Positions 1 through 64,000 of a stretch of DNA of 64,000 bases are shown here, in pieces (position 1 is the first letter of the stretch; every line of letters starts with the position of its first letter). The stretch comes from Jaminaea rosea. Lineage: Eukaryota > Basidiomycota > Exobasidiomycetes > Microstromatales. The position numbers were made by a program, and so were the translations under genes. The stretch is from positions 1-64,000 of the forward strand of contig NW_020289977.1 of assembly GCF_003144245.1 (NCBI RefSeq), in the 5' to 3' direction. The notes under the pieces were generated by a model. That model worked only from the letters and a program-made list of their open reading frames with translations, was not told the origin of the DNA and made no database searches.

Positions 1-1860
1 AGACCAGAGATCGGTGAGCTACGCAACACAGAGGACCACAATCACCCTTCCCAGACCAGAGATTCCAGACAAAGACGATCGGAGCAGGACCCTCGCGAAG
101 CGTGACGTCAAACTTCGCCGGCAGGATGGTGAAGGAGCCTTTGGGCCCCAGGACACGGTCGAGGAGGACAACTGGGCGTCTCCAGATGTTTGCGACGGCA
201 TAAAAGTCGTCGAAGGAGAGGTACCGCCCGTTGGAATCTTGACCGCGAGGAATTCCTTTGCCCGAGGCCAGGCGTGTCGTCCGCTCACTCCAGTGCTCTT
301 GGTCGTACATCGGCAGGAGGTCGCGGTGCTTCGCGTCACTCATGCAAGCCGTGATCTTGTCCCGCACTTGGTCGACGCTTAGCTGGCCCGACTCTGCTTG
401 CTGATCGAGGCTGTACAGGATGGCGTGCATACCGCAATCGCCATCCATGGGCATCGCCTCATCGTGAGCAAGGTGCCGACCGATGTAGGCACCAGCCGTC
501 TCGCTCTCGTTGAGGGGTGTGTTTGGTATGAGAGGCTCTGTTCCCGGGCGAGTGGCGGGCGTGGGCTGCGGTCCGGCAGGCTGCGGAGCGGCGGTGAGGG
601 CTGCATCTTCCCGATCCTTGAGCTCACTCGCCTCTCCCTTCACAATGCTTGCTGGCTGCCTCGCTGACAGGGGGCCCACGCTCTTAGACGGGAAGTGGAG
701 AACCCACAGCATTGGCCTGTCAGGCATGCGGAACAGGCGAGAGTTGTCTGGAAGGTACGGGTCGAGGCGACGGGAAGGTATCGAACGCGGTGGTCGATGC
801 CCCCCACGTGGGCGTAGACCTCGGTAAAGACGCGATCATGCTCCCAGGGCCACTCCGTGTAGTCCACCTGCATGAACACTGTGCTGCCGTGGCTGAATCG
901 CCCCTTGAGGGGGTCGTATTGTGCGGGGATGATGGAGGAGGCAGACATCTTGCAAGATGCGAGAGTGGAGACGCAGCGGGTGGTGCGAAGAGAAGAGTCG
1001 TAGAGCGGATGGAGAGCGGTGTTCTCGCCCGCCTTGCCCTGCTGATGCTTCATGCGCCAATGCAACTGGCTGAGTCTCTGACGCTGGATGATCGTCGAGA
1101 TTGGAGCGCTCGAGAGGGTCTGCGCGAGGGTAGTGTGGAGTGCATGGAGTGCAGGCGAGCTCGTGACACGCTGCAAGCTGTTGAGGCTCGACTAGGCTAG
1201 GTATTGATCCGTTGGTCTGGGTGCCTGGATCATCTCTTGATGAGGACGTGGACAATGTCTCCTTCAGCTTTTCGCTTTTGGATGTGCACCTTTGAATCGA
1301 CGTGCTTCCACTCTGCGTAAAGCGAGAGTCGTAGCGTACCTCAAGCTCGAGGGCTGCGGTGAGGTTGAGGTATTGTGCGTTGGCGTTCGCCATGCCTTTG
1401 ACACGCACTCGCGTGGCGTAAGCATGATCGTGATGGGCTCGACGACGGCGTGGGATGAAGACGGGCGTGCCTGGCAGGCGCCGGCGTTGTTGTGCTCAGA
1501 TGCAGCATTGACCGCTGTGCCGCGCCACTCGACCGTCGTCTTCTTGCTGGTCGTAGGTACGAGATATTTTGAGGTGGCTGAGCAGTCGTCACCGAGAGCG
1601 GTGGAGAATGGAGAAGGTGGGGAGTTGGCGTTGGCGTCGTTGTCGTTATTGTTGCTGCTACCAGGCTGGCCATGCGAGTCATTGGCATCGTTGTTGGAGC
1701 TCAGTGCTCGCTGCGAGGTTGAAGGAGCCTTGTGACTCTGCGAGGACGAAGGTGCAGGCTTGGAGAAAGGCTTGCGTGTTGAGTGGCGGTCAGGCAAAGG
1801 GGCGGTGCGCTTGCAAGCAATCTTGAGCGAAGTCGGTGGCGCCAATGGATCGCGCATTTG
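1..1860 (-). pseudogene. OTU-like cysteine protease gene, broken and partial
   Basis: Reading the minus strand, coding-like sequence runs from about 1860 off the left edge of the window. The part at about 720-1 is the clearest: it carries an OTU-type core, MDGDCGMHAILYSL (about 460-415), matching the D-G-x-C nucleophile segment of OTU deubiquitinases, then a helical stretch with DLLPMYDQEHW and a later block ending PIVFVWN. Upstream is a Ser/Asn/Pro-rich part and a segment containing YDPLKGRFSHGS. The coding signal changes reading frame about three times without good splice sites, so I read it as a decayed gene. The OTU His/Asn of the catalytic triad may lie beyond the edge. OTU domains also occur in some transposons, so a mobile-element origin is possible. 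Host gene versus element is unresolved. Confidence 0.4.
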
Positions 1861-2776
1861 TCTTGAGGAAGGACTGGTGCGCTGTGTGGCTGTCTGGTGA
1901 CTGAAAAGCTCTTCTTCAGACGTGTGAGGATCTTGCTCGACTGTGAGGCGCGAGAAAGCAGGACGTCAGCCATCGATCCGAGCTCAGCACGTAGCGCTCA
2001 GCGCTTGCTCAGCGTCGAGCTACTCACGGATTTGCAGTAGGTGCGACATAGTCGCGAGCCGGCTTCAAGAGGCGATGAGCTGATGCAAGAGATCGCGAGT
2101 GGATGCTTTAGTCTGCGAGTGGCATACCTCGCGGGCAGAGGCCGAATCGCAGGGGAGGATGTGAGTGGGTGGTAGTGATTAGGGTAGTGATTAGCCTCGT
2201 CCTCTTCGAGTCTTGTCCACCCGTCGTGCATCTCGCAGCTGCAGCTGTGCACGGCCGGGCCGCGAGCAAAGTGGGACAAAGGAACCTGACGCCACGTGGA
2301 GTGGGACAAAGGACCACGATCCGCCAAACCACGTGGTTGCGCGGACAGAGGGAGAAGAGGGGCGTTGACGCCTTTCACTTGTTCTGAGTCCCTCGAAGCA
2401 GCTCCTGCGCTAGGGCTCGGACCAGGGCAATGGCATGATCATCCTCCCAGTAGACTGAAGGGCGTCGCTGCGCGGCAACGAGCCTTGCCCAGAAAATGCC
2501 CTTCGCGCCCCGCCGTTCAACCCCGCCGCTGCGAGCTGGGCTGCTTCTGGTTCCGCTGCAGGCAGGCGTCGAGCAGGCGTCGAGCGGAGACGAGACGGAA
2601 AGGGCGGTGCTCAACGCTCAGTCGCCCAACAACTTGACTTCCCATCATTACCACCACAATATTCGCGTCCTCATCCGCGCCCCCGTTCCCGCCCATATGA
2701 GCTCATGCGGCCTCGAGCGAGATGCGAGCCGCCTTCCTCGCCCACACCACGACCATCTGCGCCCAGCACGCACAAT
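1861..2776. other. Gene-poor interval upstream of the OTU relic and the first plus-strand gene
   Basis: Only short open frames of poor coding character lie here on either strand. It should contain the 5' region of the OTU relic (minus) and the promoter of the gene beginning at 2777 (plus). I saw no RNA gene or repeat family. Confidence 0.4.
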
Positions 2777-3662
2777 ATGATGGCAGGGTGAGTGAATGAC
2801 GTCAACCAGAGCGTGGACTCAGATGGACTGACAGTGCTTTCCTCTGCTTCGTGCTAGGTCATCCTCTTCTGAGCTGGACTCATCGTCCATTCCCTCGCCC
2901 ACCAGCTCCGAGGTCGACGAACATATTCTGAGAATGCGTCAAGACAAAGGCGCTAACAGTCAGGGGGTGGCGTTGGAGGGGGACGACGACGTAGACAACG
3001 AGGGCAGGGAGTGCAAGGAGGATAGAGAGAGGAGCGGGGGAGACAATGGAGCAGACGACGCGAAGGCTAGGAACGAAAGTCACAGAGACGATCGTAGCAG
3101 CTTTGCCGCTCCTGTAGGCGCAAGGCCTGACGCACAATCACTCGAGGTAGCAAGCATCGGAGACACCACGCCAGCCCAACCCGTCAGGCAACCTCATCAC
3201 GCCAGACAAGGCTCATCACCTCGCACTCCGCCGATGAGCACCTCAACAGCTCGGCCTCCGCCTCGCTTCACAGCGCCATCGCCCTACGTCCCCGTACCAT
3301 CGATCCAGCGCCTGCCAGCCCCAACCCAATCCTCCACGCCGCGTCCTCTACCCTACCTCTCAGATGGGCACCACGTTATCCCTGTCTGGCATGCCGGCGC
3401 ACTCAGTTTCTTCATCTCCTCGTGGGGAACAGCCTTCCTGCCCACCTCGGTCGGGGAACAGCCATCGTCAACGGTACAATGCTTTACCGAGACGATCAAG
3501 AGCGGCGCCCTGTTGCCCACCGAGGTCATTGCCGTGCCCATTGTCGCGGGGAAGGAGCACTCCGGGGGGAGGCTCGAGGGTAGCCTTCTTGTGCGCATAG
3601 CCGGGGACTATCGGGCACTCTGGACTATCTCCTCACCGATCTACTTCGCGTCCACCACCTAG
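2777..3662 (+). CDS. Hypothetical protein, acidic/disordered N-terminus with a globular C-terminus
   Basis: Model: exons 2777-2787 and 2858-3662, about 271 aa. The 70-base intron has a GTGAGT donor and CTAG acceptor, and splicing joins MMAG to SSSSELDSSS in frame. Residues about 25-170 are low-complexity: Asp/Glu/Arg-rich, then Pro/Ser/Thr-rich. The last 100 residues look folded, with WHAGALSFFISSWGTAFL and LLVRIAGDYRALW, and their third codon positions are strongly GC-rich as in the neighbouring real genes. I do not recognise a family. The start could be the second of two adjacent ATGs. The first exon is only 11 bases, so the 5' end is the weakest part of the model. Confidence 0.45.
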
Positions 3663-4275
3663 TCGCTTTTTCAGACGCAAGCAGCCACCATCGAGAACGG
3701 GACGACACTCTGGCGCGAGCCCGGTGGACCAGGTGATTGCCAGTATTTGCAGTCGGTATGCTGCGGCCGGCAAAGAGCGCACGCCTCTCGCAAAAGCGGT
3801 GTTCCCTCGTTAGGCCGAGTAGACAGGCTCACACAGCACCCGGATTGCTGCGCGGCCGAGCGCGCTCGGTGCCTGCAACCAATGAGCTGGTGTCGTCTTA
3901 GCGAGATGGGAGGATCACCGGTGATTTTTCTTGCTCTCGTCATCATCATTATCTTTGTTACTCTCGTGTTGCCTTGACATCCAGTCAGGTGACTAAATCT
4001 TGAGTCCATCACAACGCAAGATCTGGCTTTAAGCGCGTCTCTTAGCGCGACTTTTAGCGCAACTTCTGACGCATCTTTGCGGGGTGAAGCTCAATTGCTA
4101 CATGGCACTGGCCTGCTGCCTCGGACCTACGAGATAAAGCTTGCCAGAAAGGGCGCGAGCATTAAGCTCTAATCGCGTATTCGCACCAACGGGCCCAAGT
4201 CGGCGGCGGTACCGGTCATCTCTGTCTGGATGACGGCATAGCGCGTGAAGTCGCCCCTCGAGGTCGATATATGAT
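3663..4275. other. Intergenic, no gene seen
   Basis: No open frame with good coding character. It holds the 3' region of the gene ending at 3662 and the promoter of the small gene at 4276. Around 4030-4080 short direct echoes of 'ttagcgc' occur (tcttagcgcgac, ttttagcgcaac), too few to call a repeat. Confidence 0.4.
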
Positions 4276-4626
4276 ATGAGGCAGAGGCCGTTGGTCTTGT
4301 TCGTTCGGCATCCCTCCCTTCTCGCCATCATGTCCGACCTCTCCATCATGACCCCGGAGCCCTCCCGCTTCGGCTGCAACGCTTCGTTGTCCATCGGCAA
4401 CTATAGCCGGGTCTGTACGCAAGCAGGGGGGAACTTCACCAGCCAACCGCTGTGGTGTGCAACTAGCGACGAAGCGTCGACGGAGCGGTTGGAACGGGCA
4501 ATCGTGGATGCTGGTGGCAACTATTTCTGTCACAATGCGGCTGGACGTCTCTCAAAGCCGCACACCCTCTTTCTCGGGTCGCTGGCGGCTGTAACTATTG
4601 CCCTTGCCGTCGCTTCATGCTGCTAG
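4276..4626 (+). CDS. Small cysteine-containing protein with a C-terminal hydrophobic segment
   Basis: Single exon, 116 aa from the first ATG; the second ATG at 4330 gives 98 aa and may be the true start. The body has four spaced cysteines (FGCNAS, RVCTQ, LWCATS, YFCHN) and three N-glycosylation sequons (NAS, NYS, NFT). The last 20 residues form a hydrophobic helix, LFLGSLAAVTIALAVASCC, ending right after two cysteines. That suggests a small surface protein held by a C-terminal membrane segment or GPI-like signal, yet no convincing N-terminal signal peptide is present, so a 5' exon may be missing. No family recognised. It lies 67 bases from the stop of the convergent GH127 gene. Confidence 0.4.
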   Translation: MRQRPLVLFVRHPSLLAIMSDLSIMTPEPSRFGCNASLSIGNYSRVCTQAGGNFTSQPLWCATSDEASTERLERAIVDAGGNYFCHNAAGRLSKPHTLFLGSLAAVTIALAVASCC

Positions 4627-4693
4627 CATGCGGTGCAGATCAAATTGAAAGCAGTGGATACGGTGAGTCAATTGCATTCCACACCATTCCGAT

Positions 4694-6764
4694 CTACGTT
4701 TTGACCCTGAAGCACGTCCGCATCTGCACCCCCTTCGTCCTCCGGTTCGCGCGATAGTAGTACGGCACGAACGTCAAATCTCGCACCTCTTCCTCATACT
4801 CGCCAATGCTTGCAACGTCGTTCATGCCAATAAAGTCCTGCGTGTACGTCTCCCCTTCGACGACGCCGGGTGGCTGCGCCGTCGCCGCTCTCGGCGGTCT
4901 GAGGTGATGCCCGGCCTTCGGTAGGATCAGGTACGTCACGCCGTCGGCGCCCTGCTCCTCTCGCACGGCGCTCAAATCCACATCGGCGGGGATGCACAGG
5001 TTCTTGAAATGATCGCGCTCCCACTTGTTGTCCTCGTCTTCGAGGCAGTACACGAGGGGACCGCGCACGAGGGAGACGGTTGCCTGCGTTGTGTGCGGGT
5101 GAGAGAAGGCCAGGCGCGGCCGCATGGGCAAGTCGAGGACGTTGCGACCGCGCGAGAGCTGGACGTAGCCCCCTTGTGGTGGACCGACTGCCGCGGGCTG
5201 AAGCGTGTAGTCCTTGTTGGCCCAGCCGGGGATACGGATCAGGACCTTGCCCGGGCCTTGGACGTCGATGCTGACCTTGCCCTCCCACGGGTAGCGCGTT
5301 GCGAGCTGCACTTCCGTCGAGCCGGCGCGGATTGTGCCGTCGAAGAAGTGGTGGATCGCCACGTCATCGATGGATCCTCCGGGAGGCTGCGACCAGAAGA
5401 AGCCGCCGAGGATGCCGAGCGTGCGTAGGACATTGGGCGGGCAGCAGGCGCACTGGAACCACGTGTGGCGCTCGCACGGATCCGCCTCGCTGCTGGCGAG
5501 CTGGTTCTCGTAGGTAAAGCTGCGCCCGTCGACGGACATGCCCGCGGTGACGCTTGCGTTGAACAAGGCGCGCTCGGCTACGTCGGCAACCTTGCTGTCT
5601 AGCTTCATCGCGAGCATACGCTCCGACACCATCACAACGGCAATGGCGGCGCACGTCTCGGCGTAGCAGCCCCCTTCGTCCGTGGCTTGAGGTAGAGAGT
5701 GAGGAATGGAGAAGCCCTCCCATTGCTTGACCGACCCAACGCCGCCCGTCACATACATCTTCTCGGTGACCATGCTGTTCCAAAGACGGTACAGCGCCGC
5801 GAGGAGGTCGCCCGTCTCGCGTGTTGGAGCGTCCCGCTGCATGTCGACCAGATCGGCCACGGCCGTGAGCAGATAGCCTGCTCGAACGGAATGACCTTCG
5901 ACGTGCTGCTGGTCCTTGATCAGCGCGTGCGCCTGCATGTACCAGTAGGAGCCCTTCTTGGGCATCATCCCGGGAGCGAGCTGCGGATGCTCTCCTCTCG
6001 CAGCCTGCTCGTCGACGTAGTACTTGCCACCGTCTCGACCGCGCTCAGTGAGGAAAAAGTGCGCCAACTCGTAGCTGGTCTTGTCGCCCGTGCGATCGTA
6101 CAGTCGGAGCAGGGCAAGTTCGATTTCGGGGTGGCCAGGGTAGCCAGGCTTCTTGCCTTGTGACTCAGGACCGAAGACGCTCGCGCAGTACTCCACGAAA
6201 CGCAACATGACCTTGATGAACTGATCCGACCCTGTCAGCTTCTGATGGGCGAGAGCCGCCTCGATCAGGTGCCCGCCGTTGTAAAGCTCGTGTAGGTCGC
6301 GCAAGTTGGACCATCGCTTGTCCGGCTCGTTGACGACAAAGTGGATGTTGAGATAGCCGTCCGCCTGCTGTGCCGACTCGATGAGGTCGACGAGGTAGTC
6401 GACGTGCTTGCGCAGCTCTGCGTCTGGTTGTTCGTGCAAGAAATAGCACACACCCTCGATCCACTTGGCGACGTCGGATTCCCAGAAGAGCCAGTCCGGT
6501 ACGGGCCAAACGGTGTATGGAGTCTTGTAGTAGTCGATGGGCTTCAAATTGAACGCCTCGTATCGCCCCGTTTCCTGAAGCAGCTTGAGCTGGACGGGCA
6601 GCGTCACCTCGCGGGCAGCGGTACGCCACTTGCCCCTGCGCGCGGGCGGGCGGCCATGTTAGCTCAAGACGCCGAGCGACTTCACGCCTTCGAGCTCACC
6701 AGAACGAGTCTTGCGAGACGCTCGTTGCCAGAAATCGATCGTGAGGATATCGTGACGAGGTCAT
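4694..6764 (-). CDS. Beta-L-arabinofuranosidase, GH127 (DUF1680)
   Basis: Exons 6764-6700 and 6635-4694, 668 aa. The intron (64 bases) splits the Trp of the N-terminal motif DSFW-GKWR, and splicing restores the family start 'FW...R...TLPVQLKLLQETGR'. It is an alpha/alpha-barrel hydrolase releasing L-arabinose from beta-linked arabinofuranosides. Key residues are visible: the ETC motif (Glu348, Cys350) and CACCPPN (Cys419-Cys420). Their spacing equals the Zn-binding Glu338, Cys340, Cys417 and Cys418 of Bifidobacterium HypBA1, in which Cys417 is the nucleophile. There is no signal peptide, so the enzyme is probably cytosolic and acts on imported oligosaccharides. It is divergent from the sugar porter at 7121. 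Confidence 0.93.
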
Positions 6765-7120
6765 TGCAGCAGAAGGAGCGTCTTGTGTGTCGCGCGTCGT
6801 GTGTCGTGTGAGGAAGAAAGGCAACCTCTCCTGCTTCTCTTTTCGCCCTTATTTGTCTAGTGGAGTGGAATCCGCGCGGCCGCGGCGGGAAACAGAATCC
6901 CGATCGGCCTTCTCAAGCGATCTGCATGCCGTTTGCGGGGTTGCGGGGGGGCGCGAGGTGCGCAGCGGCGCAGCGGCGCTGCACGGTAAGGTGGCACGCT
7001 AGCTTGGGAGGGTTGGGGATATGGGTGTGCGCCTGCTACGGCGTACAAAAAGGGCGTGATCCTGCGCACCGGCTACCACACGACCCCACACCTCCGCACG
7101 CCTCCCATCCTCACGACGAT
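6765..7120. promoter_or_regulatory. Shared divergent promoter of GH127 and the sugar porter
   Basis: 356 bases separate the two start codons. Two GCGGGG hexamers (6935-6940 and 6943-6948) fit the SYGGRG consensus of Mig1/CreA glucose repressors. In GC-rich DNA such matches are weak evidence. No clear TATA box was seen. Confidence 0.45.
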
Positions 7121-8814
7121 ATGGGCGGCCAAATAATCAGCGGCGACGCCTTCGTGCTGCTCATCTGCATCTCCCTCGCAACCGCCAACTGCTTCAGCGG
7201 CTACGATACGGCGTCGGTGGCCGCCGTCATCTCGGATCAGCGCTTCAAGGACCAATGGCAATTTTCCCCCGCCATGGACGGCGCGTTTGGCGTCCTGATC
7301 AATGTGGGCAACTGTATCGGCTACCTCGGCCCACTCTCCCTGCTCAACAATCGATATGGCCGAAAAGTCACCATGGCCGTTGGTGACCTGGTCTTGATGA
7401 CTGGTGCGGCCCTCGTTGCCGGGGCGCGGAACGAAGGCATGCTCCTCTTTGGACGAGTATTGTGCGGCCTCGGCGTCGCGCTCTGCCAGGGAAGCTTTGC
7501 GGGTTGGGCCGTCGAGCTCGCCTCCGCGCGCACCCGCGGCGCAGCAGTTTGCATCGTCCAGGTCAGCTACAACCTCGGCGTCTTCATCGCTTTTTGGGTC
7601 TCGCTCGGTACCACCAAGATCCCTGGCACCGACGCATGGCGCACGCTCGTGGCGCTGCAAGTCATCCTGGGCATTCTCCTCGGCCTCGCCACATTCTTTG
7701 CGCCCGAGTCGCCTCGCATGCTCCTCAGTCTCGCAAAGGATCCCAGTGACGCCCAGGATGGCAAGGTGGTCAAGGCGCGCTCGAATCTCTGCACCATTCG
7801 TAGGCTGCGCGACAGCGATCCAGAGCTCCTTCGCGAATGGAACGAGTTGCAAGCGGCCGCTGAGGTGTTGCGAGCCACCAAGGCCGACTACGCTTTGACG
7901 AGGCTCATCCGTAGTCGCGGCATGTGGCGTCGCATCGCCATTGGCGCTGGCTCTTGCGTCTTTGCTCAGCTCACCGGAGTGGCCGCCCTCATGCTCTACG
8001 GCATCACCGTCTTCGAGTCGCTTAAACTAGGCGGGTCCACCCTCCCACTCATCACCAACGGCGTCAGCGGCTCGATCCAACTCATCGCATGCTTCTTTGC
8101 CGTCTTCTTTGTCGACCGCCTGGGACGCCGCCGCGTAATGATCGTGGGCCTCATCGTAGCCTGCGTCGGCTACCTCTTCCTCGGCGCCCTCTTCGAGAAG
8201 TGGCCGCAAGCCACCAACAAGGGAGCAGGCATCTGGATGGTCATCTGCATCTTTGCCATCCAATGCTCTTACGCCGGTGCGATGGGCCCCATTGCGTACT
8301 TGATTGCCGCCGAGATCTGGCCGCAGCCACTGCGAGAGCTGGGCATCTCCATCAGCTTGCTCAGCTTGTTCATCGCCGTCATCGTCGTCAACCAGCTCTG
8401 GCCGGTCCTGACCGACCTCATCAATTACCGACTCTACTGGATCATGCTTGGCGTCAACGTCGTGACCCTGGTGAGTAATCACGGCGTCCCCTCCTTCGCA
8501 ATGCGTGCCCCACTGATACCCTCCTCCCCACACAGACGCTCGTCTGGCGCTTCTGGCCCGAGACCAAAGGGCGAACGCTCGAAGAGATGGACAGCCTCTT
8601 CGGCGAAGTCGACGTCGCCTCCAGGTCGGGAGCAATGCACGGCGCGATGACGGAGTCCCCTGCTGACCCCGAGAAAGCCGCAGCCGACCCCATAGACACC
8701 GACTACGATGGCAAGAGACTTGCGTCTTCCTCGCAGCGGATCAAGGCGGAGGATGGCAAGTCGCAGTCTGAAGCGGAGGAGGGCAAGGTACAGCTCGAGA
8801 CTCGCGATGCCTGA
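7121..8814 (+). CDS. MFS sugar porter
   Basis: Exons 7121-8470 and 8536-8814, 542 aa; the 65-base intron has GTGAGT/ACAG borders. A sugar-transporter family protein with twelve predicted membrane helices. Diagnostic motifs: NNRYGRK after helix 2 (R-x-G-R-K/R), PESPR at the end of the first half, VDRLGRRR in the second half, and PETKGRTLEEMD just after helix 12, created by the splice. The roughly 65-residue cytosolic tail is Glu/Asp/Lys-rich. The start at 7121 begins MGGQIISGDAF directly before helix 1; upstream in-frame codons are not conserved-looking. Divergent from GH127 and followed by a secreted hydrolase, it probably imports the released pentose or oligosaccharide. Substrate cannot be read from sequence. 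Confidence 0.9.
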
Positions 8815-9120
8815 TCCGTGATCGTGCAGACCCAGAAAAAGAATGCCGTTCTCTTTCTTGCTTGGAATGCCAATTTTGCCCCTGCATATGTCCCCGCGAT
8901 TCCGCCTCCGCCTGCATTGTCGTGTGGAGCGAGAAAGTAAATCACCGACTTCGCTTGGCCTTGGCGTCGCGTGTGGGGAGCGTGCGGGGTGATGAGCTTT
9001 TTGTTGTCGAGTTGGGGAAGGTCGATGATCCTCGCTCGATGAGGCTATAAATGGGCGGTATACCTTCTCGACCCCGTCTCTTCCTCCATTCATTCCACTC
9101 AACACACCACTCTAGCCCCA
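8815..9120. other. Intergenic with promoter of the secreted hydrolase
   Basis: 3' region of the sugar porter followed by the promoter of the gene at 9121. It has no coding potential. The last 80 bases contain the TATA box described separately and a CT-rich leader. Confidence 0.5.
9046..9052 (+). promoter_or_regulatory. TATA box of the secreted glycoside hydrolase
   Basis: TATAAAT lies 69 bases before the ATG at 9121, followed by a CT-rich leader (ctcttcctccattcattcc). It is one of the few clear TATA boxes in the window and suits an inducible secreted enzyme. Confidence 0.55.
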
Positions 9121-10606
9121 ATGCGATTCCTCATCCTCCCCGCCGCAATCGCTGCCGCCAGCTCTCTCGCTGCCGCCGCTCCCATCACGGAGCGCGCAGC
9201 CGGAGACACGACGACGGTATCGCTCGACACCTGCTCGGGGACACCCGCCCTCTATGGCGCCGGTATGCTCTACGGCATCAGCGGGACGGACACGCCTCCG
9301 CAATCTTGTGAGTCGGCGCAATCGCGCCCCGTTGGCCATCGAAGGCGCTCACACCTATCCCTGGCCCCGCACCGCGCCAGACTACGCGGACCTCAAGATC
9401 AACTACCAATCCTCCGGCGGTGCCCAATCCGATGCCTCCCCCGGCGGTTTCGCAACGAGCGCCTCCTCCTATCGACAACGCTTCGACACCGTCGTTGCGG
9501 CCTTCAAGCGCATCCGCCAGAACAATGGCGTGCTCATCATCAAGCTCGCCGACCTCTGGGGAGCAGACGAGACGGGCGGCGCAAACTTCCCCGTCGGAGC
9601 TGCCGAGGGGGCCAACTTCCCCTTCCCGGGCGACGGCGGTGACTGGTCCAAGTTTGACGCCTTCATGCAGCAGATCATCGACGATGTGCGCGCAAACGGT
9701 ATGGCCGTCGAGGGGGCGACGCAACTGGAGCTGTGGAACGAGCCGGACATCAACTTTGGGGGAAGGCCACAGGAGCAATTCAACGAGATGTACGTACGCG
9801 GTACCAAGGCGCTGCACGCCGCTTTCCCTCAGGGAGGAGGCAGCTTCCTCCCGCTCGTAGGGCCCAGCACCTCGAGCAACCCGGCGGCCAAGAATGCCTG
9901 GTGGCAGTCCTTCCTCGCCTACCTGCAGGCCAACGGCGGAACGGCTTCGCAGCCGGACGTGTGGAATTGGCACATGGAGGAAGGAGGGAACAACGACCCC
10001 ATCCCGCCCGCCGAGGCGCTTCCCGGCTTCGTCCAGCAGTATGGCCTGACTACGGGGCTCGGTCTGCAGAACAACGAGTTCGGCGTGCGCGACCAGCAGA
10101 AGCCCGCTTACAGCGCATGGTTCTACGCGCGATACGAGCGCCTCAGATTCAACGGGCTGCGCGGTAACTGGGAGGGGGGCGCCAAGCTCAACGACTACCT
10201 TGCCGACCTGCTGATCAAGAATGCCGATGGGTCATACTCTACCAACGGCGAGTACGTGACTCACCAGACGTACGTCCGCGACTTGGACGGAAGCCCCTGC
10301 AAGACCACCTCGGGCAGCTCCGTCGACTCGTTTGCGACGGGCGCAGCGGGCAAGGTCAAGGCTTTGATCGGCAGCCAATTCTTCACGGGGACATTCGACG
10401 TCAACTTCGACTCGATGAACACCTACTTTGGCGGAGCGACCTCGGTCAAGGCAACCATCTACAACATCGCCTACAACAATGGCGGCGTCGTTACGGAGAA
10501 GACGCTCTCGTCGACCAAGGACGTGCAGGTGGCCAACGGCCGAGCCGTCTTGTCCATCGATGCCGCCAATGGCAGTGATGCGTGGTATGTCGAGTTGTCG
10601 GCGTGA
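9121..10606 (+). CDS. Secreted clan GH-A glycoside hydrolase (GH39-like)
   Basis: Exons 9121-9307 and 9381-10606, 470 aa. The N-terminus MRFLILPAAIAAASSLAAAA is a classic signal peptide. The body follows a fungal (beta/alpha)8 hydrolase family with conserved blocks: INYQSSGGAQ, LIIKLADLWGAD, ELWNEPDINF (acid/base Glu), and VWNWHMEEGG. NNEFGV offers the second catalytic Glu. The last about 130 residues resemble the beta-sandwich that follows such barrels. The Asn-Glu-Pro motif puts it in clan GH-A; GH39 is my best family guess, with GH5/GH30-like alternatives. It lies in tandem behind the sugar porter and probably trims plant or fungal polysaccharide outside the cell. The exact substrate is not determinable. 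Confidence 0.8.
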
Positions 10607-11140
10607 AGCGGAGGCGTTGTGTGAGCGGAAATAACATGATAGTTGACCGAGAGCGCGGAGCGAGTGATATGCGTGAATGGCTCTTCTTAGCGGGAGTCGT
10701 TGACCGCTCATCGGAAATGAAACGAAGTTGCGTTGCGCTGCGCTGATTGCTAACAGGGCTGAGGCCGGGGCGACATCGCGATGTGGGGCTCCGCGCGATG
10801 GGCAACATGCATTGAGCCACTGCATGCTCAAGGCGAGTGGTGAGCTCTCATCGTGTGAGACGTGGTATGTGTTCTCGAGCTGGACGAATCAGATAGGATT
10901 GAGGGATCGAATGTCAAGAAGCGGACGCGCCGCGGCGTGCCACAAATGAGCTGCGCGACCGCGCCCTCAAACCACGTGGCCTGACGTCCTGTACTTGCAA
11001 GGGAACGGGTCGCGGTGAGGTGGCACGGGCCTGGGATACGACACGATGAAAACGGGGCTCTATCTCACACGCTCGAACGAATGGATATGACTTCTTTGAT
11101 ATTGAAGGAACGCAATCCCCCCTCGCGCGCCCACACCCGC
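10607..11140. other. Intergenic between convergent genes
   Basis: Contains the 3' regions of the secreted hydrolase (plus) and the aldo-keto reductase (minus). No supported gene or repeat was seen. Confidence 0.5.
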
Positions 11141-12246
11141 CTACGCAATCTTCGGGTACCTGTTGGCGTTCAACTGCTCCACAGGGTCCTCAAAGACATT
11201 GATGTTCCACTTGGGCGTGTACTCCCACGGGATGTTCATCCTCTTTCCGCCCACCTCGTTAATCCTGCTCGACACCTTGGCATAGTCGTCGGCGCTGAGC
11301 TCGACCTGCTGGAAGTTCTTCTCAATACGCGCAGGAGTGACCGACTTGGGGATGATGGAAAAGCCCGGTCGCTGAGCACCCCAAGCGATGAGGACTTGAC
11401 CGGGCTCGACGTTGAGCTTCTTGGCTACCTCCTGCACCTGCGGAGCGTTGAGGATGTCGAACTTGCGGGCGTCCTCTCCCGACTTGGAGGCGAGGTAGTT
11501 GGCCGAGTTGCCCAGCGGAGAGTAGGCGGTCAGGTGGATGCCGCGGGCGAGGCAGTATTGGTAGAGTCCCTCCTGGGGGAGCAAGGGGTGCGCCTCAATC
11601 TGGTTCACGGCAGGGACGACGCCCGTGGCCTTGATTACTCCCTCGATGTGGGCAGGGGTGAAGTTGGAGACACCGACCGACTTGACCTTGCCGCTCTTCT
11701 TGAGGTCGACCATTGCCTGCCACGTGTCTGCGAGGGTGGTCGTGGTGTCGAGGTGGGCGTAGGACGAGTCCGAGGGGTGAGAGGGCATGAGTTTCTCGTC
11801 CGACTGGATGTCCCCGCCTGCTGGCTCGAAGGCCACGGGCCAGTGGATCAGGTAGAGGTCAAGGTAGTCGAGGTGGAGCTGCTTGAGAGTGTGGTCGTAG
11901 GCCTTGGGCACGTCGCTGGGCTTGTGGGCATTGTTCCACAGCTTCGAGACGATGAAGAGGTCCTCGCGCTTGGCCAAACCGGAAGAGAAGATCTCGTCGA
12001 ATGCCTCGCCAATCTCCTCTTGGTTCTTGTAGATGCGCGCGAGGTCGAGGTGGCGATAGCCCGTCTTGACGGCGTGGATGACGGCGGCCTTGACTTGGCC
12101 GGGCTCAGAGAGCCAGGTGCCGAGGCCGATCTGGGGGATCGTGTTGCCGTCGTTGAGCTTGAGGGTCTGCGTGCGTGGGGGCGGGGTGTGAGTGCGTGTC
12201 TCGTGGTCATCATGCGGTCTCGCCGTCTCACCTTTCCGAATGACAT
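11141..12246 (-). CDS. Aldo-keto reductase, possible pentose/aldose reductase
   Basis: Exons 12246-12232 (only 15 bases, MSFGK) and 12166-11141, 346 aa; intron of 65 bases (GTGAGA/GCAG). An NADPH-dependent (alpha/beta)8 reductase. Motifs in order: GNTIPQIGLGTW; GYRHLDLARIYKNQEEIG with catalytic Asp46 and Tyr51; VSKLW (Lys); LYLIHWP (His); VGVSNF; NQIEAHP; TAYSPLG; and the coenzyme-binding SIIPKSVTPARIEKN. It most resembles the fungal Gcy1/Ypr1/aldose-reductase group. In fungi such enzymes convert L-arabinose to L-arabitol or xylose to xylitol, which would fit the neighbouring arabinosidase and porter. General aldehyde or glycerol reduction is the alternative. Confidence 0.9.
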
Positions 12247-12701
12247 CTTTGCTTTGCTATCGAGTGGGTGTGGTTCGAATGAGAAGAAGTGCGAAAACCA
12301 CGCAGCGTCTACTTGACCGGTCGCCGCCTTCTCGTGGCCGCGTCGACTCTGCCTCGACGGCCTCGACGTGGAGGTCATCAAACCCTTCGCTGGCGTGATG
12401 GGCACACACGCACGCACGCACACACGCACGCACGCACGCACGGGCCCCGTTCTGAAGCCACGTGGCGCGACATGGCCCTCGAGCTCACCCCACGCGTCAT
12501 GACGTCGATGTGCTCGCGGTGCGGCGAGGGTCCAGCGGGTCCAGCGGGTCCAGCTCAACCAGCCAGCCAGGCGGGTGGAGCAACGCAAGGCATCGCATCG
12601 TCCCACGCGAGTGCGAGTTGCGAACTTGGCGCACGGCCTTTCCTCCTTCGTTTCGCCTCTGCCTTCTTCACTCAACCTCACCACTCATCACAAAGCAACC
12701 A
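12247..12701. promoter_or_regulatory. Divergent intergenic of the aldo-keto reductase and DUF3429 genes
   Basis: 455 bases between facing start codons. Holds an alternating CA/CG tract (12402-12442) and three copies of the nonamer ggtccagcg around 12528-12555. No gene. Confidence 0.45.
12402..12442. repeat. Imperfect (ACGC/CA)n simple repeat
   Basis: A purine-pyrimidine alternating tract mixing CACA and CGCA units, in the divergent promoter. Such tracts can adopt left-handed DNA and vary in length; no function is shown. Confidence 0.8.
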
Positions 12702-14129
12702 ATGCTGCGTCCCACCTCCCTCTCCCCCCTACGCGGCGTAGCCTTCCGCCCGCAGCCAACAGCGCAAGGGCAGCGCATCGCCCTGGCCTCGCTCCGCACC
12801 TCGGCCCGCAGTAACGCCTTTGCCAAGCCGTCGGCGATACGCCATGCCGCCAACCCGCAGTCGGGCAAGCCGGCGAGTGATAACCTCAAGGTGAGCAGCG
12901 AGAGCGCGACGGGAAGGCACGAACGATCAATGGAGCATGAACATCAATGCTGACCGTCCAATCGGGCAACCCCCCCCCCCACCTCCCTCGCCCAGCACAC
13001 CGTCCAAAACCTCAAAGAAGAAGCTGGGCAAGTCCGCTCAACGCTGGAACGCGCCGTCGCCGGTTCGAAGCATCGTGACCACTCATCCACACCCGAGGAT
13101 GCCGACGAGCCCTCTGGCGCTTCGCAGCTCCTCTCCGAGGCCAAGTCCATCACGGGCGAAATGGCCATGCGCGTTCCGCAACCGGCCCTAGTATGGGGCG
13201 TGGCTGGTGTGCTACCCTACGTGGGAACGGCGGGGGCTTCAGTATGGCTTGCCCGTCAGGCCAATCGGGTCAGCCAGGGCCTCGAGGCAAGCCTCGATCT
13301 CGAAGCGGCCAATGCCCTTTTGCTTCACGCAGAGAATATCCAGATTGCATACGGGGCCATTATTCTTTCCTTCTTGGGCGCTATCCATTGGGGATTCGAG
13401 TGGGCAAAACTAGGCGGTCGAATCGGTCATGCACGCTACGCCATGGGTGTCGCTCCCCTCTTGGTCGCTTGGCCCACCCTGGTTCTGGCACCGGAGATGG
13501 CTTTGATCTCTCAATTTGCCGGATACGTGGGAGTGTGGTTCATGGACCTTCGTGCTACGAGTCAAGGGTTCGCTCCACGTTGGTATAGCACGTACCGTTT
13601 CTGGCTCACGGCCGCCGTAGGGTCCAGCATTATCCTCACCCTCGCCGGGACAAACTACTACGACGTTTCCCCATCGCGCTCTACGCAGCGTGGGGCCGGG
13701 GCGAAGCTTGCGGCCAACGTTCAGAAGGACGCCAAGCAGAAGGCCGAAGAGATCAGGGCGAGTGCGCAGGGGATTAAAGGAACGACGCCTATTGAGGGCA
13801 AGGTGGGAGGAGATGTAGTGGCCCAAAAGGGGGAGGAGTCCTTTGTGCAGTTGGATAATCCAAAGAGGCGCAAGGAGAAGGAGGAGGAGGAGCGCAAGAA
13901 GAAGGAGGAGGAAGAGAGGAAGAAGAAGGAGGAGGAGCAAAAGAAGAAGGAGGAGGAGGAGGAGAAGAGCAAGGGCAGCGGTGAGAAGAAGGAGGGCGAC
14001 AAGAAGGAAGGAGAGGGCGACAAGGAGGGAGAGAACAAGGACGACGGCAAAGACTCAGGCGAGGGCAAGTCGGAGGGCGAGGGCGAGGGCGAGGGCGAGG
14101 GCGAGAGTGAGGGCGAAGGAGACAAGTAG
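12702..14129 (+). CDS. DUF3429 (TMEM69-like) mitochondrial membrane protein with a charged tail
   Basis: Exons 12702-12890 and 12996-14129, 440 aa; the intron contains an 11-base C run. The N-terminus MLRPTSLSPLRGVAFRPQP with further Arg/Ser and few acids looks like a mitochondrial presequence. Residues about 120-290 carry several membrane helices with the family block LSFLGAIHWGFEWA and a second block around YVGVWFMDLRATSQGFAPRWY. DUF3429 proteins are predicted mitochondrial membrane proteins without an established biochemical role. The last about 115 residues are an extreme Lys/Glu tract that ends in Gly-Glu dipeptide repeats, far longer than the family core needs. The tail is in frame and ends at a normal stop. 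Confidence 0.82.
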
Positions 14130-14406
14130 TCGCGTCACTCCTCTCACCCGATCAAACAGCATGTCCGCGTTGCGTCGCAATGGAAATCGAAATCGAGATC
14201 GTCAATGGACGAAGCAGCGCAAAGGAATGGATACAAGTACATACAAGGAATGAAGTCGAATGTGAGAATGACAGGTCGAAGTGTAGTGTTCCATCACCGG
14301 CTCATGGTGGGGCGAGGGGAAGGGAGGCTCTACGCATACCGCCCTCCTTTCGGCAGCGCTGTGGCGGAAGATGGGATGGAGGGAAGGGGAGGGCGCGCTC
14401 CTACAG

Positions 14407-16431
14407 CTAAGCCAGTAGCGGCTGAGCCACGACGCTCGTCCGACTTGTTGACCCGCTCGTCGCACTCGCCCCACTCGCAGTACGTCCAGCGTTCTTACCC
14501 GCATCCGCAGCTCGTGCCCTCTCCTGCCTCGCCCTGGCCCTAGACTCCTCGGCAGCACGACGTCGCGCCTCCTGGACGCGATGCGCTGCTTGCGCTTGTG
14601 GCTGGCCTTGCGTGGGGTTGCGGTGGGCGTTTGCGGTGGCAATGGTCCTGTTGAGCGCGGAAGGATGAGATTGGGGTTGAGGTGGCTTGGCGGACGAGGA
14701 AGAGGACGAGGAGGTGGAGCGGAAGGAGGTCGTGGATGGTCCGGCATTCTGCTTCTTAAGGCTAGGCTGCAATGTATGACCCGGGCGAGGGCCAGGACCA
14801 GCCGTCCTGCTTCCCCCGGCCGCAGGAGCAGGAGCGGTCGGGGCAGACTTGACGCTCTTTCCCTCGGCCGTGAAGAAGCGACGAATTGGCTGCTCTGCGC
14901 GCCCTGCTGCCGTGAATGTGGACGTCGCATCAGTGGCAGGCTTCTTGGTGGGCGCTGCGGCTTCGTGTCCGCCTCCCTCTCCGGGTCGGACCGTCTTGGC
15001 ACGAGCTAGTCCCACTCCCACCCCGATACCCGCGCCCCTGGCCTTCAAAGAGCCCACGAGGCTCTTCCTCCTGCCCAATCCCGCGTTAGGGGCGACATGC
15101 AGCGAGGAGCGGGCCTTGCGCTGCTTTGCCGCAGGGAGCCGGGCGTGGCTGTTGATCCTGGGCTCGGGTCGGGCGCTGGAAGACGATGATGATGATGTAG
15201 CAGAGTGTGAAGACGCGGGTGCCTGTGTCTGCGGCGCAGGACCCGTGCTCGTCGACGAAGAGGGAGACGGAGCAATCTTGACTCGCTTGTGCTGACTCTC
15301 CTTCTGCTCCCCACCCCGCACCTTGCGTGCCAAGCTCCAATGATCCTTTATACTCCCGCTGCGGGACATCTCCTTTTGGTGAAGCGATTTGAAGCGTCTC
15401 TCCGTCTGCGTCTGCGTGCGACTGAGCGCGAAGAGCCTGGCAGGTGAGGAGGCTGAAGGCTTCATCGTTGGTTCGAAGGAGGAAATCGCCTCCGCCCCCG
15501 CTGTGGTGAGACGCTCGTTCAGTCGGGAAAGGAGGAGGGATTTGGCGTCCGTATCTGCGCTCGCTGCATTGGTTTGCGAGGTCGGAGCAGGGCAGGTAAA
15601 GGTGAAGGCGCTGGCGCTGGCGCTGCTCGTGCTCGCACCCGTACCCATAGTGGCAGTCGCAGTCTTCAGCGGGCTCGCTGCGGGGACAGGCTTGACAGGG
15701 CTGAGCCAAATGCTCGTTTCCTGTGGCCTGACACCGGGTGTGGGCGGAGGGAGTGCCACGGGTAGAGGCGGGTACAGCCCGCTGGAGGGTCGAGGTTGAG
15801 CATGGGCGCGCGTCGTGGTTGCCGTGCTCTTTCGCGGGAGGGGGGCGATGCAGCGTTGCGCTTTGGGGGTTGCAAAGGGGAGTGGTTGAGCGATTTTGCT
15901 TGATGTTGAGGGGAGATGGCCGAGGGCCGAGGGTTTAGAAGTGGCCGCCGGGGTGGAGGAGCGAGCGCGTTTGATGAGGGGACGGGGCGGAGTCGCAAAG
16001 TAGGCGCCGGGCAGAGGGAGGGGCGAATCGTTGTCTTGGTTCTCGTGCTGGTCCTCGTGCTGGTCCGCCTTCTCCCTTGCGGTCGAGCTCGAAGCCCTGT
16101 TCTCGAGGAGGCTCGCCTCTTCTTCGCCCATCGCGCTACCCTGCTCGATCCCACCTGACATCGTCCGGATCTCCATCTCCATCTGCATCCCCTCACCTGC
16201 CTCTCTCTCCGCGGCGGGCATCCATTCTCCCTGACAATGACTCACGTCCATCTCATCATCTTCTCCCTCCTCACCACCCCTCTCGTCCACTTCCATCTCC
16301 CCTGCCTCGCAGTCGCGCAGCTTCTCCACTAAATCAGCGTTCTTGCCAACCGCCTTTACACCAAAACGCTTGCAGAGCTGCAGGAGGGCTGGCCGTTTGA
16401 GGGAGTCGAGATCCCCCGGTAGCTCTCGCAT
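14407..16431 (-). CDS. SAP-domain nuclear protein, largely disordered
   Basis: Single exon, 674 aa. Residues about 8-42 form a SAP motif: DLDSLKRPALLQLCKRFGVKAVGKNADLVEKLRDC, with the typical helix-hydrophobic-G-K-helix spacing. SAP motifs bind A/T-rich or scaffold DNA or RNA. An acidic stretch follows, then Ser/Pro/Ala-rich sequence with basic patches and two-thirds disorder. A short conserved-looking IRRFFTAEGKSVK lies at about 525-540, and a C-terminal Arg/Ala helix (RVQEARRRAAEESRARARQERARA) is probably a coiled coil. Its length and layout resemble basidiomycete chromatin or spindle-associated SAP proteins, but I cannot name an orthologue. Start codons of this gene and the CWC16 gene face each other 289 bases apart. 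Confidence 0.7.
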   Translation of the reverse strand: MRELPGDLDSLKRPALLQLCKRFGVKAVGKNADLVEKLRDCEAGEMEVDERGGEEGEDDEMDVSHCQGEWMPAAEREAGEGMQMEMEIRTMSGGIEQGSAMGEEEASLLENRASSSTAREKADQHEDQHENQDNDSPLPLPGAYFATPPRPLIKRARSSTPAATSKPSALGHLPSTSSKIAQPLPFATPKAQRCIAPLPRKSTATTTRAHAQPRPSSGLYPPLPVALPPPTPGVRPQETSIWLSPVKPVPAASPLKTATATMGTGASTSSASASAFTFTCPAPTSQTNAASADTDAKSLLLSRLNERLTTAGAEAISSFEPTMKPSASSPARLFALSRTQTQTERRFKSLHQKEMSRSGSIKDHWSLARKVRGGEQKESQHKRVKIAPSPSSSTSTGPAPQTQAPASSHSATSSSSSSSARPEPRINSHARLPAAKQRKARSSLHVAPNAGLGRRKSLVGSLKARGAGIGVGVGLARAKTVRPGEGGGHEAAAPTKKPATDATSTFTAAGRAEQPIRRFFTAEGKSVKSAPTAPAPAAGGSRTAGPGPRPGHTLQPSLKKQNAGPSTTSFRSTSSSSSSSAKPPQPQSHPSALNRTIATANAHRNPTQGQPQAQAAHRVQEARRRAAEESRARARQERARAADAGKNAGRTASGASATSGSTSRTSVVAQPLLA

Positions 16432-16720
16432 GATGCGTTGTGCGATTCCGCCTGAGAGGAGATGAGGCGATGTTTTTTTTAATCGAGTGTTGTTGATGAG
16501 GAGGAAGAGGAAGAGGGAGAGAGCGAACGGATAGGCAAGTTTGGCTCAACTTCTACCCGACCGCTCGTCTCCCTCGCCGCGATTCACGACGCACGGACCG
16601 CGCCACGTGGTTGCCCGCCGCTCGGCCCTTCATTCGCTGATTTGGGCTGGTGCCGAGCAGGTGAGCGCTCACGTCCCTTCCTTCCGTACTCACTCACCAC
16701 CGCGCATCGTCTCGTTCAAA

Positions 16721-17692
16721 ATGCAAGGCTTCAACATGGGCCGATATCGCCCTCCTGATGCGGACCCTCGCGTCGACCCTTTCAATGCACCGTCCAAGCG
16801 CACCCGCCCCTCCTCCTCCTCCTCGTCCTCGGGGCTCACCGTCCGCTTCGAGCTCCCCTTTCCCGTGTGGTGCTCCTCCTGCTCCGGTCTCCTAATCCAG
16901 GGTACGAGGTATAATGCCAAGAAGACAAGGGTGGGAGATTATTACACGACGCCCGTTTGGGCATTTCGATTTAGGTGTAGACACTGCGCTAGGGGAGAGG
17001 TGGAGATACGGACCGATCCGCAGAATACGCGGTACGTTGTTCATGAAGGGGGGAAAAGGAAGGTGGAAGAGTGGGAGCCAGAAGAGGGGGATCAGAGCAT
17101 GGGCAGCTTTGAGGTCGGGCCTAGTCGTGGAGATGGCGATAGCGGCGCGGCGTCGACGACGTCTCCCGCCGACGCATTCACCCAAGTAGACCGTGCACAA
17201 GCGCAGCGCTCCCTGTCCTCTTCTCGGCTCAAACGCGTCCTCGAGCTTGAGGAGTGCGCCTCACGACGTAGCGGAGATGTAGCTGATGCGACAAATGCGG
17301 CGTTGCGTTCTTCATTTCGTCGGGAAAAGAAGGAGGCTCAGCATTTGGAGGGGAGGAGGAGAGGGGAAAGAGAGGCTATCGGGTGGGGGCCGGATAAGCT
17401 GCTACTCGTGGACGGGGAGGGGGAGGAAGGGCACAATGAGGTGGAGCTGGAGGGCTGGAGGGAAGAGAGGGAGAGGCGAAAGAGGGACGAAGTAGCTAGG
17501 GGTAGGGAGAAGAAGATGAGGAGCTCCTCCCACCCCACGACCGCCAGCACCACTACGGCTACGACCACGGCTATGCTGCCTCGGCAGCGAGGTGGGCAGA
17601 GCCGAAGCAGCGCAACGAAGACGATGGAACGCCTCAATCCTACAGCGCAACGTCTCGCCTCTTCGCTCCTCCAGGGAGGCAGAAAGACCTAG
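16721..17692 (+). CDS. CWC16/CCDC130-family splicing factor (Saf4-like)
   Basis: Single exon, 323 aa. The start at 16721 gives MQGFNMGRYRPPD, the invariant opening of CCDC130/Saf4 proteins, so an upstream extension of the frame is rejected. The family's four-cysteine zinc site is seen as WCSSC and CRHC, with LTVRFELPFPVWC, RYNAKKTRVGDYYTTPVWAF, and EIRTDPQNTRYVV between and after. CWC16 proteins (Yju2/CCDC94/CCDC130) join the spliceosome around the first catalytic step. The second half is charged and low-complexity with Glu/Arg runs, as usual for the C-terminus of this family. It ends 92 bases before the convergent monooxygenase stop. Confidence 0.92.
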   Translation: MQGFNMGRYRPPDADPRVDPFNAPSKRTRPSSSSSSSGLTVRFELPFPVWCSSCSGLLIQGTRYNAKKTRVGDYYTTPVWAFRFRCRHCARGEVEIRTDPQNTRYVVHEGGKRKVEEWEPEEGDQSMGSFEVGPSRGDGDSGAASTTSPADAFTQVDRAQAQRSLSSSRLKRVLELEECASRRSGDVADATNAALRSSFRREKKEAQHLEGRRRGEREAIGWGPDKLLLVDGEGEEGHNEVELEGWREERERRKRDEVARGREKKMRSSSHPTTASTTTATTTAMLPRQRGGQSRSSATKTMERLNPTAQRLASSLLQGGRKT

Positions 17693-17784
17693 ACAGAGGC
17701 GAAGCGCATGTAGCATATATCAGCATCAGCATCTATACCCGATCTCCTTCGTAACAAGGTTGAGCGAAAATCGCATGGCGTCCC

Positions 17785-19941
17785 CTACTCCCCGTTCTCC
17801 CACGCATCGCGTCCGTTCACTGTGGATCCTCCCTTACTCCCTCGCGCCACCCTCGCCCTCCTCTCCCTCTCAACCAACCACCCCCTCTTAACGTCGTACA
17901 TCCCCCTCCTAACCACCTCACGCTCCTCCCCCCACTCCTGAGCGCTCAACCCCACCACCTCTCCCAACCAAGGCTTTCTCTCGAGAAGATTCGCGCGCAA
18001 TCGCACCTGCAAGTCGTACTCCACCTGCCCGCCGAGACAGTGGAATGATTTGGGTAGATGCGCTACCGGAATGGAGGAGATGGTCGGGGCGTCGCGTGGG
18101 GCGTTTAGGAGGTGGAGAGGGCGGGGAGGCGGGGCGTGGAGCTTCTGGTCCTCAAGATAGGAGAAACGAGATAGCTCGTCAGCGCGACGCTTGTTGAAGG
18201 AGGCGCGCGAGAGGAGGGGCGAGTCGGTGGTGGCGGAGCCAGGCGAGGGGCGCGACTCCCATACCAGCCGCGTGTAGAGGGAGACGAGGTCTGCAAGCAC
18301 AAAGGGCACCACGGAGGCTATGAGCCCGTTGAAGCTTAGCGTGGGGTTGCGCGCTAGAAGGCAGTGTGAGTGTAGGTGGGGCACGCGACGCGGGTGGGCG
18401 TGGTCGATTGATTCGTTGCTGAGGGAGCTGAGGGTGTGAGGGTGAGGTTTGGGGCCTTTCTCTTCTATGTGACTTGAGGAATCGTCCGACGGATGAGAGG
18501 GAGGCGCGGTCAGCGGGACCCACAGCGATTGCAGCCCATCCCCTTCCTCCGCCAACGACGCCACGCCTCCGGCTTCAGCGAGGCGAGGAGCATCAATGTG
18601 CCAGCCGTCCGGCTGTAATGCGATACCCTTTGCGTCAAGCGCTGCAACGTCCTGATGGGTGGCGGGGCGCGCGAGGGTGTGCACCCAATCGAACACTCCC
18701 GGTTGGTATCCCGTGCCCAAAATCAGATGGTCTACCCCCTCCAGCCTCTCCCCCGTCGCCAGCTCCAAATCAAGCTGCACGTCCGCGTCTCCCTCGGCCC
18801 GCTTCACGCACACCCTCGTGATAAAGGGCACCTCTCGTATCCTCTCATCCTCCAAACAAGGAAACATTGAGTCCCCCTCATGCCTGATGGCCTTGTACAC
18901 CGGCTCCTCCCCCTCTTCCCACCCGGGTCGCTCTCCCCACTCCTCCTTGCGCCTCGCGACCAAATGCGACACAATGTCATTCGAGCTGACCCCGTTACCC
19001 ACGACTACGACGCGTTTGCTCGCCCACCAAGGGTCAACGCTGCGGTACCACTTGGCGTGGTGCACCTTTCCCGGAGCGAGGGCGAGGGCGGTCGCGAGGC
19101 CAGGGATGGGCGGGTAGGCCGGGTGAGTCGTCCAGGAGGGGCAGAGGGAGAGGGCCGCGAAGTGCTCCCAAAGTGAGGTCGGAGGTGATGTGGAGTGGCC
19201 GTGCGTGTGGACTAGCCACCCACCCGTGATGGGAAGCCCTTCCTCATCCGTATCGGTGTTGCTGAGCGGGAGGGCGGGGAGCTCCCACACCTCCTTGACC
19301 TCCCGCCTCACCCGCACGTACGGTGTGAGCGGATCTGCCACGCGGTTCACGTAGCGCCACGTCTCTTCGAGCGTAGGGAATGGCTCGCCCCCCTCCAGTT
19401 CAGGCCACTCCTCGCCCGAGAAAGTGAGGAAGCGAGGAAGGACGTTGCCGACTAGCTGTTTGTATGCCGGGGAAGGAAAGAGAGGGGCACTTCCACGATT
19501 CCCACCACTGCTGCCCTTGCTGGGAAGTAGAGGCCAGGTTGTATCATTATATCCCCTTTCCCTTTCGAGGGCAAGCGTTCCCTCGTCCAGATACCACACG
19601 CCCCCAATCGACTCGCGACGCTCGTACAGGACGGCGTCCAGCCCGGCAGTTCCGCCGTGGGAGCGCTCTTCCACGCGCAGGTTGCGCAGAGTTACTATTC
19701 CCGCTGGACCGCCGCCGACGATGAGGACGCGTTGCGTACCCGTAGAGGGGATTGTGGGTGGACGTGGGGAGAGGAGGGGCAGGGAGGAGGGGAGGGCGGA
19801 TGGAGAGGAGGAGGTAGAGCCGTTTGCGGTTGCGCTTGGTGTTGCGCTTGCGTTGCTGGGTATTGTCATTGCGAAGCCTCGCGATGAAAGGGTGGATGTA
19901 CTTACAAAGCAAGAAGGATGAGCTTCATGCAACTGCATCAC
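17785..19941 (-). CDS. Flavin-containing monooxygenase (FMO-like)
   Basis: Single exon. The first ATG gives 718 aa; a second ATG at 19869 with a favourable context would give 694 aa. A Ser/Ala-rich leader of about 65 residues precedes the FAD fold VLIVGGGPAGIVTLRNL. Then come ESIGGVWYLDE, the FMO fingerprint region GKVHHAKWYR, the NADPH fold VVVVGNGVSSNDIVSHL, and the late ILGTGYQPG motif. This is the class B flavin monooxygenase layout that oxygenates N or S nucleophiles. A GTAAGT sequence early in the frame (about 19902) could make part of the leader an intron. No signal peptide or transmembrane tail was seen. Physiological substrate unknown. Confidence 0.85.
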   Translation of the reverse strand: MMQLHEAHPSCFVSTSTLSSRGFAMTIPSNASATPSATANGSTSSSPSALPSSLPLLSPRPPTIPSTGTQRVLIVGGGPAGIVTLRNLRVEERSHGGTAGLDAVLYERRESIGGVWYLDEGTLALERERGYNDTTWPLLPSKGSSGGNRGSAPLFPSPAYKQLVGNVLPRFLTFSGEEWPELEGGEPFPTLEETWRYVNRVADPLTPYVRVRREVKEVWELPALPLSNTDTDEEGLPITGGWLVHTHGHSTSPPTSLWEHFAALSLCPSWTTHPAYPPIPGLATALALAPGKVHHAKWYRSVDPWWASKRVVVVGNGVSSNDIVSHLVARRKEEWGERPGWEEGEEPVYKAIRHEGDSMFPCLEDERIREVPFITRVCVKRAEGDADVQLDLELATGERLEGVDHLILGTGYQPGVFDWVHTLARPATHQDVAALDAKGIALQPDGWHIDAPRLAEAGGVASLAEEGDGLQSLWVPLTAPPSHPSDDSSSHIEEKGPKPHPHTLSSLSNESIDHAHPRRVPHLHSHCLLARNPTLSFNGLIASVVPFVLADLVSLYTRLVWESRPSPGSATTDSPLLSRASFNKRRADELSRFSYLEDQKLHAPPPRPLHLLNAPRDAPTISSIPVAHLPKSFHCLGGQVEYDLQVRLRANLLERKPWLGEVVGLSAQEWGEEREVVRRGMYDVKRGWLVERERRARVARGSKGGSTVNGRDAWENGE

Positions 19942-20120
19942 AAGAATAGCTCATCCCCGCCTTTCTCCAGGAACACGACGGCTCCCTCCGCCTTCCGCCC
20001 GACGCAACGCTCAAAATCGCACGCCTCCCTCCGCCCTCTTGGCGTGCTTGAGGAATAGAGGACCCTCGTTTCCACCCGTGCCCGTCCGTCCTTCCGTGCA
20101 CGGGCGTCGGCGTCAGGGCG

Positions 20121-21157
20121 TCAAGCGCCACTCAACCTCACATCCCAAATCTCCACCCCATCCCACAGCGCCTTCTCCCAACCCAAACTCCCCTGAACCG
20201 CCTGTTCGACCTTCCCATCCTCTACACGCGTGAGAGCCAGACCGAACTCGCTGCGAGCGACGGAAAGGGCTGAATCGATGAAAGCAGGGTCTCTGCGTTC
20301 CAGGGCTAATAGGCCGAGTGGAACGCGGGAGGGAGAGGAGGAGGAGCGAAGAAGGCTCGCAAAGGTTTTCCAGAAGGGCAAGACCAGATGAGGGGCGTAG
20401 AGCGTATCTGCTGATACGATGAGGGAGGGGTACGCTTCTGACTTCGCAGCCGAAGATGAACAAGGGAGGAAGAGCAGGGGTCCCTCGTTTGTCTCTTGCC
20501 AGTCTAGCTCGACGATTTCCACCTTCCCACTTGCCGCCTCGTTCGCCCTGACATTCTCAGCGAGAACGCCTCGAGCGACATAAGGCAGGTCTGTGGCTTT
20601 GACTTCCCACCCTGCGTGAGCGAGGAGGAGGGAGAGAAACCCCACGCCCGCGCCCAGCTCAACAGCCACCGGTTTCGACTTCGGCATCGGCTTTGACTTT
20701 GCATCGTCTTGCTGCGAGTGCGAGCTCTGAACAGCATGCCGTCGTCGTGTTCGTGGCGAAGATGGCGGCAGAGAGAGGAGGAAGGGTGAGGAGAGGAGAT
20801 ACGCCCCCAAGACCTGGCTGGAGAGCCAGAGGGAGGATGAGGTGGAGCCTGACGTCGAGGATTGGCCAAGGTGGAGGGTTGTGTCTGGTTGTTGCAAATA
20901 CGAAAAGACAAAGTCAGCTCACAAGCTCTCTCTGTGGGTTCTGTGGACACCCCGCACTCACCCAGTTCCTTGATCGGGTACTCCAACACCTCGAGATGCT
21001 TCGTATCGTATGCGGGCCAGATGCGCAGAGAGTGCGGGTCGTAGAGGCTGTGCTGGTCATCCTCCTCCTCATCATCATCGCCCCGGCTATTCGCCCGCCC
21101 AGACTGAAAGTGGGATGAGCCCCGCTGCTTGCTGCGCCCCGCCTGCTGGGACGACAT
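20121..21157 (-). CDS. Lysine methyltransferase-like protein (Methyltransf_16/METTL21 group)
   Basis: Exons 21157-20962 and 20884-20121, 319 aa; 77-base intron, joining YPIKEL to DTTLHLGQ. SAM-dependent seven-strand methyltransferase: motif I VELGAGVGFLSLLLA at about 138-152, post-I VKATDLPYV, ENVRAN, an acidic LDW (motif II), and SADTLYAPHL, which carries the Asp-x-x-Tyr hallmark of this family's protein-lysine methyltransferases. The preceding SLWLSSQVLGAYL block equals the W-P-A-A...L-A region of the group. The N-terminal 45 residues are acidic and disordered. Fungal relatives modify translation factors (Efm-type), but the substrate is not inferable. Divergent from the J-protein gene, 326 bases between starts. 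Confidence 0.85.
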
Positions 21158-21483
21158 CTCTTCTGCGTGGTTGCAATGACTGGAGATTCTTCTGCGAATC
21201 GCTGCGTGGGCGTGGGGCTTGAGGCCGAGCCTCTTTTTCGCCGTCACCCATCGTCGAATCGTGGGAGTGGGATGCGGACTGAGGCGGCAGAGCAGGAGGC
21301 GAGTGGAGGCGTGCATGCATGGATGGATGGAAATGTGGAAATCTCACCGCAATGCAAGCCAAGCCAAGCCGGGCAGCGTCGTGCTCGCTCCTTTCCTCTT
21401 GATCAATCAACCAACAACGCCGCCTCTGACCAGACATCGCACACCTCACCCCATCGTCAGTTCAGCTCAGATCGTGGCCGCCC
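21158..21483. promoter_or_regulatory. Divergent promoter of methyltransferase and J-protein genes
   Basis: 326 bases between facing start codons, with short direct repeats (aagccaagccaagcc at 21357-21371). No gene seen. Confidence 0.45.
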
Positions 21484-22532
21484 ATGTCTCCTCCCTCCTC
21501 TTCATCTTCTCGCCACTCCCATTCCCAACCCTCTTACTACGATACGCTCCACCTCCCCTGCACAGCTACACAGGAGCAAGTGAATAAAGCGTACCGATCT
21601 CGCGCCCTCGCCAATCATCCGGATCGCGGGGGTAAGGAGGAAGACTTTAAGCTTGTGGCGGAGTGAGTTGTTCACTCGCCCAGGGATGCGATGCATAGCT
21701 TGGACTGATTGACTGACTGACCTCACCCCTCACCCTCCCTCTCGCCCTCCTGGCTCTCCCTCTCTCTCTCTGCGCACACAGGGCCTACGAAACCCTCTCC
21801 GACCCTGAGAGGCGGAGTAGGTACGATCGACGCTTGAACGGGACTTACGAGCCTAGCAGAGCTGCTGCTGGTGGTAGTAGCGGCGGTGACAGGTATACGG
21901 CACAAGGGTTCAGGGATAGGAGACGAGGTCCCGTAGATCCCTTCGACTTGTTCGACGACCTATTCCCCGATTTCTTCCCTTCTCGGAGAAGGGGAGCAGC
22001 AGGCCAGGGCGGGAGGGGTAGGAGGGGGGACCCATTTGCTGATTTGATGGGCGGTAGCGCTTTCCCCTTTGGCGGTAGTGGGCTTGGAGGAGGAGGAGGA
22101 GCAACAGCAGCAGCGGGGAGCTTTTTCGACGATGACTTCTTCTCCAGCACGCTGGAGCCTTTCCCTTCGCACCGGGGAGGTCTCGCCCGAGAGTCTCTCG
22201 CTCAACCGCGATCCAACTTTAGGACCGGCTCCAGCTACTCGTCTTCATCCTTCAGCACCACCTCCTCCACCGCTGGTGCTTCTCGCCACACATCACAGCA
22301 GCGCAGCACACGGATCGTCAACGGGGTGCGGGAGGAGGTGACAGAGACGCGAGACGCGAGGGGAAACGTGACGGTACACATGACGCGCGGGGATGGGAGT
22401 CAGAGCGTTCATGTGAATGGGGTGGAGCAGGCTAGTCATCCGTTGCTCGAGGGTGAGAGGACCAGGAGAGGCAGTCAGCGTGACGGCGACCGCGATGTGG
22501 GCTCTGCTGGTCGACCGATCACTGTTGATTAG
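21484..22532 (+). CDS. J-domain protein (DnaJB-like co-chaperone)
   Basis: Exons 21484-21662 and 21782-22532, 309 aa; the 119-base intron splits the J domain inside ...KLVAE-AYETLSDPERR. The J domain spans residues 16-80 with SYYDTLHLP at its start and the Hsp70-activating HPD at 45-47 (ANHPDRGG). It is followed by an Asp/Phe-rich stretch (DPFDLFDDLFPDFF), Gly-rich and Ser/Thr-rich regions, and a small beta-like end (RIVNGVREEVTETRDARGNVTVHMTRGDG). There is no zinc-finger or classical DnaJ C-terminal domain, so it is a class B/C type. The Ser/Thr tract recalls DNAJB6-like proteins, but orthology is not claimed. Confidence 0.9.
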
Positions 22533-22783
22533 CTGGACCAGAGTATACCATTCTCTTCCTTCTCAAGAGGCGCAGCCCCTATCGCTTCACCCCTGCTGCT
22601 CTACTGGCTCATGGCATCGCAGGCACGGCGAGAGTGAGCTCGAGTGTATGCAAACTCGTCCTCGCTGAAAGTGAAGGCGACTGTGGACGTGGATAGACGA
22701 AGTTCGCGGCGGGTATGTACAAATACAGGTCCTGGGCACTGGACCAGGAGCAATGAGTGCAGCATCGTCGTCTCGTGCCGTGA

Positions 22784-23549
22784 CTACTCGAGCTCGGCAG
22801 GCTCACTCATCTTGACTGCTTCGACGACTGAGAATAGGAGGAGGGAGCGTGCGCGTGAGCGAGTCAGTCAGTCAGTCAGTCAGACACCGCATCGGACCCC
22901 TCGCCCTTTGGTAGGCTGCAGCGCACTCACAAGCCTTATAGTCGAACTTTCTTCCTGATCGATCAGTAAAAGGGCCCTGGACTAGTCGGTCGATCTGCGT
23001 GCAGCCCCAATGCAAGGACCGAACAGTCATGATCAGCCTTGCTCGCCTCTCTCTGTGCGCGATTCCACTCACCTCCCTCTCATCCATCCTATCTCCCACC
23101 TCCCCCAACCACTTCCTCAGCTCTGCAACCTCGATCCACCCCTCGTCCTTCTCATCAAAGCACTCAAACGCCTCCAGCAAAGTCTCCGCGTCATCCATCC
23201 CGCTAAGCCTTTCGCCGAACATGGTGAGGAATTGCGTAAAGTTCACGCCTCCTCCGCCGCCGCCTCCCCCGCCGCCAGATGCGACTTGCGGGTCATCCAC
23301 CTCAGCAAATAGACGATCGACCGCCTCCCTGTCGTTTGGTTGGCCCAGGTTGGCGAGGGTGGAAGCTAGATCGCTGCGTGAGAGAAGGGAGTCGCCCGTC
23401 GGTTGGTCGAGGAAGTGGAAGGCTTCTTTGAAGCCTTGGATCTGTTTTGTTGTAAAGGTATTGTAGACGCCTGAGGATTGGCGAGGGTGGTTTGAGCGGG
23501 AGGAGCGTTTAGTCGTTGATGCGGAGGAGGGGGCGAGGGAGGAGGCCAT
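22784..23549 (-). CDS. Myosin regulatory light chain (EF-hand)
   Basis: Exons 23549-23073, 22994-22931 and 22827-22784, 194 aa; the last exon is 44 bases. Splicing rebuilds EIDRLVQGPF...KFDYKAFVEAVK, the C-terminal signature of myosin regulatory light chains. EF-hand-like units: FTTKQIQGFKEAFHFLDQPTGDSLLSRSDL (degenerate loop) and LEAFECFDEKDEGWIEVAELRKWL. The N-terminus has NHPRQSSGVYNTF, placed like the light-chain kinase site (basic residue, then two Ser). It would bind the second IQ motif of type II myosin in the cytokinetic ring. A run of ten glycines lies in the central loop (residues about 91-100). The start at 23549 was chosen because upstream codons look non-conserved. Confidence 0.87.
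22863..22886. repeat. (GTCA)6 microsatellite
   Basis: Six tandem GTCA units inside the last intron of the myosin light chain gene. A four-copy relative sits at 30275-30290. Confidence 0.85.
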
Positions 23550-23880
23550 GCTGTTGGCGTGGGAGGTGGTGATCACGAGAGGAGAGGAGATCAGAGGTGA
23601 GGAGCTGAGCTGAGCTGCCAGTTGAGGTGTTGGTGTTGCTCCCACGCCGGCCCCTGTCCGCGTTTCCGTACCGCGTGCCCGTCCGTACTGAAGACCACGT
23701 GGGATTGGAGTGAGGGCCAAGGCCGGGGCGAAAGCAAGCCGCCGGCCGGCAATCAAGTCGAGATGCGGGGTAGAAGCAATAGATGGACCCGCCCTGCTCG
23801 GCGCTCTCTTCATTGCTAAGCCATTCATTTCATCCATCCTAGACACCCAGAGGCTTAAGATCAGCTCCCTGAAGAGCAAC
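23550..23880. promoter_or_regulatory. Divergent promoter of light chain and cytochrome b2 genes
   Basis: 331 bases between facing start codons. No separate gene supported. Confidence 0.45.
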
Positions 23881-26614
23881 ATGGTCAAAGTCTCACGCGG
23901 ACTACTCGAGCTAGTATCGAGGAGAGGGAGCCATCCGCGACTTCGATTGGGGTTACTACAGCTACGTCCACCACCAGCTGTTCACTGCCGGCCGATTTTG
24001 CATCTTCTTCGCGCGCCTGAGCCGGCATTGTCGTTCTCGTCGTCGTCTACAATATGGCGAAAACAGATGAGCAGCAGCAGGAGCAGCAGGAGCTCGTCGT
24101 CTACAGGCCCCCACATAGGTCAATCAACACCATTAGCAACAGCAGCAGCAGCGAGAACAACAACAAGGCCTGCGCTGCTCATTTGTGCAGCAGCTCTTGG
24201 CGTACGTGTGGGGATGTGTTGCGACCGCACGCCCATATCACTTCGATCAATGGCACGGCACGAGCTGACTCTTTGCGCTACGCTCCTTCGCTCGGCAGGC
24301 CGGGCTCCTCCTCTACCTCTCCCTCCCCTCGCGAGCTAAAGCGGAACATGCACAGGCGAAGCTACTATCCAAGGGCAACGACGGTTTGATCAGTATGAGC
24401 CAGGTCGAAGCGCACGACAGCCTCGAGCGAGGGGTATGGGTCGTGATTGAGGGCGAGGTGTACGAGTGAGTGCTCGCCTGCCCGCCTGCCACTTTGCCAG
24501 CGCTACGCGCTACTGACGGTTCCGTCGCTCTTTCCTCTTTCTCCGGCCCGATAACACTCAGTATCACGAATTTCCTGTCTCAACACCCCGGTGGGGCCAA
24601 GGTTATCCTCAACAATGCGGGCAAAGATGTCACGTGAGGCCCAAGTCTCCCCACGACATCACAATGCGACGCTCCTCGCTGCACAGCTTGCTCATCCCTT
24701 TCCCCTCCCCCCTCCCCTCCCCTCCCACCTGCACTCGCACACAGCTCCCTCTACACCCCAATCCACCCCAGCGACGCCATCGCCAAGAACCTCACAGAAG
24801 AGCAACACGTCGGTCGTCTCGACCCGGCTACCGTGGTGCAGGAAGCAAAGGAAGAGACCGACCAGGAACGACGACGCCGGATCGCGTTGGAGAACCTCCC
24901 GCCCGTGGGGTCCATGTTGAATCTGGATGATTTCGAACGGATGGCAAAAGAGATACTGAGCGAGCAGTGAGTCCCACCTTCTCCCCCACACCTGCCTTCC
25001 CTTGCCGACTCGCAGAGAGGAGTCTCTCGCAAGCAATGGCGAGCGGCGCGCTGACCCCCTTCCCCCCCTCTCTCTCTCCCCCGCGGCAACGCAGAGGCTG
25101 GGCCTACTACTCCTCCGCGGGAGACGACTGTGTGACCCTCCGAGCGAATCGCACCTCGTTCAGTCGCGTCTGGTTCAGGCCACGCGTCCTACGCGGCGCG
25201 TCTGGAAAGCCGGGCATTGATACCAGCACAACGCTGCTCGAGAACAGCGCAAGGATCGAATCGAGTCTTCCCATCTATATCTCGCCGGCCGCGATGGCTA
25301 AATTGGGTCATCCGGAGGGGGAGGTCAATCTTACCAAGGCGGCGCGTAGTGCGGGGATTGTGCAGGGGGTGAGTTGCGCGTTAGAGAGGGGCACGAGAAG
25401 AGGAAAAGAGAGGAGAGGGCTAACCCCCTGCAAGCGTGGGCGCCAGGTCTCTGCGAATGCTAGTGTCTCACTTGACGAGATAGTCGCGGCTAGAGAGACG
25501 AGGGAGCAGCGTGAGTTCCCCTACTCCCCCCTTCGCGCCAATAACATGCCTTTTCTTTCCTTCCTCGTCCTCGTCCTCGCTCACTCCTGCCCGCCCCTAC
25601 CCTACCGTCGGCCTCGGGCCGCGAACCGCGCAGCATTAATCTATCAACTCTACATCAACAAGGATCGTCGGGCCTCAGAAGAGATCTTGCGCAAAGTCGA
25701 GCAAGACGGGTTCAAGGCCGTAATGCTTACCGTAGATGTGCGTTTACCCGTTATCACCTCTTGGCTCCCTTCTGCCTCAATCACATCATCGTCATCATCG
25801 CTGATTTCATCTTTCGCTCCCCCTCCCCCTCCGCGCTCGGCCAGGCTCCCGTGATGGGGAAACGCGAGCTCGACATGCGTGCCAAGGGAGAGATAGTCTC
25901 TAGCCCTGCCTCGCCAGATTCGGGTGGGTCTGCGTCTACCTCGACCTCTGGACGAGGGGTCGCCGGCGCTATCTCGGGGTACATCGATCCCACCATCTCT
26001 TGGGCTGATATAGACTGGTACCGCCGACACTGCAAGCTTCCCTTGATTTTGAAGGGGGTGCAGAGCGTCGAGGACGTGCAGCTCGCCGTGCAGCATGGTA
26101 TTGAGGCAGTGATCCTCAGTAATCATGGGGGACGCAGTCGTGAGTGCGAGGGCGGATGGAGTGAAGAGTGACTGATGCTGACTGGGGTCCGCCCAATCTC
26201 TTCCTCTCTCTGCGCGTCATCGCGCATTGCGCAGTGGATTATTCCCCTCCCCCACTCGATGTCCTAATCTCTCTTCGCCAACACGCCCCTCACCTGTTCA
26301 ACCAGATCGAAGTCTGGCTCGACGGCGGGGTCCGTAGAGGCACGGATGTGATCAAGGCCCTCTGTCTAGGCGCTTCTGCTGTTGGACTCGGTAGACCCTT
26401 CCTGTACGCGCAGAGTGGGTTCGGTCAACCAGGGGCGGAGAGGGCAGTGGAGATTATGAGGGATGAGATTGAACGTTGTATGCGTTTCCTTGGGGTTGGG
26501 AGCTTGAGCGAGTTGGGCCCGGAGTTGGTCGAGGTGCTGCCGAGGGTGTTTGTTAGTGGGGGCGCGGGTGTGGGTGCGGCAGAAGGGACAAGGGAAGAGA
26601 GAGAGAAGCTGTAG
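23881..26614 (+). CDS. CYB2: L-lactate dehydrogenase (cytochrome c), flavocytochrome b2
   Basis: Nine exons: 23881-24201, 24299-24465, 24562-24633, 24745-24966, 25095-25368, 25447-25510, 25634-25737, 25845-26139, 26235-26614; 632 aa. An Arg/Ser-rich mitochondrial presequence is followed by a helix across the first splice (ALLICAAALG-AGLLLYLSL), the bipartite sorting layout of intermembrane-space proteins. The cytochrome b5 domain has heme ligands His171 (QHPGG) and His194 (PIHPSD), 23 residues apart as in yeast b2. The FMN domain has WAYYSSAGDD, PLIYQLYINKD, LILKGV, and catalytic LSNHGGRSLD (His502, Arg505), then DGGVRRGTDVIKAL and GLGRPFLY. A Ser/Gly insertion (about 425-440) sits where b2 has its protease-sensitive loop. 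It oxidises L-lactate to pyruvate, passing electrons to cytochrome c. Confidence 0.95.
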
Positions 26615-27037
26615 ATGTAGCGACTCAATGCTATTAGATTCGACAAACAATGACGAGATGGATGGAGAGGCAACGTAGCATATCCTTGACCGCTTCCCGC
26701 TTACCGCTCCCTGCCTCCCCGCCTCCCGCCTTCCGCCCACTTGCGCTCGCTCGTCTGCCGGAACGGAAGCGGGCGGGACTCTGCTCCGCTGAGCGCGGAT
26801 CCAAGCCAGACCAAGCCAACCAACACCGAGGCAGTCGACGTCGACGTCGACTCGATTCGAGATTGGATGGATGGACGATCTTCCAGACCAACGAGCCCAG
26901 CCTCCGACTGAGCATCGCATCGCATCGCATCACGACGTCCCATCATCAGCACCAGACTCGCGCTACGCACTACCCGTTTTGCCCCCACCTCTAATACCCC
27001 GCTCCTCACCCACAGCATCAGCAAGCATATAGCCGTC
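26615..27037. other. Intergenic, promoter of the transportin gene
   Basis: 423 bases between tandem genes. Contains small direct repeats (cgacgtcgacgtcgac near 26838 and gcatcgcatcgcatc near 26912). No gene. Confidence 0.45.
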
Positions 27038-30000
27038 ATGGCGGCGCCTCCCTCGCTAGCGCCAGGAGCATGGCAGCCTCAAGCTGGCGGGCTGGCAGAA
27101 CTCATCGACTTGTTCAAGAAGTCACAATCCACTTATGGGGCTCAACAGGCTGAGATTGCCGATGTGAGTGCGGGCGTGTAACTCTTCCCGTAGTCTGAAA
27201 GGGAGGCATCGATACTGACTCTCTCTCTCCCTCCCCCTCTCCTCGCACGCAGCGCCTCGACTCAGTCTCGCGCATACCAGACTATGCAAACTATCTCGCC
27301 TTTGTCCTTACCCAGGCCACAAACGAGGAAGTGGCCGTGCGATCCGTTGCAGGGCTGATATTGAAGAACCACCTGCACTTCAACCACGACAAGGTACCCG
27401 CTGAGTCCATCGAGTATGTAAAGGCGAGCGTGCTAGTCGCACTGTCCTTTCAGGAGGATCTGCTGAGGAGGACGGCCACACAGGTCGTGTCGATGTTGAT
27501 GGGCATTCTGGGTCCAGCGAACTGGCAGGAGGGATTGGAGAAGTTGATCACCTTGGCAGGAACAGAGAATACCGTAGAGGCAGAGGTGAGTGGGCGCGCA
27601 CCCAGGCCTGCATATACGCTACACTCCCCTCTCCAACTCATTGACCTCTGCCCCGCCCGCGCCGCGACAGGGAGCCTACTCGACCTTTGCCAAGATGTGC
27701 GAAGACATGCCTCGCGACCTCGACGCCTGCGAGATCAACGGAATCAAGCTCCTAGACATCCTCATCCCCAAGTTCATCCAAGGCTCCGACCACCCAGAAT
27801 CACGCATTCGCGTCCACGCCCTCAACTGCCTCAACCAATTCATCACCCTCGGCTCCTCCTCGCTGCAGGACCACCTCGATTCCTTCATCGCCTGCCTCTT
27901 CAAGCGCGCGTCAGACGACAGCGACTTTGTTCGCAAATTCGTTTGCCAGGCTCTCGTCCTCACCCTTAGCGCTCGACCGGACAAGCTTCTTCCAGAGCTG
28001 GGGAACGTCGTCGACTTTATGCTGTACAGCACCCAGGACAAGGACGAGGACGTCGCCGTGGAAGCGTGCGAGTTCTGGCTGCAGTTCGCAGAAGATCCCA
28101 ACGTCAATGCCCACCTGGTCCCATTTATGCCGCGCGTCGCACCCGTCCTGCTCAAGAGCATGGTCTATGGCGAGATGGATCTCATCCTCCTCGGCGGAGA
28201 CGACGACGATGCCGCTGTACCGGACAAGCTCGAGGACCTGAAGCCGCAGCATTACTCGGCGAAGACGCATCGCAACGAGAGAGAGGAGGACTCAGCTGCT
28301 GGGCCGAGCACGAGCGGTACTGCCAAGTCACGCGCCGCCATCGAGAGTTCGGGCAACGCCGCCAACGATGATGACGACGATGAAGACGACGACGACTACG
28401 ACAGCGACGACGACGAAGAGGACAGCGACTCTGAAGTCTCCGAGTGGAACCTCCGCAAATGCGCCGCCGCCGCGCTAGACGTAATGGCCTGTCAATTCGG
28501 CGAGCAGCTTCTCGAGATCCTCCTCCCTTACCTCAAAGAGCGCCTCTTCTCCCCCGACTGGATGCAGCGCGAGTCAGGGATCCTCGCATTAGGAGCTATA
28601 GCTGAGGGTTGCATCGGTGGCATCCAGCCGCACTTGCCTACCTTGATCCCCTTCCTCGTCAGCAGTCTTTCCGACTCCAAGCCACTCGTCCGATCCATCG
28701 CCTGCTGGACGCTAGGGCGTTACTCGTCGTGGTGCATAGCGGACAAGTCTGACGAGCACCTGCGCTCCTTCTTCCTGCCGGCGATGGAGGGGCTGCTCAA
28801 CATGGTCATGGACAATAATAAGCGCGTCCAAGAGGCGGGTTGTTCAGCCTTTGCCACCCTAGAAGAAGAGGCAGGCTCGGGCCTCGAACCCTTCCTCGAG
28901 CCCGTCCTACGCACCCTCGCTGCCGCATTCGCGAAGTACCAGCAGAAGAACCTCCTAATCCTCTACGACGCCATCGGCACGCTGGCAGATTCGGTTGGCC
29001 AGGCTCTGGGGTCTCGGCCGGAGTATGTGGACATCCTAATGCCGCCGCTGATCGCCAAGTGGGGTGAGTTGCCAGACGACGATGGGCAGCTTATCCCGTT
29101 GTTGGAGTGCCTCAGCAGCGTGACGATCGCCCTCGGCCCGGCCTTTGCGCCGCATAGCCCGCCCGTGTACTCGCGCTGCCTCAAGATCATGCGGGACAAT
29201 CTCCTCGCGACACAGAGGGAAATGGAGCGACCAGAGGAGGAAAGGGAGTTACCCGACGACTCGTTCGTCGTCGTCGCCCTCGACCTACTGAGCGGGCTGA
29301 GTCAGGGGTTGGGCCCGCATTTCGCCGAGCTGGTAGCGAGGGAAGACGGAGCAGCAGCCGCAGCTGCAGCATCAACATCATCGGGTGCCAACCCAGGCCA
29401 AGCAGAATTGCAGCTTATCCCGCTTCTCGGGGCGTGCATTACCTCTCCCTCTCCGCCCATACGCCAGTCCGCCTACGCCCTGCTCGGAGATCTGGCCCTC
29501 TCCACTTTTGACCTGCTACGCCCCACCATCCCCTCTATCATGCCAGAGCTCATCAGCCAGATCGAGCCAGAGCCTTCCCTCGCCAACGTCAGCGTGTGCA
29601 ATAATGCCGCGTGGGCCGTAGGGGAGATTGCACTGCAGTATCGCGCCGTAGTCGCAAAGGCAGTCGCGACGCCCGAGGAGTCGGCTTCGGGCTCCGCTTC
29701 AGGCTCGGGCTCAGGCGTGGCTCCCTCATCATCATCATCATCGACGGCCACGTCGTCAGCGCCATCGCAGGAGTTTGCGCAATTCCTCGAACCCCTCGTA
29801 CAGCGCCTCATCTCTGTCCTCCACTCTCGCACCCCCATCAAATCCCTCACGGAAAACTCTGCCGTCACACTAGGTCGTCTTGGCCTCTTCTCCCCTCAAC
29901 TCGTGGCTCCTTCGCTCCACCTCTTCTTCGAGCCTTGGTGCGCCGCCCTTTGGGATATCAAGGACAATGAGGAGAAGGACAGCGCGTTTCGCGGATTGTG

Positions 30001-30217
30001 CGAGATGATCAAGTGCAACCCTAATGGGGCTGTTAAGGGATTCATCTATTTCTGTAATGCTGTGGTGAGGTGGACGAACCCGAGCGTGGAGTTGAATGAT
30101 GAGTTTGGGAGGATCTTGCACGGGTTTAGGGATATGAGTGGCGAGGGGTGGGAAGGGATGAGGGGACAGTTGCCCGAGGTTATCAGGGGGAGGTTGAGGG
30201 AGCGCTATCAGATTTAG
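27038..30217 (+). CDS. KAP104: Transportin / karyopherin beta-2
   Basis: Exons 27038-27163, 27253-27585, 27671-30217; 1001 aa. A HEAT-repeat nuclear import receptor for PY-NLS cargo. The N-terminus (LIDLFKKSQSTYGAQQAEIAD, ANYLAFVLTQ, AGLILKN) matches HEAT 1-2 with the Ran-binding face. SEWNLRKCAAAALDVMA and ESGILALGAIAEGCIGGI...LVRSIACWTLGRYSSW are the most conserved transportin block. Directly before it is the acidic loop (about residues 380-412, almost all Asp/Glu), the transportin H8 loop through which Ran-GTP displaces cargo. It is about 100 residues longer than human TNPO1, due to this loop and a Ser/Gly-rich insertion near 830. It ends RLRERYQI. Confidence 0.93.
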
Positions 30218-30352
30218 AGGAGGGGCCGAGGCGGGGGCCAAGGGGGGCGAAGGAAGGAAGCATTTTTGTTAGCAGTCAGTCAGTCAGTCATATCACCATC
30301 GGGAACGAGGTTCTCAACCATTCATCCACAACGATAGCTTCACCACCCATAG

Positions 30353-30372
30353 ACACACACACACACACACAC
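30353..30372. repeat. (AC)10 microsatellite
   Basis: Perfect dinucleotide run in the 201-base gap between convergent transportin and SR140 stops. Confidence 0.9.
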
Positions 30373-30418
30373 CAGTTTTGGACGATGCCAATGCCCAATC
30401 TGATTCGCTCTCACTCGC

Positions 30419-33082
30419 TCAGAGCGCCTCGCCATCGATGTCCTCGTCCTCATCATCATCCTCATCGAAGCCCGCTGCGACCGTCATTCTCACGTCCCTG
30501 CTGCTTGGCTCAGGAACAGCTTTCCCCTCCTCAACATCCACATCAACCCCCCTTCCCTTCGCACCACCCACCGCGCCCGCACTGCCCCTCTCAATCCCCG
30601 CCCTACACCCCTCCAAAGTCTGAGGCGCAAATACCAACCAACCCTCCCACACATCCACCACTCCCCTCAATTGCCCCCTAAGAGCCTCCTGCTTCATGAT
30701 CCCCGGAAAACTCCTAGCCACGTCCCCCATATGCTGGAAGACCCCAACGATAGCATCACCCTCTAAGCAATGTCTGTATCGCCATACATTGTTAGGCGGG
30801 AGGGTTGCTCCCTCGCCACTCGATGCTCCTGCGCCGCCGCCGCCGCCCGCAGAGTTGTGCAGGATGTCCGAGAGGACGTACAGGCGGGCGAGCTTGCGTG
30901 GCAGCGGAGTGGTGGGGATGAGGAGGGATCGCAAAAGGATACGAACGACGATCTCCGCCGCGTGGGCGTGGGTGATTGCGAAGCACATCGCTCGGGCTAT
31001 ACGCTCCCTCCTCAGCGTGAGGGAGCGTAGCATTGCTTCGAAGCGTTTTCTTGCCTGCGGGCCGAGCAGCGTTGTGTCGAAGGAGAGAGCTGAGGATGTA
31101 GAGAGGGGAGTGGTACCAGCGATGGTGGTGGTGCTGGCGACGGGGGCCATCTTGCGTCGTTTGGCGGAGAGGGATTTGACACGCTCACGCTCTGAGTCCT
31201 CGCCACTGTCGCTTGAATAGAGGTCGGTGGGACCGGAGTCGGAGAAGTCTTTGCAGGGGAGGGAAACCTCGTAGCGTGGGTTGAGGAGGAGCTGGTAGTA
31301 CTCCCTTTGAGCACAGTTGTCGCTCTCCGTCGCGCGATGGTCGTCGTCATCGTTATCGGTACGGCCTCGCAGCCAAGCAAAAGAAGGATTGCTCGCCTCC
31401 CTCTCCTTGACCAGCTTCTCGAACGAAGGACCGTACGAGCGTACACGCTCTGCAATGCTGCGGATCAGCTGTGCCGTTTCAGGATCGGACGACTCGACCT
31501 GCCGCACGAGAAGGCTACGTGGCGAAGGGCTCCTCGAGCGTCGCTGCCGGCGGTGTGGACGCTCGCTGCCTCCAGGGGAGAGCTTGCGTTTCCTCCTACC
31601 TTGTCCCATGTCTCTCTCCCTGCCCTCCTCATCTTCCCTCCCCAGCGGCCCCCTTCCCCGATCACGACGCTCAGCCGAAGCGTAGAACCTGGGCATAGGC
31701 GGCGGGGGCATAGCCTTGCCCCAGCTGGTACTGAGCGCACATCCACCCCAATTCGTCGTCGCCCCCTCACTGTAGGCCAGCTCGGCGTCCTCGCGGGACA
31801 TGAAGCTGACGAAACCAAAGAGGCCAGAGGAGCGAGAGGTACGCAAAGCTATTATACCGCCACCGGCCCCGCCTTGGGCGTCTGAGCCGCGCGGCCACAT
31901 GATCTGCGGGGGGGGCGAAGATGGCAATGGGGTGGAGCAGTGAGTGCTTGGATCGCCACTTGATGCTCAGTGAACGCGAGCTCATCAAACTCGCACTCAC
32001 CTTCACAGACCCTACATCCCCCCATTTACTAGCAAACTCGCCCAAAGCCATCTCGGTCACATTTGCGGGCAGGTTCAAAAAGCAGACATTCGTCGTGGCC
32101 GGATCCCCCGTATCTCTCGATCCTGTGGTTCCCCGTGCGCCCGCGGCGGCAGCAGCAAGGATGGAGGAGACGGAACGACCCGTTGCTATTTGGTCCTTGT
32201 AGCGCTCCTCGCGGTCCGCTTGAGTGCGTTGGAGTTCGGTGAGGAAGGAGCTCATTGCGCCGCCGCCGCCGCCTGATTTGGTGCGCGGGGGACCGAGGCC
32301 GTGGGAGGTGGCGCTTTGAGTTCGACTGGTCGGTGCGACGGGGGGAGGCGAGGTTGCATTGCCCTTTGTTGGGGCTTGGACGTCGTCGTCGTCCTCTTCG
32401 TCGTCGCCGAACATCGTCTTCAAAGTAGGCTTAGCAGCGCCTGACTCTGCGAGACGCATGGCCTTGGGCGCCGAAGGAATCGCGGCGGAGGAGGATGAAG
32501 CCTGTGTCTGGCGTGATGGGGCGTATGCGCTCGTACCTACGAGTCGGCATGTGGCTAGTCAGCAGCCGACTCGCTCCTCGTAGTCTCGCGTCCCCTTGTC
32601 AACTCACCACCCGCACTAACGAACCCCATCGTCTTGCTCCTCGCCCCTTCCCCTCCCCCAGTCCCACGCGTACGTCCACCATCCATCGCAGCAGCAAAGT
32701 CCTTGTACGCTTCTTCAGCAGCCAAAGCCTGTTCAGCCTTCTTGCGTTCCGCCTCCTCCTTCTCCCGCTGGTAGCGCGATTTGACCCCCCTTACCCCTCC
32801 AGCCTTCATTCTCTCCTCTTTTGCTCTGGCCCCCTCTTCTGATTGGTGTGAGGTGCTAGCAGCGCGTTGTTGGGCCAGAAAGGCGGATACGGCTGGATCG
32901 ACGACTTCGTCTGCGGCTGCATGATCATCGCTCTGGCCGGCTTGGATCGCCCCCTCCTCCTCTTCCTCATCCTCTTCTTCCTCGCCAAACGGGTTGGGGC
33001 GACGTAGACCCCGGAATGGGGGTTGTGAGGGGGCAGACTGTTCAAGGTGCAGAGGTCGAGTAGGGATGGCGGTCAGCGTCAC
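30419..33082 (-). CDS. U2 snRNP-associated SURP protein (SR140/U2SURP homologue)
   Basis: Exons to about 33082-32608, then 32536-32001 and 31903-30419; at least 831 aa. Domain order is that of SR140: an acidic/Lys-rich N-terminus with RYQREKEEAERKKAEQALA; an RRM (TTNVCFLNLPANVTEMALGEF...GSVKIMWPRG, the last part made by the splice; then GFVSFMSREDAELA); SURP (LIRSIAERVRSYGPSFEKLV...EYYQLLLNPRY); and an RNA polymerase CTD-interacting-type CID (ARKRFEAMLRSLTLRRERIARAMCFAITHA, LYVLSDILHNS). It acts with U2 snRNP at the branch site. No in-frame ATG was found near the 5' end, so 33082 marks only the extent of the open frame, and a short upstream exon is probable. Confidence 0.88.
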
Positions 33083-33172
33083 GTCGTCATCAGCTATTCA
33101 GCTCAGTCTCGGCGGCCTGTGAGGAGAACATGGAAAAACGGTGACTTGTGATTGTATCCCTCTATCGCTCTA

Positions 33173-33945
33173 CTACGCCATCGTCTTGTTGTAAATGACA
33201 TAGCCGAGGTATCCCGCCAGCACGAGCAAGGGGAGCGCATTATCCCTGGAGAGACCCTGCATCCATCCCCCCACGCCTCCTCCTCCCCCTCCATTACCAG
33301 CACCACTGCTACGCGATCCACTCACGCTTCCCCCCGAAAGGGTGTTGCCCTTGCCCGAGAAGGAGGAACCAGAGCCAGACGAGGATGAAGAGGATGCATG
33401 TTTCTCGACGAGAGAGGTGAGCTGTGAAGGGTTGGCTCCTCGCAATGTCTCGATGACGGACTTGTTCTTGAGGAAGACAAAGGTAGGCATTGCAGAGACG
33501 GAGTAGGCGCGGGCTACAGCTGCATTCTCGTCGCTGCGAGCGAATGAAGGGGGAGAAATCAGCGCTGTGCAAAGCGTTTGGTCGGCAGCTGACTCGTCGT
33601 CGCAACTCACACATCGACCTTGAGGAATACCGAGCCTGTATGCTTCTTTGCCAGGGACTCGAAAGTGGGAGCGATCATGCGACATGGGCCGCACCCTGGT
33701 TCGTAGGGCGGGTACGGATCAGTCTCTCATCTCAGATTGGCAGGAGCGAGCGTGGGCACAGTCGCGAACTCACAACTGGCGGTAAAGTCGACAACGACGA
33801 GCTTGGAGCCCGCAGCCGAGAGGGCGGCGTCGAAGTCTGGGAAAGAGGGGGCAGCTATCTTGTCAGCCTGTGGTATGGTGTGTCGTTGTTCTCTCGACTC
33901 GTCGAGCTCACCGGCCTTGGTGCTGCAGGAGCGAGGAGCAGCCAT
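33173..33945 (-). CDS. Thioredoxin with a C-terminal membrane anchor
   Basis: Exons 33945-33912, 33836-33774, 33695-33611, 33533-33173; 180 aa. The third exon junction splits the active-site Trp, and splicing gives [16 protein letters not shown] (Trp33, Cys34-Gly-Pro-Cys37), the redox centre of thioredoxins. The rest of the fold is standard: [31 protein letters not shown] with the cis-Pro after Met. After residue about 110 comes a Ser/Gly-rich linker (about 45 residues) and then a hydrophobic end, [17 protein letters not shown], followed by four residues. With no signal peptide this looks tail-anchored, exposing the thioredoxin domain to the cytosol. Relatives such as TXNL1 lack this anchor. 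It lies 90 bases upstream of SR140 on the same strand. Confidence 0.85.
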
Positions 33946-34238
33946 GAGGGGTGAAGGCGAGGTATGGTGGGAAAGGTACGAAGACAAGATGCAATAACGC
34001 AGCGCAGCAGCGCAACACTCGAGACGAAGTCAATCTCATCTCGTTCCGTCCCAGTCGTGGCCCGTCCGTCGCTGCCGCCGCCCTGCATCGGGTGGCCGTC
34101 AGAGCGGGAAAGAGTTGCCAAGCAATGCACTATGGTGACGTGGGCAGATGAAATGGTATGGTATCCAAGCTATGCTAAGCTATCGTCGCAGTACAGCTCG
34201 TATGGAATGCTACATATACGCCGACCCGCCGCCCCTGC

Positions 34239-37200
34239 TCATCTCACTTTGCGCTCCATTGGCGTCCTCGTTTGCTGCTTCCCACTCCCACCACCCCGCA
34301 TCCCAAACCCAACCTCGACTCCACAACCCAACGCCACCTCCCCGATCCTCAACAACGACCAGACGTACACCGCGAACCATACAGGTGTCGTAACGAGATT
34401 GACCATCGTCCACACAATCGGCGACGACTCGCCCGTTATACCGCCAACGAGGAGGGAGGTGCCCTGCGCGACGAGGATGGCCGCGTGTGCTAGGCGAGAG
34501 AGGCTCGGTTGAGAGGCAGAGGGGGAGAAGGGACGATGTCCGATCAACCAGTTCCAAACTAGAACGAGGCCCAAGCCCGGAATGCCGAGACGCTGTGTAC
34601 GGACGAGAGGCCAGAGACTGGCACGGCGAGGAAGCAGGCGAGGCAAAGGTCAGCTGAAGTCTCCTCTCCACTCTACTTCTCTCCAGGGAAACTCACCTGA
34701 GCACAGCGCAATTGTTCCCAAGCGCCGCCCAAGCCCAATCGGCTCTGTTGCGTCCCTCGGCATACTCGTCCCCCTTGGCCACCATGAGGAGCGTGAGAGG
34801 TAACAAGGGCAGTAGAACCTTGAGCGGCCCAGACCCCGCGCCCTGGGCCGCGGGCGGGGAGAAGAGGTACACGGAGAGGGCAACGGCAAGGAAGGCGTAG
34901 GGGATGACAGCGGCGCTGGGCGAAGGGCAGGAGGAGGCTACCCTGACGCCCTCCACGCCCACGGGGACGCCGATCTCCTTACTACCACCACCAATGACAC
35001 CATCTCCTGCGTACCCTACCCCCGCCGTGCCCGCTAGACTCATACTGCTGCCCCCCTTGATCATCGACTCGGCAAAACTGCGCAGATCGCTGCCTGCATC
35101 CGAGGGGGCGACGGAGCTGGCCCGATGACTACGACTGCTGCGAGATGGCTCGCGCAGCCTGGCCTTACCGTTCCCAGTCACCGGGCCTGAGGCTGACGCT
35201 GATGCTGACGCCAGCGTAGAGCCGTTGGGGCGCGCGGCAGCTTGGTCCCGTGTTGAGTCCTCGTAGAGACGCATCTCGATCTGTACCGTCTGCCTCGCAG
35301 CGCGGAAGAGGATCAGGAAAGGATAGAGACAGCCCAGCGTCGTGAGAGCGATGGCAATGCGTTGCAGCTGTGTGCCGTCCAAGTCGAGGGCTTGGCTGAG
35401 GGAACCGTAGAATGTGCGGTCCCCGGCCTCCAGGGACGAGGAGGAAGAGGAAGCGGAGCCACGCACGACGACATCCCATCTCCACGCCTGGCTGACCAGC
35501 CGATCCAAGACGCGCTTCGTGGCCTCGAAGCCGAGAGACTGGCTGCCCTGCCCCGGAAAGTCGATGCGGACCCAAGGCCAAAAGAGGACCAAGAAAGTCA
35601 AGCCCGCGACCACTACCAGCCCAACGGTCAGCGTTGCCCCCCTCGCGACGCCGCCTACGCTTGCCAGCCCCACCCACCGGCCCAGCAACAGCGCACCCAC
35701 GGCGGGCGCGAAGGCCAAACAGGTCTGATCGAGCCCGACCGCCCAGAGATAGGTGGCGAACCCTGCCACGTAATTGTAGCTTACCCTGCGCGAAAGCGTC
35801 GTGATGCGTTGCAGCGCTGCCCTGCCCTGCCCTGCAGCGCCAGGATTGGGTAGCGAAGTGAGCCAAAATCCCATGGCGAGCGTGGCCATGCCCAAGTAAA
35901 GGGGCTGGAGCCCTCCAAGCCCAAAGGAGACAAGACTGAAGGCCGGCTGGCTCAGGATGGACAGGATAGCAATCGCTCGCGTGCGCCGCCCGCGGTCTGC
36001 AAGGCGACGATGTAGGAAGAATAGCACTGGACCCGCGTAGCAGATGAGTGAGGCTAGGAGGCTCAACAACGGCAGAGGGGCGAGGGGTCCGCCGCCCTTG
36101 GCGAGGGGGCGAGGAGGAAAACGTAGTCCCTTTTCCACCTCCGGATACGAGCTAGAGAGGAGTCTCCCTGCCGCGTAAGCCCAGCCGGAGGCTAGGGGTG
36201 GGCGATCGAGGAGGCGATGGTCCAGATCGTAGGCGTACCATTCGTCCGAGGGTACGTTGGTCGTTAGGGACATCCAGTGCCGCAGGGTCTCCCATCCTGC
36301 GGTGCCCGCCGAGCTGCGGGCGATGAGGTATTGCAAGAAGCTGTTTAGCGCCAGAGCGATGAGCACTATGCTTGTCGCAGGGACGTTTTCCTTCATCAGG
36401 CCGCGGACGAGAGAGCGGAGCGGGGTAGGAGAGGTAAGGGCTGCTGCTGCCATCGGCTGGGTTGCGGATTGTTGTTGAACGCTGGCGATATCGCGATGTA
36501 AGGCGGCGCGGATGGAGTGCCTTGATATGCTGGAGGGTAGACCCGATCCGGCGTTGGAGGGTGCGCGATGCCTGGTGGTGCTCGCAGACGGCGGGGCGTG
36601 GGATGGAAGAGCAGAGGAGGTGAGCCAGCGCTGCAAGTTGTCTTGCGGCGTATCGTCCGGTCCCTCATACACCTCCTTCAATGCGCCACGACTGCTCGCC
36701 GACCTGACCCTTTCCTCGCGCTTGTACTTGCTGTTGTGGTGATTGCGCCTACTCGTGGTGCCCTGTGACCAACCTCCCACACTTCCTTCCCCTGCTGCGG
36801 ATCCCGCCTCGGAGCCCATTCGTCTCACGCGACCCTGAGGTGCAAAAGATGAGGTGTACCCTTGCGCTGATTCTGCGCCTGCGCCTACGCCCGCTGAGCC
36901 CTGTGAGCGCAGCCAACTCTCGAGCCCTCCGCCGGACGTCGGGGATAGCAGGTTCCCCTCGCCCTCTCGCTCTCGTTGTCGCTGCGTACGACTGCTGCTG
37001 CGCGCTTTGCTCGAGTGGTGTTGCTGCCCGCCATTCATCCCTCCTCCTCCTGCTCCTCCTCCTCCTCCTGCAGCATAAGGTAGCGCAGCAGGCATGACGC
37101 TACTCCCGTACGACTCGACGGAATCGTACCTCTGCCTTCTCCTGCTCGACGGGCCCGTCATCGGGGGCAGGTACTCTTCGCCTTCCATTGGCGCCGCATC

Positions 37201-37419
37201 TCCGAACCCGCCTCCTCGCGAGGTCGACGTGGGAAATGACATCGTCGGCACTGGTGGAACCCTTTGCTGCTCCGGCTCGACGGATGCTCGCCTCGAGTGT
37301 CGACTGTTGGACCTTCGGCGTCGATGAGCCGCATAGCTGCCTGCATCGCTCCCGGCAGCGTCTATGCCGTCGCGCCGGGGCGGGGAGGCGAATTGATCCT
37401 CGAGGAATGGATCTGCCAT
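34239..37419 (-). CDS. ALG6: Dolichyl-P-Glc alpha-1,3-glucosyltransferase (ALG6/ALG8 family, GT57)
   Basis: Exons 37419-34697 and 34617-34239, 1033 aa; splice joins NNCAVL-SLWPLVRTQRLG. An ER multi-spanning enzyme that adds glucose to the lipid-linked N-glycan precursor. The catalytic luminal loop at about 380-410 reads LRHWMSLT...EWYAYDLDHRLLDRPPL, equal to the ALG6 W-Y-x-Y-D-L-x-x-x-x-L-D-x-P-P-L pattern. Further helices follow, with LVLFWPWVRIDFPGQG resembling the family's P-F...R-x-F-P block. ALG6 normally has 500-600 residues; here about 330 disordered Ser/Arg/Gly-rich residues precede the first helix, and another roughly 120-residue low-complexity insert lies in a late loop. ALG8 is the alternative; the loop motif slightly favours ALG6. 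Confidence 0.75.
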
Positions 37420-37808
37420 GGAGAGAGGCGACGAATGAATGATGAGATGGAGCGCGAGTCGAGTCGATGTGGGCCGAGTTGGATTGGAGATGCGGAGAAG
37501 GACGACGGGACGCAAGAGCCACCACCGCCAGGCCAGCCGCTGCTTGACTTGGTGCTCGACTCTGCGCTTGGGCCCCAGCCTGCTTGGCTTGCTTGCTCTC
37601 AGTCGGCGTCCGACGCGTGAGTCGAGGCGGAAAGGCAACCACCACTCTGAGGCTCAGCCTGGCAGACCGACGCGTGCGTGCGTGGGCCGGGCGCGGCGGC
37701 GGCGGGGTCACGAACGGAAGCGCGAGTCGAGAGTCATTAATCATTCTCGTCGATCCTCGACGACGCACCACCATTTCCCAACCGTCGCACTCGAAGCCGG
37801 CCGCCACC
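37420..37808. promoter_or_regulatory. Divergent promoter of ALG6 and RFC genes
   Basis: 389 bases between facing starts. It ends in gccgccaccATG, an ideal Kozak context for the RFC start. A short AT-rich patch, tcattaatcattctc, lies at 37734-37748. Confidence 0.5.
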
Positions 37809-39514
37809 ATGTCCAACGGCGACACAGAGATGGCCGACGCCAACGCCGTATCTTCCTCGTCCAAGGGGAAAGGAAAGGGTAAGGCCAGCGACATCGCCGT
37901 CGCGCAAGCCAACGCAGCAGGCGATGAGGACCTTCTACCCTGGGTCGAGAAGTATCGTCCAGTCACTCTGGACGACTTGGTATCGCACAGGGATATCACC
38001 ACGACTGGTGAGCACCATCGTCACGCAGTGGAAGGCAGGTAGGACAATGCTGACAATGTCTTATCCTGGGTCCCGCCCCGCACCACCCGCAGTCGAGAGC
38101 TTCATAGAAAAGAATCGTCTGCCCCACCTCCTCTTCTACGGTCCACCGGGAACGGGAAAGACGAGTACCATCTTGGCTATGGCTCGCAAGATCTATGGCG
38201 ACAATTGGAGGAACAACGTGCTTGAAGTACGTAGGTCTTGTCCAATACCCAATAGTATCTCGGCGAGTAATGGCTGACGAACGCAACGCTGTATGCTGGT
38301 CCTCTCGGTCCGTGGTGTAGCTCAACGCATCGGACGAGCGAGGAATTGAGGTGGTCAGGGAGCAAGTCAAGAGCTTTGCTAGTACGCGAAACGTCTTTTC
38401 GTGAGTCCTTCAACCCCATCTTGCCCCCTTTCAGAGTCCCCGCTTTAGAACTCACAACGTCCTCTCCTTCTCATGGGGCATCGCCCTCGCAGCGGAAACG
38501 CAGGAGGAGGGCCAGGATTCAAGCTCATTGTCCTCGACGAAGCAGACGCAATGACCGCTGCGGCTCAGGGGGCTTTGCGACGAGGTGCGTGTGCAAGGCA
38601 ATAGGATGACCTGACTGCCACAAGGGCCCCTCCTCACTGATAGTCCCTCTCTTGCCCACGCCTTCGCACTCGCTACCAGTCATCGAGCAATACACGCGCA
38701 ACGTCCGCTTCTGTACGTTCCTCCCCTCGATCAGCCACGACGGTCCTCCCCCGTGCTCCAGCTGACCTCTGCCCCACGCCCCACCGCCCCACGCCCCAAC
38801 GCCCACGCCAGGCATCATCTGCAACTATGTCAACAAGATCATCCAAGCAATCCAGTCCCGCTGTACGCGCTTCCGCTTTAATCCTCTCGAGCTCGACCAG
38901 GTAGAGGAGCGATTGGACCACGTCATCGAAAATGAAGGGTGCGTGGCGAGCCAAACCCGCACAATGATCATGTTGAGGCGGATGCTAAGGAGACGCAGGA
39001 GTGAGCTGACTCGTCCTCTGCCCGCACGCGCGCTCGCAGTGCCCACATAACGCAAGACGGCAAAGAGGCCCTCCTCAAGCTCTCAAAGGGGGATATGCGT
39101 CGCGCCCTCAACGTCCTCCAAGCCTGCCATGCCGCCTATCCTTCCATCGACTCCACGGCAGTCTACAACTGCACTGGCTCCCCCCACCCCGACGATATCC
39201 GCGCCATGGTTCAGAGCATGATGAACGACGAATTCACCACGGCCTACAATACCGTTTCGGCGCTCAAGGCGCAGAAGGGGATGGCGTTGGCGGATATGGT
39301 TTCGGGCATTTATGAATTTTTGGATGAGGTGAAAGTGGGGAGGGAGGCAAGGGTCTATCTCCTTGATCAGTTGGGTGGGATTGAGCATCGTTTGAGTACG
39401 GGAGGGGCGGAAAAGGTGCAACTGACTGCATTGCTCGGAGCGGTCAAGATGAGCTTGGAGTTGGCGGCCAAAGCGCAGGGGCAGGCCAAGGCCAAGGGGA
39501 ATGGGGCCAAGTAA
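37809..39514 (+). CDS. RFC3: Replication factor C small subunit (yeast Rfc3 / human RFC5 type)
   Basis: Seven exons: 37809-38007, 38093-38226, 38321-38400, 38493-38584, 38680-38712 (33 bases), 38812-38938, 39040-39514; 379 aa. A clamp-loader AAA+ ATPase. [16 protein letters not shown] opens the fold; Walker [13 protein letters not shown] at about 82; [13 protein letters not shown]; Walker [33 protein letters not shown]; the arginine-finger SRC motif QSRCTRFRF; and the C-terminal collar with [14 protein letters not shown]. The paralogue call rests on VRFCIICNYV, the [10 protein letters not shown] block and overall resemblance to Rfc3. A basic/Ser leader of about 40 residues precedes the core. 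It ends 146 bases before the convergent Spc34 stop. Confidence 0.93.
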
Positions 39515-39660
39515 TACACGCACGCAGTGCTCTTATACACGCTCACCCTCGGTCGCAGTCTCACTCGCGGTTCATCTGATGCGCCTTCGCGCTGATATCA
39601 CATTCGATTCCACAGCACGCTCGCTCCTCCCTGCTCGCACGCGTGCACGCGCGCCCGCGC

Positions 39661-41710
39661 TCAACTGAATCCAACCCTCGCCATTCCCCCACTCCTCCTG
39701 ATCCTCAACAGCTTCTTAGCCACGAGTGCATACACCGCCTTAGTAACCAGAGCCTCCCCATCCGTTGCGCCACCCTCCTCACGCTGGTGCACCAGCCTCT
39801 CCTCCTCGCTCACCTCGTCCTCGTACCACCGCCTCGCACGCGTCTTAAGCAGGGGGAACTCAACGCTATGCGGCTGCTCCGCGTCCGAGGAAGTGAGGAG
39901 GTGCAACAGGGTAAGAGCAGTGATACGCGCCTGCACCGTAGGGGGAGCAACAGCCGTACCAGCCGCACTGCTGCTTGCTGTACTAGAGCTCGTGGCCGCT
40001 CCTGACGAGACGGAGGACCCGTCATCCCCCCCTCCTCCCCTTGCTGCACCGCCCGCCGCACCCTCGAGCGTCGAAGCGCCCAGCAGCTTGCGCAACAGGC
40101 CCAGCGTGGTCGTCGCGTCAGCCGACTCGAGGTGAGAAGCAAAGAAGCGGAGGTGCTCGCCAAAGGTGTCCCAGACTTTTTCGCTTAGTCGCTCTAGTTC
40201 GTCCGTGGACTCAGGGTCACGGAAGAGGGGGTCGGTCGATGCGGGTGTGGTGGTGGTAGGGGGAGGGAGGAGGAGACTCTCGTCGGCCTCTGCCTCTTCT
40301 TCTTGCGTGGGTGCCTGCGACTCGCCGGGCTTCAGACGGACCGTAATGTCGTCGTCTCCATCATCGTGATGGCCGCCTTCGGGCTGCAGGGTATCGTCGG
40401 TCGTAGCAGCCGCTGCCGGCGCAGGCTCTACTGACTTGACAACTGAGCCTCGCGGACCTGCTCCGACGGCAGAGGGCTTGCGCAGCGTAGTCGAGGGTTT
40501 TCTGATGGCACTTGCGCTCGCGCTCGCGCTTTCTGCCGGCTTGCTTTGGGGCAGAGCCACGCTGGGTCGCCCTCGGGCGCTCGCTGCCAGCTTGCGAACG
40601 CCGGGACCGAGCGGAGCGGTGCTCTTTGCTGCCTTGGGTGATGATGAGGTCGACGCGTCAGCTGACGTGCGAGGCTTAGAAGCTCCCGCTGCAGCTGCCT
40701 GTGCCTGCGCTGCCGCTACCACCCGAGGCACTCTCTTCCCTGGCGCATCCGTACTCGGTCCGCTCGCTCCCGTTGCTCCCGCCTTCTTGGCCATCACTGC
40801 CTTGCGTCTGCGCAGCATGTCCTCCCTCATCTCTTCGAGTGCCAGGACCTCCATTTCCTCGCGATTCAGCTCCTCGCGCGCTGTCTGCAGCTTCTCGCGC
40901 ATTTCCCTCAATCTGCGCTTCTTTGCCTTGTCATCCTGGGAAGTCGACGACGTTGCGGTGGGCGCGTCGATGGAATTGGACCCGTCGAGGAGGGCAGAAA
41001 GCTCGTCCATCATCGTGTTCGGATCCTGGCCGCTCGCGATACGGGCTAGGACGTCTTCCAGCTTGGCAGCTTGAGCCGTGTGGGCTGAGGCAGCGGTGGA
41101 GAGTTCGGTGTTGCGTTTGAGGAGGTGGCGGATGTGCTTGCGCGCTCGTGGGGCGCGTTGGCTGTTGGTGTCGGGGTGCAACGTGGGTCAGTATTGAGGG
41201 CGCTCGTGCTTCGCGCCGCTCGCGTCACTCGCCTCGCACTCACTAGTTGTCATTGAGTCGCTGAGCCGCCATGAGAGATGCCCTCGCATCGTACTGCTTC
41301 GACCCTCTAGCACCACCGTTGCGATTGCCGCCTCCCTGCGCAGAGGGTCGCAGCGGCGTGGGCACACTGACTGTCCTGATCTCTGGCTTCCTCGGCACGA
41401 GCTCCGCAGCTACATCAGCCGCCTCCTCTTCCACGTCGCGATGCTGCTGCTGCATCCTGTCGGCCGCCGAGGAGTCGGATCCATCGTCAATCATCCCACC
41501 GGGTGCGGGGAAATGGAAGAGCCTGCGCTCAAAGGCATCACATTCTCTGATGAAGTCGCGCGGTGGGCGCGGGCTAGCGAGGAGCGTCGCGTCGATTGGC
41601 GCGAGGTAGGCGTTGGTGAAGGGTTGCGGTTTGGGGTTCGTCAAGACGTGTCGCTGCAGCTGAGCTATGCTGGCCAGCGTAGCGTCGAGGGTGCTGAGAT
41701 GGACGTCCAT
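39661..41710 (-). CDS. SPC34: DASH/Dam1 complex subunit Spc34-like, greatly extended
   Basis: Exons 41710-41244 and 41161-39661, 655 aa; the 82-base intron joins LNDN to YQRAPRAR. The N-terminus (LSTLDATLASIAQL, PQPFTNAYLAP, RPPRDFIRECDAFERRLF) follows the Spc34 pattern of a short helix, F-x-N-A, and R-D-I-T-x-L-I-R-D-x-E-x-H-E-R-x-L-F. After a variable part, QYDARASLMAAQRLNDNYQR plus a coiled coil matches the second Spc34 block. DASH rings couple kinetochores to microtubule ends. Known Spc34 proteins are about 250-300 aa; this one adds about 350 residues: a second coiled coil, an Ala/Ser-rich stretch and a folded-looking C-terminus (LSEKVWDTFGEHLRFFASHL; ALTLLHLLTSSD). The call rests on the N-terminal half. 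Confidence 0.65.
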
Positions 41711-42537
41711 GCGCGGCGCGATATGGCGGTGGTATCGTGTGGAGAGTAGGAGGAACCAACACTCAATCGACGAATCGAGGGCGGGATGCCGAGGCTGCTG
41801 TGCTGCGTTCCCCCTCGCCGGTGTTGTTTCGCGTCGTGATTGATTAGGACGGCATCGGAACGGAAGCGTCTCTCGTCCTCGCACTTTTGATGCCCCGCCA
41901 GTCGCCGAGAGCGAGTGACCGGCTGAGTGAGCGGGCGAGCGGGCAAAAGTGAGTCGAGCTCACATAGAGAGGAGCGCGGCGGCGGGGCGGGCGGACGGTT
42001 GGCTGCTGCTGCTGCTGGGTTGCTTGTGCCCTTGAGCCTTGAGCCTTGAGCCTTGGGCGCCTTGAGTTTTTGCACCCTTCGCTCGCTCACGCACGCAGGC
42101 AGGCAGACAGGCAACCAAGCCAGTCGACGACGACCTTGAATTCATTTCTCTCCTTCTCCACCCCCATTTCTCCCCCCCTTGACCTCTTTCAAAAGAGTTC
42201 TCTCCGCTTTTTAAGCAGAGAGAGAGAGAGGGAAAAAGAAGAAGACAGACGTCAAGTAGACGATAGAGAGAGAGAAAGTCGAGCGACGCTCCTTCCTCGC
42301 CTTCGTCAGCGTCCCTGTTCCCCCCAACCTTCCAGGCGGTTATCCCTGCCTCGGTTGTCCTTTTTTGTCCTACTTCCACTTCATCAGAAAGGGGAAGTGA
42401 AGTCGCACTCCCCACAGCAAGTCACTCTCATCCACACAGGGAGTGATCAGGCATCGCAAGTCGCCAGGAGCGCACGACGACTTTCGACGCCCTTAGTTCC
42501 CATCTAGTCCTCATTCGCGCTCACTCATCGACGTAGA
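41711..42537. promoter_or_regulatory. Divergent intergenic and long leader of eIF4G
   Basis: 827 bases between Spc34-like and eIF4G starts. Contains about five imperfect CCTTGAG units at 42029-42066, (GCT)5 near 42003, a GA-rich run (agagagagagaggg, 42220-42233) and CT-rich stretches typical of fungal housekeeping promoters. Several out-of-frame ATGs precede the start at 42538. No gene is supported. Confidence 0.5.
42029..42066. repeat. CCTTGAG heptamer tandem repeat
   Basis: Head-to-tail copies of CCTTGAG, the later ones diverged (CCTTGGG, then CGCCTTGAG), in the eIF4G upstream region. Confidence 0.8.
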
Positions 42538-43635
42538 ATGAGCACGACACCGGCTCAGCAGCAGCCGCAACAGTCGCAGAACGCCAGCCCAGCAGCAGCA
42601 GCAGCAGCAGCAGCAGCTCCCTTCAACTACGCTGCAGCCGCTGCCAAGTCGAAGCAGCAACAGCAGCAGCAGCAAGGAGGAGGAGGAGGCGGCGCAGCAG
42701 CAGGCGCCGCATCCTCTACCGCCACTTCATCAGGAAATGCGTCGCCCGCTGATGCTGTGAGCAGGACTGCCACGCCTGGCGTCAACGGCTCAGGGGCGAG
42801 CGCAGGCGCAGGCGCAGGCGCAGATGCTCGTCGAGGCGCACCAGTTAGCATGGCGAAGCCATCCGTTTCAGGTGGACCAGGAGGCATCAACTTTGGCTCC
42901 GTCCACGACTCGAGCGCTGCTCTCTCCTCCTCGCCCGCCGTTCAGCCTACATCGGGACAGCATCTGCAGGGCGATAAGCCAGCCCTCTTTGGCTCCGTAG
43001 AGGCTGCAAAGCAAAAAGTCGTCGGCTTCGGTGGCCAGGGTGCCGCAGGCTCCACCAATGCAGCGACTCCGGCTCCTCGCGAGAAGGTCGACTTCCAAAA
43101 GCTCTTCCAGGGTGGCGGCAAGAATGCTGCAAACAAGGCAGCCACACCTGCTGCTCCTGCCAATACCGACTCACAGAACGGCGTCAAGGCATCTTCTGCA
43201 GCCCCCGCCACCGAGGTTCAGCCCCCTTCGTCGCCTGCTGTGAGCAACCGCAACGGCACCGCAGCAGCAGCAGCAGCAGCCAACAAGCCGCCATCTACAC
43301 CCGCTCCTGTCGGCGGCAATCCGTCCCTCTTGGCAACGCCTCAGCATCACCACCCAAACGCCCAGAGCCAGCCGTTTGAGCCGCAGCGCTCCCCCTCTCA
43401 CCACTTCAGCACGCCGAGTGCAGGTGGTATGCGCGCTCCCTCCGGTGGCATGCCAGCACCCTTCCAGCCTCATCAGCCGCGAAGCCCGCACCTCAATCAG
43501 TCACCTATGCAGCCGATGATGGGCGGCGCTCAACCTCACTGGCAGCAGCATGCTCAGCACGCCGCTCAGCAGATGTACTATCCGATGGGCGCGGGAGCGT
43601 ACGGTTACCAGTACGCAGGTGGCCACCCGCCTCAG

Positions 43636-43691
<56 letters not shown>

Positions 43692-46600
43692 ACAACAGCA
43701 GCCGGGCTTCGAGGCCCGCTCACCGCACGCCTCACCAATGGTGCACCACCCTCCCTCCACGCCCGCAACCATCTCCTCCCCAGCATCCAGTCGAGCACAG
43801 GCTGCGCCCTTCTCGCCCTCGACTGCTCCCAGCAGCATTGCGTCACCTTCGATCCACGGCGGTCATCTCGGAATGGGTCGCCCTCCGCCTGCCTTCCAGA
43901 TGCCAGGCGCCGGCTATGGTCACAGCCCGAGCCACTCGTTCAGCGGCGCCAATGCCATGAGTCCTTCGGCGAGACAATTTGAGCCTGCACAAAAGCGCGC
44001 GAGCAGCGCGATCAGAATTGTCAACCCTGACACCAAGGCGACAGTCGACGTCAAGGCTAGCCCAGCGCCGACGCCGAAGCCTGCAGCCCCAGCAGCCTCA
44101 CCCGCTCCGACCAACGACAGCAAGGACGCTACGCCTGCCTCTACGCCCGCTGCCACCCCGGCGCCCGCCCAGGCACCAGCTGCAGCACCTGCGACTCCCG
44201 CCCCTGCAGCCGCAGCCGCTCCATCCACGCCCACGCCCGCAGCCGCAGCCGCTCCTGCCACGCCCTCATCGAAAGGCCGCATCGAGACGGCCAACGAATT
44301 CCAGGCGCGTGTAAAGGCCCTCGCAGAGGAGAACCAGCGCAAGAAGGCCGCAGCAAAGGAGGCCGCCCTCGCCAAGTCTGACGAGGCCGAGCAAGAGCGC
44401 AAGAAGAAGGCAGATGCCGACGCTGAGGCTGCGAAGAAGCGCGAGGAAGAGGAAAAGGCGCACAAGGAGCGCGAAGCCAAGCTCGAGGCCGAAAAGAAGG
44501 CTGATGCCGAGAAGAAAGAGGAGGAGGCACGCAAGGCCGCCGCTGCTCAGGAGCAGGCTGCGCGGGAGAAGGACGAGGCCGATGCCAAGGTTGCCGAGGG
44601 GCCCAAGGCTACTGCGGACAAGGCGGAGCAGGACGAGCAAAAGGTCGCCGACCGTGTCATCGACACCAATGCCGCAGGCACACAGGCAGAGAGCGCCAAG
44701 CTCGACGCCGAGGAGTCAGTCGCTACGGGCGAAAAGTCCGGCGCAGAGGCAGGCAAGGACGCTCTAGGCACCCCACGCTCCGTCGCCGACATCGAGCGCA
44801 TGGCGCGAGAGGCATCGTCTGTCCCCTCCACACCGCACGAGACGGTCGGCCGTACCCCTCTCTTCCCCACTACGCCCCGCACTCCTGGCACACCGGGCTT
44901 CGCTGGCCTCCCCGCCAAGCCCATGAGCTCCATGTCCGCCTCTACCAGCGCCAACGGCGGTGTCGGTAGCGGCACCAGCATCACACTGGACAGCGCACAG
45001 CTCGAGAAGCGTCGCAAGCCCGCTGCACTCGACACTGCCGCGGCTCAGAAGACGGCCTCTGCCGCGCCTGCCAGCAGCAGCAGCGAGCCGCCAGCCTCTG
45101 CTGCCTCGCAGGCCCTGGGCTCCGCACGCTTCATCGACGACATCTCCAAGGTTGCCTACCCAGAGAACGTGCAATCTCCGAAGCCCGAGCTGAACAAGAC
45201 TGCCGAGCCTGGCAAGTTCCGCTACGACCGCGACTTCCTGCTGCAATTCATGGGCGTGTACTCAGAGAAGCCGCTGGATATGCCCCCGCTCGCCTCGATT
45301 GGCATGGAGCAAGGACAGATGGGCGCGGGAGGCCGTGGTGCTGGCGGGCGCAGGTCTTCGCAGATGGGTCCTCCCGCGGCAGGTGGGCGTGGCCAAGGAC
45401 TGGGGCTCGGCGGCCTCGGTGGAGCGGGTGGTGCCTTTGGGCGTACCGGGTCAGGATCAGCCATGGGTGGTATGGGGTCGTTCTCCCACCCGCCCAAGAC
45501 GAGCGAGGAGCGCTTCGCCCAGTCCAGCTCAGGCATGCGACCAGGCGGCGCATTTGGCAATTCGGGGCCCATGGGCTCGTTCAACGCCAGCAGCCGTACC
45601 CAGCCCCTGTCGCGTGGCGGCAGCGGGTCGGGCGCTCTGCCCTCTCGCGAGATGATGGGCACAGGCGTCCCTGCAGGCGCTCGCACAGCGTCTAGGCGTG
45701 GCCGCACACGAGAGCCAGGAGGAGGCCGCGGTGGTGAGGGCAAGGTCAACCCGCCAGAGAAGGGTGGGCCGACGATCCCCATGGACCAGGTTGTTCCTCT
45801 TGCTCACTCGGACACTAGATGGCAGGCCGGTACCAAGGTCAGCGCCGATTCGCCCGAGCTTGTGCAGCGCAAGGTCAAGGCGCTACTCAACAAGCTCACC
45901 GTCGAGAAGTTTGCCAGCATTTCGGATCAGATTCTGGAGTGGGCCAACAAGTCTACCGAGGAGAATGATGGGCGCACGCTGCGCCAGGTCATTGCGCTCA
46001 TCTTTGAAAAGGCCACGGACGAGGCTGCCTGGTCAGAAATGTACGCGCAGTTGTGCCGCAAGCTCCAAGAGAAGCTCAGCCTCGACGTCCAAGACGAGGG
46101 CCTTCGCACAGCCGACGGCAAACCCGTCACTGGTGGTCACCTTTTCCGCAAGTACCTCCTCACCCGATGCCAAGAGGACTTCGAGCGCGGCTGGGCCATG
46201 CGAGACGCCATGGTCGACGCAGCCAAGAGTAAGGAGGCGGAGGACTCGGCCAAGAAGGCTAGCAATGAGAAGGCAGAGGCCGAGGCCAAGGAGGCTGCCG
46301 AGCGCGGTGAGAAGGTCGAGGAGAACAAGGAGGCAGAGCTCATGAGCGACGAGTACTACGCTGCGGCCAAGGCGAAGCGTCGCGGCCTGGGTCTGGTGCG
46401 CTTCATCGGCGAGCTCTTCAAGCTGTCCATGCTCACCGAGCGCATCATGCACAACTGCATCAAGAAGCTCCTGAGCAACGCTACAGACCCCGAGGAGGAG
46501 GAGATCGAGTCCCTCTGCAAGCTCGTTACCACCGTCGGTCGCCAGCTCGACACGGAGAAGGCTCGCGGTCACATCGATATCTACTTCCAGCGTATGCAGC

Positions 46601-47718
46601 AGATGAGCAAGAGCGAGTCGATCAACTCGCGCATGCGCTTCATGATCCAAGACGTCATCGAGCTGCGCGCTGCGGGTTGGAAGGGCAAGCAGGAATCTGC
46701 CGGACCGAAGAGCATTGCACAGATCCACGAGGACGCAGCAAAGCAGAAACAGCAAGCAGAGGCCGAGCTTGCTGCTCGTTCCCGCGGTGGACCCCCCTCT
46801 CGTGGTGGATCGAGAAGAGGGCAGCAGCGTGGCGATTTCCCCGGCCCTGGTCAGCCTGTGGGTCCCGACGGGTGGACGTCAGTGGGCAATGCTCCTCCTC
46901 CGCCGCGACCGACCCGTACGGGCGACATGTCCGCCTTTGGCAAGGGCATCGAGCGCACCGGATCTGGGCGACCGCTCTCTCTCGGCTTGGGACCGCAGAA
47001 CGTCTTTGCCAAGAAGCAGCAGAAGAGCTCTGAGGACGGATCCAAGCCGCCGAGCCGCACCAACTCGAGCGCTAACATGTTCGAGATGCTCAACCAGGCA
47101 GAACCGCCGCAGCAGGCTGAGCGACCCAAGCTCAACTTGGCGCCGCGTACTAAGCCGGCGCCGGGTAGCGAGGGGCAGGACGACGAGGGCGATGAGGGCG
47201 AGGACGACGAAGAGGAGGGAGACGACGCAAAGGATGGCGATGCTGAGGACGCTGCCGCGCCGGCGGATATGGACGATGCGACTGCGACACGCAAGATCGA
47301 CAATGACGTAAAGGAGTACATGGAGATCCGCGACGTCAAAGAAGGCGCCATGGCTCTCGAGACGCTCCCAGCATCACGGCGCCCCGCCTTCATCACCAAG
47401 ATCACAGAGGTGGCCCTCAACAAGAAGGAGGACGATGTCCGTCTCGTCTCGCGTCTCTTCTCCTCTGCCCGTGAGTCGTCGCTGCTCAAGGACGAGGACT
47501 TTGAGGCCGGCTTCAAGGAGGCAGGAATTGCCATGCTGGACGATATTTCCATCGATGTGCCGAGCGTGTACAAGTTCATGGCCATCCTCCTCGTCGGGGC
47601 TGGGTTGCCGCAGGAGAATGTGGAGAAGTTGGCAGAGAGTGTAGAGGGAGAAGGGATTAAGACGCCTAAGCAGAAGTTGCTGGAGAAGGTCGAGGAGGAG
47701 CGTAATGTTGAGGCGTAG
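42538..47718 (+). CDS. TIF4631: Translation initiation factor eIF4G
   Basis: Single exon, 1726 aa. The scaffold of eIF4F. Residues 1-540 are Ala/Gln/Pro/Ser-rich with a 21-Gln run; about 540-720 is a charged Lys/Glu/Ala helix. The eIF4E-binding motif Y-x4-L-hydrophobic is exact at 896-902 (YDRDFLL), followed by a Gly/Arg-rich stretch. The MIF4G HEAT domain covers about 1105-1365 (VQRKVKALLNKLTVEKFASISDQIL, RTLRQVIALIFEKA, GLVRFIGELFKLSMLTERIMHNCI), which binds eIF4A. Unlike yeast eIF4G, a C-terminal MA3 domain is present at about 1585-1720 (DVKEYMEIRDVKEGAMALETL...VYKFMAILLVGAG). An acidic tract (about 1545-1580) precedes it. Confidence 0.95.
43639..43701 (+). repeat. CAG/CAA tract coding for 21 glutamines in eIF4G
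   Basis: Sixty-three bases of CAG with four CAA interruptions in the eIF4G reading frame; likely length-polymorphic. A (GCA)n alanine tract lies near 42592-42618 of the same gene. Confidence 0.95.
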
Positions 47719-48564
47719 GCGTAGGCGTAGATGTGAAGAGCAAAACCTCATCTCAACTCTTCTCGCTCGCCTCGCTCGCCTCGCTCGCCTCGCTGGTTCC
47801 CCCTCTTGTCAGTGTGTATCCCCCCCCCCGCACCCAGCAGCCCGTCGCCGAGCGTTGCGTTGCCTTGCGTTGCGTTGCATCGGTCACTATCAAAAATGGC
47901 AATCCTCACCGTTGCAGTTTGACCCCCCACACCCACCCAGTTGAGCGTGAGAGTGTGAGAGAGTTTCGTTGCGGCGAAGTGGGCTGAGTGAGCGTTCTGC
48001 TGATGCTGAGCTGTTCGTTGGTTTGTGCATCGTTTATGCCCCGCGTGGCTTTGAGGTCCGCCGGTCCGACTGGGCTGCTCAGGGCCAGTCAGTGAGTCCA
48101 GTCCAAGCGCTCGACTTGGCTCGCTCGGTCGTGTCGACTTGTCGAATGGGATTCGGCGCTTGCTCCTCTCTCTCTCTCTCTCGCACTCTCGCTCGCTCTC
48201 TCCGTGTTGCAGCAGCCTTGCCTCGCCTTGCCTTGCTCTGCCAGCTCTCTTCTGTGCTAGCTGTGCTTCATCGATTAAGCGATTGCTCCTTCTTCCCCTC
48301 CTCCTCCTCCTCAGCAGAGGTAGCACCAATTTCACCCTCGTCGTCACACACCTCTTCTCTCCTCCGCCCCCCCCCCTCCCCCTTCACTCGCATACAAGCA
48401 GCAACCACGAAAGAGGGGCTGCGGGAGTCGGGTGTTTTCTCACCAATCACTCGACTCACACGCCCGGAGAGCCCCACCAATCAACCATTTCTAGCGCGGT
48501 GCTTACATCCCCTACCCCTTCCTCGCACGGAGCTATCAAGCCCTCCTACACCGCCCTCGCCAGG
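47719..48564. promoter_or_regulatory. Intergenic: eIF4G 3' end and long CT-rich leader of the Zds gene
   Basis: 846 bases. Holds tandem CGCTCGCCT-like repeats at 47762-47794, C runs (47820-47829, 48368-48376) and pyrimidine-rich blocks (48168-48182). An open frame continues 142 codons upstream of the Zds start, but it consists of Leu/Ser produced by CT-rich DNA and I read it as leader. Confidence 0.5.
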
Positions 48565-51500
48565 ATGCAGAACATCACCGATCAAGAGCTTCAGCGGGAA
48601 GTCGAGGCACTCAAGTCTCATCGACGCATCTCGGTGAATCGACCCATTCTCGACCCAGACCTCCCGGACATGGCTGCTGTTCGCGGCGGCGGGCAGGAGA
48701 TCATGGCTGCTTCGCCGCATCGACAGGAGAGCAGTGCGAGTAATCGCAGCAATAGGAGTGGGGGAAGCGATGGCAGCGGCGGCAGCGGCGGCGGCGGAGG
48801 TGGTGTCGCGAGTCCACACGCTGCGAGCCCGCCGTCAAGTCTGAGGTCGCTGAGGAGACCCATGGGAGTCACGCTCAATGACGATGGACCGTCGAATAGG
48901 CAGACAGGAGCGTCTGGATCGTCTTCGTCGAATTCAGGCGCCGGCTCTGGGTCTGGACGTCAGGCATTCACTGCTAGGCGGCGTGGCCCTGGTGGCGAGG
49001 GAACATCAATCCGTAATCGCCCTCGAAGTCCGAGTGCTCAAGCATTAGCCGCATCGTCCTCTGCAGCTGGATCCTCCGCATCATCATCTCCCTCGTCATC
49101 GACAGACAGAGGAGGGCCTACGGACCCCTCTCACCTCTTCTGGGTGCCTGCCTCCATCCACCCAGAGATCTCCCCTTCCCACTTCAAGCAGTTCCTCCAA
49201 GAACACGCCTCAAGAGCAGTAAGAGAAGGGACCCCACCTCCAGGCGAAGCCGGCCTCAACCCTCTCAACTCCTCCCTCTCCTCGTCCTCGTCCTCTTCCT
49301 TCGGCGTTGTACAGCAACCCACGTCGCCTACTTCCCCCATCCTCGACAACACGCCCCCACCCAGTCCCATCAGCTTCGCCTCCCGCCAAACCAGCATCGC
49401 CCGGCGTGGCAGCACGCTCCGTAGACAATATCGCCCAGAGAACGATACGGATGACGATGAGGCCCCACCACAATCTGTGGCGCCTGTCCACAGAGCAGGG
49501 GAGCCAGCGCTCAGCATCATGGACCTGCAGAAGCTCGAGGCCCTCGCCGAGGAAGCGAGCAAGAGTAGCGACGAGAATGAGCTACGGAGCGTCCTGAGGC
49601 GGACGATGAGCTTGGGAGCCGGGCCTGGGGCGACGATGGATACCGTGGACGCTGTCCCTCCTCCAGCAGGGGAGGATGGAGACTCGCCCCTCATCGTTCC
49701 TCCGCCTGGACAGATATTGAGGAGAGCAGCCCGCACCAAGATCAGGAAGAGCTCCATGTCCGGAGTAGAGGGGGAGCAGCGTTCCTCCCTCTCGTCGCGC
49801 ATGTCCCGGCGTCGAGCCATGGCTGGTCAGTCCATGAGTGGAGGAAGCGACACGGCGTCAGAGGCAGAGACGACGATTACTGAGCGCGGCTCTCGTGGAG
49901 CAGACGACGATCTGTCGTCGGTGGGTCTCTCCCTCATGCAACGCAGAGCCAGTGATACGTCCGACTTGTCCTCTTCAGGCGACGATGAAGGGAGAGAGTT
50001 GGGATCCAGAGACGATACGACCGAGTCCATCTTTGATGCCTACTCTCGCGAATCGCGCGAGTCGATCTTCTCCGAGGGGAGTCAGAGAACTAGCACGACG
50101 AGCATCACGGGTGGAGACGATACGTTCGAGGGGATGTTGAGCAAGTGGAATCTTGACGATCGAGCTGCGGGTGCGAGCCAGCAGGGCGTCAGCAAGTCGC
50201 CCCCGGATACGCCGACACAAGCATCCATCAAGTCCAGCGGGGCAGGGGCAGGCATGGGAGGAGGAGGGTACTTCGATATCCCGTCCCGCTCAGTGCAAGA
50301 AAGCGGCCGTTCGAGCAGCAGACAGGGCACGATGCTCGTTGACTCCCCCGTACAGTCACCAGAGACAGAGGCACAGCCCCAGCCTGCCCTCACATCGTCC
50401 CTGGACCAACGCGCCCAGACGGACCCGCCTTCCCCCTCCAACTGGCCCGTCGCCGTCTCCCACGTCCCGCCTGTGCCCTCCTTTGAGAAGGCGAGGCAGC
50501 CGGCCTCAGCACCTCCACAGCATCAACAGCACCAGCAGCAGCCAGCGATCCGCCGCCAGCCTTCCGATCAAGCACAACCGCAGTCTGCCCTCGCCCAGCT
50601 TTACCACGAGCAACGCCAGCAGCAGCAGCAGCAGCCGCGCGCTCAGAGTCTCAACGCTCCACCGCCAAGCGCGCCACCTTCCCTCTCCTCCGGCCCCGCC
50701 TCCAAGTCAAAAGATCGCGAGAAGCGCTCGGGCGGCTTTGCCAGCTGGTTCGGCATCGGTAAAGACGACGAAGATGGAGCGCGTGCTGAGAAGAAGAGGG
50801 AGAAGGCATCGCGCAAAGAGGAGGCTGCAGCAGCAGCTGCAGCTGCCGCGGCGTCGAACACAGCGGGGCCCTATGCTACAACGCCTGGCAGTGCGCCTAC
50901 GGGCGGTGGTGGCAAAGCCGACAAGGGCGAGAAGGAAAAGGGCGAAAAGGATGTAGGCTCCTTCCTTGGCGCCTTGTTCGGCAAGAAGAAGGGACACGAC
51001 GACGCCGAGCGCTCCAGCTCTGCCTCTGATCGCCATCGTGGAGGGCAGGGCTACGATGGGCAGCTCACCGCCGGATCGCTACTGGACCAACGCTATTCGG
51101 GCGGACCGGGAGGGGCGATGCGTCATTCCTACCGGTACCCGATCCATATCGAGCGAGCCGTATACCGGCTCAGTCATATCAAGCTGGCAAATCCGAGACG
51201 CCCGCTTTATGAGCAGGTGCTGATCAGTAACTTGATGTTCTGGTATTTGAGCGTGGTCAACCGTAGTCAGCAGCAGGCACAGCAGCAGCAGCAGGCGCAA
51301 GCCCAAGCCCAGCAACCGCAAGCGAGTCAACAGCCGCAAGCCCAGCAGCAGCAGCAGCAGCAGCAGCAGGAACAACAAATCGCCCAAGCGACTCCCAAGG
51401 ATCACGGGGAGCAACCCTCTGCTCAGCCAGGAGCATCTCAGTCGGATGTTCCTCCCTCTCAACAGGCCACGGCCTTGAGCAGCGCTGGCAGCTTCGAGCA

Positions 51501-52875
51501 CCCCTCTGGCGGGGACACCCCCATCGCTGAGCCAGCCGCTCCCGCCACAGCCCCTGCCCCGCCTTCACGTACTACGCCCTCGAGCTCCTCCTCCTCGCCC
51601 TCGTCCTCCTCTCCAACAAAGACCAAAAAGTCCGGCCTGGTCAAACCCAATCGCGCCCCTCCCGGGGGTCATCGATCAGCCGAAACGCCCATCCTTGCCG
51701 CGGGGTACGGGGCGCAGCATCGTCAGATCAACAATGACCTTGCGCTCCAACAGCATCAGGAGCGTCAACAGCGCGGTGCTGCTGCCCAGCAGGAACGCCA
51801 GCAGCAGCAGCAAGCGGGTGGAGGGAGGAGTGGCCAGCCAGTCCAGGAGTACAGCCTCGCGGCAGCTACCGGTGGGATCAGTGTGGGACAGGTCATAGAT
51901 CCACGGGCACTGCAGTATGCCTATTTGCAGCAGGCAGCGGGTCAGGAGCCAACGCGCGAGAGGGAGAGAGAAGAGGATTCCGCATCGATGCGATCGACGG
52001 GAAGTGCTGGGTCCACCACTAGTCCGAGGACTAGCCCCGCAATGGCACCCCAGCGTTCTCGTGGCCTTGGCGGGGCAGGGAGTGGAAGTGGAAGTGGCAG
52101 TGGAAGTGGCAGTGCGGCTTCCTCAATCGCCCCCTCTGGCTCGGGCTCAGGAGCGGATCTTGCAAGCAGTTCGGGCGCTTGGCTCGGTGGGGGGCGGAAC
52201 AGCGGGAGTAGCAGCGGTAGCGGCAGCGGTAGTGGCGGTGACAGGAACGACTGGCCTGTAAGCGGTACCGGTGCAGCTGGCGGGGGAGGCGCTGCTGCGA
52301 GTGGGAGGACGCCACGGTCCGCTGCTGCTTCTCCTGCTGCAGCGACGACTATGAGCGGTACAGGGCGAGCGAATGGAGATCAGTCCATGCCACGAGGACG
52401 GGAAGTGAGCGGAATAGGTGCTGAGGAGCACGATGCCCCTTCTACAGCCAGCAGACCACCAGCAGCGCGTCGTATCCCTTCCTCATCCTCTTCCTCATCG
52501 GCCTCGGCCTCGGCTTCCTCGGGCTTCTATCAGCCTGACACCAGCGTCAGCGGTGCGCCTCGGAGCAGCGTTGAGACGAGGGGCAGCACGGAGAGGTTGA
52601 GGCAGGAAGGAGGCGATGTCGCTGTCCTCGGCAGTACGGTACGTCGGCCGATGGGGGGTGCTTCGAGCTCCAACGACCTCAAGACGTTGAGTGGCGGCAG
52701 CGCTGCTAGTGCGGGTAGGGCGGGGGCGCAGCAGCAGCCTTCCCGCTCAGTATCTTACGGCGCGTGGGAGTGGCAGCATCAGCAGCAGCAGGGCGCCGAT
52801 CTGGGCGCTTCTGGTCCTGCCTCGAGGTCTGGCGTTAGGTCACCTTCGGCTTCCGCCGCCAGGAGAAGAGAGTAG
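48565..52875 (+). CDS. ZDS1: Zds-family regulator of PP2A-Cdc55
   Basis: Single exon, 1436 aa from MQNITDQELQREVEALKSHR. Two blocks identify it: LFWVPASIHPEISPSHFKQF at about 191-210, and the Zds C-terminal domain YRYPIHIERAVYRLSHIKLANPRRPLYEQVLISNLMFWYLSVVN at about 856-900. Budding-yeast Zds1/Zds2 bind Cdc55 through this domain and control PP2A in mitotic entry/exit and polarity. Between the blocks are Ser-rich regions. In yeast Zds proteins the domain lies at or near the C-terminus; here about 530 residues follow it, made of Gln runs, Gly-Ser repeats and Ser/Ala-rich sequence. The start was put at the first ATG after the pyrimidine-rich leader. Confidence 0.82.
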   Translation: MQNITDQELQREVEALKSHRRISVNRPILDPDLPDMAAVRGGGQEIMAASPHRQESSASNRSNRSGGSDGSGGSGGGGGGVASPHAASPPSSLRSLRRPMGVTLNDDGPSNRQTGASGSSSSNSGAGSGSGRQAFTARRRGPGGEGTSIRNRPRSPSAQALAASSSAAGSSASSSPSSSTDRGGPTDPSHLFWVPASIHPEISPSHFKQFLQEHASRAVREGTPPPGEAGLNPLNSSLSSSSSSSFGVVQQPTSPTSPILDNTPPPSPISFASRQTSIARRGSTLRRQYRPENDTDDDEAPPQSVAPVHRAGEPALSIMDLQKLEALAEEASKSSDENELRSVLRRTMSLGAGPGATMDTVDAVPPPAGEDGDSPLIVPPPGQILRRAARTKIRKSSMSGVEGEQRSSLSSRMSRRRAMAGQSMSGGSDTASEAETTITERGSRGADDDLSSVGLSLMQRRASDTSDLSSSGDDEGRELGSRDDTTESIFDAYSRESRESIFSEGSQRTSTTSITGGDDTFEGMLSKWNLDDRAAGASQQGVSKSPPDTPTQASIKSSGAGAGMGGGGYFDIPSRSVQESGRSSSRQGTMLVDSPVQSPETEAQPQPALTSSLDQRAQTDPPSPSNWPVAVSHVPPVPSFEKARQPASAPPQHQQHQQQPAIRRQPSDQAQPQSALAQLYHEQRQQQQQQPRAQSLNAPPPSAPPSLSSGPASKSKDREKRSGGFASWFGIGKDDEDGARAEKKREKASRKEEAAAAAAAAAASNTAGPYATTPGSAPTGGGGKADKGEKEKGEKDVGSFLGALFGKKKGHDDAERSSSASDRHRGGQGYDGQLTAGSLLDQRYSGGPGGAMRHSYRYPIHIERAVYRLSHIKLANPRRPLYEQVLISNLMFWYLSVVNRSQQQAQQQQQAQAQAQQPQASQQPQAQQQQQQQQQEQQIAQATPKDHGEQPSAQPGASQSDVPPSQQATALSSAGSFEHPSGGDTPIAEPAAPATAPAPPSRTTPSSSSSSPSSSSPTKTKKSGLVKPNRAPPGGHRSAETPILAAGYGAQHRQINNDLALQQHQERQQRGAAAQQERQQQQQAGGGRSGQPVQEYSLAAATGGISVGQVIDPRALQYAYLQQAAGQEPTREREREEDSASMRSTGSAGSTTSPRTSPAMAPQRSRGLGGAGSGSGSGSGSGSAASSIAPSGSGSGADLASSSGAWLGGGRNSGSSSGSGSGSGGDRNDWPVSGTGAAGGGGAAASGRTPRSAAASPAAATTMSGTGRANGDQSMPRGREVSGIGAEEHDAPSTASRPPAARRIPSSSSSSSASASASSGFYQPDTSVSGAPRSSVETRGSTERLRQEGGDVAVLGSTVRRPMGGASSSNDLKTLSGGSAASAGRAGAQQQPSRSVSYGAWEWQHQQQQGADLGASGPASRSGVRSPSASAARRRE

Positions 52876-53132
52876 CGTGCTACCGCCTCCCCCACCCCGT
52901 CCCCGCTGCCAGTCCTCGATCCCGTTCTCGCTCTCGTGCAGGCAAAGCATTGCTCCGCATTCTCGACTGTCTACTCTACTCACTCTGCTCTACCCTATCT
53001 CTCTGACGCTTCCACGCCATCTCACGCTACGTCCTTTCATGCCATGTCATCACTTCTAACGCTCGCTCGATCATACATTCCATTGCACGGCACAAACGCA
53101 CGTCCTCTACATCTACGTCTACGTCTACAGAC

Positions 53133-54674
53133 TCATGCCTTTCCGCTCTCCCCGCCGTTTCTCTCTTGTCGTCGTGTACTCCTCCACACCCACCTACCCC
53201 CATACCACCCAATGAGGAGGAGAGCAAAGAGCCCAACGACTCCCGCTCCAATATACCCAGAAGCGTCGCCCGCTGCGAGCCAGAAGGACCACCAGCTTCC
53301 TGCCAACCCGCCCCCACCCGCGCCTTCGTCGGGGGAGTCGTGCGCTTCAGCTGCGGCTGAGCAAGAGGTACAGCGCGATGCTATCAGGGACAGGAGGACT
53401 ATTGTGCCTATGATTAGGGCGAGGAGGATGGAGAGGGTGGTGAGGAGGAGGGAGAGGGTTGTTGTGGCTGGTGGGGGTAGAGCGTGCCCTGGGAGGGCAG
53501 GGTGGTTGGATGAGCCCGCCTTCTCCTCATCGTGCCGCTCCTGCTCCGCCATCTCGATAGGAGAGCAACTTTGCTCCGGCTGATCGGAGTTGACCACCTT
53601 TTCGACTGGCGGCGGACTGTTCGCCTCGGTATCGCCGTGCTCATCACTGCGACGCTCCTCCCACAAGGCCCACCACTTTCTCCCCTCCTCCCTCCTCGGC
53701 GGTGCATAAGCGTACACCATCAACACACTATCCACGCTATCCACGAGCGTCATTCCCGCAGTAAAAAGCAGTGCAAGCAGCACCACTTTAGCATCGCCTC
53801 CCTTCCCCCAATTCCCTGCCTCCTGCTGCGCTTCTGATCCACTCAGGTCCTCCTCTGCGCTGCTCACCCGTCGACCAGCGGCGGCAGAGATGGAGAGTAG
53901 GGCAATGGTCGATGCGGTATCGAATCCAAGACCGAAGAGGACCCCGATGGGGTAAAGGTGGTATGGTTGTGTGACGATGCGGAAGAGGGGTCCTGCAAGA
54001 CGGGTGTAGATGGTGCGTAGCCCGTGCCGTGCAGGGAGCCCTTTCTGCTCACCACCAGCAGTCCCCTCGCCCTCGCCCTCGACCTCACCCTTAATACTTT
54101 TCGCTCCTTCATCTTCTTCAACAAGAGTGGAGGGTTCTGTGCTTCCCCTCTTCTTCTTCTCCCTGCGACGACGCCGTATCGCTCTCACGAGGATGACGCT
54201 ATTGATAATCGCGACCACGATCAAGAAGCTCCCGCTCACCGCCTGCCCTACCACCCCGCCTACCCCGCTTACCCCGTCTAGTCGCGAGGCCACCGAGATG
54301 GAGATGGAGATGGCTACCGTTACTGCGACCACTATTGTCGAGTGGCCGAGGGAGAACCATAGACCTACGGTGATGGGTCTTCTCGATCCGCGCGCCGAGG
54401 ACGAGGAGCGCGGGGAGCTGGCAATGATCTTTCGCGTCGCATTATCGATGGCAGCAATATGGTCCGCATCCAAAGCGTGACGCAGACCGGTGGTCCAGGC
54501 TATCAGACATAGGCTGGCAAAGGAGTCTGAGCCGCGTGGAGGGGAAACGAGGAGCGAGGCGATCCAGAGAAGGAGGTTGGTGGCTACCAGTAGGGAGAGG
54601 AGGAGGATCGAACGAAGAAAGAGAGTCGGACGACGTCGGATACGCCAGCGTGTGGGGAGGGAAAGGGGGAGCAT
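53133..54674 (-). CDS. Nickel/cobalt transporter (NiCoT family)
   Basis: Single exon, 513 aa, starting MLPLSLPTRW. All four NiCoT signatures are present: GLRHALDADHIAAIDN in helix 2 (metal-binding H-A-x-D-A-D-H at 66-72), GLWFSLGHSTIVV, LFGLGFDTASTIALL and AGMTLVDSVDSVLMVYAY. Eight membrane helices are expected. Two cytosolic loops are enlarged: a Lys/Glu/Gly-rich one after helix 4 and an acidic one before the last pair of helices. It imports Ni2+ (or Co2+) at the plasma membrane; in fungi nickel is needed mainly for urease. An in-frame ATG 92 codons upstream exists but its extra sequence is not family-like. Head-to-head with the gene at 54956, 281 bases apart. Confidence 0.93.
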   Translation of the reverse strand: MLPLSLPTRWRIRRRPTLFLRSILLLSLLVATNLLLWIASLLVSPPRGSDSFASLCLIAWTTGLRHALDADHIAAIDNATRKIIASSPRSSSSARGSRRPITVGLWFSLGHSTIVVAVTVAISISISVASRLDGVSGVGGVVGQAVSGSFLIVVAIINSVILVRAIRRRRREKKKRGSTEPSTLVEEDEGAKSIKGEVEGEGEGTAGGEQKGLPARHGLRTIYTRLAGPLFRIVTQPYHLYPIGVLFGLGFDTASTIALLSISAAAGRRVSSAEEDLSGSEAQQEAGNWGKGGDAKVVLLALLFTAGMTLVDSVDSVLMVYAYAPPRREEGRKWWALWEERRSDEHGDTEANSPPPVEKVVNSDQPEQSCSPIEMAEQERHDEEKAGSSNHPALPGHALPPPATTTLSLLLTTLSILLALIIGTIVLLSLIASRCTSCSAAAEAHDSPDEGAGGGGLAGSWWSFWLAAGDASGYIGAGVVGLFALLLIGWYGGRWVWRSTRRQERNGGESGKA

Positions 54675-54955
54675 GCTGCGAGGCGGGAGAGAGAGGAGGT
54701 AAGAAGAGATGGGTGAGACGAGGCTGGTATTGGAAATAGTTGCATCGACTCGCCCTCCCGCCCCACATTGAGAAGGAAGGGAGCAGCGAGCGAGCGAGCG
54801 AGCAAGCCACTTATGCGAGATAAGGCGGGCGGCGACTTTTTCCTGGATCCAAAGGCCAGTCGCGCCAATTGCAATTGGCGCTGCGGGACGGACGGACAGA
54901 AGGAAAGTGCCTCCTTTTGACTTTGGCTTCGACTTTCTTTGCTTTCTCACGCCCC

Positions 54956-57511
54956 ATGTGCGGGATTCTCCTTCTCGCTAGAGAGAGAGCAACAGCGTCG
55001 TCATCGTCGTCATCGTCAACATCCTTCTCGCCAGTATGGGACTCAGGTCTAGAGGATGCATGTAAATGTCGCGGTCCACATGCTCATGATTCTCCCGAGC
55101 GGGCAAGCGGCTCCCTCTCGCTTCGATTGACAGCTTCGGTCCTCTCGCTACGAGGGGATGACTTGACGAGCCAACCCTTCGTCTCTCCAGACGAACGCTA
55201 CCTCTTTGCCTGGAATGGGCAGGTCTACTCGATCAACGAAGGTGCCGAGCGCTCAGCATGGGCGTCTGAGCGACTTGGACGAGGCGAGAACGATGGACGC
55301 ATTCTCTTCGACTGGTTCTGTGATGCTGCGCACGAGAAGGGGGTTGAGGCGGCTTTGCAGGAAGTCTTTGCCTCTTCTGCACTGCAGGATGCTGAGTGGG
55401 CTATGGTGCTCGTCGATACACATACAGGCTCCGTCTACTTCGGTAGGGATGCGCTTGGGCGACGATCACTCCTCGTCTCTCAGAAGGACGGCGAGCTCGT
55501 CCTAGCCTCTGTCGCCTCTCCAGAAGCCATCGACGTCAGTCTAGCATTCAAGGAGGTGGATTGCTCCTCCCTCTGGCAATGGCAGCTCGGCCATCTCACC
55601 ACACTTATGCCGCGCAACGCCGAACGGCTCCTCCTCTGCCCTACAGACACGTTCGCCGACCCGACAGACTCGGAGCGTCAAGCGGCCCTGGATAGTATAC
55701 AGGCTGCCCTCCTCGAGAGCGTCCGGCGCAGAGTCACTACAGTGCAAGGCGTCACAGCACAAGAGAAGGCGCCGCCCATTGCCATCCTCTTCTCCGGCGG
55801 GCTGGACTGTACCATTCTTGCCTACTTGGCGCATCAGGTCGTACCTGAGAGCCAGGGCATCGACCTCATTAATGTCGCCTTTGAGAACCCGAGGGTGCTT
55901 GCTGCGGGCAAAAAGGCTGGCTCGAACTCATCATCACCATCGGCGTCAAGCTCCTTCGACACGCCAGATCGCCTACTCAGCAGACGAAGCCTCGCGCAAC
56001 TGCAATCTCTCGCGCCGGATCGACTTTGGAACCTGGTGGAGATCGATGTCCACTATTCCTCCTACCTGGCACATAAGCCTACTATTCTCTCCATCATGCA
56101 CCCCAGCGAAAGTGTCATGGATCTCTCTCTGGCCTCTGTCCTCTACTTCGCCTCAAAAGGCTCAGAACACTCGATTGGGCCTCGCGTATACATCTCCGGC
56201 CTGGGGGCGGACGAGCTCTTCGGCGGCTACTCACGCCATCGTGGCGCCTTTGCCTCTGGCGGATGGGCTCGAGCCGTCGATGAGCTTCAGATGGATCTGG
56301 ATCGTCTCCCCACCCGCAACCTAGGGAGGGACGATCGTGCCGTCTCTTCGCATGGGCGCGAGGCACGTTACCCTTTTCTTGCGGCGCCTGTCCTCCAGCT
56401 TGCGGCAAGACTGCCCGTGAGAGTCAAGGCGGAGTGGGGTAGAGGGGAAGGGGTAGGGGACAAATTGCTACTTCGGATGTTGGCGCGCGAGAGGTTGGGG
56501 TTGGGAGAGGTGGGGAGGGAGAAGAAGAGGGCAATGCAGTTTGGGGCGAGGAGCGCTAAGATGGAGGTGGGGGCGAGTAGGGCCAAGGGACATCATAGTG
56601 TGGCGAGAGAAGCCGAGATTGAGGAAGGGGAGGGCACGGATGCCGAATGTCCCAGCGAGGTGTTTACTACACTTTGCTACGATGATAGAGGGGGCGTCAC
56701 AGTCGATGATCTGCTGAGGCCGATCATGCGCGTCAAGAATGTCAGCACGGCTGCACCAACGAAGGCCGACCTCATCACCACAACGGCCATCCAGCACCCT
56801 CTTCACGCACACATCCCCTTGCTCCTCGCCCACCTCACGCGGCTTCGCACCTCCACCCTCGCTTTGGCCCGCACCTGGCCAACACGATGGGGTCTTGCGG
56901 CCCAATCACAGTCGGTTGACGGCTGGGCAAAGGCGTCCCTCGATCACCTTGCGTCAGAGCTTGCCAAAGGTTCTGGAGAGAAACGGCGCGTTCGCTGGTC
57001 TGTAGGCCGTGAGGGGCAACGCAAGGTGGTGCAGGCGAGCATGGCCCCTCCAGCAGCTGAGCCGCTCCTTGTGCGTCTTGACAACCAGACAACGTCGATC
57101 ACACGCGAGGAGCTCCTGGTCAACAAGACGGACCGACGCAGCATGTACGATGAAGCGCGTGCTCGTGTCAATGCCACTCTGGGCATGCCTTCCTCCGCTG
57201 ACGCTGAGAAGCAACCCGTCTTCGACGTCCTTCTCTGGACACGGTGCGACGGTAAGCGTCTCCTCACGGAATCTTCCATCGCGAATGTCGTCCTACAGCG
57301 GAACGATGGGCAGCTCGTCACGCCCAAACTGAGAGTAAAGGAGGGGGTGGCTTTCCTTCCTGGTCTGATGAGGGAGGAGGCGCTCAGGAGGGGACTGGTG
57401 GTGGAGGAGGGTATTGAGATTGATGATGATGAGGAGCTTCTGAGCGGAGGGGTAAAGATCTGGCTCTGTAATGCATTAAGAGGATTCTTTGAGGTGAGAC
57501 TCGTACCATAG
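54956..57511 (+). CDS. Asparagine-synthetase-like (ASNSD1) / aminodeoxychorismate-lyase-like fusion
   Basis: Single exon, 851 aa. The start at 54956 gives MCGILL, exposing the Cys2 nucleophile of class II glutamine amidotransferases; an upstream ATG is rejected for this reason. Residues 1-230 are the amidotransferase domain (FAWNGQVY, GRDALGRRSLL). Residues about 270-560 are the synthetase-like PP-loop ATPase (LFSGGLDCTILAYLA, GLGADELFGGYSRHRG), with the insertions typical of ASNSD1/YML096W rather than true asparagine synthetase. Residues about 565-851 are PLP fold-type IV like 4-amino-4-deoxychorismate lyase: FTTLCYD, VNKTDRRSMYDEAR (likely PLP Lys724), RLLTESSIANVV, VTPKL...GVAFLPGLMREEAL and VKIWLCNALRGF. 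The frame is continuous through the junction. Confidence 0.85.
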   Translation: MCGILLLARERATASSSSSSSTSFSPVWDSGLEDACKCRGPHAHDSPERASGSLSLRLTASVLSLRGDDLTSQPFVSPDERYLFAWNGQVYSINEGAERSAWASERLGRGENDGRILFDWFCDAAHEKGVEAALQEVFASSALQDAEWAMVLVDTHTGSVYFGRDALGRRSLLVSQKDGELVLASVASPEAIDVSLAFKEVDCSSLWQWQLGHLTTLMPRNAERLLLCPTDTFADPTDSERQAALDSIQAALLESVRRRVTTVQGVTAQEKAPPIAILFSGGLDCTILAYLAHQVVPESQGIDLINVAFENPRVLAAGKKAGSNSSSPSASSSFDTPDRLLSRRSLAQLQSLAPDRLWNLVEIDVHYSSYLAHKPTILSIMHPSESVMDLSLASVLYFASKGSEHSIGPRVYISGLGADELFGGYSRHRGAFASGGWARAVDELQMDLDRLPTRNLGRDDRAVSSHGREARYPFLAAPVLQLAARLPVRVKAEWGRGEGVGDKLLLRMLARERLGLGEVGREKKRAMQFGARSAKMEVGASRAKGHHSVAREAEIEEGEGTDAECPSEVFTTLCYDDRGGVTVDDLLRPIMRVKNVSTAAPTKADLITTTAIQHPLHAHIPLLLAHLTRLRTSTLALARTWPTRWGLAAQSQSVDGWAKASLDHLASELAKGSGEKRRVRWSVGREGQRKVVQASMAPPAAEPLLVRLDNQTTSITREELLVNKTDRRSMYDEARARVNATLGMPSSADAEKQPVFDVLLWTRCDGKRLLTESSIANVVLQRNDGQLVTPKLRVKEGVAFLPGLMREEALRRGLVVEEGIEIDDDEELLSGGVKIWLCNALRGFFEVRLVP

Positions 57512-57694
57512 AAGCAATTGTACCACCATGGCATCGCAAAGTATCTTTGGCGCGCTTTCGCCCCCATCGCCTCCACAGCTCAGTCCGCCATTCGCTTCTG
57601 CCCTTTGTCTTCACTCTCTCGACACCGGCTCCTCAACAGCGCAAGCCAAGCCAAGCCGAGCCAAGCTAGGAGAGCTCAAATAGGCAGAAAAGGA

Positions 57695-59244
57695 ATGCAA
57701 CAAGACTCAGGCGTACCCACGCTCGACTCGCTTCGCAATCTCCTCCCGACCACCTTTGCCGGTGGCCAAGCAGGACAGCAGCTGCAAAGCGTCGAATCCC
57801 TCGCCCGCCTCTGGGCAGGCTATGGATGGATCCTGCGACTACACTTCGTGGCAGATGAAAGCGAGGTACCTCCTACCGCCATCCTCAAGTATGTGGATGT
57901 CGCTGGTGCCATCACAGCGGATGCGGGTCATGCTGGGCATGGGCACGGGCATCAAGGGCTAGACGAAGGCACAACGCGCAAGCTGGCCTCGTATCGCGTA
58001 GAGGCCAATTACTACCAATACCTCTCGTCCCTCTTTAATGAGCCCTCTGGCTCCTCCTCCTCCTCCCTTGCGCCAACATGGCGCCCCTTCGCCTCCGTGC
58101 CGCGCTTCCTCGGCCCTTGCCAGCCTTCAACCGAGCGAGCGCCATTACTGCTCCTCCTCGAGGACGTGCAGCCCACTCATCCAGTGATGGGCATAAAGCC
58201 CACGGAGATGACGTGGGGACAATGTCTTGCAGCTTTAAATTGGTTTGCAGGGTTTAATGCTTGCTATTGGGGGCTTGATGAGGGGCAGGCTGAGATGTGT
58301 CCCCCACCGAGGGAGTTGATGGCCGCTACTCGGGGTCGTGCTGAGCGTGGCGGGGAGCCGTGGAGTGGAAAAGGGGTTTGGCAGTATGGCACGTACAAGT
58401 GAGTGATCGGAAAAGCGTTACGATCCTCATAGCGAAGGGACGGCTCACCACTCTTTGGCCGTGCGGATCCTACAGCTATCTCTCCACTCGACTCGACGAG
58501 CTCAAGCGCATTCCTGCCTCCTCGCCCTTCGCTGAGTTGCGTGGTCCGCTAGCTTTTGCGGTCGAGTGGCTGCTTTTGGAGGGAGATAGACGAGGGGATA
58601 AGACGAGATCAGGCAGGACACTCGTACACGGCGATGCTAAGCTGGCGAATATGGCGTTTGCGCCTAGTGACGAAGACGGCGACGAGGCGTGGCACGAGGC
58701 AGCCTCAGCCGCTGCCGCTGCGACTCAAGTATCTACCTCGACCTCCTCCTCACACCCTCCGAGCCGGTATCACGTTAGCACCTATGATTTCCAGTACGTT
58801 GGGCTGGGCATAGGCGTGCAGGACCTCGTCAAGTTCATTACGGTTGCCGTGCCCGTCGAGTGGCTGTGGCAGGAGAGGCGGAGCACGACTACTGAGGAGC
58901 AGGGCAAGGAGGTCGAAGCGCTAAGCAAGGGAGAAGAGGGATTGCTGCGCTTCTACTATACCCGCCTTACAACCCATCTGCAAAGTAGAAGCCTTTCGCC
59001 TGACTACACATTCCCGCAGCTCCTCGCCGACTGGGACCTCGCCCTCATAGCCTGGCTGCGCTTCACTGAGGGCTGGGTGAACCCAGTCGCCGCCAAGAAT
59101 GAGAAGAAGGACCACAAGGCACAGTGGCTCACACGTCGAGGCTTGGAGATACTCAACCGTTCGGGCTGGAAGGAGAGTGTGCTGCAGAGGTGGGAGAAGG
59201 CGGGCAAGCCAGGTGGTGAGATGCTCGACGAACTGTCGCTATAG
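57695..59244 (+). CDS. APH/CHK-like small-molecule kinase
   Basis: Exons 57695-58398 and 58476-59244, 490 aa; 77-base intron, joining YGTY-NYLSTRLDE. Protein-kinase-like fold of the aminoglycoside phosphotransferase/ecdysteroid-kinase-like group: TAILKYVDVAG with the ATP-binding Lys, LLLLLEDVQPTHP (hinge), TLVHGDAKLANM (Brenner motif H-G-D-x-K-x-x-N at about 285) and STYDFQYVGLGIGVQDLVKFI (DFG-equivalent D-F-Q). A Ser/Thr-rich insert of about 40 residues lies between the last two motifs. The substrate (choline-like, sugar or secondary metabolite) is unknown. The start at 57695 follows a region with poor coding character; an earlier in-frame ATG at 57518 is possible but gives a non-family leader. 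Confidence 0.78.
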
Positions 59245-59335
59245 TCCGGTATTGTAATGCATTAGAGAAGCCACCCCCAACAGCACAAAAGCCACGACGA
59301 GACACGAAAGTCACGCCCCACGCTCGCCCGCTCGC

Positions 59336-60506
59336 CTACTCATCGCTCCTCGTGTCCGTCAGACTGAACTCGCCCGCCTTAGCTGCCTCAATCTTCCCCT
59401 TTACCTTCTCATAGATGGCAAAGACAACTGCCTGTCCCGGGGCAACCCTAGCCACACGCGGGGTAATACCCTTCCAGAATGCAGAGATTCCCTCCTGAGC
59501 CCACATCTCGCCTGCGACCTTCATGACACGGGAGATGGCCGTCTCTCCCTCGATCTTGGATGCGCGTTGGATGCGCGTCTTGATCGTGTCGATGGGAGCG
59601 TTGGAGAAGGGGCCCAGGGCGCCTGAGATGAGACCCATGGCGGCTGTTTCGTACGAGGGGAGCTCAGAGGTGCCGTGATAGCGTTGCGCGAGGTTCTTGA
59701 GCTCTTGGTAGGCGGTGAAGTTGGCGGCTGGGGGCGGGGAAAGGGGGGAGCAAAGGAGATGGTCAGCGAACTATTCTAGATGGAGGAAATGACGCGGATC
59801 TCCTTTGGAAGCGCGCCCGCCGCCTGCTCACCTTGATTTGTAGCTTGACGAGCAGCAGTCAATGCTACACCGCGGTAGAGGGTCATGAACCCTTCCTCCC
59901 TGATTATAGTGTAAAGCGCATGCGCCGCATTTCTGTACCTCGGCACCTCGAGCGGATCAGCAAGGGAATGCTGTTGTGCCTGCAATCGAATCTTGACGAC
60001 CTCCATTGGATTCACAACCACTACAGCCTCGGTGGTACCAGCTCCCAGTCCGGCAAGGAAGACGCCAGAAGGATTGGTAATGCCCGTCTGGCGATCCGCG
60101 AGAAGGGCCTTGTACTGCTCGAAGGACATGAAGCGGATAGCCATCTTGGGGACGATTCCTGCTACGACGGCACCCAGACCCTTGTAGAGGCCGAGGGGCG
60201 TCTCACGACGAACGATGTAGGCGCCCGTTGCGAGGAAACCGCGGGCTTTTTGGCCTGAGGCCTTGCCTCGGCGTGAGAGCTGCATGCGGACCTTGATCGT
60301 GTCCAAGGCTGCGGTCACGAGAGAGAGAGAAAAATCGAGATGTTGTGTGAGTAGTGGCTCGGGAATCCCAGGAGGCAATCGTCTCTCTCCAACTCACGAT
60401 GACATGTGCACGCCTCTGCGAAGCCGGCGATACCGCCAGCGATGAGGTGCGTTGAGGGGGCCACCTTGGGCTTGTTGTTGGGCTGCTTCTTGTCTCCGCC
60501 TGCCAT
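59336..60506 (-). CDS. SFC1: Mitochondrial succinate/fumarate carrier
   Basis: Exons 60506-60398, 60308-59832, 59727-59336; 325 aa. The three mitochondrial-carrier repeats each show P-x-D/E-x-x-K/R: HPLDTIKVRMQ (rebuilt across intron 1), NPMEVVKIRLQAQ and APIDTIKTRIQ. Long stretches match yeast Sfc1/Acr1: YKGLGAVVAGIVPKMAIRF, GAGTTEAVVVVNPMEVVK, YRGVALTAARQATNQAANFT, GLISGALGPFSNAPIDTIK, and KGITPRVARVAPGQAVVF. In yeast it exchanges cytosolic succinate for matrix fumarate and is needed for growth on C2 compounds. It ends 91 bases from the convergent kinase stop. Confidence 0.95.
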
Positions 60507-61560
60507 GATGGTCAATCTCTACTGTATGCTAGCTGGGATGGGGTGGATGCTTGCTGAAGGATGGGTGGGAAGACAAAGAAGGGAGAAGAGGGTGTCCTCC
60601 GGATCGAGAGTGTGTGCGTGAGTGAGGCCTACGGCACGACAACTTGTCTCGAGGTCTCACCTCGACCTCTCTCTCTCTCTCTATCCCGCTTTCCCCGCAT
60701 CGCAGGCATGACGCTGCGTTGCTGCAACACGGCGCCGTCTCGCAGTCCGGCTCAAGGGGAGCGGAACAAGCGTGTGAGAGCTTGCCGGAAGAAGCCGGTC
60801 AATTGAGACGCCGCGTGGCTTGGGCGAAAGAGAGGCGGCTGTTGCTGATGAGGAGCGTGATCGCCAGCGTGTGAAGGCAGGTATATCTGATGAGCAAAAA
60901 GGGGTGCGGGTGCAGCTAGCAGCAACAAATCGTTTTCGAGGGATCGTGACGAACATGGGTCGCGGGCATGAGGACTATGAGGTTGCATTCAGGCCGGCCT
61001 CCGACTTGACCCTCGCGTGAGGATCAGCAAGGCGTTGGCGCCTGACAGCCGCAGTAGCTCTGGCTACTCTATGGGAGCCAGACTGACGCCCTCGACGCCG
61101 ACGCAAATGAATGAGCGGCGATGTGCAATGTAGATGCTCGCGTGGGCATGGGCGGGCGACATTCGCGGGCGGCACTTGATTGCTTAGTCAGCAAAGATCC
61201 TCGCTCCTTTGTTCGTCTTCTTTGTCCCCCGCTTTCTCTCGCGTGGCACTACTCTGAGCTCATCAACCATCACCATACTCATTCCGACCACGCCGCCTTA
61301 GAAAGCATTGTCCTCTCTCTCCTCGAACGACTTTGGCAGCGGCCCTTGAAACGGAATAGGAGGCAAGAGACAAAGCCCCGTTTGCCCTCTTGGTCCGCCG
61401 GTCCGCCTGTCCGTCCGCCTCCCAAATCAAATCAAAGGGTCCAAGTCCACTCTGGCTCGGCGCTCAGCTCGCGCTTAGCACTCGTCCGACATCCCATCGC
61501 GAGCTCATCACTCAACCGTCCCCCTTGCCCTTGCCTCATCACTACCACCACGCGCGCAGC
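60507..61560. other. Long divergent intergenic, SFC1 and ceramidase
   Basis: 1054 bases, the longest gap between supported genes in the right half. Contains (CT)8 near 60669-60684 and CT-rich leader sequence before 61561. Open frames here have poor codon character and no recognisable domain. It probably holds both promoters; an unrecognised small or non-coding gene cannot be excluded. Confidence 0.4.
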
Positions 61561-62626
61561 ATGGCCTGGACAGCCCAACATCACGGCATGGACGGTCTCC
61601 TTCCGCAGGGCTACTGGGGTCCCATCACCTCCTCCCTTCTCTGGTGCGAGGACAAGTATCGGTGGAGCAAGTACATCGCCGAGCCGATGAATAGTGTGAC
61701 CAACTTGGCATTCATAGCCCTCGCCCTGTACGGCGCTCGCAACTCCCTGCGCTCAAAGTTGCCCTGGCGCTATACCGTCACCAATTTGGGGATCGCTCTA
61801 GTTGGGCTGGGCTCGCTGGCATTTCATGCTACACTGCTGTACGAGGCACAGTTGCTCGACGAGTTGCCGATGATTTATACGAGTCTCTGTCTCTCCTACT
61901 GTATCCTGGAGGATTCGAGGCGAAATGATCCCAAGGGCAAGAAGTATGGCGTATCATTACCGCTCGGTCTAGCTGGGTCGGGTGGACTGATTACTGCAGG
62001 TTACCTGGCACTGCCGAACCCGATATTGCATCAGGTGGCTTATGCTGCCATCCAGATTGCCACCACGGGGAGGGTGCTCTGGCTCCTCTTTGCCGCTGGA
62101 TCACCGCTGGGTAAACTGGATGACGGCGGCGAGGCGAGACGCAAACGGGCTATGATCAGGAAGAGCTACGTCTTCGGGACTGCCGTCTTCTTGCTGGGAT
62201 TCGCGATTTGGAACATTGATAATGCATTGTGGGTGGCATGACGGTAGCGAACAGCTGGCACATCAATGCTGACAGACGATCTCTCCCCTCTCCTCCCTTG
62301 CCTGCACGCGCAGCTGCGACTCCCTCCGCGTCGCACGCCGCTACGTAGGCTACCCATTCGCGGTCCTCCTCGAGGGCCACGCGTGGTGGCATATGCTCAC
62401 AGGCTACGGTGCATACCACCTCGTAGCTTCCGCCGGGCTCCTCGGCATGATCCTCAAGGACGATGCTCACACGTGGACCTTCAAGGGTTGCGATGCCCCC
62501 TCGGCGGGTGCGAGGAGACGGGCTTTCTTGCTGCCAGAGGTGGCGCCTGATAAGGCTGCGGTGGCCAAGAAGAAGGGAGCGGCTGTGATGAATGGTCACG
62601 CGAATGGCAAAGCCATGGCAGACTGA
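61561..62626 (+). CDS. Alkaline ceramidase
   Basis: Exons 61561-62228 and 62314-62626, 326 aa; the donor is the less common GTGGGT, and splicing restores NIDNAF-CDSLRVARRYVGYP. An ER/Golgi seven-helix hydrolase that cuts ceramide to sphingosine and fatty acid (YPC1/YDC1/ACER family). Family marks: GYWGPITSSLLWCEDKY, AEPMNSVTNLAFIALALYG, GLGSLAFHATLLYEAQLLDE (first zinc His and acid pair), LSYCILED, and LEGHAWWHMLTG (His-x3-His zinc pair). The C-terminal 50 residues are basic and Ala-rich. The start at 61561 begins MAWTAQHHGMDGLLPQGYWGP, the expected length before the first block. Only 42 bases separate its stop from the convergent MED4 stop. Confidence 0.94.
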
Positions 62627-62668
62627 GGGTTTATATATGACGCGATAATACCATCTCGATGACCCTGC

Positions 62669-63985
62669 TTACAGGTCGAGACCAAACCCGCCAGCATCTT
62701 GACTGTGAACGTGCTCAGCGGGCCGCCTCACCGTCTCATGTCGCCGCTCCTGCGGCTCGCGTTGCTGTTGCTGCCCCTCTTGTGCTCTCTGACTCTGCCG
62801 CATTACCTCCTCTTCCTCCCTCTTCAACCTTCCCCACTCCTTCCAACTAGGCAGGAGGCCACTCATGGCCGAGTCGGCCTGTCCCTCGCCCCTACCCTCA
62901 GCAGCTTCACCCAGTCTGGCCATATCAGTCAACATTGCCACCCCCATCAGGCCGCGGCGCATATCCGCGTCAGAGGGGAAGGGGAGGGTGTACGGCGCAG
63001 AGGAGGTGGACGCGGCCGGATCCACCAGAGGCGCTTGAGAGGCTGAGCCGTTGGCAGCGGCTTCACGGTTTTGCTGCTCGGCGAGGGCGAGAAGAAGGAG
63101 CGAGGAAGAGCCACCGGCTGGTTGTGGCGGTTGCTGCTGTTGCTGCTGCTGTTGTTGCTGCGATTGTTGTTGGCCAAAAGTCGTTGCGGGCGTGGCAGAT
63201 TCGGCTGGAGTAGCTGAGGATGACGGGTGGGCTTCGCCATTCTTGTTGTCGCCTTCTGCGACGTCGCGCATAGAAGTGTCCTCTCCTGTCTGCTCTCCTG
63301 CTTGTCCATCTTGGCCTTGCGCCGTAGGCACAGCTGCTCCTGTCTCGCCGACCTTTTCCTTCGCTAGTATCGCAGCCGCTCCACCCCACCCAGGCGGGGC
63401 CGAAGTAGTACGGGCAAGCTCGGCCGCGTACGCTAGAACATCCGCCCTGTTCACCAATCTGAACCCAGACTGAACCTGTCCACCCTTCCCAGACTGTGCT
63501 TCTTTTTCTCCCACGCGCCCAGCGTGCCCTGCCCCTCTAGCAAGCAATTCCCTCAACTCCCCCGCCGCGTCCCTCAACTTCCTAACCCTCTCCCTTCTCG
63601 CTCGACGCAGCCTCCCGACCTCCTCTGAGAGGGAAGCTATACGCACTGTATTGGCGCGATGCGTTCTTGCGCGGAGCAGAGCTTCATCCAGCGATGCGTG
63701 CACCATGATCAGGCTGGGTAGCAAGGTTGCCGGAGTGATGGAGGAAGACGCGGACGACCCGCTCCAGATGGGGAGAGAGGCGAGGGAGGAGGGAGGCTCC
63801 TCCAGCTCGTCGTCATGTTCGTCGTCTTGCCTGATTCCACGATGGATCGATCGACTTTGCTTGCCTGGTCGAGGGATTGGGTCTGGCGGTAGGGCTGAGC
63901 CGGAGAAGGAAGACTGCAAGCTCGTGAGGAGTGCCTGGACTATTTGGGAGGACAGCCTGAAATGGAGCAGGAGCTCTGCGCCCAT
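62669..63985 (-). CDS. MED4: Mediator complex subunit 4
   Basis: 438 aa as open frame; the 5' end lies 15 bases from the window edge and may be incomplete. The Med4 pattern is visible: a coiled coil (DEALLRARTHRANTVRIASLSEEVGRLRRARRERVRKLRDAAGELREL), then VNRADVLAYAAELARTTSAPPGW, equal to the Med4 'LV-Y-A-x-x-I-S...AP-x-W' block, and later YTLPFPSDADMRRGLMGVAML, matching 'P-F-P-x-E-x-x-M-R-x-G'. Med4 sits in the Mediator middle module. There are a Gln run (about 10) between the blocks and Gln/Glu/Arg-rich sequence at the C-terminus. The first residues (MGAELLLHFR) lie beside CAG/AG acceptor-like sites, so a 5' intron is possible. Confidence 0.78.
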   Translation of the reverse strand: MGAELLLHFRLSSQIVQALLTSLQSSFSGSALPPDPIPRPGKQSRSIHRGIRQDDEHDDELEEPPSSLASLPIWSGSSASSSITPATLLPSLIMVHASLDEALLRARTHRANTVRIASLSEEVGRLRRARRERVRKLRDAAGELRELLARGAGHAGRVGEKEAQSGKGGQVQSGFRLVNRADVLAYAAELARTTSAPPGWGGAAAILAKEKVGETGAAVPTAQGQDGQAGEQTGEDTSMRDVAEGDNKNGEAHPSSSATPAESATPATTFGQQQSQQQQQQQQQQPPQPAGGSSSLLLLALAEQQNREAAANGSASQAPLVDPAASTSSAPYTLPFPSDADMRRGLMGVAMLTDMARLGEAAEGRGEGQADSAMSGLLPSWKEWGRLKREEEEVMRQSQRAQEGQQQQREPQERRHETVRRPAEHVHSQDAGGFGLDL

Positions 63986-64000
63986 CGGCCTGCCGTGATC

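What the first reader, a model, noticed from the sequence alone, without database searches (positions are those of the whole stretch)
54956..57511. Single-frame fusion of an ASNSD1-like amidotransferase/ligase with a PLP fold-IV (aminodeoxychorismate-lyase-like) enzyme
The 851-codon exon has MCGI (class II amidotransferase), SGGLD and GADELFGG (PP-loop) and then the fold-IV landmarks including a plausible PLP lysine. ASNSD1 proteins are poorly understood. Joining one to an enzyme that in folate synthesis follows a glutamine-dependent step suggests a shared ammonia- or amino-group pathway (p-aminobenzoate-like chemistry). I do not know this architecture as a described one.
Basis: partly seen in the sequence, partly recalled or inferred. 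Interest (0 to 1): 0.75.

Follow-up and report, generated by a model that had tools for sequence, protein, structure and literature searches.

The report
ASNSD1–PABA lyase fusion gene
A gene that appears to come from a fungus seems to join two enzymes usually made separately, a poorly understood relative of asparagine synthetase and the enzyme that makes p-aminobenzoate for folate, which may be a hint about what the poorly understood one does.

Summary
Window 54956-57511 (+) is one open frame of 851 codons with a class II amidotransferase, an Asn_synthase PP-loop domain and an Aminotran_4 domain, all above Pfam cut-offs. ASNSD1 homology, judged against a human sequence recalled from memory, ends at codon 537. 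The lyase domain starts at about 566. No stop and no in-frame ATG lie between.
The second half is probably a real aminodeoxychorismate lyase (ADCL). It keeps PLP lysine K724 and 15 further columns invariant in 80 bacterial relatives, and differs at 2 invariant ones. In 79 of 80 loci a pabB-like sequence is present. After 3QQM, the best structural match is yeast ADCL 4K6N.
The first half is not a canonical asparagine synthetase: the essential glutamate (human Glu-364) is leucine (L416).
So the architecture is supported, but the proposed shared ammonia chemistry is not. ADCL uses no ammonia, and ASNSD1 also occurs in animals that make no PABA (recalled). A tethered bifunctional protein is more likely, with a weak "Rosetta-stone" hint for orphan ASNSD1.
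No eukaryotic collection could be searched, so conservation of the fusion is untested.

The parts
54956..57511 (+). Fusion coding sequence, 851 codons plus stop, no intron needed
   Evidence: open frame; Pfam domains
54956..55513 (+). Class II glutamine amidotransferase domain (codons 1-186); Cys2, N87, G88, D113 kept; AsnB R49 is V62 and E76 is Q89
55664..56566 (+). Asn_synthase-type PP-loop domain (codons 237-537)
   Evidence: Pfam; blastp with recalled human ASNSD1
55793..55807 (+). PP-loop SGGLD (codons 280-284)
56195..56227 (+). SGLGADELFGG (codons 414-424); L416 replaces AsnB Glu348 / human ASNS Glu-364
56525..56566 (+). KRAMQFGARSAKME (codons 524-537), last block shared with the recalled human ASNSD1
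56567..56650 (+). Linker (codons 538-565): no stop, no in-frame ATG
56651..57508 (+). Aminodeoxychorismate-lyase-like fold IV PLP domain (codons 566-851)
56657..56680 (+). Proposed first strand EVFTTLCY (codons 568-575) with T572 as the catalytic threonine; the rival is codons 606-612
   Evidence: for; 30, 50 against
56831..56842 (+). H626 and R629 (proposed PaPabC His43 and Arg46, PLP phosphate site)
   Evidence: 80 of 80; PMC3174152 passages
57125..57127 (+). PLP lysine K724
   Evidence: 80 of 80
57269..57271 (+). E772, proposed glutamate to the PLP ring nitrogen
   Evidence: 80 of 80; PMC3174152 passages

Best explanation
One gene, probably fungal, makes a bifunctional protein. The C-terminal domain (codons 566-851) is an aminodeoxychorismate lyase: PLP bound to K724 takes 4-amino-4-deoxychorismate and releases pyruvate and p-aminobenzoate for folate. 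The N-terminal part (codons 1-537) is an ASNSD1 protein: a Cys2 glutaminase-type domain plus an ATP-binding PP-loop domain that probably adenylates an unknown acid. It is not an asparagine synthetase, because the catalytic glutamate is leucine. The two formerly separate genes were joined through a linker of about 28 codons. The most likely effect is co-expression and physical tethering, not passage of ammonia between the sites. Shown: one frame, the domains, the active-site residues, and the pabB context of the lyase's bacterial relatives. Inferred: transcription as one mRNA, both activities, the origin by joining, the purpose of the tether.
For: Single open frame and Pfam domains. Codon signal stays in frame 0 over the junction and no separate start is available for the lyase. 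Of 18 columns invariant in the 80 bacterial relatives kept, 16 are the same in the window: H626, R629, G687, K724, T725, R728, Y731, E772, I775, T789, P790, L801, G803, R806, N839, R842. A pabB-like sequence lies in 79 of the 80 loci: 36 of 36 with a lyase ORF of 330 aa or more, 43 of 44 with a shorter one; Pfam finds Chorismate_bind inside 34 of the 80 ORFs. The highest-ranked structure after 3QQM is yeast ADCL 4K6N for both models. L416 replaces the essential Glu. blastp against recalled human ASNSD1: 192 bits, 3e-56, ending at codon 537.
Against: No transcript data. No eukaryotic relative could be fetched, so conservation of the fusion is unknown. Two columns invariant in the 80 relatives differ here: E608 is T and G799 is A in that alignment. 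The lyase's first strand is disputed between two segments (against 33, 53, 70). Similarity to an ADCL of known activity is remote (4K6N phmmer E 0.068; Foldseek 17-18% identity). The closest solved structure, 3QQM, is titled a putative amino-acid aminotransferase, and transaminases of the same fold fill much of both Foldseek lists. NCBIfam PRK07546 models match far below their cut-offs (45.8 against 223 bits). Two glutaminase positions, Arg49 and Glu76 of AsnB, are changed, so that site may not work.
Confidence: 0.75

Rival explanations
1. Two adjacent genes that only look fused: an unrecognised intron, an alternative transcript end, or a sequence error in the linker separates ASNSD1 from the lyase.
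For: The linker is short; four 5'-splice-like and several YAG sites lie in 56500-56800; an open frame of this length is not rare here (frame 1 is also open over it). Another ORF of the window matches only the first part of its Pfam model (FMN_dh), which suggests that this genome has introns.
Against: Frame 0 codon preference persists through the linker. The scan for CTRAY branch-like sites in 56500-56800 printed none. The in-frame ATGs that could start the lyase lie inside the ASNSD1 C-terminal motif or after the lyase's proposed first strand.
Confidence: 0.1
2. The C-terminal domain is a fold IV transaminase (branched-chain or D-amino acid type), not a lyase.
For: Foldseek matches many BCAT and D-amino acid transaminases below 4K6N, and 3QQM itself is titled a putative aminotransferase. 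Pfam Aminotran_4 does not separate them. PMC8105722 describes one enzyme with both activities (start of abstract only).
Against: The nearest bacterial relatives lie with a pabB-like sequence in 79 of 80 loci. The first structure after 3QQM is yeast ADCL 4K6N in both lists.
Confidence: 0.12
3. One reading: the amidotransferase half supplies ammonia or an amino group to chemistry completed by the lyase half (PABA-like pathway).
For: The two are on one chain; Cys2 and the glutaminase residues N87, G88 and D113 are kept.
Against: ADCL needs no ammonia. The residue that asparagine synthetase needs for amidation is missing, and two glutaminase residues are changed. ASNSD1 occurs in animals without PABA synthesis (recalled). 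0 of 80 bacterial lyase loci hold an asparagine-synthase-like sequence at 1e-5.
Confidence: 0.06

Closest known systems
ASNSD1 (asparagine synthetase domain-containing protein 1; yeast YML096W, names recalled)
   Same: MCGI start, PP-loop SGG(I/L)D, GYSRHR, NLGRDDR, terminal KRAMQFG.R.AKME; 36% identity over 237-537 to the recalled human sequence
   Different: Here a lyase domain stands where the human protein has a short C-terminal tail
Yeast ABZ2, aminodeoxychorismate lyase (PDB 4K6N)
   Same: Fold, PLP lysine motif KT.R..Y..AR.R, E.SI.NV motif, proposed first-strand motif EV..T..YD
   Different: 4K6N is a 383-residue chain without a synthase domain and has a longer insertion after the strand
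Bacterial PRK07546-type lyase-like proteins such as Mlr3007 (PDB 3QQM), and PabB-lyase fusions
   Same: 16 of the 18 columns invariant in 80 relatives
   Different: In relatives fused to or beside PabB; no asparagine-synthase-like sequence in the 80 loci; E608 and G799 differ in the window
Asparagine synthetase B / human ASNS
   Same: Cys2 glutaminase and PP-loop architecture
   Different: Glu348 (human Glu-364) is L416, Arg49 is V62, Glu76 is Q89; TIGR01536 score 93 against cut-off 267.1

Membership tests
Aminodeoxychorismate lyase (PabC/ABZ2) | Fold IV PLP domain (Aminotran_4) | tested here: met
   Pfam 46.6 bits against cut-off 28.5; Foldseek to 3QQM and 4K6N
Aminodeoxychorismate lyase (PabC/ABZ2) | PLP lysine, His43, Arg46, Gly199, Arg202 of PaPabC | tested here: met
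   K724, H626, R629, G803, R806; same in 80 of 80 relatives. Equivalence to PaPabC numbering is inferred from order and spacing, not from a direct alignment
Aminodeoxychorismate lyase (PabC/ABZ2) | Phe27 and catalytic Thr29 on the first strand | tested here: inconclusive
   F570-T571-T572 or I607-T608-T609; a threonine is present either way
Aminodeoxychorismate lyase (PabC/ABZ2) | Converts aminodeoxychorismate to PABA and pyruvate | not testable with these tools
   needs an assay; relatives lie with a pabB-like sequence in 79 of 80 loci
ASNSD1 | Class II glutaminase start (MC) plus PP-loop domain | tested here: met
ASNSD1 | Family-specific sequence incl. NLGRDDR and KRAMQFG.R.AKME | tested here: inconclusive
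Asparagine synthetase (AsnB/ASNS) | Catalytic Glu348 (human Glu-364) | tested here: not met
   L416; E364A and E364Q inactive in PMC6748925 (passages)
Asparagine synthetase (AsnB/ASNS) | NCBIfam equivalog score TIGR01536 | tested here: not met
   93 bits against 267.1

The most novel reading that the evidence does not exclude
The fusion is conserved in a fungal lineage and reflects a real functional link: ASNSD1, an enzyme without an assigned reaction, acts on a PABA-, chorismate- or folate-related acid, so the fusion names the pathway of an orphan protein that is shared with humans.
Probability: 0.13. Interest if true: 0.75.

Novelty: new variant of a known kind. Interest (0 to 1): 0.42.

Why it matters
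ASNSD1 is, to my knowledge, an orphan amidotransferase-like protein. A fusion partner with a known reaction is a rare clue to its role, and it can be tested by splitting and deleting the halves in a harmless model fungus. It would also show where this fungus keeps a PABA-forming lyase, which is easily missed because it is short, divergent and here hidden in a gene that would be annotated as asparagine synthase.

Tried and rejected
Searches for relatives of the fusion: viral contigs with the whole protein (16 stretches matched a pattern, 0 relatives), with the lyase half (17 matched, 0), with an 84-residue piece of the ASNSD1 part (9 matched, 0), and by DNA pattern for KRAMQFG (2 stretches, L146 and L147; no relative by tblastn, best E 3.2); plasmids by tblastn (no match). 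No genome is held for the window. In 120 genomes of the phylum of G001, G001 itself included, 6 had a match at 1e-6; 3 matched only the lyase half and 3 only the synthase half, none both. In 4 genomes reached through loci, each had one match, to the lyase half.

An all-in-one alignment of both halves for folding (A5) was dropped, because 83-97 residues of each lyase row were laid on the synthase half. The model from A4 (pLDDT 75.7, pTM 0.76) put the first strand at 606-612, but its alignment placed the bacterial strand there. A second alignment with no rows over codons 542-619 (A6) gave a strand at 568-575, with low local confidence (blocks 46 and 56). Against my choice: that second model is worse overall (pLDDT 71.7, pTM 0.71) and its Foldseek matches are weaker (3QQM 8.3e-11 and 4K6N 5.3e-10, against 1.5e-13 and 6.4e-12), though it also had fewer rows. 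Spacing to H626 favours 606-612 (17 residues, near the bacterial value, against 54). MAFFT of the window with ABZ2 laid EVFTT on another ABZ2 segment. For my choice, the block scores are only moderate: PSSM 4.19 (565-577) against -0.92, shuffle p 0.057; BLOSUM 17 against 0, 132 of 5000 shuffles reaching it.

Considered and rejected: that L416 marks a specific ASNSD1 clade. 7 of 29 full-length viral relatives share L416 and V62, but at 20.8-22.2% identity they are no closer to the window than the others, 18.2-24.4%.

Paper searches: ASNSD1 with aminodeoxychorismate lyase, 0 papers; 12 of 12 listed; 8 of 8; 10 of 10; 25 of 306; 12 of 12,490; 12 of 1,481; 12 of 76; the search was for the asparagine synthetase mechanism. 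No listed title or abstract start describes the fusion; the unlisted ones were not seen. PMC4224340 was searched for five terms (aminodeoxychorismate, pabC, p-aminobenzo, Basidiomycot, Ustilago), no hit. The library holds open-licence PMC papers only.

Full report
Observation. The frame 54956-57511 (+) encodes 851 aa starting MCGI. Pfam reports GATase_6 (67-185, E 1.2e-8), Asn_synthase (272-431, 4.4e-17) and Aminotran_4 (617-849, 4.9e-12), all above gathering scores. NCBIfam gives TIGR01536 below its cut-off (93 against 267.1 bits) and PRK07546 models for the second half, also far below their cut-offs (best 45.8 against 223). The neighbours are eukaryotic (Zds_C and Med4; Saf4/Yju2; eIF4G and Ceramidase). 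Zds_C and several long single-exon genes point to an intron-poor fungus, perhaps a basidiomycete (recalled knowledge, inference; no call identified the organism).

Junction. Frame 0 has no stop until 57509. Codon preference is positive in frame 0 and negative in both other frames in the windows over the linker (reference ORFs assumed coding). The open linker alone is weak evidence, because frame 1 is also open from 56454 to 56715. More telling: the block KRAMQFGARSAKME (524-537) ends the homology to human ASNSD1 (sequence recalled; blastp 192 bits, 3e-56); no stop follows it; and the lyase has no ATG between codon 536 and its proposed first strand. A two-gene model would need a lyase start inside the ASNSD1 motif, and a splice event for which the scan printed no CTRAY branch-like site, although splice-like GT and AG sites exist.

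Second half. The best solved relatives by sequence are 3QQM (1.3e-6) and, weakly, yeast ADCL 4K6N (0.068). A scan of genome contigs with a two-row alignment gave 135 relatives, of which the best 80 were kept. In those 80, 18 columns are invariant; the window agrees at 16, among them K724, E772, H626, R629, G803, R806 and N839, and differs at 2, E608 (T) and G799 (A). PMC3174152 (passages) lists seven residues strictly conserved in the four PabC enzymes compared there: Phe27, Thr29, His43, Arg46, Lys140, Gly199, Arg202. Five have clear counterparts here; Phe27 and Thr29 have two candidate segments. The same paper notes Glu28 replaced by threonine in E. coli and T. thermophilus, as here. A pabB-like sequence lies in 79 of the 80 loci: 36 of 36 with a lyase ORF of 330 aa or more, 43 of 44 with a shorter one, in these just upstream of or overlapping the ORF. 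Pfam finds Chorismate_bind inside 34 of the 80 ORFs. The pabB queries came from these same loci, and the 80 are the best-scoring ones, not a random sample. No asparagine-synthase-like sequence was found in the 80 loci at 1e-5.

First strand of the lyase. The alignment-driven choice is 606-612, with near-bacterial spacing to H626. The alternative, EVFTTLCY at 568-575, fits the bacterial strand profile better (4.19 against -0.92; p 0.057), resembles yeast FEVLATFRYDP (17 against 0; 132 of 5000 shuffles), and is the strand AlphaFold2 chose when the alignment said nothing about codons 542-619 (low local confidence, and a weaker model overall). I prefer the second, with an insertion before H626, but it is not settled. 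4K6N is rank 5 for both models, after four chains of 3QQM (TM by query 0.50 and 0.54); transaminases follow.

First half. Against 29 full-length AsnB-like proteins from viral contigs (redundant rows not removed), Cys2, N87, G88, D113, S280, G282, D284, D419 and E420 keep the common residue. Arg49 (R in 22 of 29) is V62, Glu76 (29 of 29) is Q89 and Glu348 (22 of 29) is L416. In human ASNS the corresponding Glu-364 is required: E364A and E364Q are inactive with ammonium as nitrogen source (PMC6748925, passages). So asparagine synthesis by the known mechanism is unlikely. Whether the glutaminase works is open, since two positions of its hydrogen-bond network are changed. The ATP site looks usable, with an unknown acceptor.

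Mechanism. Most likely a tethered bifunctional protein: PABA formation by the C-terminal half and an unknown ATP- and perhaps glutamine-dependent reaction by the N-terminal half. Ammonia sharing is unlikely, because the lyase uses none and because ASNSD1 is found in animals that do not make PABA (recalled). A functional link remains possible and is the most novel reading.

Novelty. Both halves are known families. I found no description of their joining in the listed results, but the long result lists were capped, only titles and abstract starts were seen, the library holds open-licence papers only, and no eukaryotic sequence collection was available. I file it as a new variant of a known kind (a domain architecture new to me).

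Noticed in passing
L092, L093, L095, L096, L097, L098, L100, L105, L117, L119, L120, L133: Twelve viral-contig ORFs of 251-264 codons (counted from stop to stop) hold a PP-loop domain with SGLGADELFGGY. Their length leaves no room for an N-terminal glutaminase, so they may ligate with a nucleophile other than glutamine-derived ammonia (inference).
   Followed up: partly
L090, L094, L107, L108, L111, L118, L123: Seven full-length viral AsnB-like proteins carry L at the Glu348 position and V at the Arg49 position, the same two substitutions as the window protein (TGLGADE in the five printed), at only 20.8-22.2% identity.
   Followed up: partly
window 53133-54950 (-): NicO nickel-transport-like gene, divergent from the fusion; its true start is unknown, so the length of the shared upstream region is too.
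   Followed up: no
window 57518-59244 (+): Two overlapping ORFs just downstream may be one gene with an intron or frame change; the second has only a sub-threshold EcKL match (E 0.072), the first none.
   Followed up: no
bacterial loci L001-L080: 34 of 80 ORFs that hold a PRK07546-type lyase domain also hold Chorismate_bind (PabB) in the same ORF (which does not name the members); ORFs of about 570-630 aa occur in Kiritimatiellia, Thermoflexales, Verrucomicrobia and other records.
   Followed up: partly
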